Assembly: GCF_000208925.1 (NCBI RefSeq)
Contig: NW_001914876.1
Span: 33,566 to 97,565 of the forward strand
Direction of reading: 5' to 3'
Length of the DNA: 64,000 nt
DNA from: Entamoeba histolytica HM-1:IMSS
Lineage: Eukaryota > Evosea > Mastigamoebida > Endamoebidae
The notes under the pieces: generated by a model
Database searches by the model: none
What the model was told of the DNA's origin: nothing
Seen by the model: only the letters and a program-made list of their open reading frames with translations
Translations under genes and position numbers: made by a program
Part shown: piece after piece, positions 1 through 64,000 of the stretch
Layout of the letters: every line of letters begins with the position of its first letter
How positions within the stretch are numbered: the first letter of the stretch is position 1

Positions 1-702
1 TAATTTCGTGAATTGTTCTTCATCTTTCTCAATTAGATTGGTAATTTCTTGAAGACATTCATTTTCTTGAGTTAATTCTTCTAGTTCTTGTTGAAGAGAA
101 TTTACTCTTTCTAATTCTTGTTCAATTTGTTTGTCTAAATTTTGTGCTATTCGAAGTTCATTTAAGTGTAATCGTTCAATAACAATTTCTTCTCCTGTTT
201 GATAAAATTCTTCACTTGTTTCTTTATACATTCGTTGCCAACAATTAACACACCAAGGAACATTAATTCCTAATACATGTCTCCATGTTTCCTGCCATTT
301 AACAAAATCTGGTGTTTGTGAAATATCAGCAATAATAGGTTTATCAACTTCTTTTTCTTTCCAATATGATGAATGAAGAAATGATGTAGATCGTGTTAAT
401 ATTGGTCGTTCGTCTGTTTTTCTTGGATCAGATGCTGGACTTGTTTGGAGAGAACTTATAGATTTATGAAGTGAAAGTGTAGGTGACAAAGAATTGTTAA
501 AGAAAGAAGATGAATAATTAGAAGGTGGTGATAAATATGTTGTAATTCTGATTGATCTATCATTTTTCTTTGGTGGTGTAATACAGTCTTTTGGAGGTGA
601 AGCAATAGCACTCGTAATAGAAGAAGGAAGAGTATAAATTAATTGTTGATGAAGGCGTATTGGCTGTTGACAAATAGTACATTTTAAAGGAACAATCTCC
701 AT
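1..702 (-). CDS. Beclin-1/Atg6 (Vps30) homologue, N-terminal part, truncated by window edge
   Basis: The frame is open from an ATG at 702 to the window edge (234 residues seen, no stop), so the C-terminus lies outside. A CxxC pair is at residues 8-11 and a second one (CVNC) at 151-154, with a low-complexity Ser/Pro-rich stretch between. A heptad-like coiled coil starts near residue 160, rich in Glu, Leu and Gln. This layout (N-terminal CxxC, second CxxC in an aromatic context, then coiled coil) is that of Beclin-1/Atg6, the regulatory subunit of class III PI3-kinase (Vps34) complexes in autophagy and endosomal sorting. The evolutionarily conserved C-terminal domain, which would be decisive, is not in view. 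No intron is seen in this part. It is transcribed away from the long gap to its right. Confidence 0.82.
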   Translation of the reverse strand, partial: MEIVPLKCTICQQPIRLHQQLIYTLPSSITSAIASPPKDCITPPKKNDRSIRITTYLSPPSNYSSSFFNNSLSPTLSLHKSISSLQTSPASDPRKTDERPILTRSTSFLHSSYWKEKEVDKPIIADISQTPDFVKWQETWRHVLGINVPWCVNCWQRMYKETSEEFYQTGEEIVIERLHLNELRIAQNLDKQIEQELERVNSLQQELEELTQENECLQEITNLIEKDEEQFTKL

Positions 703-2936
703 TGTTTCTATTTCTTTTCTTTAATAGTTCTTTTGGTATAATAATCAATCTTATTTTTTTCTTATCTCTTTCTTTTCTTCTTCATTAAACTTCTCCTTCT
801 TTTTTTAATTGAATGTTCAATTTGTGCTATATATAACAAAATACAAATGTCTTTAGAATTATTTTTGTTTCAGTGTTTAAATAGAGTCTAACAAAGAAAA
901 TCTTTTAATCTACAACGAGGATAAGTGTGTAATGGCTCTTAGTATTTTTCTTTCATATTTTAAAACATTAATGTCAATTTGTTCAACAACATAAAAGTCA
1001 AGTTAAAAAATATAGTTACAGCTTTAAAAATAAAACATTGTGTTGGGGGAAGACGTAACATTTTAAAAAAATACTTGAGAGTCTAAATAGAGTTTGTTTT
1101 CTTTTTATTTAGTGGTACATTATTTTTATAAACTCTAGGAGATGGTATTTTCTGCAAAATTACTTTATGTGAAGAAAGTTCTGTTTATACTTCCAACAAT
1201 TAATTAACCAGTTTTCTTTAATAAAGTATCACACTCTTTTTATATAATCTATAATTATTATTATCACTCCTGATAATATGTCTATATTTTTAAGTTAATT
1301 TGGTGAATGACTGTAAAGTTCCATATGAATAAAAACAAACTAGTTTGATATGTTTTCTCATATGTTTATATCATATTAAAGAAGTTAATAATGTATAACA
1401 ATTTTTGTTATCACTTGAGTGATTACATATTATTTATATTATAACTACTGAAATAATACAAAACTAACGTATTGAATAAGCGGTTCAATAAATTCTAATG
1501 GAATTATTTTTGGTTTCAAGTAAATTCTTTTTGAAGTATAAAATAAGATAAGCTAAACCAAATTTAAGAAGTTCAGAATGGTAATAAAGTTGATCTTTTC
1601 TGCTATATTTCTCTATCTATAATAAAATATTTTCAATTTTGATTATTTCCATTTAATATTTTTAGATGTATTTATTATATTTTCATTTATTGTTTTCACA
1701 TATATTATTCAAGGATAATATAACTTGTTAATATACATTTACAGTATCACTGAAAATATTATTTTTTAAACAATGTAGCCTAGTCAGAATAAAATTAATT
1801 ATTCTAAATAATAAAATAACATGAAATTTGTATTGTTATCATAATTTCTAAAGTCTCCAAAAAATAAAATTATAATAAGTTATATTTCTATTCAATCTAT
1901 TTGATTAGAATATAACTCATGACTTTTCTAAATCTCTTTGTATCAACTGTATTATATGTACGTTTGATATTTCTTCTTCATCTTTACTAAATATTATCAT
2001 CTATTTAACTTATAACATAATTCACTTGTTCTTGATAACAATAGTAATTGTATTTTTTACAAAAATCTACAACACTATATCAATTTTATTCAATTTGATA
2101 GAATAAAATTGTTATGTTGATTATTCAATGAAGTGTAAAAATAAAATAAGGATTTTAACATATGACAAAAACTATCTTTTGATGAACAAATGAATATAGC
2201 CTTTATTTATTTAATATAAGCTAATGTTATTTAAAAAACACTAACATTGATGGTGATCTAAAAATCGTTATTTTTTATAAATGCTAAATGTTCTTAAAAC
2301 AATACTAACAACTCCAACCATTCATTTTATTAAATACTGTAGAAATGCTTAAAAGAATAAAAGATATTAATAAAGAAATGAATTATTTCATAACAAATAA
2401 TTAATAATTCTGAAAACAAATACAATAGATTGCAATAGATTTTGATAGACTGTACTATTAAACAATCTATTTTTAATTAAACTTAATTTTTAACCATTGT
2501 TATTCATTTACTTAATAATATAAATTAAACACTTATACTATAGTATCAATAGATATAAATTATACTTTTTGAAAGTTTATGTTTATTAATTGTTGAGTAT
2601 ATCTCAATAAAAAACCGTCTCTATTTCACCAATAAATAAAAAATACTTCATCTTAACTTAAATAAAAAATTCTAGTAAAGTATTTTTCATTCTTCTTTGT
2701 TAATATTATGACAATGTATGTTCAAAGAAAGTTATTTCTGATGTATTTTATCTATAAAACGCAAAAACCCCCACCCTGTTATTTACTTGTTTTTCTGTTT
2801 CAAGTCTTTTTCTTGTACTACTAAGAAAAAGAAATAGAATAACAAAAATTTATGTTTTTAAATCAGCTAAAAATAAAAAGAAAAGCAAAAAGAGTTTTTA
2901 ATAAAATGAACTTTAAAATAGGAAGTAAAAAAAGAA
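703..2936. other. 2.2 kb gene-free AT-rich region between divergent genes
   Basis: No reading frame with coding character was found on either strand. The sequence is highly AT-rich with many short homopolymers. Two local inverted repeats stand out: arms at 1879-1890 and 1906-1916 (one bulge), and an exact 11-bp pair at 2081-2091 and 2101-2111 with a 9-nt loop. It must hold the promoters of the leftward Beclin gene and the rightward small membrane-protein gene. It is far longer than most gaps in this window. No tRNA, SINE or LINE signature was recognised. Confidence 0.6.
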
Positions 2937-3302
2937 ATGAATGGAATAATAATAGTTGTTTTATTGATTGGTGTAAGTTATGGACTTCCAAGACTTGATG
3001 ATGCATGTTGTTTCCAAAGTAGTGGTGATAGATGTGAGTGTAATAAAGTTTATTCATGTCATATTCCACCAACATATTTTGGTTCTGAACAATATCTTCC
3101 ACCATGTCCAAATAGTGAATGTAATGACAATTGTGTATTTAGTGGTTTGTTAATTAATTAAGAAATGATATTAATATACAAATGTTAACGTTTGATAGAT
3201 TGGTTAATATCAATTATTTGTACTGTTGGGGTATTTTTTATTGATTTATTATTTATTGGAACAACGTGGTTGATATGCAGAAGACGATGTGAAGATAGTT
3301 AA
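2937..3302 (+). CDS. small cysteine-rich type I membrane protein (2 exons)
   Basis: Read unspliced, the frame stops after 74 codons. A GTTTGT donor at 3145 and TAG acceptor ending at 3198 remove a 54-nt intron in phase (exons 2937-3144 and 3199-3302), giving 103 residues. The product has a hydrophobic signal peptide (first ~16 residues), a short ectodomain with about nine cysteines including a CC pair and a CxC, then a membrane helix of about 22 residues encoded entirely by exon 2, and a basic/Cys tail ending near RRRCEDS. Topology suggests a surface or secretory-pathway protein. I recognise no family. That splicing restores a signal-ectodomain-TM-tail architecture strongly supports the intron. 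Confidence 0.72.
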
Positions 3303-3384
3303 GTCTATTAAAATTGAGAATTTGTTTAATGTTATTTTTTCGCTTAGTTTTAAGAAAGTATAAAAAGAGATAATCATCAATCAA

Positions 3385-3792
3385 TTACAATATTTCTTCA
3401 GAAACACTACTTTCCATAAGAACAACATCATTATCATTATCAACTTCAAACTCAGGTTCTTTCTTTGGTTGTTCTTCTTTACTTTCATCTGAATCACTGT
3501 ACGCAGTAATATCTCTATTCCATCCAGCATTTTCTAATAAATCAACACCAGTTGGTACATTAACAGGAATATGATATGGATAAGGAAGAGATGAAGGCAT
3601 TTTTGGATAAGGAGGTTGTTGTGCAACCGTTCCACTAATGAATTTTGCATATTTAATAACTTCTTCAATGGTATAAACGTTATTTTGTTTAACCCTTTCA
3701 TTCATGTCAACAATCTTTTGCACTTCATCTCTCAATTTTTCAATTTTCTCAATTCTGTCTAACACATCTAAACCAGTTGCAATCATATCCAT
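3385..3792 (-). CDS. Mediator subunit 4 (MED4)-like protein
   Basis: The protein has 135 residues. A short N-terminal coiled coil (about 5-40) is followed by a segment with the order found in MED4: an EEVIKYAKFISGT helix, then a Pro-rich PYPKMPSSLPYPY stretch. In MED4 this is the conserved 'yAhriS ... PyP' signature. The C-terminus is acidic and disordered. If correct it is a middle-module subunit of the Mediator complex that couples activators to RNA polymerase II. It is much shorter than animal MED4 (about 270 residues), as is common for fast-evolving protist Mediator subunits. The assignment rests on one short motif, so an unrelated coiled-coil protein remains possible. Confidence 0.5.
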   Translation of the reverse strand: MDMIATGLDVLDRIEKIEKLRDEVQKIVDMNERVKQNNVYTIEEVIKYAKFISGTVAQQPPYPKMPSSLPYPYHIPVNVPTGVDLLENAGWNRDITAYSDSDESKEEQPKKEPEFEVDNDNDVVLMESSVSEEIL

Positions 3793-4103
3793 TGAATATA
3801 ATACTATTTTTTTTTGTTTTTATATTTTTTGATTTTAAGAAGTAAAAAACAATAATGAAAAGAATGTTTTTATCTGTTTTTTTTTTTTACTTCAGTATAA
3901 ACAGGTATTTTAAATGATTTTGTTATTTACCTTCATGAAGGAATTGTTAAGGAGTATTTCATTTATTTGTCTTAATGATAGACAAGAGAGAGAGAATAAT
4001 GAAATGAAAGAAGAGAGAAATGAATTTGTAATGAGAATGAAAAATTGAACTTTTCTGGGTTGTCCAAAAATACAAGGAACTGAATAACCCATTTCGACCT
4101 GAA
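3793..4103. other. divergent intergenic region, MED4-like / ROCO
   Basis: A 311-bp spacer between divergent start codons. It contains a T-run (about 3880-3890) and a purine-rich stretch (about 3986-4020). A short open frame on the minus strand crosses into the next gene but has no coding character. No element could be assigned beyond presumed promoters. Confidence 0.45.
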
Positions 4104-7100
4104 ATGAGTTTGGTCGTTTCAGAAAGTAAAAGTAAGTTAAGTCGGAGACATAAACCTTTTTTCGCACGAGGGTCGAATTCACGTGCAACTGAAAGTTCAG
4201 AATTGAATACAGGAACTACACAAACAGAAACAACAACTACTACAACTACATTAACAACATCACATTTTGAACAAATGACAATTCCTACTACATCAAATGA
4301 ATATTTAAAAACAAATCAAATTGAGTTAACATTCTCAAAAGTACCATTAATATTAGAAACATCATTTAAATATAATGAAACTATTCTTCATTTATTACCA
4401 CCACCACCAAAACCCTTAAGACAATATACTACATTAGAATTAATAAATTGGATTAAACCAAATGCTCCAAAAGAATTTTGTGAATATATTTTAACAAAGA
4501 AAATTAATGGAAATACAATAAGAAAATTAACAAAAAGAAAATTTTCACGACATGGTTGTAGTATTAAACAATCTGTTGAATTAACAGAAAAAATAAAAGG
4601 ATTTGACCGAGAAACATCTTTTGGTTGTTTGTTTTTTACATTTAAATTTTTATTTAAAATTCTTTAAAAATGGTAATAAAAGAAAAAGAAGATAAAGAGA
4701 GAAAGAAGAAATACTAATTAAATAGTAATTGTCTTAGAAAATTTAAATTTTAGTGATTGTTTAGTAAGAGAAATGTATAGATTTACTGAAGGATTTAAAA
4801 AGAAAGAAATTGTTAAATTAAATTCTTTTGATTATTATAAAGGAATAACATTAACATTCATGGCATTAACATATTATTTTGCACAAAATGAAGCAATTCT
4901 TACATTAGAAAATTTAAAAGAAATAACAGAACGAATAAATGAAGAAAATCCATTTGATAGGATTGTATCTACAACTCAAAACAAAATGATTATTAACAGA
5001 ACATTTTCATTCTTAAAAACAATGATTGAATCAGAAACAAGTGTTTTTTATTATTTTAAAGAAGAATTGATTGATTATATAATTAATTGTATTGCACCAG
5101 GACTTGATCCAATTCCATTTAGATGTCTTTTAAAATTTAGTAAAAAAGAAAATAATAGTCATTGTATATTTGAAAGTGATGAAACATATGCAGGAGAACA
5201 AATTATATTATATTATAAAGAAGTACTTATGCCAATATATATGTTACCAATTAATGAAACAATAACAAATCTTGATAAAAGAGAATGGGAGAATGGAGAA
5301 CTTGCAGTTACTAATTATAGAATGATGTGGATACCATATAATACAACTATATTTCAAGATAAAATGAATTGTTCTTCATTTTATCAAATTCCTATTAAAA
5401 GTATTCAACAAAGTTCTCTTAGTGAAAGTAGTAAAGAAAAAGAGAAAGTTTATTTAATTAGAATGTTATCATACACATCTCAAATGATTACATTTGGATT
5501 TAAAAATATAGAAAATGCAAATGAAGTACAAAGTACTGTTCAACAACTTGAAAAGAAACAATATTGGATTGATGAATATGATGTATATTGTAATGAAATT
5601 TGTATTAAAAATAATAGTAAAAGAATATATAAAGAACTTAAAAATAATAAAGATTTAATATTAAAACCTATTGGATGGAATGATGAAGAATATATTTATT
5701 ATTCTAAAAGAGAGTGTAGTAAATTAATATTAATAGATGAAAGTGAAAAAGGAGGAAGAATTTTTAGAATTGAAATTAATAATGATAAAAATGAAATAAA
5801 TAATAAAAGAATTAGTGAAAATATTCAAGGAGAAATTATTGATTTAAGTTATTTAGATGATAAAATACTTGAAGAAGAAATGAATAATTATTATAGGTTT
5901 ATTACAAAAATTAAAAAAGAACAAATAGATAAAATGTATAATAAATTAACATTTATTAGTGATGAAATGAAAAAAATAATGAGTTGTTTTTTTGATATTA
6001 TTCCAAGGTTTAAACAAGGATATTCTTTTTGTTTTATTGGTAAAGAAGATCAAACTGAATCATGTGGTGTTTCTGCTTTATTTCTAATTATTACAAATAA
6101 ATATTATAGAACATTTAATGGATTTTTAGAATTAATTCATACCCAATTTGTTTGTTCAAAATATTTTCAAGTTGTATATTCAAAAGGGTATCATCCATTT
6201 AATTTTTGTATATTTTTACATATGATTAATTGTATAATGTATTCATATCCAACAATCTTTGAATTTACTCCTTATCTTCTTTCATTTTTAACTTATCATA
6301 CATTTTCTCATAGATTCAGTACAATATCTTCTCAAAAAAATCCAACTCAATCATTATATTCATATCTTCTTAATCATAAAATTCAATTTATTAAATCAGA
6401 TTTCGATAATTTTGCATTTGATATTATGGAATATTGGCCACAATCTATTGTTTTATTACAACCTAATTTATTTATTGACTTTATTAATTATACTAAAGAC
6501 AAAAATCCAATTCTTTCAATTCAAAGTAATTCTTCAATAGATCTTTCTAATTATTATTTAACTTCACTTCCTCATTATCTTTGGCAAAAAATACAAAAAG
6601 AACAAATTCAAGTAATGAATTTAAATGGAAATCAAATTCCTTTTATTCCTAATGAAATTGTAACTTTACCAAATTTAAAAGAACTTCAAATGAAAAATAA
6701 TACAATTCAATATATTCCACAATGGCATTTATATCATTTAACAAATCTTACTTTCCTTGATATATCAGAAAGACCAAATAATGAAGCTAGTCAATATGAA
6801 ATGATAACATTTGATATATTATGTCATTTAAAATATTTAAATATTTCAAATAGACCACTCTCTCCTGATATTTCATTTCCATTATCTATAAGAACTATTG
6901 TTGCAACAAATAGTTTTGAAACATTACCAAATAAAATGACAAAACTAACAAATTTAATTTCATTAAATTTATCATATAATCCTAAAATTAATACAAATCA
7001 AGTACTTCAATTAAATAAATTAAAAACATTAAAAATGTCATATTGTAATAAAACTAGAATTCCTAATTTGATTTCTACTATGACTAATCTTACATTATTA

Positions 7101-9980
7101 GATTTTTCTTATAATATTATGAAAGGATTACCATTAGACCTTTTTAATCTTACTAATTTATCAATTTTAGATGTTTCACATAATAATCTTCAATATCTTT
7201 CTCAACTACACACAAAATTAATTCAATTACAAACATTAAAAATTGATGGAAATTCAGATATAAAAATACCTCAAACACAAAAAGATCATATTAAATCAAT
7301 ACCACAAATACAAACAACAATATTTGAAACACCATTACATATTTTATCTGATAATAAAGGAATTGATTTATTTAAAAAGTTTTATAGTGAATTTAAAAAT
7401 AGTAAATCAGATAATATTAAATTATATGAACAACTTCCAATTGATGATGAACCTAAAGCTCATCACTTTTTATTACAATATCATGATTTTAATAATCGAA
7501 TTGGATTTATTCCACCAATATCAGATTGTTATATTATTATTTTATCATTTGATAGATGGAGAAGTGTTTTATCTCATTGGAAATATTATTTACAAAGAGT
7601 ATTACCAAATGATGAATCAATTAAAATGAGAATAATGTTTTTTGTTGAAAATAAAAAAACAGCAGAAGATCAAAGTGCAGTAGATTCTATAAAGAAACAA
7701 TTATTACCATGGCAAAGTGATGTTATTGTTTTAACATTAAAAAGTAAGAAAAAATTAAATATTGAATCAAAACTTAAGAAATTAATTAGTGATTTTAAAG
7801 TAATACCAAATGTTTATAATGAATCAATATTAAAAGTTGCTAAAGAAATAAAAATGGCTACATTTGATCCACCAGTTATTAAAGAAGGTCAATTATATAA
7901 AATTATTAATCAATTTAACTTAGAAGGAAATTTTCATACTATTATTAATGCATTACATCAACTTGGAGTAATTATTAGTGTTTCTAGAAGTATTGATAAA
8001 AAACAAAGAGTAGAAAATAAAATAAATATGTATAATCTCTTATCATTAAATAGTACAAATTCAAATTTAGTTATTGTAGATTTAAGTATCTTTGAAAATA
8101 TTAATTTTTATCTTGAAAAACAAGCTCAAAATGGATTTGGATTTATTGAAAATATTAAAGAAATTATTCATTCATATAGAGGAATGAGTCCTGACACTAT
8201 TAATGTTATTATGTATTTTATTCAAATGTTTTATGATGTTTTTATTGTCAGTGATGATTTTCTTAATAAATTTGGATTACAAGAAAAATATGAAGAATTT
8301 GTTTCTGTTCATTCAATTACAAGAATTGATATATTGTCAAGTCTTTATTCTCATCAAATTAATAAACTCCCTACAAAACGATCAAAATTTAATCATATGA
8401 TTAATAGATCTCTTTCTACTGCAATTGAAATTCCATCGTTTAGTCAAGAAGATGAAATTCATTCTACTTGTCGTACACCTGCAGCATCAACTAGTCAACC
8501 AATACATATATCAAAAACTTTATATTTTCAACCAAGACTTCTTCCTCATATTGAACCAATTACATTAAATGAATATTGGCCAAAATTTCATGATACAAAA
8601 GAAATGGATTTTGGAAGAGTTATTAATTTTCAATATATTCCACCAATCTATTTTGCATATTTTATTTTTATTGCACTTATAGAAGGATTAAGTATTACTA
8701 AAGTATTTATGAATCAATGTATTTTAACAAAAATAGCATATGAACAACATTTTTATTTTTATATTGAATGTAATGAACATCAATTTACTATTAGAACGAG
8801 ATATCGTGCTGCAACTGTTAATTCTGTATTAGTAGCTGCAGAATTAATGGAAGTATTATTAGATTCATTTTATAAAATTCATGATGAATTATTCCCTACA
8901 TTAGAATATGATGAATTAATTCTTTGTCCAACTTGTTTAATTTTAGGAGTAGATAAATGTAGTGCTATTCCTTTAAAAGAAATTAATGAAGCAATTTTAA
9001 AGAATAAAGAAGTAATTAGTTTTGGAGAATGTCATACTTGTATGGTATCAACATGTAGCTTAGATCTTAGTTTAAAAGATTTAAGAAAAAAACAACAAAA
9101 TAAGTTGTTTTCAGTTGAAATAAATAGAAGTGAATTAACTAATGAAAATTTACTTGGAATAGGAAGTACTGCTAAAGTTTATTCTACTATTTATAATAAT
9201 AAGAAAGCTGCTATTAAATTATTTTCTTTTGAACCTTCTCAATTTTCTAGTGAAAAAGGAAAAGGAGGAGCAGCACATCTTGTGTCTAAAAGTATTACTG
9301 AATTAAAAAGAGAAATTTGTATTATGAATTTAATAGAATCACCTTATATTCTTAAATTATATGGAATTTCTTTTGATCCATTAGCATTAGTTATGGATAT
9401 ATGTGACAAAGGAGATTTACATGAATATATTAGAAATAAAAATAATGATCTTTCATGGCCAATTATGTTACGTTTTGCATATCAAATAGCAAGTGGAATG
9501 GCATCATTACATAAAGAATTAATCATTCATCGTGATTTAAAAAGTCCAAATATTTTAATTAAAACAAATCAACAAGGTGAATTAACTTGTGTTATATCTG
9601 ATTTTGGACTTAGTGGAACTTATAATGAAGAAGAAAAATATTTTGTAGATAATCCAAGATGGGTAGCTCCTGAAGTATTAATTAATAAACCATTTACATT
9701 AGCAGCTGATGTATATAGCTTTGCCATTATATTATGGGAATTATTAGCAAGAGAAGAACCATTTAATGATTTTAAATTTCCATCCCAATTAAGAACATCT
9801 ATTATTACTGGATTAAGACCAACTATTCCTAACTCTCCTTATATAAGATATAAAGAGTTAATTCAAAAATGTTGGAGTCAAGATCCTATTTTACGACCTC
9901 CATTTTCTGAAATTGTTGATAAACTTTCATTATTTAGAAAAATGGTTGAAAAAGAATTTGAAATATTACCAGTTTCATAA
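4104..9980 (+). CDS. ROCO-type kinase: SAM, GRAM/myotubularin-like, LRR, degenerate ROC, COR, TKL kinase (2 exons)
   Basis: Exon 1 (4104-4626) encodes a Ser/Thr-rich leader and a SAM-like domain. A GTTTGT donor at 4627 pairs with TAG acceptors ending at 4725 or 4764, both in phase, joining it to the long exon (1925 or 1912 residues). Exon 2 encodes, in order: a GRAM-type fold (about 5160-5520), a myotubularin-like phosphatase region (about 5560-6400) lacking the CX5R loop, leucine-rich repeats (about 6540-7280), a ROC-like segment (about 7320-7830) without P-loop or DxxG, a COR domain (about 7860-9000) and a TKL kinase (about 9110-9950). The kinase looks active: GIGSTAKV loop, AAIK lysine, HRDLKSPN, DFG and APE are all present. 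The order matches Dictyostelium Pats1-like ROCO proteins. Probable cytosolic signalling kinase; substrates unknown. Confidence 0.85.
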
Positions 9981-10053
9981 CCTTTTTTAAAGGATTAAAA
10001 TAAAAATTATTATGTTTTAATTGAAAATATTTGTTTTATTACTTTTAATTTGA

Positions 10054-11370
10054 TTAAAGAATTTCAATTATCTCACTACGAACGAAAAACTTCCCTGCTT
10101 CAATAATCTTTACACGAACTGATTTCCCTAATAAATTTTCATTTTCACAATGTGGAACAATAACTTGAACAAAAGAAATATCATGACCTGCATAATTAAT
10201 TCCATCATGTGCCATTTCATTAATCCAAACAACACACTCTTTTCCAACTAAATTTGTATATGGTAAATAACTATCAAATAATTCAGTTACTTCTCTACTT
10301 CTTTGTTTAACAATTTTACTATTAATTTGTTTCATTTTAGCTGCAGGTGTTCCTGGTCTGATATACATTTGAGAAATATTAACAACTGGAAATTTATGTT
10401 TTTCAATACATTCTAATGTTTTTTTATGATCTTCATCAGTTTCTGTAGGAAATCCACAAATAATATCAGTTGCAATACTAATCCCTGGAACAGCTATTCT
10501 AAGTCTATTACAAACATCATCAAATTCTTCTCGAGTATATTTTCTTTTCATTGCATCTAATACTGATGTAGATCCAGATTGAATTGGAATATGTAAAAAT
10601 TTAAAACAACATGGACGTAATAAAATATTAACTATTTCATTAAAATACTTAATAATATATGGTGGATTAACCATTCCAATTCTCAACATTGCTTTCCCAT
10701 CTACAACTTCACAAATACGTTCTAACATATGTGGAAATGTATCATTAATATCTAATCCATATGCTCCAATATCTTCTCCTGTTAATCTAATTTCTTTCAC
10801 TCCTTCATCTACAGATTGTTGAACCCTTTTAACTAATTCTTCAATTGGATAACTTCTCAACCCTCCACGTGCATGTTTAGTTTTACAATAACTACATGCA
10901 TTCTCACAACCTGTACATGTCACTATAATATCAATTAATGGATTACTTCTTACATGATCATCAATATCAACTAATGCACCTCGTTCTAAATAACTTTGTC
11001 CTTCATTATGAGTTGCTTTTTCTACTGCCTCTGTAATTTTATGAAGTTGATCAACACCAACAATAGAACATTTTTTAGAACAATGACATGCTTTGGGATC
11101 AGCTTGTGGAACACATCCTGCAATGACTAATGGAACATTAGCTTCTTCACATTTCTTTTGAACAACATCAATGGCTTGTTGTGATGGATTCTTTACTGTA
11201 CAACTATTAATTACTACAGCTTTATATTTTGAACTGATTGGTGTTGAACTTGAATCTATTTTATAACCAGCATTTATTAAATCTTTTTGCATAACCTCAC
11301 TATCACTAACATTATGTGAACATCCATATGTGAGAAATTTGATGGTTCCTAATTCTTCAATATCAGCCAT
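10054..11370 (-). CDS. CDKAL1: CDKAL1-type tRNA (t6A37) methylthiotransferase
   Basis: A complete protein of 438 residues. The N-terminal UPF0004 domain has its three Fe-S cysteines (C17, C57, C86). The radical-SAM CX3CX2C motif is at C155, C159, C162 in the context CENACSYCKTKHARGG, diagnostic of the CDKAL1/e-MtaB branch. A C-terminal TRAM-like segment follows (about 375-435). The enzyme converts t6A to ms2t6A at position 37 of ANN-decoding tRNAs, using two [4Fe-4S] clusters and SAM. Unlike animal CDKAL1 it has no C-terminal membrane anchor, so it is probably cytosolic. It is tail-to-tail with the ROCO gene, 73 bp apart. The start is the first ATG and gives a typical N-terminus. Confidence 0.93.
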   Translation of the reverse strand: MADIEELGTIKFLTYGCSHNVSDSEVMQKDLINAGYKIDSSSTPISSKYKAVVINSCTVKNPSQQAIDVVQKKCEEANVPLVIAGCVPQADPKACHCSKKCSIVGVDQLHKITEAVEKATHNEGQSYLERGALVDIDDHVRSNPLIDIIVTCTGCENACSYCKTKHARGGLRSYPIEELVKRVQQSVDEGVKEIRLTGEDIGAYGLDINDTFPHMLERICEVVDGKAMLRIGMVNPPYIIKYFNEIVNILLRPCCFKFLHIPIQSGSTSVLDAMKRKYTREEFDDVCNRLRIAVPGISIATDIICGFPTETDEDHKKTLECIEKHKFPVVNISQMYIRPGTPAAKMKQINSKIVKQRSREVTELFDSYLPYTNLVGKECVVWINEMAHDGINYAGHDISFVQVIVPHCENENLLGKSVRVKIIEAGKFFVRSEIIEIL

Positions 11371-11420
11371 TCTTCACTTTTTATTGTTTATATTTTAGTA
11401 ATTTTCTTTTTATTCTTTTT

Positions 11421-11426
11421 TACCCT
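11421..11426 (-). promoter_or_regulatory. AGGGTA motif upstream of CDKAL1 start (weak telo-box-like)
   Basis: The plus strand reads TACCCT within a T-run about 50 bp upstream of the start codon. It is a degenerate match to the AACCCT motif seen before several ribosome-biogenesis genes in this window. Function is inferred only. Confidence 0.25.
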
Positions 11427-11639
11427 TTTTTTTTGTTTCATTCCTTTTTTTTGAGTCTTACCATTTATTCATCATTAACCTCAACCACTTAAATTCTCAA
11501 ACAACCTTTGTCTTTCCTTCTTCTCTCTTTATTTGTTTAAACCATCACTTTAACCTTCTCATGAGATTATTATGTTATATATAACACTATACTATTTTAA
11601 TAACGTTTCATTATTATTTCAACTCCTTTCAACTTAAAA

Positions 11640-12033
11640 ATGGAAACTATAAACTCAAAAAGAATGTCTGTTTGTTTGAATAATGTATTTCAGTGAAATG
11701 AGAAGATATTCTTATTGATATAGCTTGAAAACGAAATTAGTCAATTAATTGAAGCATTTTATAATTTTGACAAAGATCAAGTTTGTTGTTTTATATTATT
11801 TATATGATGGGGTGATTGTTTTTATAACGTTATAATAAAAAACTTCAAAATACTCACATTGGTAGGATGGTTTTATTACAATTGATGAATTAAAAAGTAT
11901 TCTTATGGATCAAGGCATGTGTATTTCCAATGAAGAAGCAGATGAAGCTGTAAAAGAAGCAAACCCAGATGCTGATGGGTATATTGATTATAAAGCATTT
12001 GCTCGTTTCCTTGTTGAAGCTTGTCGTGAATAA
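11640..12033 (+). CDS. small two-EF-hand calcium-binding protein (3 exons)
   Basis: No single frame shows this gene. Exons 11640-11669, 11724-11780 and 11866-12033 are joined by two introns (54 and 85 nt), both GTTTGT...TAG and both in phase 0, giving 84 residues. The first EF-hand loop, DKDQDGFITIDE, is canonical, with acidic positions 1, 3, 5, Gly 6, Ile 8 and Glu 12; intron 2 splits it after DKDQ. The second loop, NPDADGYIDYKA, keeps 1, 3, 5, 6 and 8 but has Ala at position 12, so it probably binds calcium weakly. The protein resembles half a calmodulin. An alternative in-frame start is the second Met, eight codons in. Likely a cytosolic Ca2+ sensor or light-chain-like subunit; partner unknown. 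Confidence 0.85.
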
Positions 12034-12369
12034 TTTATTTCCTTTCATTATTTCTAATTTTGTTTTTTTTTACAAACCAACTGAAATTCTATTTTAAAGG
12101 TTATATAAAAATAAATAGGATTTCTTCATGAATGGGGTTGAGTTACACACCCCAAGTAAGGTTATTGTTTTTATGTTATTTTTCTGGGTTTTGAATAAAA
12201 ATTGTTTAACTAGGTTTGAGTGTCAATGATTTTTTCTTTTGTATAAGGAGTTTTTGTATTTGTTGGATTTAACATATTGCCTATATTTATTCGTTTCAAT
12301 TCACAATTTTTAGATTCTTATCAAAAAAAATACTAAAAAAAAAACAAGAATAGATAGAAAACAAAAAAG
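12034..12369. other. convergent intergenic region, EF-hand / spatacsin-like
   Basis: A 336-bp spacer between the 3' ends of converging genes. It holds a short GC-rich hairpin (about 12132-12151, 5-bp GGGGT/ACCCC stem) in otherwise AT-rich DNA, possibly part of a 3' UTR. No gene was seen. Confidence 0.4.
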
Positions 12370-15300
12370 TTAATGATCAAAATTATTGTCATCATCAATA
12401 GCAACAATATCTGTAATATAAATGTTTCGTATGATATGGGCATTTTGAATCATTTCTTTAATTTCTGGTTTCAAAATTCCTTCTGTTAAAACTACACCAT
12501 CTTGGCAACAGAAGAGTTCTGGCCAATATCCATGGCACTTCTTCATAAACTGTTCTCGTAATACAGCTATCTCTTTTTTCTTAATTTGTTTTTGTGGACG
12601 GTCTATATATTCAACAAGTTCTTCCCAAGTTTTGTTGTCCATGTTGAACACTTTTCTCCATTCTTCAATATAATTTATGTTCTGCCTAACAAAGCATTGC
12701 TCAAAAATGGAAGGAATCCATTGATGAAGTTCTAATAAGTTGTATGCGGTTGCAAACAAAACAGCATCTTCTACGTCTGAAATATACATTAATTGGTTCT
12801 TTGCCTTCTCATGGGTTAGTCCAATTATTTGGACATTATTATAAAATATTTGAAGAGCTAGTAAGTTTATTTGTTGTCCACATTTATTTGCCCAATAATA
12901 TTCTTGTCCATTACAGAAGAACCCTGCTGCTTTAGTATAACAAGACATAGCCTCTAGTATGTCTGAATATGCGTCATCAACACAACCTTTTTTACTACCC
13001 ATTTTCATTATGGCAGTGTCAACAATTTTCTTTGCTTTATTAAAGAATAAATTACCCCCTTCAATGGAGTCATTAAGATATGAATATGTTTCAGCAAATA
13101 ATGTTTCATATAATGGATTTGAAGTGATTCCTATTTCATCCTTAATTTCTGCTAGATCTGATTGATAATACAGTAAAGTTTCAAATGCATCTTTTTGGTC
13201 ATGTTTAGGTAAAATCACTCTATAGTCAACATCTTTGTCTGTCATTGCTTCAGAAATAAAGTATTTGACGAGTGTAGTTGGGGAATCATGTAACCGTGGA
13301 ATACGAATATCATCATAAGCTTTTGTTCTAGTAATAACACGTACAAGATAAGAATGATTATGTGGAATTAAGAAAACTACTAGACTCTTTTGAATCTTTG
13401 TTAACACTTCTTTCATTAATTCAGTTGAGTTAGCATTTTTTGCAGCGGTGTGACACAAAATTAATGCCTCAGCAAGGGTGTTTATTGTAGTAACATTTTC
13501 TAAAAGATTTAGCATTGGCTTAACAATATCAGCAACCTTAGAAAGAATATTTAAATATGCTAGAATGTTTGGTGTAGACCATCCAATAACACATACTGGT
13601 TTAATTGTATTTGTTATTTCAATAAAATTATTTGCCAATAATCTACCTAATTCATTTTGATCAATTCTTTCTGCTTCAACAAATCTTTTAGCATCTTCAA
13701 ATACTTTACTCCATTCTACAACTTTATTGGAATATTTCGATACAACTTTAGGCCCACAAATAGTTTGTAAAAAGTCAATTGCTTTAGCATTGTAATCAGC
13801 TGAACTAGTTAGTACAACCAAAACTAATGATTTATCTTCGAAATATTTATGAATCATTTCATATCGTATTTTTAGTAATTCTACAATTGGGTTGATGTGT
13901 GTTGTTCCTTTATAAATAGAATTAATTTGTTCAATTCCTTCTTCTAATTTCATTGTATATGATTGTGCACTAGTAATAAATTTAAGTACTTCATTAAATA
14001 CTTCTATTTCTTCTGCGTGAACTGTTTCATTCATTTGTTGAGCCAAAGTATAATTAGAAGTATTTAATACGTAATAAACACTTTTAACAGTTGGGTTAAT
14101 TAATGCCTCAACAGGGACATGCTCTCTAACTGCTTGTTGATATGTAGCTAAGATTTGTTTATTTTCTGCATGCATTTGTAAGATATTTCCATTTGAGTTT
14201 TGTCTTTCTAATACATCAAACCATTGTTCTTTAAGTTCCATTATTTCTACAACTTCGATATTAATAGTTTGATAATTTAACTCATTTCTTGTTTTAACTA
14301 ATTGGTCAATATGTTCTTGATAGTACTGGATTGCTTCTAATGCGGGTGCTTTTCTTCTTTGAAGTAGTTCATCAATAGATTTCCAGTTTTGTTTACCAAC
14401 CATTTGGTTTGCTTCTTTTTCAATAACTTTAAACAAAAACCTTGGTTCGAATTCATTAATGTGATGATATGTTTCTTCAAAATATCTTGCATTAGTCATT
14501 TTTTCAATAAATTCAATTGGACTTTCTATCAGACTTAATGAGAGTTGTGTCTTTTCAATAAGCTCAATGATATTACAATATTTTTTAATCTTTAATTTTA
14601 CACTCTCTCCTAAATTCTTTCCTTTCAAATATCCTATCAACTTTTCTAATCTCATTGGTGATCGTTGTTGCCACCAACTAACAACGATATCAAGACAGTC
14701 TTCAATAACACTCTTTCTCCACTCTTCATTTCCTATCATTCCATATTTTAAATCCATTTGTTCTGAATTAGATTCTATGTCTTCAAAATTAGTTTGTGAA
14801 ATCAATCCACATATATCAAAGAAATGTCTCAATGCATTTGTACAATCAAATAAGAAAAAGCCTAATCTTAACAATCTACAACTACAATCCTCTTGTACCA
14901 TTTCTATAATACGATCTTTTGTTGAGTTAATAGTCTTATTTGAAGATCCTATAAAAATAGAAAACGCTTCTAATGGTGAGTCTTCTAATAAAATTGTTAA
15001 TAGTCCACGCTCACTACTTATCTTTGACAATGCTCCAATAGCATTCGAAATATGTTTTGCGATTGAAACATCCCCACTATACTGAATTAGAAGATCTTTA
15101 ACATCACTCCATTTATATCCATGTTTATCAGCAAAGATTAGCATCTCTAAAAATGCTTGTTTTCTTGAAAGTATTTGAAGTTGCATTGGTCTTAATGGGA
15201 CTTGGAAAATGTTGCATAAATATCCTAGTCTGTCCCATCCTTTTGTTGGTGGATATGATGATCCCATTAATTCATCATAACATTTGACAAATTCTTCTTT

Positions 15301-18240
15301 AATTTCAAAATTAGATTCAAAAAGTAAATGGTAGTCAATCATATTTTCATTTTTAATAGACTGGAGTGATGGGTAATGTTTAAAAATATAATCGTATTGA
15401 GTTTGAAGGTCTTCATGTAAAACAGTGACAAGTTTGATATATGGATTATTTGAGATAAACGAACAACACGTCCTTACTTCAGAGTCATTTGCCACAATTA
15501 ATTCACATAACTTCTTATCAGTAATTTTTTGATTCATTTTTGCAAAAATACATTGTTTTTGAGTCAAATAATATTCACAACTTAACCAATTCTTTCCTTC
15601 AGGAATTGATTTCCGTGGAACAAATCCAAATGGTCCTTCTATTAAAGGATCATAAACTCTTTGAAATGTATTAGAATATAATTGTGTTAATGAAAGATCG
15701 CCGTTTGTTGTTGTTAGATGACAAATACCATTTAATTTAGACGATGAAGCACTTTCAGTTTTAGTATTTTCTTCAAAGAAAGCATTGAGAATATTAGATA
15801 ATTGTGGTTTTGACAATAATAGATTAAATACAGGTTCTTTTAATTTTCCATCCATAGGAAGTGGTGCATCCAAATGTTTTAATGTGTTCATTAATATCGC
15901 TTCTTCATATGAAGAGTGTAAGGCATGAATTTGATTCATCCACATTACAGGGAATTTTGTAATTTTCATTCCTTCAATACAACTATCAATTAATGGTAAA
16001 TTATTAATAGATTTATATTCTTCAACAATTGTTAGTGCTTGTTTTTCACTAATAGAAGGATGAGGATGAATAAGCAGTTCTTTTTGATCTTTAAGACATT
16101 CACTATCTGGTTTGAATGTATTTTCTTCAATAAAATCTTTAATAACTCTTTTTGATGGGTCAACACAATAATATTCAACAAGCCTCCATAGTGTTTTTTT
16201 ATCTTCTTCTCCTTTAATTAAATCAAGATGCTCTTTAATCCACTCTTTCACTTTATCTTCTTTGTTATGTGAAATAAAATACTTAACTAATTCCCATTGA
16301 TCTACACAACATTCATTTTCTCCACACTCTGCTAAAATAAATGATTTATCTCTATCGTTTGCATTAATAATATCATTAACTCGAACAACACAAAGTTCTT
16401 TCTCATCAAGCACAGGAAGAATGTCTGATGTAATTCCATATTTTTGTGCGATTTTTGTTGGTATATCTCCATCAAAAGGAGAAATTTCTTCTATTCCTTT
16501 AACAATTGACACGTCGTATTTTCTGTTTAATTTTGTATGACTTCTATGATCATAAGTGTTAATAAAATCAATGTCAAATTGATTCAAATGGGGATCAATC
16601 TCATAATACATTTCAATACAAGATTGCCTTAATAAACTATTAGTAGTATTCATAATAAGAGTCAACAACATTTTACTTAAATCTTCAATGCCTATTCTTA
16701 ATGCAATTTTAATAGCAATGTCATGTTTTCCTTCTTGTGCCTTTTTCATACACAATGCTTGTCCTTTAATAATTAAGTCAGAATCCTTTGTTTCATTAGA
16801 AGGGATATTCCCATTAAGGATAATATCTTCAAAACTTAATTTCTTATTAGTACATTTTAAGTCTATCATTTTCAATGTATTATTAATTTCTTGTTTTTTA
16901 TGATCAAACTCCTCTCCAAAAACTTTTTTTACTTTTTGACATCGTTGTTCACGACTTTCTCTTCTAATTTTTTCATCTGCACTACCAATCTTCCTTATTG
17001 CCTCACCGAGCATATCTACATTTTCCATCAAGTCATGTTGTGCAATAAATTTACAAGCCTTAAGACAAACCTGAATAATATCACGAGGTGTTTCTATTCC
17101 TAAATGATCAACAAAAATTTTGAGTGCAGCACTAAGTAATTGGTTGTCATTTTTTTCAATCAATTTATCAACAGCTTTATCTACTTCTGAAGAATCAACT
17201 GTCTCTAAAGCATGTTCTAATGTAATAAGAATCCTTGAATCAGCTGAATCAACAGCAAATTGAGGATTTAAATCTGTAATATAATTGATTAATGAGCCAA
17301 ATCCACCATTAATTAATGTTAATAACATTCTTCTTGAATCACCACTAACTGCAGCAATTAATTTGTTATCACTAATATAAACAGGAAAAATTGTATCACC
17401 TACAAGTTGAATTGAGTGTTGGTCAATCCTCTCTTCTGAACCTACACGTGATAAAATAAATTTGTTTGTGAATTTTTGAATGATATAAATACCAGTTTGT
17501 GAAACAAAAATCTGTTCTGATAATCCAGATTGTTCAAGATCATATGAAGTAAATGTCAAAGGATTTTTTGAATCCATTTCTAATAGTTCTTTGTAAGGCT
17601 CATCTGTTAAATGAGTTATTGGAGTAAAAACTATTACTTTCTTTCCATTACAAAAAACAAAGTTTTGAAGTTCTTTTGAAAAAGAGAAAGAACGTAAATC
17701 ATTAAATGTTGTTGTAAGAAATGAGAGATAAACATGAAGATGATGTGGCTCCTCTGGTGACAAAATTGAAATTTCACCATTTTTATGAATAAATAAAGAT
17801 AAACGATGTGCTGAATTAAAACAAATGATATCATGTAATGTTACAGAGAAGAGTCGAAGTGAAGTGTCATATATATTAATATCAAATGAATGTTCATTTT
17901 CTAAAGGAATTATAATAATAAAGGCATTTCTATAACTATCAATAGTACATACTTTATCTGAAACAAGTGTTTGAAGAACAAAATTTGAATTTGAATGAGG
18001 TTCATATATATACAGTCTATCTGAAGATTGATAAATTAAGTTTTCGGATTTATTTAAAATTGCCCAATTATATGATTGAACTTTTTCAATTGTCTTTTCA
18101 AATGAGTTAATCAAAGAGATGATATGAAGTTGTCTGTTTTTTTCTAAAATCGAAATATAGTTTTGATTTGGAGATATCTTAACATTTTCATATTCGTATC
18201 CAACTAATTCTTTAAAGGTATGTATGACAATTTCCTTCAT
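12370..18240 (-). CDS. spatacsin (SPG11)-like giant protein
   Basis: An uninterrupted frame of 1956 residues. The N-terminal ~350 residues look like a beta-propeller (repeated short strand patterns); the rest is almost all helical, solenoid-like. The best clue is the C-terminal ~250 residues. There, a helix ending in YTKAAGFF, a segment LLALQIFYNN, an AYNLLELHQW motif and a QNINYIEEW motif follow the order of the Spatacsin C-terminal domain (AA-Y, LvaLQih, AeAYgl-W, GdfkYLeef). Spatacsin works with spastizin and AP-5 in late-endosome/lysosome sorting and lysosome reformation. Human spatacsin is about 2440 residues. Other propeller-plus-solenoid coats (NBAS, KNTC1) are alternatives but fit the C-terminus less well. 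Confidence 0.65.
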   Translation of the reverse strand: MKEIVIHTFKELVGYEYENVKISPNQNYISILEKNRQLHIISLINSFEKTIEKVQSYNWAILNKSENLIYQSSDRLYIYEPHSNSNFVLQTLVSDKVCTIDSYRNAFIIIIPLENEHSFDINIYDTSLRLFSVTLHDIICFNSAHRLSLFIHKNGEISILSPEEPHHLHVYLSFLTTTFNDLRSFSFSKELQNFVFCNGKKVIVFTPITHLTDEPYKELLEMDSKNPLTFTSYDLEQSGLSEQIFVSQTGIYIIQKFTNKFILSRVGSEERIDQHSIQLVGDTIFPVYISDNKLIAAVSGDSRRMLLTLINGGFGSLINYITDLNPQFAVDSADSRILITLEHALETVDSSEVDKAVDKLIEKNDNQLLSAALKIFVDHLGIETPRDIIQVCLKACKFIAQHDLMENVDMLGEAIRKIGSADEKIRRESREQRCQKVKKVFGEEFDHKKQEINNTLKMIDLKCTNKKLSFEDIILNGNIPSNETKDSDLIIKGQALCMKKAQEGKHDIAIKIALRIGIEDLSKMLLTLIMNTTNSLLRQSCIEMYYEIDPHLNQFDIDFINTYDHRSHTKLNRKYDVSIVKGIEEISPFDGDIPTKIAQKYGITSDILPVLDEKELCVVRVNDIINANDRDKSFILAECGENECCVDQWELVKYFISHNKEDKVKEWIKEHLDLIKGEEDKKTLWRLVEYYCVDPSKRVIKDFIEENTFKPDSECLKDQKELLIHPHPSISEKQALTIVEEYKSINNLPLIDSCIEGMKITKFPVMWMNQIHALHSSYEEAILMNTLKHLDAPLPMDGKLKEPVFNLLLSKPQLSNILNAFFEENTKTESASSSKLNGICHLTTTNGDLSLTQLYSNTFQRVYDPLIEGPFGFVPRKSIPEGKNWLSCEYYLTQKQCIFAKMNQKITDKKLCELIVANDSEVRTCCSFISNNPYIKLVTVLHEDLQTQYDYIFKHYPSLQSIKNENMIDYHLLFESNFEIKEEFVKCYDELMGSSYPPTKGWDRLGYLCNIFQVPLRPMQLQILSRKQAFLEMLIFADKHGYKWSDVKDLLIQYSGDVSIAKHISNAIGALSKISSERGLLTILLEDSPLEAFSIFIGSSNKTINSTKDRIIEMVQEDCSCRLLRLGFFLFDCTNALRHFFDICGLISQTNFEDIESNSEQMDLKYGMIGNEEWRKSVIEDCLDIVVSWWQQRSPMRLEKLIGYLKGKNLGESVKLKIKKYCNIIELIEKTQLSLSLIESPIEFIEKMTNARYFEETYHHINEFEPRFLFKVIEKEANQMVGKQNWKSIDELLQRRKAPALEAIQYYQEHIDQLVKTRNELNYQTINIEVVEIMELKEQWFDVLERQNSNGNILQMHAENKQILATYQQAVREHVPVEALINPTVKSVYYVLNTSNYTLAQQMNETVHAEEIEVFNEVLKFITSAQSYTMKLEEGIEQINSIYKGTTHINPIVELLKIRYEMIHKYFEDKSLVLVVLTSSADYNAKAIDFLQTICGPKVVSKYSNKVVEWSKVFEDAKRFVEAERIDQNELGRLLANNFIEITNTIKPVCVIGWSTPNILAYLNILSKVADIVKPMLNLLENVTTINTLAEALILCHTAAKNANSTELMKEVLTKIQKSLVVFLIPHNHSYLVRVITRTKAYDDIRIPRLHDSPTTLVKYFISEAMTDKDVDYRVILPKHDQKDAFETLLYYQSDLAEIKDEIGITSNPLYETLFAETYSYLNDSIEGGNLFFNKAKKIVDTAIMKMGSKKGCVDDAYSDILEAMSCYTKAAGFFCNGQEYYWANKCGQQINLLALQIFYNNVQIIGLTHEKAKNQLMYISDVEDAVLFATAYNLLELHQWIPSIFEQCFVRQNINYIEEWRKVFNMDNKTWEELVEYIDRPQKQIKKKEIAVLREQFMKKCHGYWPELFCCQDGVVLTEGILKPEIKEMIQNAHIIRNIYITDIVAIDDDNNFDH

Positions 18241-18369
18241 CCTAAATTAATCATTTTTTACAGTTCTTTTCACCAGAATCTTCTAATTTCTTTTTTTTTC
18301 TCATGAATAATTAAATCTTAAAAAAATAAAAAAAAAAACTAATTCTATTAAAACCATTAAAATTGAGAT

Positions 18370-20130
18370 TTAATCTTCTTTTTCTTTTTTTGTTTGCTCT
18401 GATGCTTTGTTCTCAACTTGATAATCTCTAATTGGCATTAAGGTTGGAGGGATAGTCACTTTCTTTCCTTGTATTAATGCAATAGTACTACAAGTAATAA
18501 ATCCAATTAATCCAAGAATGCTAGTCATAAAAAGTCCAGTATTTCCTGTGAGTAATGAAGTAACTCCACAAACAACAGCTATAAATAAAGATCCAATTAA
18601 CCCATAAATAATAATTTTATTCATTCCTTTAAAATGATATTTAGTATTAGTTCCTTCACAATTACCTAAGAATACATTCATATGATCGGTTGTTTCTCCG
18701 TCATAAAAATTGTTAATAAAGTATCTTAAAATACTATTTGTTCCATCATTAATTAATCCCATTTTTGTTCGTTTACCAGTTCGAGTAATATCATTCTTCA
18801 ATGCACATGTCCCTGTATATTGTTTACTCATTTGGTCACCATTATCAGCCCATAAATTTACAAACATAGCATTTAAACAAGCATTATCAGTAATCTTGTC
18901 TTGATCCATTAAAATATTATTCTCTTTTTCTTTTAAGAATTGTTCAGCAGTTAACCTTCCAAAGACACTTTCACAAACATTAGTTCTATCTAAATTATCA
19001 ACACAATTTACTCTAAACACTCCTTTTTGTTCATGTTCTTTAGAGTTAATATTCCATTGACACCAGCTAAAATCATTTTCTTTATAAATAGTTTCCATGT
19101 AATTCATTAACTCTTTCATATTTTTCATTAACTTATGAAAATCAACTCGTTTTAATTGTATGTCTTGATCATTCATTTTATTAACATATTCTTCATATTT
19201 ATCTCCTAAACTCTTTTCTCCTCCTTTTAAATCAGTTAATGAAACAGCAGTAATTTTTTTATATTGTTTTTTAATATTCTCAAAATGATTCTTAAAAGCT
19301 TCATAATTCTCCTCTTCATTTTGACTAATTGCAATTTTTGGTTTATATTTAATATTAGGAATTTGAGACCATAATAATGGAATACTTCCTCTTATTTGAA
19401 CATAACTACAATATTTTTCACCAACACGAATTATTTGTTCAGTTTCTACATAATTAGCAACTTCACCATTTTGTTCTGCACCACGGACATAATACCTTCT
19501 TCCTACACGTTGATTAGATCTTCTACTAATAAGAATTAATTCAACTTTTTTAATTACTATATTACTTTTTACTTCAGGTTCTACAGCACACTCACTTCTT
19601 CCTATAAAACCTTGAATGATTGGAAGTCTCATCATTTCTGGGAGACTTTTAATCATTTTATGATTCCATACAAATTGTAGATTACATCTATCAAATACAG
19701 TACCTTGAGAAGAAGGTTGTGTTTGATATGAACGGGTTAAATCATAAGTATAAGAAAAATAGAATGATGGAATAGAAAGAGTTGATGATATAACATTTTT
19801 ATGATATTCTCTAAAAGATTCTTCTTCATGTTCAGTAATTGGGAAAATATCATATCCTTCAATTTGATAAAATTTATGTTGAAGGAATTTTGTAATTAAT
19901 TTCTTTTTAGTAATAACAATAAGACAATTACTTTTTTCTAGTTCATGAATTCCAATAATTCCTTCTATTTCAATTTTTTCACTTCCTTCAGGAATTTTAC
20001 ATTCTTCAAAACTTATTTTTTGATTCTTTTTATTAATTTTCAATGCTTTGTTATTATCAGTGATTGATGGAAATATTATAATTTCATCACTTAAATTATA
20101 TAATTCATAATGTTCTATAATACTAGTCAT
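18370..20130 (-). CDS. Sac1-family phosphoinositide phosphatase, membrane-anchored
   Basis: 586 residues, nearly the length of human SACM1L (587). The SAC domain has the catalytic P-loop CVDNLDRTN, with Cys376 and Arg382 forming CX5R; most homologues have Cys where this has Asn379. Two hydrophobic helices near residues 503-550 match the ER/Golgi anchor of Sac1, and a charged tail follows. Expected role: dephosphorylation of PI4P (and PI3P) at ER and Golgi membranes. The start is the first ATG. It is divergent from the DYRK kinase across 373 bp. Confidence 0.93.
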   Translation of the reverse strand: MTSIIEHYELYNLSDEIIIFPSITDNNKALKINKKNQKISFEECKIPEGSEKIEIEGIIGIHELEKSNCLIVITKKKLITKFLQHKFYQIEGYDIFPITEHEEESFREYHKNVISSTLSIPSFYFSYTYDLTRSYQTQPSSQGTVFDRCNLQFVWNHKMIKSLPEMMRLPIIQGFIGRSECAVEPEVKSNIVIKKVELILISRRSNQRVGRRYYVRGAEQNGEVANYVETEQIIRVGEKYCSYVQIRGSIPLLWSQIPNIKYKPKIAISQNEEENYEAFKNHFENIKKQYKKITAVSLTDLKGGEKSLGDKYEEYVNKMNDQDIQLKRVDFHKLMKNMKELMNYMETIYKENDFSWCQWNINSKEHEQKGVFRVNCVDNLDRTNVCESVFGRLTAEQFLKEKENNILMDQDKITDNACLNAMFVNLWADNGDQMSKQYTGTCALKNDITRTGKRTKMGLINDGTNSILRYFINNFYDGETTDHMNVFLGNCEGTNTKYHFKGMNKIIIYGLIGSLFIAVVCGVTSLLTGNTGLFMTSILGLIGFITCSTIALIQGKKVTIPPTLMPIRDYQVENKASEQTKKEKED

Positions 20131-20503
20131 TAATTGAACTTCTTTTATTATTTTTTAGTTATATTATTTTTTTACCTTTTTCTTTTTTTTTTTTGTTATT
20201 AAAACATATAAAATTTTTTTTGATTTTTTACTCAAATTACTAACTATTTAAAGTTTTTATAATAAAAATATATTTAAAACTATAAGAAAAAAAATAATAA
20301 TTAAACTGATTAAAAAAAAAAAAGGGGTAAAAATAATCTAAAAAAGAATTAAAAAAAAGTCTATAGAAGTAAGCTTTTATTCTATTTAATTTTTTTTTGG
20401 AAGAAATTTTAATTTTTATATTTTAAAAAATATTATTTTTATAAGACTGTTTGTTTCCCAATGATTAAAATAAAACTAAAAAAGGTTTTATCTTACAAAG
20501 AGG
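20131..20503. other. divergent intergenic region, Sac1 / DYRK
   Basis: A 373-bp spacer made largely of A- and T-runs. It must carry both promoters, but no specific element could be assigned. Confidence 0.4.
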
Positions 20504-21745
20504 ATGAGTTGTATTTCACAAGTACAAAAACCTCTAACATTACTACTTACTCATGAAATTCAAAATACATATTTATGTTGCAAAGAACAAAAGAAAAATA
20601 CACAAAATAAAGCTAAAACAAGAATAGATAAAGATGGACATTTACTTTGGAGAATTAATGAAGTATTAGCAAATAGATACCAATTAATAAAAGGACTTGG
20701 AAAAGGATCATTTGGACAAGTAATTCAATCGATTGATTTAGTAACAGGAGAACAAGTTGCTTTAAAAGTAATAAGAAAAGATAAAAATTTTTATGAACAA
20801 GCGAAATTAGAAGTTCAAATATTATATTTATTAAATTCTCGTGATCAAACAAACAACTCTAAAATTGTTCGTTTAAAAGATACATTCAATTTAAGTGGAC
20901 ATTTTTGTATGGTATTTGAATTACTTTCATACAATTTATATGATTTTTTAATGAAAAAGAATGGCTCATTAGGGCTATCATTAGTAAGAAGATTTGCATT
21001 TCAAATATTAAGTGCATTACATTTTTTACAACAACCTGATATTAGAGTAATTCATTGTGACTTAAAACCTGAAAATATTGTTTTAGTATCACCAAATAAA
21101 GCTGATATTAAAATTATTGATTTTGGTTCTTCATGTACACCATCTACTCATATGTACAAATATATCCAATCTAGATATTATCGTTCACCTGAAGTAGTTA
21201 TGGGATTACCTTATTCTCATCCAATAGATATGTGGTCTTTAGGTTGTATTTTACCAGAATTACTTACAACTGAACCATTATTTCCTGCTCGTTCTGAAGT
21301 TGAATTACTTGTAATGATGGGAGCATTACTTGGAATGCCTCCTAATTCAATGATAAAAGAAAGTCATCGTGCAAGAAAATTATTTATTCCTCATGAAAAT
21401 GATGAAAATTATGATTTTCATCCAACTCTTCAACCTCTTTATAATAAGAAAAAGAAATTACGAAACATTATTGGTGTTGATATTGGTGGACCTTTAACAA
21501 GAACTCCAGGTGAACGAATGGAAAGAGATGAACTTGAAAAGTTCTGTGATTTATGTCTTAGAATGCTTTCTTTTGATCCTAATAAAAGAATCACTCCTAG
21601 AGAAGCTCTTGCTCATCCATTCTTTCAAAGTGGTATTATTAAAGAAATCAATCCTTTATTTAAGAGAGAAGAACAGAAAATGGAGGAAGAGCCACTTGTT
21701 AATGTTGAAACTGTGAATGATAGTAGTAGGCCAATGTCAAGATAA
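20504..21745 (+). CDS. DYRK-family protein kinase
   Basis: 413 residues. The kinase domain begins near residue 61 (NRYQLIKGLGKGSFGQV) with the ATP lysine in VALKVIRK. The catalytic loop reads HCDLKPEN rather than HRD, the Mg loop is DFGSSC, and the activation loop has YKYIQSRYYRSPE. This combination (HCD, DFGSSC, YxY) is the DYRK signature; DYRKs autophosphorylate the second Tyr during folding and then act as Ser/Thr kinases. The C-lobe ends near residue 390 with PHPFF-type helices. There is only a short N-terminal extension and no obvious targeting signal. Roles in other eukaryotes include growth control, splicing and stress response; the substrate here is unknown. Confidence 0.93.
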   Translation: MSCISQVQKPLTLLLTHEIQNTYLCCKEQKKNTQNKAKTRIDKDGHLLWRINEVLANRYQLIKGLGKGSFGQVIQSIDLVTGEQVALKVIRKDKNFYEQAKLEVQILYLLNSRDQTNNSKIVRLKDTFNLSGHFCMVFELLSYNLYDFLMKKNGSLGLSLVRRFAFQILSALHFLQQPDIRVIHCDLKPENIVLVSPNKADIKIIDFGSSCTPSTHMYKYIQSRYYRSPEVVMGLPYSHPIDMWSLGCILPELLTTEPLFPARSEVELLVMMGALLGMPPNSMIKESHRARKLFIPHENDENYDFHPTLQPLYNKKKKLRNIIGVDIGGPLTRTPGERMERDELEKFCDLCLRMLSFDPNKRITPREALAHPFFQSGIIKEINPLFKREEQKMEEEPLVNVETVNDSSRPMSR

Positions 21746-22233
21746 TTTGTCTTTTTTTTATCAACCTTTCATTTACTTTCCTTTATCTTTTTTTTTCATT
21801 AATAAATGACATTAATATCTTTATTGATGTATGTAATATTTTTATTTAAACCCTCTTTTTTCTTTTAAGGTTATTAAGTTTAAATTGAATCTTTGTTATT
21901 CTATTGAAAAATGTTATTTCTTTAGTTTTAATATTCGTTCAAACAGAAGATAGAAAAACCAGTAAGAAAAAGATATAAATCAATATAGTTAAGAAAATAA
22001 TAAAATGAATAATAAAATTTAAAAAAAAAATAGAGTTTTAAGAACTGGAATTATTTCGAATAAGCCATATTCAAAAACCAAAACAAAAGGAAAAAAACAA
22101 CGTTAAAAAATAAGTTTTGTTTTTAGTAAAAGAATAACATTTTTTACTATTATTTATAGTAAAAACAGTTTTTCTCTTTTTAACTAAACATTTAAAGGAT
22201 TAAAAAAACTTAAAAATCAAATAACATTTTCAT
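21746..22233. other. intergenic region, DYRK 3' / RhoGEF 5'
   Basis: A 488-bp AT-rich spacer with long A-runs. It holds the DYRK 3' end and the RhoGEF promoter. Nothing else was identified. Confidence 0.4.
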
Positions 22234-32673: not shown

Positions 32674-33105
32674 CTCTGCTATTTAATTTCAGTTTAACCC
32701 TCTTCTTTTTATAGTTCTTTTTATGGTTTTTCTTTTAACTTTAATTTTAATATCTTTAACTATTGTTATTTTATTCTTAAAATGTTATTTGCTCTATAAC
32801 AAAATTATGTTTTTCTTATTTTTTAGAATTTAATGAAATTTCATTTCTTCTTTTATTATTAGATTATTATTTATCATTAAATAATATTTTTCAATATAAT
32901 TTTTAACAATTGAGTTTTGTTTATTAAAATTATAAAATAACAATATTATTAATAGTATTAAATAGTTATTGTTATTGTAAAAATAATAAAAACAAATAAC
33001 ATTTATTAACATGATAAAAATAATACTTGATTTGATGTGTTAATAACGTGTATTTAACTATTTAAACATCATAATTTGAACTTATAAACATCAAATTAAA
33101 TTAAA
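32674..33105. other. divergent intergenic region, eL22 / TLDc
   Basis: A 432-bp very AT-rich spacer. Apart from the motif near eL22, nothing was recognised. Confidence 0.4.
32694..32701 (-). promoter_or_regulatory. telo-box-like motif upstream of eL22
   Basis: The plus strand reads TTAACCCT (AGGGTTAA on the gene strand), about 20 bp before the start codon. Confidence 0.4.
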
Positions 33106-33780
33106 ATGGAAGAGTTAATAAACAAGAATAATCAATTAATTAAAGAAGGAGTAGAAACACTTCCGCACATTCAACATTCAATTGATGGTGTTACTAAGAA
33201 TTATCAATATTATTTAGGAAGTATTAAAAAGAGGAAGAAACAAGACGAAGAAAGAATGCAAAGAATGAGAGGAATTAAAGAAATGAGACAAATAGAAGAA
33301 TGGACAGAAAGAAGAATAACCAATGTAATATTTGACTCAGATATTGATAATTGGAATATTAATACATCAGTATTTGGTCAAAGAATAAAGGGTAAAGAAC
33401 ATATAATAATTATTATTGAAGATTCAAGAGGAAATAAATTTGGAGGATATGTTAATTCTAAAATTGATAAAGTTGGTCAATGGATATATGATTCAAAATC
33501 ATTTGTATTTTCATTAGAATCAAAAGGAAGAATGAAAAGAATGATGAAATTTGATATTAAAGAACCAGGACATGCATTTTGGTTAGATAATCAATCAAAT
33601 AATTATTTGTTTGCATTTGGATGGAGTGGTGATATTCTTGTTTGTAAAGAAAATTATAAAACAATATCAAGTTGTAAACAATGCTCATTTGAATTTGAAG
33701 GAATATCAAATGCACTTTGTGGAAAAGAATACACAGAACCTTTCACACCAGAGCGAATTATTGTAATTGAAATGAAATGA
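33106..33780 (+). CDS. TLDc-domain protein, copy 1
   Basis: 224 residues. A charged, coiled-coil N-terminus (about 1-60) precedes a TLDc fold (about 65-224). The motifs are an FDSDIDNWNINTSVF start, strand HIIIIIED, NKFGGYV, the SFVFSL strand and the closing CGKEYTEPFTPERIIVIEM. TLDc proteins are tied to oxidative-stress resistance and V-ATPase regulation in animals and yeast, but Entamoeba carries many short copies of unknown role. A close paralogue is at 63170-64000 and even the 3' flanks are alike, pointing to fairly recent duplication. The start is the only ATG before the coiled coil. Confidence 0.85.
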   Translation: MEELINKNNQLIKEGVETLPHIQHSIDGVTKNYQYYLGSIKKRKKQDEERMQRMRGIKEMRQIEEWTERRITNVIFDSDIDNWNINTSVFGQRIKGKEHIIIIIEDSRGNKFGGYVNSKIDKVGQWIYDSKSFVFSLESKGRMKRMMKFDIKEPGHAFWLDNQSNNYLFAFGWSGDILVCKENYKTISSCKQCSFEFEGISNALCGKEYTEPFTPERIIVIEMK

Positions 33781-33975
33781 CTCAATCTTGGTTTATTTGA
33801 AAATGAACTAAAAAAGAATAAAAACAAAACAATGAGGAATATGAAAATTTCATTCATCTAAAATGAATGAAATGGTAAATTAAAAATGGAAATAATTCAT
33901 GGTTGATTTATTTTATTTCATTTGAAATATTCACACCCAATGAGAGTGTTTTTATTAAATAAGAAAAGAAATAAG
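33781..33975 (+). repeat. conserved 3' flank of TLDc gene with hairpin (copy 1)
   Basis: This flank aligns through its length with the 3' flank of the second TLDc gene (62985-63169, opposite strand), with only scattered substitutions and small gaps. A perfect 11-bp hairpin at 33847-33873 (ATTTCATTCAT, loop CTAAA, ATGAATGAAAT) lies inside. Likely a shared 3' UTR or duplicated segment. Confidence 0.7.
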
Positions 33976-34832
33976 AATAAAAGAGAAATAAGATTTGAAA
34001 TTGACATAGTTACAGAAGTAAAAGAATGTGTCATTAAAAACATGATGGATGACATAGAATATTGATTTTATAATAACCACATATACTCACTAGAACCAAT
34101 AGACAATATTCTTATGATATGGTTATTCTTCCAAATAAATGAACCAAAGAAATCAATTTTATTAATACTTAGTTGATTGTTATTTATTTATATGGATAAA
34201 TATTTAATAATGCACTTAATTTATCATTAAGACTTAGTTAATTTAATAACCAATAACTATTAATGAACTGTTATATAAAAGAGTATATTGAATATCATTG
34301 TTTAATTTTCTCGTGGCGTTTATTTAATTGAATTTTGTATTATTCATAAATATAATTGTTGATAATAATATCAGATGATTTAATGGTTATTTATTAGTAC
34401 AATAAATGTAATAAAACTAACGTTATAAGTCATTAAAATTTAACATAATGAGCCATAAAATAACACTAGAAATATGAACTATAAGAAAAATAAAATTCAT
34501 AAAATAAAATTTGGTATAACAACACTCTACTTATCATAACATTAACACTATTAAGAGATGTTTAGAGAGAATAATTAAATTGTATAAACTATTTTGAATG
34601 AGATAGTTTTTTTAATTGAAATTAATCATTAAGTAAATGCAGGGAGTTAAAAACGATGTTAACTATCTATATAATATTCTTTTAAAACTTTAATGAATTT
34701 ATTTATGTTGGGTGATTATTTTTAAGACTTAGAATTATGATTATAAAAAATAGTCACAGTAAGAGTATTTGATAATTATTAAAATAGAAAATGAATGAAA
34801 ATACCATCAAAATAAACATCGTAAGTAATATT
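33976..34832. other. intergenic region, TLDc copy 1 / UBR
   Basis: Roughly 850 bp of AT-rich DNA between converging genes. No coding frame, RNA gene or repeat relating it to the other TLDc locus was seen beyond the conserved flank. Confidence 0.4.
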
Positions 34833-37800
34833 TTATTTTAATTTAACTGCTATTCCATCAGAAAAGATTGTATTTTTAAAGAAGAGTTTAGTAAATCTAA
34901 AGACATGAATAATCGGTTGGTGAAGAATAAAAATAAAATAGAACAAACAATTTAACTTTTAGTGGATTTAACAAAAGATTTGGAATGAGTAATTTTTTTG
35001 GATCAAAACAATCTCCATATTCATCTTCATATACAATAATGCCATTGTCTTACCACGATAGTTTAAACAAAACGCACCACTATATAAGTCTAACATAACA
35101 TTAAATCCACAAGAACATTGATGTGAATGATATTCTAAACATTTTCTTTTAGTACAAATAACTTTTCCACAATAAAGACATACTCTTGATAAAAGAACGT
35201 CTGAAATAAAAGAATCACAACTATCACATTTACTATAACAATACTTTTTTAATACTCCTTCAAAAGTCTTTGGTAATTCAATAAATGGGATGTGTCGTGG
35301 AATGGTTGGTATAAATGTATATTGATCATTTCCAGTTGCATGGTCAATATAATTTATTGTTTTCAAAAATGGTACTTCATCAGTCATTGGAATATTTTTG
35401 ATTATTGGTTCTATTAAATGAATACAATATTCAAATGAAATAGAAAGTTTATTGACAGCGTCTTCACAACTAAGACAATCAGATAATCCATTAATATTCA
35501 TATTATTTAATCTAGGTTTAATGAAGTTAATTTGTTTATGAGATAATAAAGATGGTTTTATTTTAGCAATAATACTCATAACATTATTAACTTGTTGAAT
35601 ATATGCTGGTTGAATATCTTGGTTATAAAGTCGTAAAATGATATAAAGATAAAGTGGTGAATTTATGTTAGAATATTTAATGAAATCATCTAAATAACTT
35701 TTTAAATTGATTGTTAATGATTTTAATGCAATAAATAGTGATTTTAGAATATCAAAATCATCTTCATGAATATCAACTTTTTCAAATTGAGCCAATTCTA
35801 ATGATTCTAATGTTGAAATCAAACAAGACATTAAGACATTAAATATTTTATTCTTATTATTATTAAATGCAATTTTAATTAGACTATATTTTTCATTAAA
35901 TGTATTTTCATTAATAATTGAAATTTGATTACTTAATGGTAAAAATAATTCAAATTTACTTTTACATATTGGACATTGTGTATATTGATTAATTAATTCC
36001 ATAAAACATTCTTCATGAATGTGGTGTTTACATGTTGTAAATACAGTTTCTGAATCACTTTTTCCACCTTCTTTTTTTCTTTGAATTAATACAGCAAATC
36101 CAGGATCATAATAAATAAATCTTCCTAATGGACTTTGTTTAATTGATTGACAAACAACACAAAAATCTTCATTTTGATCTTCTAATGATGATTCTTCAAT
36201 AATATGTTCATTTAGTGTAAATGTAGTTTGTTTTTCATTCATTTTTTTTAATACCTTCTTTTTCAATAAATCTGCTTTAGTTAGTTTAGTAGTTTTTACA
36301 GGTGATGGAATAACTGTACAAGACTCAAATTTCAATAATTTTCTTACATTTATATTATTTATTCCTTTTATAAATATTTCAAAATCTTTAATTTGAGTAT
36401 AATTATTTTTTAATATTTCTGTAATTGAAGTAACATTTTCTTCATTAAATATACCAAGACTTTTAATATCTTCTGTAGAACAAATATTATTTTGTATTTC
36501 AGAATTAATGTCAGTAATTAACATAAGAATAAATATCATATTTTCATTAGATAATCCTTTTTTAATGATATTCCAGAAAAGAGATGATGTAATACAATTA
36601 AACAAATCTTTATTCCAATTTAATCCTTCAAAATAATATCTGTTATTTTTTAATGATTTATCACCAAATAATGTATTTATTTTTAATTGTTCTTGAAGTT
36701 CAGGTTGTAAGAAAGGATATAATGGATTTATTCTATTTAACCATTCTTCTTTTAAAACACCTTTTTTAATCATTAATTCATCACATAATTGATTAATATT
36801 TAATTCACAAAAAGGAATAAGTTCAGATATGTTTGTTGGATGGGATTCTCCTGTCATTATTATATGTGCTATAATATTTTTAATGAAAGATTCATCATTA
36901 AATACTTTTTTAATTAATGGAGTTCTATTCATTTGAATTAAAACACTTAATAATATACCAAAATTATTTGTATTAAAATGAGAATTATTTAAATCAATAA
37001 TTTCATTTGTTGGTTCTAATTCTATTACATTAAATATAACTAATAATGTATAAATGAATTGATCTATTGTAATATATTTTAACATTAATTTAGAAATGTT
37101 TAAGTCTCCATTTAACATATGAGGTAAAAAAAGATTAATATAAAATGTATAATGATATTCAACATCAATATTATTTCTTACATAAACATTACTTGAAAAT
37201 TGATGAATAAATTGTAATGAAATAAATGATGTTTCACATAATAATATTGCATCTTCATTAGAAATTGAAATTTTATCTAATTGGTTTTTATTAATTAATT
37301 TTTGAAGAATTAATAAATAGAAATAATTAATTCCTGATAATGGTGATACTTGTTGATTAATTCCAACTTTTCTTAAATGAATTTTAATACCATTAATATT
37401 AATAAGAGGAACATTATTTAAATATGTTTTAACATGATTCATAAGTGTTTGATGAATGAAATTAAAATGGTTATTATAAAAGTCATCAACATCAAAAACA
37501 TCTATTAAACTAAAACATAATAATGTTGAGTATAAAAGAAGAAAAGCATATTCAAAATGATCTGGATCAGTTTCATCATGTTCTCCTGTTTTTATATAAA
37601 ATGGAAAAAGATGTGAACAACAACAAATAAGTTCTAATACTTTAGAGAATTCTTCTAATGAACATTGATATTTAATTCCATTATTTATTAATCCATTAAT
37701 ATAATCAAGTAATGATTCAACATTTTTTAAAACATTGTCATGAATTATACCAGAAGAATAAATTTTAATTGTATTAATAAAGATGTCTATCATTTGAATA

Positions 37801-38657
37801 AATCTTCCTGATTTAAAAAGAGAATATTCAGCAATTGATTTGTCATAAATGAAACCTGAAAATATAGATTCTAATCCATTATTTGGTGAATAATCAAAAT
37901 AAACTGATGCAAGAGCTAAGTCATAAATTGAAGTATAATCAAACTTCATTTCAGATATATTAGTAAGAAATGAAATAAGAAAAGTAAGAATAGAATCAGG
38001 AAGATGTTGATGAACAAAAGATAATTCAAAATATCTTTGAAATAAAGTTAAAGAATGATAGTTATATTTATTATAAAGTAAGGAGTCTGATGGAAATAAA
38101 TATTTTTCATTTAATAATGAAATAAATAATTTATGAAAATAAGGAATATTATCAATTTGACATAACACTTTAAATATCATATTTAGTTCTCCATTATTAT
38201 CTTTTTCCATTAAGAATGAAATTGAATATTGAAATAATATAGCAAGTGATTTTAAACAATAATTTATTTCTTTTGGAATTATTTCTTTAATATTTCCATT
38301 AAATTTATGTTGATGTTTATTACAAAATCCTTCTTTTTTCCAATATTGTTCATTCCCACAATCACATGTATATTGAGACATAGATAAATATGAATAATAA
38401 ATATGTCCTTGATGTTTTGTTTCATCAAAACATTGACAACATATACAACTTGATGGAGTTTTTTCACATGTCTTACATCTATATAATAAATGTCTTGAAT
38501 CAGAATTTCCTTTATTTCTACATCCTTCTTCTTGAATTAGAGAAGAACATTTCTCTTTAATTTCTTTAAAACAAATGTCTTTTCCAAAAATCAATTTATA
38601 AATTTGATTTTCATTTCTAATTTGTTTAATAATTGTATAAAACGTTTCTTTATTCAT
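34833..38657 (-). CDS. UBR-type E3 ubiquitin ligase (N-recognin), 2 exons, apparent frameshift
   Basis: The main frame (38657 down to 34968) codes 1229 residues. A UBR box lies near the N-terminus (Cys/His cluster from CRNKGNSDSRHLLYRC to GFCNKH), a long helical middle follows, then a RING-type finger (CVVCQS ... CKHHIHEECF ... CPICKS) and a C-terminal Cys-rich UAIN-like domain. The last ~24 residues do not fit the family. Shifting frame by one base near 35040 gives YEDEYGD ... LLLNPL, which does fit, and leads to a GTTTGT donor at 34948 and TAG acceptor ending at 34897. A final exon (34833-34896) ends in a family-like helix. So this allele either has a real -1 frameshift or a base was lost in sequencing. 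Role: N-degron recognition and ubiquitylation. Confidence 0.85.
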
Positions 38658-38789
38658 ATTTTATCTTCTTTTAATTGAAAATAAATAAAAAATTTTAAGT
38701 TTAAGTTTTGTACAAAAAAGAAAAAAGAAAAGAAAATTTAATCAAATTAAGAGAACGTACAAAATCATTTAATTGTTAAAATAAATCTT

Positions 38790-40242
38790 TCACTTTGGAA
38801 TAAATTTAAATAAAGTAGGTGAGAAAATTGGAATTTTAGGTACTATTCTTCCTGTTTTATTTGCCTCTCTTTCTATTTCTACTCTTCGAATAAAATTTTG
38901 AATAACATATTTGTCTTGACTCATTGGAATACTTTCTCCAGCTAAACAACGAACTGTAAGTCCCCAATAATCTAATACTATATTCCAATATCGTTCTTCA
39001 AGAAATTGACCACCTTCCTTAGTGTATGAAATAAAGTTATCTAATATCCCTTTTCCTTCATAAAATAATCCTTTAAGTCCTTTTGATAAATCTAATGCTG
39101 CATCATTTCCTGTAAATGTATTTGATGTTGTTACTAAAACTTGTCCATTAAATGATTTGTCATCATTTAAAACAGGTGAATAATGAGCACAAGATACTCC
39201 TCCAATACAAAGTGATGTTAAAAAATCTGCTATTTCTTTTAATTTAAATGCACTAAGAGTTGGTGTTGATTGAAAAACAGTAATTCTACACCCAGATAAT
39301 ATTGTTAAGATCAAATGAGGAAGAAGTTTTGGCATTGTTTCAATAACATCATTAAATGAATATTTTGCTGAAATTTGAGAACGTAATGATGGTTGATATA
39401 AAGGAAAAATAGGTGGAAATGGAAAGTCATGAGGAATAGGTTTACTAAAACTAGAATTACATAATGCAAAATTACCCAGAGTAAGTACTGTTGATGGAGA
39501 AGTAATATTACTAAAATATGAATCATAAGAAGTATTAATATGTGAATTTAATAACATTTTTGATGTTGATGTTAATATTGTATTTAGTCCATTTTGAGAT
39601 TGTAATGCTGCATTAATTAATTCACTAAATGTTAATGGTGATTCAAATGTTTGTGTTGTACCATTCCAATATGAATATGATATTTCTTGTAATTGTTTTG
39701 AACATTTTTGTAATTCTTCTTTTACAAATTTCGCTTGTTGACAAGAGAATTGTCTAGATTGAAGCATTGAAATACAAACTGTAGATACATATCCTCTCTT
39801 ATTACTTGGATTAAATACTGAGAAATGAACGGACTATAATTTGTTAAAATAAATTTATACTTCTATTAAAGTATATTAAACAAACGATACAATGAAAATT
39901 CATAATCGAATGTGTTAAAATTAAATTTTGACGTTCTTTTGGTGGATTTTTTGGATCAACTGGAACATTTGTATCTGCAGAATAATCACATCCCATTAAT
40001 ACTCTAACAAGCTCTTTTTCTACTCCATTATTAAGTTCATTACTAAGTTGTTTAAAAATAACTACTTCTCCATCTTCTAAATCAAATTCAACAACAAAAA
40101 ATCCTGTAAACATTGAAATATATTCAGATGGTGTTGGTTTATGTCTTGTTCTTCCTAATAATTTATCTGAACTATATGAAGAACTATAAGCACGTGAAGG
40201 GAGTGAATGAACAATATCATAGCTAATGTCTGAACTTGACAT
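38790..40242 (-). CDS. DENN/longin-type protein (FLCN/SMCR8/LCHN-like?), 2 exons
   Basis: What look like two neighbouring genes are one. Exon 39886-40242 ends at a GTTTGT donor (39885), and exon 38790-39833 begins after a TAG acceptor (39834); the 52-nt intron is in phase 0, giving 466 residues. The join restores SVHFSVFNPSNKRGYVSTVCIS, where exon 2 otherwise has no sensible start. The N-terminal part (FFVVEFDLEDGEVV ...) reads like a longin/uDENN strand set. The middle (LILTILSGCRITVFQSTPTLS) reads like a core-DENN strand-helix unit. DENN-module proteins regulate Rab or Rag GTPases on endolysosomes. The gene structure is solid; the family call is tentative. Confidence 0.55.
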
Positions 40243-40318
40243 CTTTTATTTTTTTTTTGTTTGTTTTTTTTTTTGAATTTTCTAGTTTTTCATCTTTTTT
40301 GTTTTTACTTCATCTTAA

Positions 40319-41833
40319 ATGCAATTAGATACTCTCTTAAATCAACACGAAGCTATAGCAAAAGTTAGAAATGCAATCAATTTAAATGACCAAAATAAAA
40401 TAGAAGATTCTTTGAATTATCTGTTTACAAGTGAATTGAATTTGACTGATAAAGAATTAGAAGAATTATTTATTTTTCTTGTACAAAATATTGAGAAAGT
40501 ACTTGATGTTGTAGTGTATAATGCAGAAATACTTGTTGTATTACATTCATTATGTTGCACAATAATAAAACCAAGTGTTTCACCATTTCTTGATTCAATT
40601 TATATCAATGCTTCCCCAAGAGATTTATTTCTCATTCACACATCAATGATTAATTATACAAATAATGTTGATACATTACTTCACTCACTTACTTATCTTC
40701 CTTCTATTCTTGAAAGAATTCCTAAACAACGTTTAAAAAAGTCATTAGAAGACACTTATAAAAATATTGAACAAATCATGAGTCTTATGAATGAAACAAA
40801 TGAAAAAAAGAATGAAGAGATAATTCAAAGTATTACTGAGTCATTTATTAATATTCTTCAACCGTCTAAAGAAGTATTATACATTATATTACTTCTTACT
40901 AAAAATCAAATAATAAACAATTCATTGATAACTAAAATCAGAACATTATGTCTTAGTTGTACTAACTTACCAAATATCATCCTTTCATTTAATTTTCAAC
41001 AATTACTCACATTCATAGGACTTGAATTACCTATTCCACTTATTCTCAATACTTCAAAAATATATCATATGATTGAAGAAGCAATTAAACATTGTAATGT
41101 ATTTCCTCAACATTCAATTATTATTTTACAATACCTTATGAATTATAACCAAAATACTTTAGATGTTGATGTTGTTTCTATTCTACATAATTCAATAACA
41201 TCTATCCAAACTGATGATATTTCACAACAAAGACAAGCAGCTCAATTATTTCAACTTTATATTCTCTCTCATAATTCAGAGTCTATTAAAAATTTAATTA
41301 TAAAAGTATTTGATACTATTAAATATCGTCATTTATGGAGTTATATTCTTCATATCATTCGATTATTTATCTCCTTTTCCTTCAAAAATCCTAAATTACC
41401 TTGTTTTAATTGTCCATCATTAGTATATACTGAGATTGATGGAATTATCCATAAATTATTAAGTAATAATGAGTATATATCTTTAGACAAATTTGGGATT
41501 GTTGGGATTATTGATGAACTGGTAGATGTTGTAAGTTTTATTCATTTTATTTCGAGATATCCAATAATTCCATGTAACATAACAGATTATATCAATACAC
41601 TCAATCAAATCTTATCAAATCTTCTTAATGTAAGATCATTAATGTTAAAGGGACTAACTCATGAAGACAAAGAACAATTAAAGAAAGCAAATGAAATTTG
41701 TAATATTACATCAGGAAATGAAAAAATGGAATTAGACATTGATGGAGGATTAGAACGTAATACGACACGAATAGAATTTGGAATATTTTCTTTACAAAAA
41801 ACAATTAAATCATTACAATCAAAAATAAATTGA
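40319..41833 (+). CDS. alpha-helical protein of unknown function
   Basis: 504 residues, complete, starting 76 bp from the divergent DENN-like gene. The composition is Leu/Ile/Asn-rich with regularly spaced amphipathic helices, suggesting an ARM/HEAT-like solenoid. The C-terminal 40 residues form a charged coiled coil. There is no signal peptide, membrane helix, zinc-binding or catalytic motif. I do not recognise a family. Scaffold or complex subunit is the most one can infer. Confidence 0.6.
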   Translation: MQLDTLLNQHEAIAKVRNAINLNDQNKIEDSLNYLFTSELNLTDKELEELFIFLVQNIEKVLDVVVYNAEILVVLHSLCCTIIKPSVSPFLDSIYINASPRDLFLIHTSMINYTNNVDTLLHSLTYLPSILERIPKQRLKKSLEDTYKNIEQIMSLMNETNEKKNEEIIQSITESFINILQPSKEVLYIILLLTKNQIINNSLITKIRTLCLSCTNLPNIILSFNFQQLLTFIGLELPIPLILNTSKIYHMIEEAIKHCNVFPQHSIIILQYLMNYNQNTLDVDVVSILHNSITSIQTDDISQQRQAAQLFQLYILSHNSESIKNLIIKVFDTIKYRHLWSYILHIIRLFISFSFKNPKLPCFNCPSLVYTEIDGIIHKLLSNNEYISLDKFGIVGIIDELVDVVSFIHFISRYPIIPCNITDYINTLNQILSNLLNVRSLMLKGLTHEDKEQLKKANEICNITSGNEKMELDIDGGLERNTTRIEFGIFSLQKTIKSLQSKIN

Positions 41834-41919
41834 ATATTCTTTATTTTTGTTTGTTTCTTTTTAAACGTAATTCAAATAAAAATTGAAAAGCAAAACTAAA
41901 AAAAAAACAAGTGATTGAA

Positions 41920-43974
41920 ATGTTTCCTCTCTATCGTTCATATAAATTAATTCCTAAAGATAAATGTCAATTTAATTCTCCTATCAGTACAAATAGAATT
42001 AAATTAAAAGAGAGTATATTTTGTGTATTACCATATTTAAATATAAAAGATATAATACAACTACAACAAGTTAGTAAAGAAATCAGAAATATGATCCAAA
42101 CTTCCTCCAGACATGGATTATTAGATAATCAGACTAATATTGATAATGAACAATATGATTATTATCGGTCTGAATTGAAATTAAATCAACTAACTTTTCC
42201 AAGATTAAAAACAATCCGTTGTTCTTATCAATTACTTTGTTCACTTCCTTCATTAAGTTTCTTAAACCTTTCTTTTGAAATTATTGATATGAAACTGAAC
42301 AATAAAGATCAATATACCCTATTTCATTCACTTCAAAACAGAATCATCTCTATTGAACGATCAGAGTGGAATAATCAATTTACTCAACTCACTTCTCTAA
42401 CAAAAATTGATTGTTATTTCTCAAGTGAATGTAATTTTATTCATTTAAAACAAATGAATAACCAATTACAATGGATATTAGTTCGTTGTCATTACCCAGA
42501 AATAACATTAATAAAAAAACATTTACTAAAATATCCACAACAAACTGTATTTATATTTGATCAAGCACATCATATGAAAGATAATGATTTAATTCTCTTT
42601 AAAGCATATAAATTTATAGTTACTGTAGAAGGTCAAAATAATATTCAAAGTGATAATGTCATTAGATTAAAAGAATTATGGTTACCAAATACAACTAATA
42701 TTAATATGATTCAGTCTATTGTCAAAAAATATTGTGCTTTTAAACTCATATTATCAAATCCTTCAACTTTACAAACAAAATACAATATTTATGATTTGAC
42801 ATCTTTGACAGAAGTACAATCATTAGAAATACATTCTATTAATTGTAATGAAATTAAATTTCCATCTACCCTTACTGAATTAAAATTATTTTCATGTACT
42901 ATTGAAAATAAACAAAATATAGTATTACCATTATGTAAAAGACTTATTTACAATGAAATTCATATGAAATCAAAATTTATTATTAGTAAAAATGGGTATA
43001 TTAGTATCACAAAATCTGAATGGTTTATTGAAAATAAAGACATTCTCTATTTTGAAGGTAGTTTTATTTCTGATGATTCTACACAATGTATTGTTATTAA
43101 AGATTCACAAACAACAGAATGTACTGAAGACTCTGAAGACAAAATTATTTCTTCTTCTAGAACTAATTCTCAAACAGATTCTAATTTTTCTATTCAATTT
43201 TATAAACCTCCATCATCAAGAAAAATACCTATTTCAATTAATTTACAATATCAAGCAATTCCATCAACAATACCTAATATTCTATCATTAGAAAATTGTT
43301 TTCAATTGAATAATCTTAAAATTTCAACAATTATTCATCCAGACTATTCAAAATTTAAATGTCTTAAACAACTTCATTTTGTTAATTGTATCTTTAATGA
43401 AGAAATAACACTTCCAAAATCTACAACACAAGTAATTATAGAAAACAGTGATTATATAGAATTTAAATCAAATAATTTATTAAATATGAAACTCATTCAT
43501 GTTAATATATTACCACTCTCAAAATATCCTACAACACTTACTTCACTCTTACTTAATAATACTCAAATTAATAAGACAATTGAATATTGTCCTCTAAAAA
43601 CTTTATACTTAAAAGATTTATGTCAATGCCAAAACTTAGAATATCTTCCACATTCTTTGAATTATCTTCGGTGTGACTCTTGTACATTGACTTCTAGTCT
43701 TTTTCTTGATTCTCTTCATTTGACTAAGTTATTATTTTATAATGTAAATGGAATAGAAATTCTATCTCTTCCAACAACCATTCAACTTGTGAATCTCTGT
43801 AAATGTAAATTACTAAAACAAATTATTTTATCAGAAGCAACTCATTTGAGGAAATTTTATTTAAGGTCATGTGATGTTCTTCAACACCCATCTCTTCCAC
43901 CTTCATGTATTGATCTTAACTCAATTGAACTTATTTCTGCTTCAGAAAAACAATTATTAAATCTATATAATTGA
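41920..43974 (+). CDS. F-box-like / leucine-rich repeat protein
   Basis: 684 residues from the ATG at 41920; the frame is open from 41911 but that codon is GTG. The N-terminus (ILC-type helix VLPYLNIKDIIQLQQVSKEIRNM) resembles an F-box. The rest is irregular LRR strands (LTELKLFSC, LKQLHFVNC, LTSLLLNNTQ, LKTLYLKDLCQC, ATHLRKFYLRSC). A Ser/Thr/Glu-rich insert near residues 400-430 (TTECTEDSEDK) breaks the repeat. The architecture matches the gene at 28608-30077, so both probably belong to one Entamoeba family. A role as an SCF adaptor is possible but unproven. Confidence 0.6.
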   Translation: MFPLYRSYKLIPKDKCQFNSPISTNRIKLKESIFCVLPYLNIKDIIQLQQVSKEIRNMIQTSSRHGLLDNQTNIDNEQYDYYRSELKLNQLTFPRLKTIRCSYQLLCSLPSLSFLNLSFEIIDMKLNNKDQYTLFHSLQNRIISIERSEWNNQFTQLTSLTKIDCYFSSECNFIHLKQMNNQLQWILVRCHYPEITLIKKHLLKYPQQTVFIFDQAHHMKDNDLILFKAYKFIVTVEGQNNIQSDNVIRLKELWLPNTTNINMIQSIVKKYCAFKLILSNPSTLQTKYNIYDLTSLTEVQSLEIHSINCNEIKFPSTLTELKLFSCTIENKQNIVLPLCKRLIYNEIHMKSKFIISKNGYISITKSEWFIENKDILYFEGSFISDDSTQCIVIKDSQTTECTEDSEDKIISSSRTNSQTDSNFSIQFYKPPSSRKIPISINLQYQAIPSTIPNILSLENCFQLNNLKISTIIHPDYSKFKCLKQLHFVNCIFNEEITLPKSTTQVIIENSDYIEFKSNNLLNMKLIHVNILPLSKYPTTLTSLLLNNTQINKTIEYCPLKTLYLKDLCQCQNLEYLPHSLNYLRCDSCTLTSSLFLDSLHLTKLLFYNVNGIEILSLPTTIQLVNLCKCKLLKQIILSEATHLRKFYLRSCDVLQHPSLPPSCIDLNSIELISASEKQLLNLYN

Positions 43975-43988
43975 ACTTAATATGAAAC

Positions 43989-44005
43989 ATTGAATTAAAT
44001 TCAAT
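43989..44005. repeat. 17-nt palindrome between converging genes
   Basis: ATTGAATT and AATTCAAT are exact complements around a single A, in the short gap between the LRR gene and RLP7 stop codons. Confidence 0.5.
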
Positions 44006-44072
44006 TATTACTTTTTAAATTACATTCTAACTAACTATCTAAAATAAACCAAAAGAAAACAGTAAAAATCAA

Positions 44073-44822
44073 TCAGATACGTTGTAATAACCATTCATCC
44101 ATTCCAGTAACACGTAGTCCTGTGACTCCTCCAAGTTTATTAAATCTATAATTTCTAAATTTTTCACTAGAAAATATAAATGGAGATAATACACTAAAAA
44201 TTTCATCAAAATGTTTTCCTTGTGTAATTTCATTAACAAGATCTTCAATACATTCAATAGTATCAACTTTACCTGCAAAAGCTTCTTTAACAATAGAATT
44301 ACTTGTAATAGCAATAGGTTCTTGATCACCAATTTGAATTCTACCTCGTTTAATAATTAATTCTCTAATAGTTTCTGAATGAATAGGACCATAAGTAATA
44401 TATAAATTAACTATTTTTAATTTTGACATATTTTCTGGTGTTCCAACAATAATTCTAGTTTCCATTGGTTGTCTTAATCCAAATCCATTTAATATTTCTT
44501 TAATTTCTTTAATTGCTGTTATTGGAGTTCTAAGTAACATAACAGCAACTGGTTCAGTAAATCCTCGTGGTGGTTGTTTAGCCATTACTTTAGAAAGAAA
44601 CTGACTACGTGCTGTTTCATTCATTTGCTTCTTTTTAACAGCAACAATACGTTCAAGACTTAATTTAATGTGAATTTTTTTATTTTTCTTTTGAATTTTT
44701 TTCATTTGGTCTTTCATTTGTTTTCTTTTCTTTCTTTCTGACATGATTTGGTCAATAGTACTTCTTTTAATAATTACTTTTGTATCAGCTTTCTTCGGAA
44801 TGTGGCTACTTGTTTCAGTCAT
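44073..44822 (-). CDS. ribosomal L7-like ribosome-biogenesis factor (RLP7/RPL7L1)
   Basis: 249 residues from the ATG at 44822; the TTG codon before it is not a credible start. A very basic N-terminal helix (about 25-60, SERKKRKQMKDQMKK ...) precedes a uL30-type fold (about 90-175, from LLRTPITAIKEI through YGPIHSETIRELIIKRGRI). The C-terminus is L7-like but diverges from uL30 proper (no Arg-rich FKKKR stretch; ends GMDEWLLQRI). This fits RLP7/RPL7L1, a nucleolar factor acting in 27S/ITS2 pre-rRNA processing, better than the structural protein. A telo-box-like motif almost abuts the start codon. Confidence 0.82.
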   Translation of the reverse strand: MTETSSHIPKKADTKVIIKRSTIDQIMSERKKRKQMKDQMKKIQKKNKKIHIKLSLERIVAVKKKQMNETARSQFLSKVMAKQPPRGFTEPVAVMLLRTPITAIKEIKEILNGFGLRQPMETRIIVGTPENMSKLKIVNLYITYGPIHSETIRELIIKRGRIQIGDQEPIAITSNSIVKEAFAGKVDTIECIEDLVNEITQGKHFDEIFSVLSPFIFSSEKFRNYRFNKLGGVTGLRVTGMDEWLLQRI

Positions 44823-44823
44823 C

Positions 44824-44831
44824 AAGGGTTT
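44824..44831 (-). promoter_or_regulatory. telo-box-like motif upstream of RLP7
   Basis: The plus strand reads AAGGGTTT (AAACCCTT on the gene strand), 2 bp before the start codon. It is so close that it may be in the 5' UTR. Confidence 0.35.
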
Positions 44832-44943
44832 TTTAAAAAATAAATTCTTTTTTTTTATTTTTTCTCTAAAATAATTTGTTGTTGTTTTTTTTTAATGATA
44901 AAACTGATATTGAAAATATTAATAAATATCTTTCTCACTTGAA

Positions 44944-46188
44944 TTAACAATATGTCTTAAGTGTTTGCATAACATTAGGATATTTTACTACTACTGAATG
45001 TGGTTTCCAATGAAGTAATTCTTTTTTCACTAAAACCACTTTCTTTGAACACTTTTCACGTAATGCCTCCATTTTAATGTGATTAATTGAAATAATTTGT
45101 GATCCTCGATATGGAGAAATACAATTTAAAGTATCTAAAGCACTTACACAATCCTCTTTTGTTATTCCTGTTTTTAAAGTAAGATCTTCAATGGAGGGAA
45201 TTTCAGTTGAATTTAATAATTCTTCTGCAATTACTCCTGACCAATAACTTTTGAAACTAACTAATCCTAAATCACTTAATGGTTTCTCAGGACTTCCTGG
45301 AATTCCTTCAATTTTACTTAATTCATAACTCATTGAAATAAGCATTTTACCATATCCTTTTCGTTGATGATGTGGTAATACCATTAAACAACTTAAATTA
45401 TACCCATCAGGACTAGCTTTTTCTTTTGAAAAATAACCAACAATATGATAATCATCACTTTTCCACTGTTCATTATAATTAAATTCACAAAGAACATAGA
45501 AATAGAATGGTTCTACATCATAATATAATGTTTTATGATCTAAAAACATTTTACTTAATAAACAAAGTGATTGACAAAACATTTTTGCTTCTGCTCCATC
45601 AACTTCAAAAAATGCTAAATGTCTTTCATCATCTTTATAAATTAATAATCCTGGTGGAAAATGATATGGACAATGTTCTCTATGTTTAATATAAGTATTT
45701 GCTTTAGACATATATTTAAGACAATGTTCACAAATATATAATCTTTCTGCATGTCCATATTCTCCAGGATATGGTGAAAAATACCAAACATTTAAATCAT
45801 AATCTCCAATAGTAACATGTTGAATATTTTTTGTTCTTTGAAATATTTCATTTTCTTGTGGTGTTGTTTTATCAATAACTTCACTATCTTTTTCTAACAT
45901 AGAAACATTTGATTGACGTAATGCTCTTGTCATTTTACGTTGACTAACTCCATCTTCTTTTGTTGTAGGTCTAATAATATTTTCTTTTGATGAATATCGT
46001 ATAATATTATTTGCTGCTGTCCATTCATCTAATCGTTTATTATATTCTGTATATCTAACATAATATTCTGTATTTCCATTATGTTCTCTTGTTTCAAGAA
46101 TTCTTGCTTCTCTATATGATCCTTCAGGATCTTCATGTTTATGACACAATACCTTTTCATTTATCTTAAATCTCAAGATATTACTCAT
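44944..46188 (-). CDS. MYST-family histone acetyltransferase (Esa1/Tip60-like)
   Basis: 414 residues. An N-terminal chromo-barrel (about 8-62: KVLCHKHEDPEGSYREARI ... RLDEWTA) is followed by the MYST domain. It has a C2HC zinc finger (CEHC ... H ... C), the catalytic-site cysteine in NLSCLMVLP and the acetyl-CoA loop HHQRKGYGKML, with the general-base Glu in SPEKPLSDLG. This is the Esa1/Tip60/MOF layout, so acetylation of histone H4 and H2A is expected, in a NuA4-like complex. Length is close to yeast Esa1 (445). The start is the first ATG. Confidence 0.94.
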   Translation of the reverse strand: MSNILRFKINEKVLCHKHEDPEGSYREARILETREHNGNTEYYVRYTEYNKRLDEWTAANNIIRYSSKENIIRPTTKEDGVSQRKMTRALRQSNVSMLEKDSEVIDKTTPQENEIFQRTKNIQHVTIGDYDLNVWYFSPYPGEYGHAERLYICEHCLKYMSKANTYIKHREHCPYHFPPGLLIYKDDERHLAFFEVDGAEAKMFCQSLCLLSKMFLDHKTLYYDVEPFYFYVLCEFNYNEQWKSDDYHIVGYFSKEKASPDGYNLSCLMVLPHHQRKGYGKMLISMSYELSKIEGIPGSPEKPLSDLGLVSFKSYWSGVIAEELLNSTEIPSIEDLTLKTGITKEDCVSALDTLNCISPYRGSQIISINHIKMEALREKCSKKVVLVKKELLHWKPHSVVVKYPNVMQTLKTYC

Positions 46189-46401
46189 TTAATCTTTAAA
46201 AATAAAATATCATTTCTTTTTTTATTTTTATTTTTTGGCTTTATTATTTAATTTTTTTGTTCTCACATTTACTTTTTTTCCTTTATCTTGAGATTTTCTG
46301 GTATTTTTTCATTTATTTTGTCTAATACTAAAAAAATTTTTTTAAGGGTTTTTAATTGTATGAAATTTGAAATATAAAACATTTTTCTAAACAAACAGAA
46401 A

Positions 46402-48441
46402 TTAACAATTAGAAATACCAGCAACTGATTGACATTGCTTTGTAAAATAATCATCACATATCCCACAGAAACTTGATTTTGATGAACGACAATAACCACA
46501 TGAATTAATACTACATAATCCTGGATCAGTATTTTTTGCACATGTTTTAAATGTTAATGTAGGATAATCAAGAAGGACAATTCCATTACATTGAAGACTC
46601 ACTTTAACTACTGAATCAACAATGTCACCATGTGGAATTCCCATAAGAAAAGGATGAGATAAACAAAATAATTTCTGTGAGGTATTAAATGATAATCCAT
46701 TTGGTAAATAAGGTTCACTAATTATTTTTGGTGAAAAACAATTCCATGATATTTGAGGCATAGTTACATGCCTTACTTCTACATTATCTGAAAGATGAAC
46801 TACATATTGAGAATCATCTCCAAAATTTTTTCCTTCATAAAATGGTTGATATACAGTACAAAGAATAATAACTGCAATACAAATAGCTTGAAAGATTACT
46901 AAAACAATAAATGAATATTGATATGGAAGTCCAAATCTATATGATGCTTTATTAATAAAATAACATATTACTAATGATATTATTACACCAATAATATAAC
47001 AACTAACAAGAGTTATTACATGATATCCAATGATAATAGACAGCATTAACATTGACATTAAAAGTGAAAAAACAATATACCACGTAATATATTGGGATAA
47101 TCTCCATTTAAAATTGATATTATTTTTTATTGGAAAGAATGCCTTTTTAGTTTTTAAGAAATTCATTACTTCTGTTTTATTAATTAGTACAAAAATCCAT
47201 AATATAATAGATAATAATATTGTTATTCCCATTAAAAAGTACATTGATGGAAAGATAATTGCAATAATTATACAAGTAATGGTACTAAACAAACAACTAA
47301 ATATTAAAAATGATATTGGTCCAAATATATGCATCATACGTATTTTCCATTGAATGAATTTAGATTTTTCTTCTCGTTGGGGATTATTACAATTCATTTC
47401 AAATAATACTTTTTCTAACTGTGTAATTGCACAATCAACTTTCTTTGATACACCATTTATTTCTTCTATTTCTCTTAATCCTTGTGCATTATTATGTATT
47501 TCTTTTAATGCCTCAACAAGAAGAGGAATAATTCCTAAATAATCTACTGTCAATTTTCCTGTATCATCTTCTTTCACTAAGTCTGGATAAATCTTTTGTA
47601 CATCCTGTGCAACAAATCCATATTTTTTATTATCACTATCATTTTTATAAGAATAAGACACTCCAACTAAAGATAAAATTCCATTAAGAGAATTGTGTAT
47701 TTCTTCAATATCAGTTTTACTTCGTGCATCTGACCTTACTAAAAATCCATTTTCTGCAAATATTTCTCCAAGTACATGCAATTGTCTGAGATTTTCATTA
47801 ATCTTTTCAATCTTAATAAAATCTTCTGGTGATATTTGGTAATCTCCTGTTGATGGAATTTTAATCATTTGTTGTATTTCATTTGTATTTATGTTTTGTT
47901 TTATTGGTGTTGGTTGCATTTCAATTCCAATAGGTGTGTCAATAGCAAGAGGTGCTCCAGAATATGATATTGGAACACTTTCTATTGAACGACTTGGTGT
48001 AGTTTCATTATTAATAACACTATTTGATGATGAATTAGTATGAATTTCATTGTCAAATGACTTTGAATTAGGGTCAAAGGCAAAAGGATATTGTAAATTG
48101 TTATCACCATCATTATTATTTATTATTATTTTTTTTTTAATTTTTGTTGGTGGATATTTATCTATCAATTTAATCATATAATCCTCACACAACCTTTTAA
48201 TATCATCTTTTTGAGGAGATAACTTAAACGTTGTTAATAATAAATTATTTGGATTCTTTCCTGGTTTACTAAGTTCTGTTCGTAAATGTGCATCCCAAAC
48301 ATGTGCATAACAATTATATCTTGTTTTAGGTGCTTCTTCACATTTAGGAAATGTACATTTCCAATTTTTCTTTCTTTGATTTTGTGTTCTTGGAATTTGT
48401 TCACTTTCAACAAGAACAAGAGGAGGTGATGATTGGTTCAT
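46402..48441 (-). CDS. membrane-tethered zinc-finger protein with ICA (peptidase S74) self-cleavage domain, MYRF-like
   Basis: 679 residues. A C2H2-like finger lies near the N-terminus (C29, C34, H47, H52), then a disordered Ser/Thr/Asn-rich linker. An intramolecular-chaperone autoprocessing (ICA, peptidase S74) domain spans about 228-325, with the motif SDARSK: Ser237 and Lys242 are spaced as the catalytic dyad of MYRF and phage tail-spike proteins. A following segment contains GFVAQDVQKIYPDLV and VDYLGIIPLLVEAL, typical of the fold. About five membrane helices follow (373-398, 400-420, 449-472, 474-496, 508-531), then a Cys-rich C-terminus of about 148 residues that should lie outside. By analogy, self-cleavage before Ser237 would free the N-terminal finger to enter the nucleus. 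DNA binding is inferred. Confidence 0.8.
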   Translation of the reverse strand: MNQSSPPLVLVESEQIPRTQNQRKKNWKCTFPKCEEAPKTRYNCYAHVWDAHLRTELSKPGKNPNNLLLTTFKLSPQKDDIKRLCEDYMIKLIDKYPPTKIKKKIIINNNDGDNNLQYPFAFDPNSKSFDNEIHTNSSSNSVINNETTPSRSIESVPISYSGAPLAIDTPIGIEMQPTPIKQNINTNEIQQMIKIPSTGDYQISPEDFIKIEKINENLRQLHVLGEIFAENGFLVRSDARSKTDIEEIHNSLNGILSLVGVSYSYKNDSDNKKYGFVAQDVQKIYPDLVKEDDTGKLTVDYLGIIPLLVEALKEIHNNAQGLREIEEINGVSKKVDCAITQLEKVLFEMNCNNPQREEKSKFIQWKIRMMHIFGPISFLIFSCLFSTITCIIIAIIFPSMYFLMGITILLSIILWIFVLINKTEVMNFLKTKKAFFPIKNNINFKWRLSQYITWYIVFSLLMSMLMLSIIIGYHVITLVSCYIIGVIISLVICYFINKASYRFGLPYQYSFIVLVIFQAICIAVIILCTVYQPFYEGKNFGDDSQYVVHLSDNVEVRHVTMPQISWNCFSPKIISEPYLPNGLSFNTSQKLFCLSHPFLMGIPHGDIVDSVVKVSLQCNGIVLLDYPTLTFKTCAKNTDPGLCSINSCGYCRSSKSSFCGICDDYFTKQCQSVAGISNC

Positions 48442-48979
48442 TTCAATAAAATCTGTTCAATTTTCAAGTTTTATGTTTTAATATTTATTTGTTTTATATA
48501 ACGTAAATATTCATTAAAATTAAAAAAGAGAATAAAAATAATAATAATCTACGCTTTTATTTATTTATAAAAAATAATAGACAAAAGAAAGTTGGTATTG
48601 TTTTCAATAGTAAATAGTTTTATAGATATTAACTCATTAATTGAAGTTTATTATAATATATAAAGAATAAAAGAAGAAGTAATATAATAATTCTAAACTA
48701 AATGAAGGTTTACAGAAATAGTAATGAAAAGAATATTTAAGATAGAAGAGGTAAAGAGTTTTATAGTTATTAATTTTATCAGATAGAGTTATTGTTCTTC
48801 ATAATGAGATTTATTATATTAATTTATAAAATAAAAACCAAAAAGAGTCATAAAGATTTTGAGAAGAAAATAAGGAATAAAAAGAAGAAGTAAAATAGTT
48901 TAATAAAGAAGATATGAATAATGATATAAATTAATAACAAAAATAGAATCTAATGTAAAAATAAAATGATAAAAATCAA
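48442..48979. other. intergenic region upstream of the MYRF-like gene
   Basis: 538 bp, the promoter side of the MYRF-like gene and the 3' side of KRR1. It contains an imperfect direct repetition: a GTTTTATAG-TATTAA unit near 48618 and again near 48760, each followed by a distal AAGAAGAAGTAA stretch (about 48674 and 48882). No gene was seen. Confidence 0.4.
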
Positions 48980-49747
48980 TCAATCATCTCGTTCAGGAGG
49001 AAAAGGAGAATAATTTTTCTTCTTTTCTATAATTTTCTTTTTTAATTCTTTTTTCTTTTTCTTAATTTCTTTTAATTTTTCAGGTTTAGTATTTTGTTTC
49101 TTTGAGTATTGAGGAATATAACGAGACCAATCTTCGTTTTTCATATTTTCGTTTTTCATTAATTCTTTTTTAATCATTAATGCCTTAATATTATAAATTG
49201 GATGAATATTGTCCATACAATCTTCTACTATCTTTCTAACCATTTTAATACCAGAAGGTGAACCAATTACACTTACTGTTTTACCTTGAATTAAAATAAA
49301 ACATCCAGTTAATATTTCAATTGCTTTTTGGGTAGCTCCATTAGGACCTACTAAACGTTGTCTTCTTTTAACAAATCGTTCTTTATTTTTAATCATATTA
49401 CCAATTTTTATAATATCACACCAATATTGGTCTTGAAGAACTTTTATTGCTTCTTGTGCTGGAACTCCTCTTGATAATAACTTCAACATATCACGTGCTT
49501 TAATAATAATGAATGGATCCCATGTTTTACGAGTTGTTTTAACTGTCATTATACCTTTAACTAAATCAAGTTCTCCTTTTAAACAAACTTCATCTAAAGC
49601 TTTATTTATGACATACCACATCCCTTTTAAATATGATTCTCGATATTTTGGAAATAAAATTGAAAAACTACTCTCTTCTAATAGTCCATTAGGATTGTCC
49701 TCTGGTTTAAAATCATTAACTTTCCATAATGGATCATTTGCACTCAT
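48980..49747 (-). CDS. KRR1: KRR1 small-subunit processome component
   Basis: 255 residues from the ATG at 49747; the preceding TTG is not a start. The order is WKVNDF near the N-terminus, FPKYRESYLKGMWYVINKAL, then a KH domain containing KNKERFVKRRQRLVGPNGATQKAIEIL with the modified GxxG. A SRYIPQYSKK motif and Lys-rich tail follow. These are hallmark KRR1 segments. KRR1 acts in the nucleolus in 18S rRNA maturation. The protein is shorter than yeast KRR1 (316) mainly because the tail is short. A telo-box-like AAAACCCTAA lies upstream, and it is divergent from the next gene. Confidence 0.93.
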   Translation of the reverse strand: MSANDPLWKVNDFKPEDNPNGLLEESSFSILFPKYRESYLKGMWYVINKALDEVCLKGELDLVKGIMTVKTTRKTWDPFIIIKARDMLKLLSRGVPAQEAIKVLQDQYWCDIIKIGNMIKNKERFVKRRQRLVGPNGATQKAIEILTGCFILIQGKTVSVIGSPSGIKMVRKIVEDCMDNIHPIYNIKALMIKKELMKNENMKNEDWSRYIPQYSKKQNTKPEKLKEIKKKKKELKKKIIEKKKNYSPFPPERDD

Positions 49748-49790
49748 CAACCAAGAACTGAATTTTTAAATTCTTTTCATTTTTTTTTTT

Positions 49791-49800
49791 TTAGGGTTTT
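49791..49800 (-). promoter_or_regulatory. telo-box upstream of KRR1
   Basis: On the gene strand it reads AAAACCCTAA, an exact plant-style telo-box core, about 45 bp before the start codon and next to a poly-A/T run. Confidence 0.45.
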
Positions 49801-49873
49801 TAATTAAATTTGTGTTTTTCTTTTTTAATAATTTTTAAGAAAAATTATTGAAGTTTTTCATAAACGTAATTTG

Positions 49874-51016
49874 ATGATGAAAGCAGTTACTCAACTTATT
49901 TGGGGAAATGTAGAAGAAGAAATTCCTAATGAAATTTATAGAAATATTCAAGTTATTCCAAAAGAGGCACAAATATATTTTCCAGTTGTGCTTGATGAAG
50001 TAAGATTGAGATATTATAAAGAGACAACAACAAAACTCTGTTCAAGTAAGATTCAAATAGAAGATGATATTTTATTTATTATTCCTGATCATAAACTTAA
50101 ATCAAATGAGTTACATTGTATTGAATCGTTTATTGAACATAGTGTTCCATATGTTGAAAGTATTCAATTGGTTAATATAAATAATGCAGATAATGCATTT
50201 TATAATTATTTACTCCCTCTTTATCTTGAAAACAAATTTCATGCTCAATTTGTTATTGATCAACAAAATAAAAGAATTATTTTTCAACAAGAAATAGAAT
50301 GTACTAAAGAAGACATTATAAAATATATTAATTCTTTAAATGTAAAACCATTAAAACTTAATTATACATTTGATAATGAACAATTTCATTCATTTGCAAT
50401 AAATGACTTTATTTCATTTGAGAATTTTAAAACACAACATTCATTTGAAATACCAATACAACCTTCTTTAACATTTATATTGAGAAAGTACAATTCTTTC
50501 ATTAAAAGAGAAATGAAAAGGTATTGTGTTGTAGCTCAAAATCCCGAAATGATGAAAGGAAATTATCAATTAGGAGATAATCATATCACTTGTTATACTT
50601 TTAACTCTTTAGTAAAAGACATGTTCCTTAATGTACTTAATAGATATTGTGAACAAGTACAAAATTCAACACTTTCTTATTCATTTGATTATAGGTATAT
50701 TAAGAAATTATGTAAATCATTTAACATACAATATCAAAATGAAATAGTTGCAATTAGGTTTATTAATTCAAGTAATTTTAAATCTAATTGTGTTTCAATG
50801 ATGTATATTGAACAGAGTCAATTTGAAAAATATTTTTTAATTGTTAAAAAAATGGCTGAAGAACATAAGACATATCCTTTAGACTCTATTCAATTAACAA
50901 ATGAACAACAAAATTATTTTATTCAGAAAGGGGTAATTTTTGATAAAGAGTCACATTTAATTCATTCATTTTCAAGACAAACTTCTACTGAGCTAAGTGC
51001 ATATGAAAATAAATAA
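49874..51016 (+). CDS. protein of unknown function
   Basis: 380 residues from the ATG at 49874 (a TTG precedes it). Mixed alpha/beta composition with several hydrophobic strands (KIQIEDDILFIIPDH, FPVVLDEVRLRYY, EIVAIRFINSS). No signal peptide, membrane helix or known motif. A short acidic region is near the start (NVEEEIPNEIY). It is divergent from KRR1 across 126 bp and tail-to-tail with Exo70 across 40 bp. I cannot assign a family. Confidence 0.6.
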   Translation: MMKAVTQLIWGNVEEEIPNEIYRNIQVIPKEAQIYFPVVLDEVRLRYYKETTTKLCSSKIQIEDDILFIIPDHKLKSNELHCIESFIEHSVPYVESIQLVNINNADNAFYNYLLPLYLENKFHAQFVIDQQNKRIIFQQEIECTKEDIIKYINSLNVKPLKLNYTFDNEQFHSFAINDFISFENFKTQHSFEIPIQPSLTFILRKYNSFIKREMKRYCVVAQNPEMMKGNYQLGDNHITCYTFNSLVKDMFLNVLNRYCEQVQNSTLSYSFDYRYIKKLCKSFNIQYQNEIVAIRFINSSNFKSNCVSMMYIEQSQFEKYFLIVKKMAEEHKTYPLDSIQLTNEQQNYFIQKGVIFDKESHLIHSFSRQTSTELSAYENK

Positions 51017-51056
51017 CCTAAATGATTCTTTAAAATCAAAAAGAAAAAAAATTCAC

Positions 51057-53354
51057 TTAGAATGGATTAATATTCTTAATAAACTTCTTAGTACTTTTCA
51101 ATGGGTTTTTAATTACTTTTGGAGTTTCTTTAACAATATCCACAGGTTTATGTGATAGATTTTTTAAATGTTGTGGAAGATTTTGTAAAGGAGTAGCTAA
51201 AGAAGTAATAGTAGACATTTTAGGAACAAAATGAGGTACATTTTGTAGGAAGTCAGGAATGTAATCCGTAAGTTCTTTTGATTCACCATTAACATCAGTT
51301 TTAGCTTCAAACATTAATTTAATACATTGCTCAACCATTTGAGGAGTATAAAGGAAATATTTAGTAGGATTTTGAGTAAATTTAACTTTTTCATAATTAT
51401 TATAGAAAAGAGTGTATGGTTCTAATATTTGTTCTTTTAATACACTTCTTAGCTCCTCTTTTAATTGGTCATTATAAACTGAATATCCACTAGATACTGT
51501 ATGAAGTGCTTGGAAATCTTTATTAAATGAAGTAAAAGCTTTCTTAATTTGTTCACTTTTACTAGGTCTAGCATTTAAAGTTTCATAAATTGATTGAAGA
51601 GAGTCTTTATATTCGTGTATGGCATTTTCTTTTTTTGTTGTAAAGTCACTTTCTATTTTCTTTTGTAAACTACTTCCAAATAATTTTTCAAATCCATCTA
51701 ACATACACACATTCATAATAAATGCGTAATTATTTATTTTAAATATTTTTCCTAGTCTGGATTTTTCTTTTGATGCTCTTGCCTCTATCATCTGGCATAA
51801 ATTTTGAATACACACATCTACAAACATTCCTACATATCCCTCATCTTCTGTTCCATTACTATTTTGTTTGTTTTCTTCTCTATACATTCTACTTATATAA
51901 CTAGATAGTTGTGGAAGATATTTCTCTAATTTAGAAAGATAATGCATTGTATCAGCTGCGAGTTGAGATACTGTTCCATCTACTGGAATACTACTCTCTG
52001 TCCATGAAAATATTTTATTTAATGTAGAATCTATAAGGACTTCATCTCTAAATTTAATTAATAACGTTTTAACATTTGTATACATTGTGTCAAATAATGC
52101 ATCTACTCTTTTAGTTTGAGAATCTCTTTTATCTCCTGTTGTATCTTCAACATATAAATCATCTTCCTCCTCATCATCTTCTTTTTTATCACTACCAAAT
52201 GTAAATGATGATGTTAGAACATTAAATCCTTTTTCTAACGCAATAAATCCTTTTGACTTATTCTTTGGATCTTCATTTATTTTAAGTGCATTAGTGAAGT
52301 CAGCCTTCATATTTTCATAAACTTCAAGTATATCAAGTAATGGGAAAACAATAAATGGAGTATCCAATGTTTGTAATGTTGAAACAAATGATGTATATAA
52401 ATCAATAAAAGCAGTGAATGGTTCATCCGTAGTCCCAACAAAGAATTTATCAAAATCGTTTTGAAGAATATCTTGCTGAAAAATACGTTCGTTTTGAAAC
52501 AAAGAAAGAACATGCTTCATAGTAGTAATAAATGCATTTTTACCATTAGTATATCCTACTGTATACTCTACAACTTCATCACTTTCAGTTAATACTGGTA
52601 AAGTAATACTTTGAATAACTTCTAATAAATACTCTTTTCTATTCTCAAATATTACAGCAAAAACATCATGAGCATTAGCTCTTAATAATGTTCCAGCTTC
52701 AAATATTATTGGCATAGCTTTCTTTAACATTTGAAGATATTCTGTTCCAATATAAGACTCTTTTGATAATATTTGTGAAACACTTTCTGGTTTACTAATC
52801 TCAACAAATAAATCATTATAAAATACTAACGTTTTATCATAAACTATTTGTAAATGATTCTTTGTATCTATTTCATGTGCACTATAAAATTGATATTCTT
52901 TTCTATCATTCATAAATTGATAAATTTTAATACAGTCTTGAAGTAAATTAACACATTCATCAAATGTATTTACACTACCAATTCTTTCTTGTATTCCATT
53001 AGCTAACTTTAACATATCACCAACTTGGTTGATTGAGCCAATAGCATTTTGTAATAACATTTTATCTTTCTTTAATGAATCAATAGTATTGTCTACTTTA
53101 TTATTAGTTGCTTCTTCTAATTTATTATTTAACTCATCTATAGTAGTATGTGCTCCACTGAATAAAGAAGCAATTGAACCAATAGTTTTATCCATTCGAC
53201 TGACAATTTGTTCTCCTTTTGTAAGTGAGTCAGTAATTAAATCATCCTCTTCAAGTATCTCTGAATTTATTACGCTAGATCTTAACTCAAATTGTTCATT
53301 TAATAACAGTGTGATAATTCGTTGTTGGTCTTTAGACCGTTGGTTCTCTTCCAT
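51057..53354 (-). CDS. Exo70-family exocyst subunit
   Basis: 765 residues, almost wholly helical. The N-terminal ~100 residues form a coiled coil (SRMDKTIGSIASLFSGAHTTIDELNNKL). The C-terminal Exo70 domain carries the family pattern FNKDFQALHTVSSGYSVYNDQLKEELR, then EPYTLFYNNYEKVKFTQNPTKYFLYTPQMVEQCI, and the last 40 residues are basic (KSTKKFIKNINPF), fitting the PI(4,5)P2-binding end of Exo70. An acidic insert (DDEEEDDLYVED) sits in the middle. Role: tethering of secretory vesicles at the plasma membrane, relevant to secretion and phagocytosis. Confidence 0.85.
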   Translation of the reverse strand: MEENQRSKDQQRIITLLLNEQFELRSSVINSEILEEDDLITDSLTKGEQIVSRMDKTIGSIASLFSGAHTTIDELNNKLEEATNNKVDNTIDSLKKDKMLLQNAIGSINQVGDMLKLANGIQERIGSVNTFDECVNLLQDCIKIYQFMNDRKEYQFYSAHEIDTKNHLQIVYDKTLVFYNDLFVEISKPESVSQILSKESYIGTEYLQMLKKAMPIIFEAGTLLRANAHDVFAVIFENRKEYLLEVIQSITLPVLTESDEVVEYTVGYTNGKNAFITTMKHVLSLFQNERIFQQDILQNDFDKFFVGTTDEPFTAFIDLYTSFVSTLQTLDTPFIVFPLLDILEVYENMKADFTNALKINEDPKNKSKGFIALEKGFNVLTSSFTFGSDKKEDDEEEDDLYVEDTTGDKRDSQTKRVDALFDTMYTNVKTLLIKFRDEVLIDSTLNKIFSWTESSIPVDGTVSQLAADTMHYLSKLEKYLPQLSSYISRMYREENKQNSNGTEDEGYVGMFVDVCIQNLCQMIEARASKEKSRLGKIFKINNYAFIMNVCMLDGFEKLFGSSLQKKIESDFTTKKENAIHEYKDSLQSIYETLNARPSKSEQIKKAFTSFNKDFQALHTVSSGYSVYNDQLKEELRSVLKEQILEPYTLFYNNYEKVKFTQNPTKYFLYTPQMVEQCIKLMFEAKTDVNGESKELTDYIPDFLQNVPHFVPKMSTITSLATPLQNLPQHLKNLSHKPVDIVKETPKVIKNPLKSTKKFIKNINPF

Positions 53355-53626
53355 GTCAAATCGAAGTATTAAAACAGTTCTTTTGAACTTTTTTTTCTTT
53401 TTTTTCTTTGTTCTTAAATTAGTAATTCTATTTTTAAATTATTTTCATCAATAAAATTTGTCTTTTCAATGAATGAAACTTTAGTTTATGTAATATATAA
53501 CGAAATAATTCATTATTTTTAAAAAAAAGAAAAAACAAAAAAGATAAATAACAAAGAAAAGAGTATTTACTCAAAGAAATTAAATTTCAATAAAGAATCA
53601 ATCAAATAATAAATAATCAATCTATG

Positions 53627-54817
53627 TTATTTGAATAAATTCTTAATAAAAATACTTCGATCAACTTCCATTAATTTTTCATTATATTCTACAGGACATT
53701 TAAAATTTTCTAATTTAGGAAATACGATGTCTGTGTTAACTCTTTTCTTTTTCTTTTGTATTTGTTTTTTTGTGTTATTCATCATAGGTTGACCTTTTCC
53801 AGTTATACCATAATCAACTGCATCTTTAATAAGTTGTTGATAAAAATCTCCATCATCAAATACTTCTGAAGAAGAAATAAGGTCTTCATTCAAATAAATT
53901 TTAGTTCCTCTTAATTGTTGACTTCTTCTAAACAACCTTTCTTGATCTTTTAGAATAGCATTAACTTGTTGAACAATACCATTTTGATTTGTAGAGAATT
54001 TTGATATATTCATCATTGTTGTTTTTGAATGCCATTTTTCCATGATACTAAGTCGTTGTTCATCTTTCTTTTTATTCACTTTCATTAATTTCTCTTCATC
54101 ATTATCTGTTGATTTATATTCCCATTGAACTCCCCATTGTTTATCTATTGTTTCACATAACTCTGTTGTTCTATGGAAAAGGTTTTTAAATGAACTATTT
54201 AAACTTTCTAATTCTTCCTTAAATCTTTCATTATTTTCTCTTAACATTTTAATATCTTCACTTAATGGTAAACTATTTACATCTCCAAGAATTCCTTGCA
54301 TCTTAACTCTAATGTCTAATGCTGTATCAAATAATTTAATTTGATTAGAAACATCTTCTTTTTCAACATCATTTGTTTTCTTTTGTATAGTTTCAACATT
54401 TAATGTTTGTTGAATTAATTTATCAGCTTCATCTTCTTCACCTTCTTCATTACTTTCTTTATTTTCATTACTTTCTTCTTCATCTTCTTCACTCATTGAA
54501 TTATCTTCTTCATTACTTTCTTTATTTTCTTCTGAATTTTCTGCATCTTCTTCACTCATTGAATTATCTTCTTCACTTTCTTCATTTGATTTAGAAAAAT
54601 TATTGAACACATCTTCTTTATTAACGATCTTCCCTTCCCAATTTTTATCCTCTTCAATTCCTTGTGCTGCTTTAATCTTACCAACTGTGAATGAATCCTT
54701 CATTTTGAGCTCTTCATCATTTTCAATCTTTGCTTTATCAATTTCTTCCTCTCCAAATTCTTTTGGTTGTCCAATAAGCTCATTAATTGCTTTTTCAATT
54801 TCTTCTCTTCTTGACAT
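53627..54817 (-). CDS. BFR2/AATF ribosome-biogenesis factor
   Basis: 396 residues. The acidic N-terminal third contains imperfect repeats of a unit like NEEDNSMSEED (about 80-130). The C-terminal half carries AATF/BFR2 signatures: EKWHSKT, NAILKDQERLFRRSQ, EVFDDGDFYQQLIKDAVD and a final MEVDRSIFIKNLF matching the TRAUB domain end. BFR2/AATF is a nucleolar component of the small-subunit processome. The acidic repeats are encoded by an imperfect ~60-bp tandem repeat (54410-54600). A telo-box-like motif lies 32 bp upstream. Confidence 0.9.
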   Translation of the reverse strand: MSRREEIEKAINELIGQPKEFGEEEIDKAKIENDEELKMKDSFTVGKIKAAQGIEEDKNWEGKIVNKEDVFNNFSKSNEESEEDNSMSEEDAENSEENKESNEEDNSMSEEDEEESNENKESNEEGEEDEADKLIQQTLNVETIQKKTNDVEKEDVSNQIKLFDTALDIRVKMQGILGDVNSLPLSEDIKMLRENNERFKEELESLNSSFKNLFHRTTELCETIDKQWGVQWEYKSTDNDEEKLMKVNKKKDEQRLSIMEKWHSKTTMMNISKFSTNQNGIVQQVNAILKDQERLFRRSQQLRGTKIYLNEDLISSSEVFDDGDFYQQLIKDAVDYGITGKGQPMMNNTKKQIQKKKKRVNTDIVFPKLENFKCPVEYNEKLMEVDRSIFIKNLFK

Positions 54818-54848
54818 TGTTATTGAAATTCTTTTCTAATTCTTTTTT

Positions 54849-54855
54849 TAACCCT
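54849..54855 (-). promoter_or_regulatory. telo-box-like motif upstream of BFR2/AATF
   Basis: The plus strand reads TAACCCT (AGGGTTA on the gene strand) within T-runs, 32 bp before the start codon. Confidence 0.4.
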
Positions 54856-54921
54856 TTTTATTTTTTTGTTTTAAAGAAAACAATATAAATAGTTTTGTTA
54901 TAGTTAATTATAGTTAATTTA

Positions 54922-55350
54922 TTAAAGATAAATTCGGTGTGATGTAACAAGACTGATTTGTGAATGACAAATGGGACAGAAAGGTGTTTTATCACTTGAT
55001 GTTAAAACTATAGTCAAACATGATTTACAAAACAAATGACCACATTGAGTTGTCATTACATTTCTTGTTAACTGAAGACAAATTGGACATTCAATTCCTT
55101 CACATTTCTTAGTTACTTCATTTTGATACGTGAAAATTTCACTTTTATTTTGTTTAGACACACTAGGTACTTTTGGATAAAACTTTCGTGTTTCTTTTGG
55201 TGGGTGTTGTTCTTTTTTATTAAGACTCAGTGCAAAAGTTTTTGGTTTCTTCAATTGGTTTTTAATTTCTCTTTGACTGACTAGAGACTTTTCTTCAAGA
55301 TTATCAGAAGTGAGATCAATCACTTCATGATTGTTATTCTTGTTTTCCAT
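54922..55350 (-). CDS. small RING-finger E3 ligase
   Basis: 142 residues. The C-terminal RING-HC finger reads CPICLQLTRNVMTTQCGHLFCKSC ... CPIC with standard C3HC4 spacing. The N-terminal ~75 residues are Lys-rich and disordered, beginning with an acidic VIDLTSDNLEE segment that resembles a SUMO-interacting motif. That combination is seen in RNF4-like SUMO-targeted ubiquitin ligases, but one such motif is weak evidence. No membrane helix. Confidence 0.85.
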   Translation of the reverse strand: MENKNNNHEVIDLTSDNLEEKSLVSQREIKNQLKKPKTFALSLNKKEQHPPKETRKFYPKVPSVSKQNKSEIFTYQNEVTKKCEGIECPICLQLTRNVMTTQCGHLFCKSCLTIVLTSSDKTPFCPICHSQISLVTSHRIYL

Positions 55351-55416
55351 TTGTAGATTTCAAGTTCATCTTTTTCTATTTGTATTAAAACATCAACACC
55401 TTTATTTACTTTATTG

Positions 55417-56341
55417 CTATTTTTTGTCTAACACCTTAGTAATTAGTATGGAATTTTGTTCTTCTTGTCTAGAGTCTAACATATTTAATACTGATACAGC
55501 CATTTTTGTTACTTCTTTTATATCATTTAATTGTTTTATTGTGACGTTATCAAGAATATTTCCTTTCATTTCATTTTCAAGTTCATCATAAGCCATTTGA
55601 TATTTTTTGATTGCTTCAATACAATGAGAACGAATAATCTCTTTATTTTCTTTACTATCCTCTGTACTTTTTTCATGCAAAGAAGTGTTAATCTTATTTT
55701 GAGTGTTTGTATCAGTACTTTCAATTGGCATTTTGAAAATCACATCTTTATGTATTGTTTCTTTGGATTTATGAAAGTCATTCAAAACTCCTAAAGATGA
55801 TAAGAACTGAGGTTGCTGAGGAAGTGAAATGGGATGAAAAAGAGAAGTTGATGACAATTTGTCATCTTCCCAAGGAGCTATTATTTGATTCAACCGCCAC
55901 ATTCCTGTCTTTTTAAGTGTGACTGTTCCAGACTCAAAAAATGAAGAATGGCTTAAAGCATCTAATAATGACTTTTTCCATTTTGAGGGAGATGTTTTAA
56001 CTAAATTAATGAGAAATCTTAAAACTAAATAGAAACAAACGCAAACATTGTTGTAATGAACCAAAACAATACCAGTGATCAACAATCCACCAATAAATGT
56101 CTTTTTTTAATGAAAAATAAACACGAGGAGCATTAACAACAGAAAGAGAATACAAAATTGAACGACACAATAATTGCCATGAAATAATTTTTTTGTTCTC
56201 TTTTTTATCTAATCCCATAGACTTGATTCCAAATTGACAAAAAGGACAAAAACATAATTTTAAATGATAATCTCCTGTTTCTTCTGGTGTACTATCTATT
56301 TCATTAAATATTGGTGATTCTCTATTGGGAATATCTTGCAT
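55417..56341 (-). CDS. PLAC8-like Cys-rich protein (2 exons, tentative family)
   Basis: Exon 1 runs from the ATG at 56341 to a GTTTGT donor at 56040. Exon 2 (55417-56000) follows a TAG acceptor; the 40-nt intron is in phase, giving 294 residues. A second donor, GTTTGC at 56046, is six bases upstream and also in phase. Exon 1 contains LCFCPFCQFG and, 60 residues later, a YCFGSLQQC segment flanking hydrophobic helices. This resembles the two Cys motifs of PLAC8 domains. The C-terminal half is charged, with helices and no TM. Alone, exon 2 would need a TTG start, so the splice is preferred. PLAC8 proteins are membrane-associated with varied roles. Confidence 0.5.
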
Positions 56342-56519
56342 AAAAAGTAAATAAAATTGATAGTTTCCTTTTAAACTAAGAAATAAAAAGTTTAAACAAA
56401 AGTAGAGAAACTAAAATCTATGAAAGATAACTTTTTAATTTCTGATTTATTATTTCTATCAAACCCATTAAGGATAGTAATAGTGACTATTCATAAGAAA
56501 ATAAAGTTTGCATAAATTA

Positions 56520-57539
56520 TCAAAATTTCTCAAATGGACAAGGATGTGGTAAAATTTCTGAATATCTTTGATATAAATAATCGATTTCTTGGTCAGCGTT
56601 TGGTTCGTTTGCAATAGCATCATTAAGACATATACAATAATAATGTTTTGTTGCAATTCTATCCATCGTCTGAGAATTTAATGTATGATTTCCACCCCAC
56701 CAACTGAAATAAAAATTATTTTTTTGTTTAACATATTCTCCTTTGTGTTGTTCAACAATTGTTGCTGCATGAAGAAATGAAATAACAATATCATTTGCTT
56801 TTCTAAATTTATTTTCTCTTGATTCAGTATAATTATCTATCCAAATTTCTTCCATTTCATTTAATGTATTTGTTAACATAAAATAACAATGATGTGAAGG
56901 GTATGGATGTTTGACAACTTCTCCATTTCTGAATTTTTGATTAACAAGTTTGTTAGTATGACTAACTGATCGATGCCAAATTGATCTTTTTTCTCCTTCA
57001 ATGTTTGGTGCTATAAATCCATTATGATATACTCTTAATTTTGAATCTTTTGAAATGAAAAAATCTGGCTGAAGAGGTTTACCTAGTATCATATCATCAT
57101 TTAAATATAAAACACATTTACTAATCCCAGGTATATGATGAATATAACTTTCAATAACATTACTATCAAATGTTGGTAAGATTGATACATTCATGATATC
57201 CCTATGAGAAACAAGAATGAGTTGTGGATTTGACTCTTTTCCCTTTTCAATGTCAAGATATTCAGGTATTTCACCATCAGTCACAAGAAAAATTCTATTA
57301 ATCCATGGTGCATATTCAATAATAGAACGTAACCCAAATCTTATTGTTCCATAATCTTTATATAATCCACCTATTTTAGTTCTTCCATATTTACTCATTT
57401 CTTCTAAATGATGAGGTGAAGTTCCATTTACCCATAAAAATACTGCATCAGCTTTTCCATTACATACTCTTTCAAATGCACTTTCTAATGAATATCCATC
57501 TTTAATTAATGATACGAAACAAATGAATAATATCATCAT
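56520..57539 (-). CDS. Stealth-family sugar-phosphate transferase (GNPTAB-like)
   Basis: 339 residues. A hydrophobic signal sequence (about 1-18) precedes the Stealth conserved regions. CR1 is DAVFLWVNGT, CR2 is YGTIRFGLRSIIEYAPWINR followed by FLVTDGEIPEYL, and CR3 is VLYLNDDMILGKPL with the DD pair. A late region holds HHCYFMLTN and FSWWGGNH segments. Stealth enzymes transfer hexose-1-phosphate or GlcNAc-1-phosphate to glycans (bacterial capsules, animal GlcNAc-1-phosphotransferase). Expected to work in the secretory pathway lumen. No C-terminal TM is seen. In this organism the substrate is unknown; phosphodiester-linked glycans on proteophosphoglycans are one possibility. Confidence 0.88.
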   Translation of the reverse strand: MMILFICFVSLIKDGYSLESAFERVCNGKADAVFLWVNGTSPHHLEEMSKYGRTKIGGLYKDYGTIRFGLRSIIEYAPWINRIFLVTDGEIPEYLDIEKGKESNPQLILVSHRDIMNVSILPTFDSNVIESYIHHIPGISKCVLYLNDDMILGKPLQPDFFISKDSKLRVYHNGFIAPNIEGEKRSIWHRSVSHTNKLVNQKFRNGEVVKHPYPSHHCYFMLTNTLNEMEEIWIDNYTESRENKFRKANDIVISFLHAATIVEQHKGEYVKQKNNFYFSWWGGNHTLNSQTMDRIATKHYYCICLNDAIANEPNADQEIDYLYQRYSEILPHPCPFEKF

Positions 57540-57667
57540 AGAATGGTTCTATTACAAGAACTCCCTCTTAAGGGATGATGTCTTTTCATTTCAATCACTA
57601 AACATTGACAAGTGACAAGTCTGAATCATCCTTTTCACAATTGATATTTACTATTTCTTCAATTAGG

Positions 57668-57679
57668 AAACCCTAAAAA
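57668..57679 (+). promoter_or_regulatory. telo-box upstream of RPB5
   Basis: AAACCCTAAAAA on the gene strand, about 40 bp before the start codon. Best match to the telo-box consensus in the window, together with the KRR1 site. Confidence 0.45.
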
Positions 57680-57717
57680 TTTCAAAAAACTAAAAAAAAG
57701 AACTAAAGGGTATTTAA

Positions 57718-58444
57718 ATGGAGAGTGTAACTCATATCTATCGAGCATGGAAAACCGTATTAGAAATGCTTAGGGACAGAGGATATATCACAAGTGAAGA
57801 AGATCATAACACAACACTCGAAGGATTCAAAGAACGATTTTATAAAGGAGGAGAAGGAGTAGAGTTTGTTTATTTTTTCAGAGAATGAGATATTTAATTA
57901 CTCAAATGTTATATAATAAAAATGATAAGAAGATAATGTTCAACAGAAATTAAGAAATTGATAACTCACGAATAGTCATAAAGAATTAACTATAAAAGTA
58001 GTAAAAGAAAATGATGCAACTGATGGTATTATTGTTTTCTTTGCAGAAGGAGTTTCATTGAAGACAGATGTTTTAGGAAAATATTTAACAGAAGTTGAAT
58101 CAGAACATGTTAAACGTGCTATTATTGTTTATAGAGGAAAACTTTCATCTCCAGTTAAACAAATGATGGAACAACCAAGAGAAGTAAAATGGGAAGCATT
58201 ACTTGAAGATGAATTAATTGTTAATGTTACTCACCATATTCTTGTTCCACAACATATTCTTTTAAGTCCTGAAGAAAAACAAGAATTATTAAAGAAGTAT
58301 CAAGTTAAAGAATCACAACTTCCTCGATTATTAACATCTGATCCAATTAGTAAGTATTATGGATTTCAACGTGGTGATGTTGTTAAAATTATCCGTAAAA
58401 GTGAAACTGCAGGAAGATACGTAACATATCGTGCTGTCTTTTAA
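57718..58444 (+). CDS. RPB5: RNA polymerase subunit RPB5/RPABC1 (2 exons)
   Basis: Exon 1 (57718-57863) and exon 2 (57976-58444) join over a 112-nt GTTTGT...TAG intron, completing an Asp codon, to give 204 residues (yeast Rpb5: 215). Exon 1 has the N-terminal helices (YRAWKTVLEMLRDRGYI ...). Exon 2 holds the assembly domain, with LVPQHILLSPEEKQELLKKYQVKESQLPRLL, DPISKYYGFQRGDVVKIIR and ETAGRYVTYR, almost identical to all eukaryotic Rpb5. It is shared by RNA polymerases I, II and III. Without exon 1 the frame would have only a TTG start. Confidence 0.96.
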
Positions 58445-58637
58445 ATGGATTGAATTATTAAACATTCTAGATTCACTGTTTTTCTTTAGCATTTCAAAAG
58501 AATATTGTTTATTATTAAATTCATTCTTTTCAAAAATGGTATTTCTTTAAAGAAAACCAAAAAATAAGATAAAAAAATATACCATATAAAAGAATTCATT
58601 AATAAAAAAAAAGACCTTAGATACACAAGACAAAACG

Positions 58638-59177
58638 TTAATGTTGTTCTTCTGAACCTGTTTTATTCAATACACTTATGAGTTTTTGTTTTGTTGAGTC
58701 ATCAATAGTAGTTTCTATAGTTTGATGGAAATTTAATTTGTGAGGAGTAATAGCTCGTTTTCTTTTTGGAGAAGTTGATTGTTGAGGTAATTTAGTAGAT
58801 AATTCTGGTTCTAATTGAGCATATCCAGGAGTTGCTGGAGACATTCTTGGAGATGTACGAGTAATTGGAGACATTCTTGGAGATGTACGAGTAATTGGAG
58901 TCATTCTTCTTAATGGCGTAAATGCACGTTCTCTATTTACACATTCTTCCATTTTATTTGTTGATTGTGAAGGCATTTCCATTGTTGGAGGGAGAGGAAT
59001 TTTGTATACTTTAAATTTGTCAACAGCATCTTTTACTGTTTGAGGTTCATCTATAGCTGCCGTAGCGATTTGTGTTAATTGTTTAATTAGTTCTTGATTT
59101 AGGAGGGTTGTAAATTTATTAGTAGTAATAATTTCTGCAGTTTGGTTTTCTTGATTAACAACAAAGGTGAATGCCAT
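58638..59177 (-). CDS. S/T-P-rich protein of unknown function with internal repeat
   Basis: 179 residues. The N-terminal ~50 residues could fold (a FTFVV strand and a helix LLNQELIKQLTQIATAAID). The rest is disordered with many SP/TP sites (TP at several positions, RTSPRMSP twice) and a basic SPKRKRAITPHK stretch resembling a nuclear-localisation and CDK-site cluster. The central part comes from a perfect 2x 30-bp tandem repeat. I recognise no family. Likely a nuclear phosphoprotein, by inference from the motifs only. Confidence 0.55.
   Translation of the reverse strand: MAFTFVVNQENQTAEIITTNKFTTLLNQELIKQLTQIATAAIDEPQTVKDAVDKFKVYKIPLPPTMEMPSQSTNKMEECVNRERAFTPLRRMTPITRTSPRMSPITRTSPRMSPATPGYAQLEPELSTKLPQQSTSPKRKRAITPHKLNFHQTIETTIDDSTKQKLISVLNKTGSEEQH
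58837..58896. repeat. perfect 2 x 30-bp tandem repeat inside the S/T-P-rich gene
   Basis: Copies at 58837-58866 and 58867-58896 are identical, with a partial third copy (about 12 bp, one mismatch). The length keeps the reading frame and adds ten residues per unit, each with two S/T-P sites. Confidence 0.9.
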
Positions 59178-59835
59178 AGTTTTTGGGTTATTAAGAATTT
59201 CTGTGTGCTAAAGATATGTTAGTTTTATTTTGTATTTATTGAAGTATTTCATTTTACATTGAAATCACCAAGTGAATTTTCTTCTTTCTTATCAAATTGA
59301 AAGTACTTCATTACTATTTAAATTAATCTTTTAAAGTACATTTCTTTCATTGTAAAATAAAACACTTTTCATTTATTATAATACAAACAAGAAACATACA
59401 ATACCATTACAAAGTACAGTAGAAATAGCAGGAATACTAGGTTTCATTGATAAATTAATATATTGTCTACTGTTTTTTCAAGTTGTTTTTTAATTTAATT
59501 TATTTTTTATTATTAAATATAACTCTTTTTTCATTCTTTTTTTTCTCTTCTTTTTCTTTTTATTTCATTCTCCCATTTTTCTTATTCTATTTGCCACGTA
59601 TTCTTCTTTTTTCTTTGTTCCATTTTCAGAGTATCTCTTTCATGTAATTTTGAGTTTCATTTGATTAACTCAAATCATTCTGTTTCATATTTTTTTGTTT
59701 TTCGAAAAATAAAAATATAACTTAACAGATTGAATTTTTTGTCATTGTTCATTGGATTATAATTTTTGTGATAGCTATTTTTAAATTAGAAACAAAGAAT
59801 AGATAACAAGGATCTGTACATTCATTTTAGATTAT
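59178..59835. other. divergent intergenic region, S/T-P protein / cyclin
   Basis: 658 bp, T- and C-richer on the plus strand near 59520-59650. No convincing gene; a 24-codon minus-strand mini-frame was considered and rejected. Confidence 0.4.
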
Positions 59836-60677
59836 ATGAGTAGTGAAATAGTTAAAGATACCCCACATCAATCATCAGAAGATAAAAAAGCTATTAGGGA
59901 TATTCAGGATATAGTAGATGTTTGTATTCAACCAAAACCTCTTCCAGAAGATGTGAAAGCTAGATGTGATTTAGTTAATTGGATATATGCAATCACTGAA
60001 AGATATAGATTAGATAAGATTGTTGCTTTAGATGCTATAATACTTTTTGATAATGTACTTAACAAATTAACTATTTCAAGAGATTTGATTATGATGTGTA
60101 GTTTCATTGTTGTTTCTGAAAATAAACTCACAATAACTCCTATACAATTGTTTCAAATTTGTCATAACAGATTTACATCAAATGAAATCAAGAGTGTTTG
60201 TAATTCAATTAAAAAATACAATTCTTATTTGCATCAATCTGGAAATCCAATTGATTTTTGTATCTCTTATTGTTCATCATTTGTTCAATATAATAATTCA
60301 TCAGTGTTTGTTGGTGATTGTATCAAGAGAAATGCAGAATTAATGATCATTTTAATTAGTTTTCTTCCAAGATTTAGTATGTTTGATTTTAAGTTATTAG
60401 CATCTTCCTGTGTTTATTTCTTTCTTAAAGAATTTATTCCAATAGTTCAAATTGTTTGTATTTTTCTTTTATAATAAAATATCAATTATTGTCAAATGTA
60501 TTTATTTTCATATAGAATCTATGTTTATTATTTGGAGAAAGTTTCACAGAACAAAGAGTACAATCTTCAATCACTTCTTATAAAATGGATTTAAAAGAAA
60601 ATTTAAACCTATTTCGACGTTTTCAATACTTTGATAGAACATATAGAGAAATTCAAACATATCTTAAGTTAATTTAA
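59836..60677 (+). CDS. cyclin-family protein (2 exons)
   Basis: Exon 1 (59836-60453) and exon 2 (60516-60677) are joined in phase 0 over a 62-nt intron (GTTTGT at 60454, TATAG at 60515), giving 259 residues. Unspliced, the frame ends in a hydrophobic artefact. A cyclin box is suggested by RCDLVNWIYAITERYRLDKIVALDAIILFDNVL (helices 1-3 with the Arg of the MRAIL-like region). A second helical repeat includes FLPRFSMFDFKLLASSCVYFFLKE. The family is clear, but the CDK partner and phase cannot be inferred. The C-terminal tail is Arg- and Lys-rich. Confidence 0.78.
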
Positions 60678-60911
60678 ATATTGAACAACAACTCCATTAG
60701 TTTTATAAATTCTTTTTATACCACATTTCTTTTTTTTTATTCAACAATAAAGTCTATGAAAATAACTCTTAAGTATATAAAATGGAAATTATATTGAACG
60801 AAACAAAAAGATATATTTTAAGTGAAAATTAATTAAATGCATTTATATTGAAACAAGTACTGGATAATGGTATCTAATCCATTCTGAGAAAGAAACTAAG
60901 AATGTTTAAAC

Positions 60912-61931
60912 ATGGAGAATAAAGATAACCATATCAGTGGATTTCCACAAGAATTTTCTCAATTTCTAGTCAAATTATTTGAGATGTTAAATGATAAAGA
61001 ATCAAAAAGGATAGTTGAGTATAATAAGGAGAATCATGGCTTCTTTTTGTATGACAAACAATTGTTTGTTGATTACATTTTACCAAAACACTTCCCAAAT
61101 GTTAAACAAGAAAGTTTTATTAGACAATTGAATGGATATGACTTTCATAAAAAAGTTATTGATGGGCAAGACTGTTTTGTTCATGAATCATTTGACCCAA
61201 CAAACTTCTCTTGTATTAAAACAATAAAAAGAAAAAAAGTTAAACGACAAAGAAAAGGAAATGAATATAAGCCAATGAAAAACAATAGTGAAGTCTTTAA
61301 AATATCACCAAGTTCTCTTGAACAGGCAGAAGAGTTACTTCCATCTCTTTCTTCTTCATTAACACGAGACTCAAAAACATTGTTTATTGAGAGAAGATAT
61401 TTGACTAATAGTAACGGAGGAGGTTTTGCAATTGATGCTCTAAAAAGAAAGATTATGAACAAAAACAAAGATGAAGAACAAGAAAAACCACAACAACTGA
61501 ATGAGAAGAAAGAAGTTTTAATAAACGAAAATGATAATAAAAACAATATTTGTTCGAATGATGATAAAACCATTGAAATGGAACAAAAAACTGAAATAAA
61601 TAGTGGTGATAAACTTTCAAATTCTGGTGTTCAGAAACAAGTTCAATCAACAACACATATCATATTTGATGATGGAGTGGATGATTGTACTTCACAAGAA
61701 TATGAAGTGAATAAAACATTAAAGACACTTCAAGAATCAGTTAATTCATTGGAAAAAGCATTCACAACTTTACAACAGAATCAAAATACAATTTACGAGG
61801 AAGTTCAAAGTTTATCAAATGTAATAACAACACTTCTTTCTATTTTCAGTTTGTCTGATCAATCAATACCACAACTCCCAAAAACAGATCGTAAAGAATT
61901 GGAAAAAGAACTTGAGTCAGAGACTCAATAA
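60912..61931 (+). CDS. heat-shock transcription factor (HSF)
   Basis: 339 residues. The HSF DNA-binding domain (about 8-105) has the winged-helix pattern: FSQFLVKLFEML, GFFLYDKQLFVDYILPKHF, then recognition helix ESFIRQLNGYDFHKK and the wing HESFDPTNF. A basic stretch follows (KTIKRKKVKRQRKG). The middle is disordered and charged. A leucine-zipper-like coiled coil (about 270-315) would mediate trimerisation. Expected to bind nGAAn repeats and regulate stress genes. Entamoeba has a multi-member HSF family; which member this is cannot be told. Confidence 0.94.
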   Translation: MENKDNHISGFPQEFSQFLVKLFEMLNDKESKRIVEYNKENHGFFLYDKQLFVDYILPKHFPNVKQESFIRQLNGYDFHKKVIDGQDCFVHESFDPTNFSCIKTIKRKKVKRQRKGNEYKPMKNNSEVFKISPSSLEQAEELLPSLSSSLTRDSKTLFIERRYLTNSNGGGFAIDALKRKIMNKNKDEEQEKPQQLNEKKEVLINENDNKNNICSNDDKTIEMEQKTEINSGDKLSNSGVQKQVQSTTHIIFDDGVDDCTSQEYEVNKTLKTLQESVNSLEKAFTTLQQNQNTIYEEVQSLSNVITTLLSIFSLSDQSIPQLPKTDRKELEKELESETQ

Positions 61932-62984
61932 ATAATTTTGAATAACTATGTTTTATTTGAAGAATAATTATGTTTAAAACGGAAAGGAACAAAGAATAGT
62001 CACTTAAAATAAAATGGTTTGAATTAAATAAAAGATAATTTAATTCTACTATTGTTGTTTTCTTTTATTAAAAAATTGATTAAACTGAATGAAGAAAAGC
62101 CAAATGTTGTATTTAATTTTGAAAATAACAAAGATTTATTTAAATATTGACAATTATATTGTTTTGATTAGTTCTTTAGAATAACTCATTTGCAATATAA
62201 ACTTAGTAAACAAATATTATTGAATGAAATTTAATATTAAATAATAATTTATTGTTGAAATTAATTAGTTTTGTTAAATTGTTATAACCATCTTGCTATA
62301 TCATAAATAATTTGTAACATTAATCAAATAAATATGTTTATTTTAATAAATTTACAAAACTGAATAAATTTTATTATCATATGAATATATGCTTTGAATT
62401 TGAAAGTAATACATGTCATACATGGGATTTTAATCATTTATTATTTTATTTATTTTGTATTTTACACTAGACAGTTATTTTAATAATATCTCAATATCAA
62501 AAGTATCTCACAAACAAATAATACTAATGGCAAGAAATAAAAGTTATTGTTACAACGAGAATACTAATCAAAAATGAAATTATATACTTAAATACCAACT
62601 CAAAGAGATTATGCTAATTAATAATATTAACATAACAAAATGATATAAAGTAGTATTAATAAGATTTTAATTTTAAAAGTCAATTGAGTGTATTGAATAA
62701 ATAATTAATTGGAATTATTAATATGAGTATAATGAAATCAAAAATAAATAAGAAAATGAAACTAGATCAACTGAAGATATAATGTTTATTAATTGTGTTA
62801 TTACTAATGTAAAAATTAATGAGTTTAGTGAATTTAAATCAATAAAATAAAATTTCATCATAATCAATAACGAATAGTTGAATGAGAATTTAAATATAAA
62901 TGTTTCAAATGAGAATTTAACGAATATAACAGTCATCTATTTTAATTATAAACTCTCTTTGTATTATTTCTTCTTTCAGTTTCT
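61932..62984. other. intergenic region, HSF / TLDc copy 2
   Basis: About 1.05 kb of AT-rich DNA between converging genes, without coding character on either strand. A 72-codon minus-strand frame (62718-62936) is low complexity and not supported. Confidence 0.4.
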
Positions 62985-63169
62985 TCTTTCTTTTTATTTG
63001 ATAAAAACACCCTCATTGTGTATGAATATTTCAAATGAAATAAATTAACAATGAATTATAACCATTTTTAATTCACCATTTCATTCATTTTAGATGAACG
63101 AAATGTTCATATTCTTCATTGATTTGTTTTTATTCTTTTTTATTTCATTTTCAATCATTCAAGATTGAA
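62985..63169 (-). repeat. conserved 3' flank of TLDc gene with hairpin (copy 2)
   Basis: The reverse complement aligns with 33781-33975. The hairpin at 63078-63104 has the same arms and loop as copy 1 except one base: the paired A-T becomes G-T, which still pairs as G-U in RNA. This supports selection on an RNA stem. Confidence 0.7.
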
Positions 63170-64000
63170 TCATTTCATTTCAATTACTATGATTCGTTTT
63201 GGTGTGAAACGTTTTGGATATTCTTTTCCACAAAGTGCATTTGATATTCCTTTATATTCAAATGAGCGTTGTTGACAAAATGATTTTGGTTTATTATTTT
63301 CTTTACTTGCACAAATATCACCAGAGTTACATCCAAAATTAAACAACCAATTATCTGATTGATTCCATAACCTAAATGCATCATGTGGTTGTTTAATATC
63401 AAATTTCATCATTCTTTTAATTCTTCCTTTTGATTTTAATGAAAATACAAATGACTTTGAATCATATATCCAACCATCATCCTTATCAATTTTCTCATTA
63501 ACATATCCCCCAAATTTATTTCCTCCTTCATCTTCAATAATAATTATTATATGTTCTTTATTCATTATGTTTTCTCCAAATATTGATGTATTAACTTTCC
63601 AATCATCTTTATCTGAATCAAATATTATATTTCCTACTTTTCTATTTGTCCATTCTTCTATTTGTAACATTTCTTCCATGGTGTTCATCCCTCTCATTAT
63701 TCTCAATCTTTCCTCTTCTTGTTTCTTTTTTTCCTCTTCTTTTTTTCTCTTCTTCCTTTCTAAATAATCACTGTAATGCTTTTCCCATTCTTCTTTCTTT
63801 TTATTAAATTCTGCGGTGATTTTATTAATTTCTTCTTCTAATGGCTTAATTTTATCTTCCATATTCATTTCTTCCATATGAATGATTTTATCTATTAGTT
63901 CATTCTTCGCTTTGTTAACTGTTTCTTTATCATTATTACATTCTTTCATGATTCTTTCCATTTTATCCGTTACTGTCTTTATTTTATTTACTGTTTCTTT
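63170..64000 (-). CDS. TLDc-domain protein, copy 2, 5' end truncated by window edge
   Basis: The frame is open to the window edge; codons before the Met at 63961 continue without a stop, so the true start may lie outside. The visible part has a long Glu/Lys-rich coiled coil, then a TLDc fold ending in CGKEYPKRFTPKRIIVIEM. It is very like the protein at 33106-33780 (identical motifs HIIIIIED, NKFGGYV, MMKFDIK, ISNALCGKEY). Function unknown in Entamoeba; TLDc proteins elsewhere affect oxidative stress resistance and V-ATPase. Confidence 0.83.
   Translation of the reverse strand, partial: KETVNKIKTVTDKMERIMKECNNDKETVNKAKNELIDKIIHMEEMNMEDKIKPLEEEINKITAEFNKKKEEWEKHYSDYLERKKRKKEEEKKKQEEERLRIMRGMNTMEEMLQIEEWTNRKVGNIIFDSDKDDWKVNTSIFGENIMNKEHIIIIIEDEGGNKFGGYVNEKIDKDDGWIYDSKSFVFSLKSKGRIKRMMKFDIKQPHDAFRLWNQSDNWLFNFGCNSGDICASKENNKPKSFCQQRSFEYKGISNALCGKEYPKRFTPKRIIVIEMK

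What the first reader, a model, noticed from the sequence alone, without database searches (positions are those of the whole stretch)
46402..48441. MYRF-like self-cleaving, membrane-tethered zinc-finger protein in an amoeba
The protein has an N-terminal C2H2-like finger (C29, C34, H47, H52), an ICA/peptidase S74 domain with intact Ser237 and Lys242 in SDARSK, about five membrane helices and a Cys-rich C-terminus. The known MYRF family uses an Ndt80-type DNA-binding domain, a Ser-Lys ICA dyad with the same 5-residue spacing and one TM. Here the DNA-binding part is replaced and the membrane part is multi-pass. This suggests a distinct, possibly undescribed route by which a surface or ER signal releases a transcription factor by trimer-dependent autoproteolysis.
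Basis: partly seen in the sequence, partly recalled or inferred. Interest (0 to 1): 0.86.

Follow-up and report, generated by a model that had tools for sequence, protein, structure and literature searches.

The report
Amoeba self-cutting membrane zinc-finger family
The gut parasite Entamoeba carries a family of about sixteen membrane proteins, most of which combine a DNA-binding-type zinc finger with a self-cutting module known from virus tail fibres and the animal myelin factor MYRF, which suggests a one-protein route from a membrane to the genes.

The parts
46402..48441 (-). whole coding sequence, 679 aa, one open frame
   Evidence: 100% identical to E. histolytica HM-3:IMSS KM1_058440
48280..48375 (-). 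residues 23-54: C2H2-type finger (C29, C34, H47, H52)
   Evidence: invariant ligands 15 of 15; profile matches SWI5 finger 1ncs E 5.9e-6 and YY1 1ubd E 0.01; pLDDT block means 86-94
48151..48273 (-). residues 57-97: conserved extension of the finger (K73, C85, Y88), helix 78-86 and strand 89-94
   Evidence: residues 1-97 have no Pfam match
47833..48150 (-). residues 98-203: disordered linker
   Evidence: pLDDT block means 28-35 for residues 101-200; 17% mean identity among paralogs
47734..47832 (-). residues 204-236: stalk before the predicted cut
   Evidence: 54% mean identity among paralogs; aligns with the region before the cut in bacterial, phage and MYRF rows; its own model confidence is low and 74-85
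47731..47733 (-). Ser237, predicted nucleophile; predicted cut between Arg236 and Ser237
   Evidence: invariant; falls opposite MYRF 587 if the alignment is ungapped from its start
47716..47718 (-). Lys242, predicted general base
   Evidence: invariant
47410..47733 (-). residues 237-344: ICA/Peptidase_S74 domain with long C-terminal helix
47332..47541 (-). residues 301-370: helices that run from the ICA towards the membrane
47254..47316 (-). membrane helix 1 (376-396)
47182..47241 (-). membrane helix 2 (401-420)
47035..47100 (-). membrane helix 3 (448-469); the loop before it has 7 Lys/Arg in 33 residues
46933..47022 (-). membrane helix 4 (474-503)
46828..46920 (-). membrane helix 5 (508-538)
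46537..46821 (-). residues 541-635: predicted lumenal/extracellular beta-sandwich, cadherin-like or Ig-like
46405..46536 (-). residues 636-679: Cys-rich tail

Best explanation
It is a membrane-tethered transcription factor that cuts itself free. The N-terminal part (finger, linker, stalk, ICA) faces the cytosol; five helices hold it in the ER or surface membrane and put a beta-sandwich on the other side. [quoted passage not shown] The ICA, helices and lumenal domain stay behind. The paralogs share the finger and differ in the membrane and outer parts, so different inputs are likely to converge on one class of DNA site. Shown here: sequence, family, conservation and predicted folds. Inferred: trimer, cleavage, release, DNA binding and signal control.
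Confidence: 0.57

Rival explanations
1. Constitutive cutter: every chain is cut soon after it folds and trimerises in the ER, so the membrane part is only a scaffold, and control lies at nuclear import or synthesis. The membrane remnant may act alone. (Same module, no signal-gated release.)
For: MrfA cleavage is reported as rapid and constitutive with control at nuclear translocation (PMC3828593 abstract); mammalian MYRF cleavage appears largely constitutive, even for a fragment made in bacteria (PMC3742440 section; PMC12803276 passage).
Against: The membrane and lumenal parts differ widely among paralogs, more than a bare anchor would seem to need; C. elegans MYRF-1 cleavage is gated by its juxtamembrane region and PAN-1 (PMC12803276 abstract).
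Confidence: 0.31
2. Trimeric membrane receptor: the ICA serves as a trimerising fold and does not release a nuclear factor; the finger binds protein, RNA or lipid at the membrane.
For: Finger-less paralog L012; five helices and an Ig/cadherin-like outer domain look more like a receptor than an anchor.
Against: Ser and Lys are kept in 16 of 16 paralogs, which trimerising alone would not seem to require; the finger resembles DNA-binding fingers with helix positions -1 and +3 fixed.
Confidence: 0.11
3. Gene-prediction or assembly artefact that fuses a finger gene with a bacterial-type S74 gene.
For: The assembly is fragmented (392 contigs); contig C280 carries a copy of the gene's start.
Against: The same fusion in 15 genes of this genome and in named proteins of five Entamoeba species.
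Confidence: 0.01

Closest known systems
MYRF / MrfA (MRF) family of membrane-tethered transcription factors
   Same: N-terminal DNA-binding part, linker, stalk, ICA with Ser and Lys five residues apart, membrane segment, C-terminal lumenal part; ICA model superposes on 7dc3
   Different: one C2H2-type finger instead of the Ndt80-type domain; five membrane helices instead of one; no PF13887 or PF13888 in the window protein; Arg, not Pro, before the cut; 16 paralogs; the Entamoeba ICA profile gives 8 vertebrate MYRFs 26-33 bits and bacterial S74 up to 96 bits
Phage and bacterial fibre/spike ICA domains (endoNF 3gw6, phi29 gp12 3gud, T5 fibre 4uw8, 6f45, 8jov)
   Same: Peptidase_S74, Ser/Lys dyad, long C-terminal helix; bacterial loci 30-49% identical, mostly Bacteroidota (best 80 of 324 kept)
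   Different: there the domain lies near the C-terminal end (7 of the 8 proteins scanned besides P0022); here it sits mid-protein between a finger and a membrane part
SWI5 and YY1 C2H2 fingers
   Same: C-x4-C ... H signature; the RYN at the helix start is shared with SWI5
   Different: a single finger, with W and D between the His residues and Cys at residue 44 in the helix; no Pfam zf-C2H2 match

Membership tests
MYRF / MrfA family | Ndt80/PhoG DNA-binding domain (PF05224) | tested here: not met
   window protein matches only PF13884 at E<=1. An own-genome search also gave none, but no control genome rang, so that search alone shows little
MYRF / MrfA family | Peptidase_S74/ICA domain with Ser and Lys dyad | tested here: met
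   16 of 16 paralogs
MYRF / MrfA family | ICA fold as in 7dc3 | tested here: met
MYRF / MrfA family | PF13887 after the ICA (part of the MRF domain, PMC3828593 section) | tested here: not met
   absent in the window protein at E<=1 and in P0002, P0012, P0018 at E<=10; not among the 25 of 28 families shown for 17 members; carried by the 120 MYRF rows listed of 721
MYRF / MrfA family | single transmembrane segment | tested here: not met
   five predicted helices in the window protein; prediction only
MYRF / MrfA family | conserved Pro before the cut Ser (PMC3828593 section) | tested here: not met
   Arg in 16 of 16 and 21 of 21; but Pro stands there in 13 of 40 bacterial and viral rows too, so it is not special to MYRF
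MYRF / MrfA family | ICA of one descent with MYRF rather than separately from bacteria or phages | tested here: inconclusive
   tree of 78 rows puts them apart, but the AU test does not reject one clade, p 0.573, and that tree was 3.76 log units better; only vertebrate MYRFs were at hand
MYRF / MrfA family | trimer-dependent autoproteolysis and nuclear entry | not testable with these tools
   needs protein
C2H2 zinc finger | C-x2-5-C-x12-13-H-x3-5-H | tested here: met
   15 of 15 finger-bearing genes; 14 with x12, L013 with x13
C2H2 zinc finger | Pfam zf-C2H2 over cut-off | tested here: not met
   no match for the window protein or its residues 1-97; the own-genome search gave 4 places on contigs without an S74 gene (a lower bound by the tool's note)
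C2H2 zinc finger | kinship with solved DNA-binding fingers | tested here: met
   profile of 13 of the 15 finger regions: SWI5 1ncs E 5.9e-6, YY1 1ubd E 0.01

The most novel reading that the evidence does not exclude
Entamoeba has built, perhaps independently of MYRF and from a bacterial or phage S74 domain, a receptor family of about 15 one-protein pathways: each multi-pass membrane sensor with an Ig/cadherin-like outer domain cuts itself when its trimer forms and frees a trimer of single fingers of like specificity. Mixed trimers, and a finger-less partner (L012), could combine or block inputs. This would be an ICA-driven transcription factor family with a DNA-binding type other than Ndt80, and one of the larger sets of candidate transcription factors in the parasite (Myb is stated to be the largest: PMC4053983 passage).
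Probability: 0.31. Interest if true: 0.88.

Novelty: new variant of a known kind. Interest (0 to 1): 0.73.

Why it matters
The papers I read on ICA-released transcription factors deal with Ndt80-type MYRF and MrfA proteins only (PMC3742443, PMC3742440, PMC3828593; passages and sections). A second DNA-binding type on the same release module would show that the module is portable, and would separate what the ICA needs from what Ndt80 trimers need: a single finger should gain strength only if three are held together. For Entamoeba, where a search for canonical C2H2 fingers gave only 4 places (a lower bound), it offers a named, testable family for how surroundings or ER state could reach the genes, for instance in encystation. 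The divergent outer parts give a list of orphan sensors.

Full report
What is there. The ORF 46402-48441 (-) encodes 679 residues without interruption. It is 100% identical to KM1_058440 of Entamoeba histolytica HM-3:IMSS. Pfam finds one domain at E<=1, Peptidase_S74 at 237-290 (60.8 bits, cut-off 22, E 1.5e-16).

A family, not a single gene. A search of the window's own genome (17 Mb, 392 contigs) with PF13884 gave 16 places, all 16 over the cut-off. Reading each locus shows R-S-D-x3-K in 16 of 16. Fifteen of 16 begin with the same finger: 14 are C-x4-C-x12-H-x4-H and L013 has x13. The sixteenth, L012, has two GTTTGT...TAG introns by my reading; an ORF that looks like ribosomal protein S26 (recalled) lies just upstream and I found no finger. 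The finger query returned 16 places: the same 15 genes and a contig end that repeats 649 bases of the window gene. So finger and S74 are almost strictly coupled here. Homologs include named proteins of E. invadens, E. dispar, E. nuttalli and E. marina with finger, ICA and membrane part, and unnamed metagenome proteins. Of the latter, P0022 and P0023 have ICA and membrane part but no visible finger, and nest among the Entamoeba rows; they come from contigs of 3,043 and 4,236 bases, so a missing 5' part is possible.

The finger. The profile of 13 of the 15 finger regions finds only SWI5 (E 5.9e-6) and YY1 (E 0.01) in the PDB at E<=1. Pfam's zf-C2H2 does not reach it. By the usual numbering (recalled), helix positions -1 (T40) and +3 (N43) are fixed in 15 of 15, +2 is Tyr (13) or Phe (2) and +6 is Ser (11) or Ala (4). 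The paralogs should therefore read similar DNA; this is inference.

Division of labour. Mean pairwise identity among the 15 finger-bearing genes (105 pairs): finger 64%, stalk 54%, ICA 51%, post-finger 27%, membrane 23%, lumenal 22%, linker 17%, coil 15%. The DNA-reading and cutting parts are held; the outside varies. This is the pattern expected of many inputs and one output, though faster drift of outer parts alone could also give it.

Not a MYRF. The MRF domain is described as S74 plus PF13887, in proteins with an Ndt80-like domain and a membrane segment, with Pro before the cut (sections of PMC3828593); MYRF has a single membrane segment (passage of PMC3742443). Here PF05224, PF13887 and PF13888 do not match the window protein, five helices are predicted, and Arg precedes the cut. 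Pro is no exclusive MYRF mark: 13 of 40 bacterial and viral rows have it. A 2026 survey of membrane-bound regulators mentions, among NDT80 proteins, four Amoebozoa species whose proteins carry the endosialidase-chaperone domain (passage of PMC13294678); its text has no occurrence of Entamoeba.

Origin. The Entamoeba ICA profile scores bacterial and phage S74 up to 95.6 bits and 8 vertebrate MYRFs 26-33 bits. The best-scoring genome loci are Flavobacteriales, Bdellovibrionales and Muribaculaceae; most of the 80 kept (of 324) are Bacteroidota by title. The tree puts MYRF away from Entamoeba, whose rows form one set with P0022/P0023 (99/98; 112 columns, bootstrap not settled). But the AU test does not reject Entamoeba plus MYRF (p 0.573), and that tree was slightly better. 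Origin stays open.

Mechanism. From MYRF and MrfA (passages of PMC3742443 and PMC8326128; section of PMC3742440; abstract and sections of PMC3828593) I infer trimer formation, Ser-Lys attack, release of residues 1-236 and nuclear entry. Whether release is signalled is unknown: MrfA is reported constitutive, mammalian MYRF largely so (PMC3742440), C. elegans MYRF-1 gated (PMC12803276, abstract and passages). The helices that run from the ICA to the first membrane helix are where an outer signal could act.

Noticed in passing
G000 contig C280 end (L017 2722-3370) and window 47884-48532: 649 identical bases at a contig end, preceded there by a 726-aa ORF that looks like a cullin (recalled), unlike the window's upstream sequence: assembly end copy or a true duplicated segment.
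   Followed up: partly
L012 about 2300-3950 (G000 C333:31162 region): Finger-less paralog with dyad and membrane part and two apparent introns; could act as a partner or blocker of the finger-bearing ones.
   Followed up: partly
G000 contig C333 at 31162, 43166 and 50525: Three S74 genes within 20 kb on both strands: a local cluster.
   Followed up: no
window 48310-48312 (C44) and 48187-48189 (C85): Two further Cys, C44 in the finger helix (15 of 15) and C85 after it (13 of 13), may join metal binding or the core.
   Followed up: no
window 44944-46188 (-): Next gene: MYST-type histone acetyltransferase (MOZ_SAS E 3.4e-72, zf-MYST, Tudor-knot).
   Followed up: yes
window 48980-49750 (-): Neighbour: KRR1 small-subunit processome component (two KH domains, E 2e-45 and 1.3e-30).
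   Followed up: yes
window 49871-51016 (+) and 44073-44825 (-): Two ORFs without any Pfam match at E<=0.001.
   Followed up: no
P0019 (metagenome protein, 429 aa): Very short linker and Ala/Arg/Pro-rich make-up, groups with L001 (100/94): suggests a GC-richer relative of Entamoeba with the same architecture.
   Followed up: no
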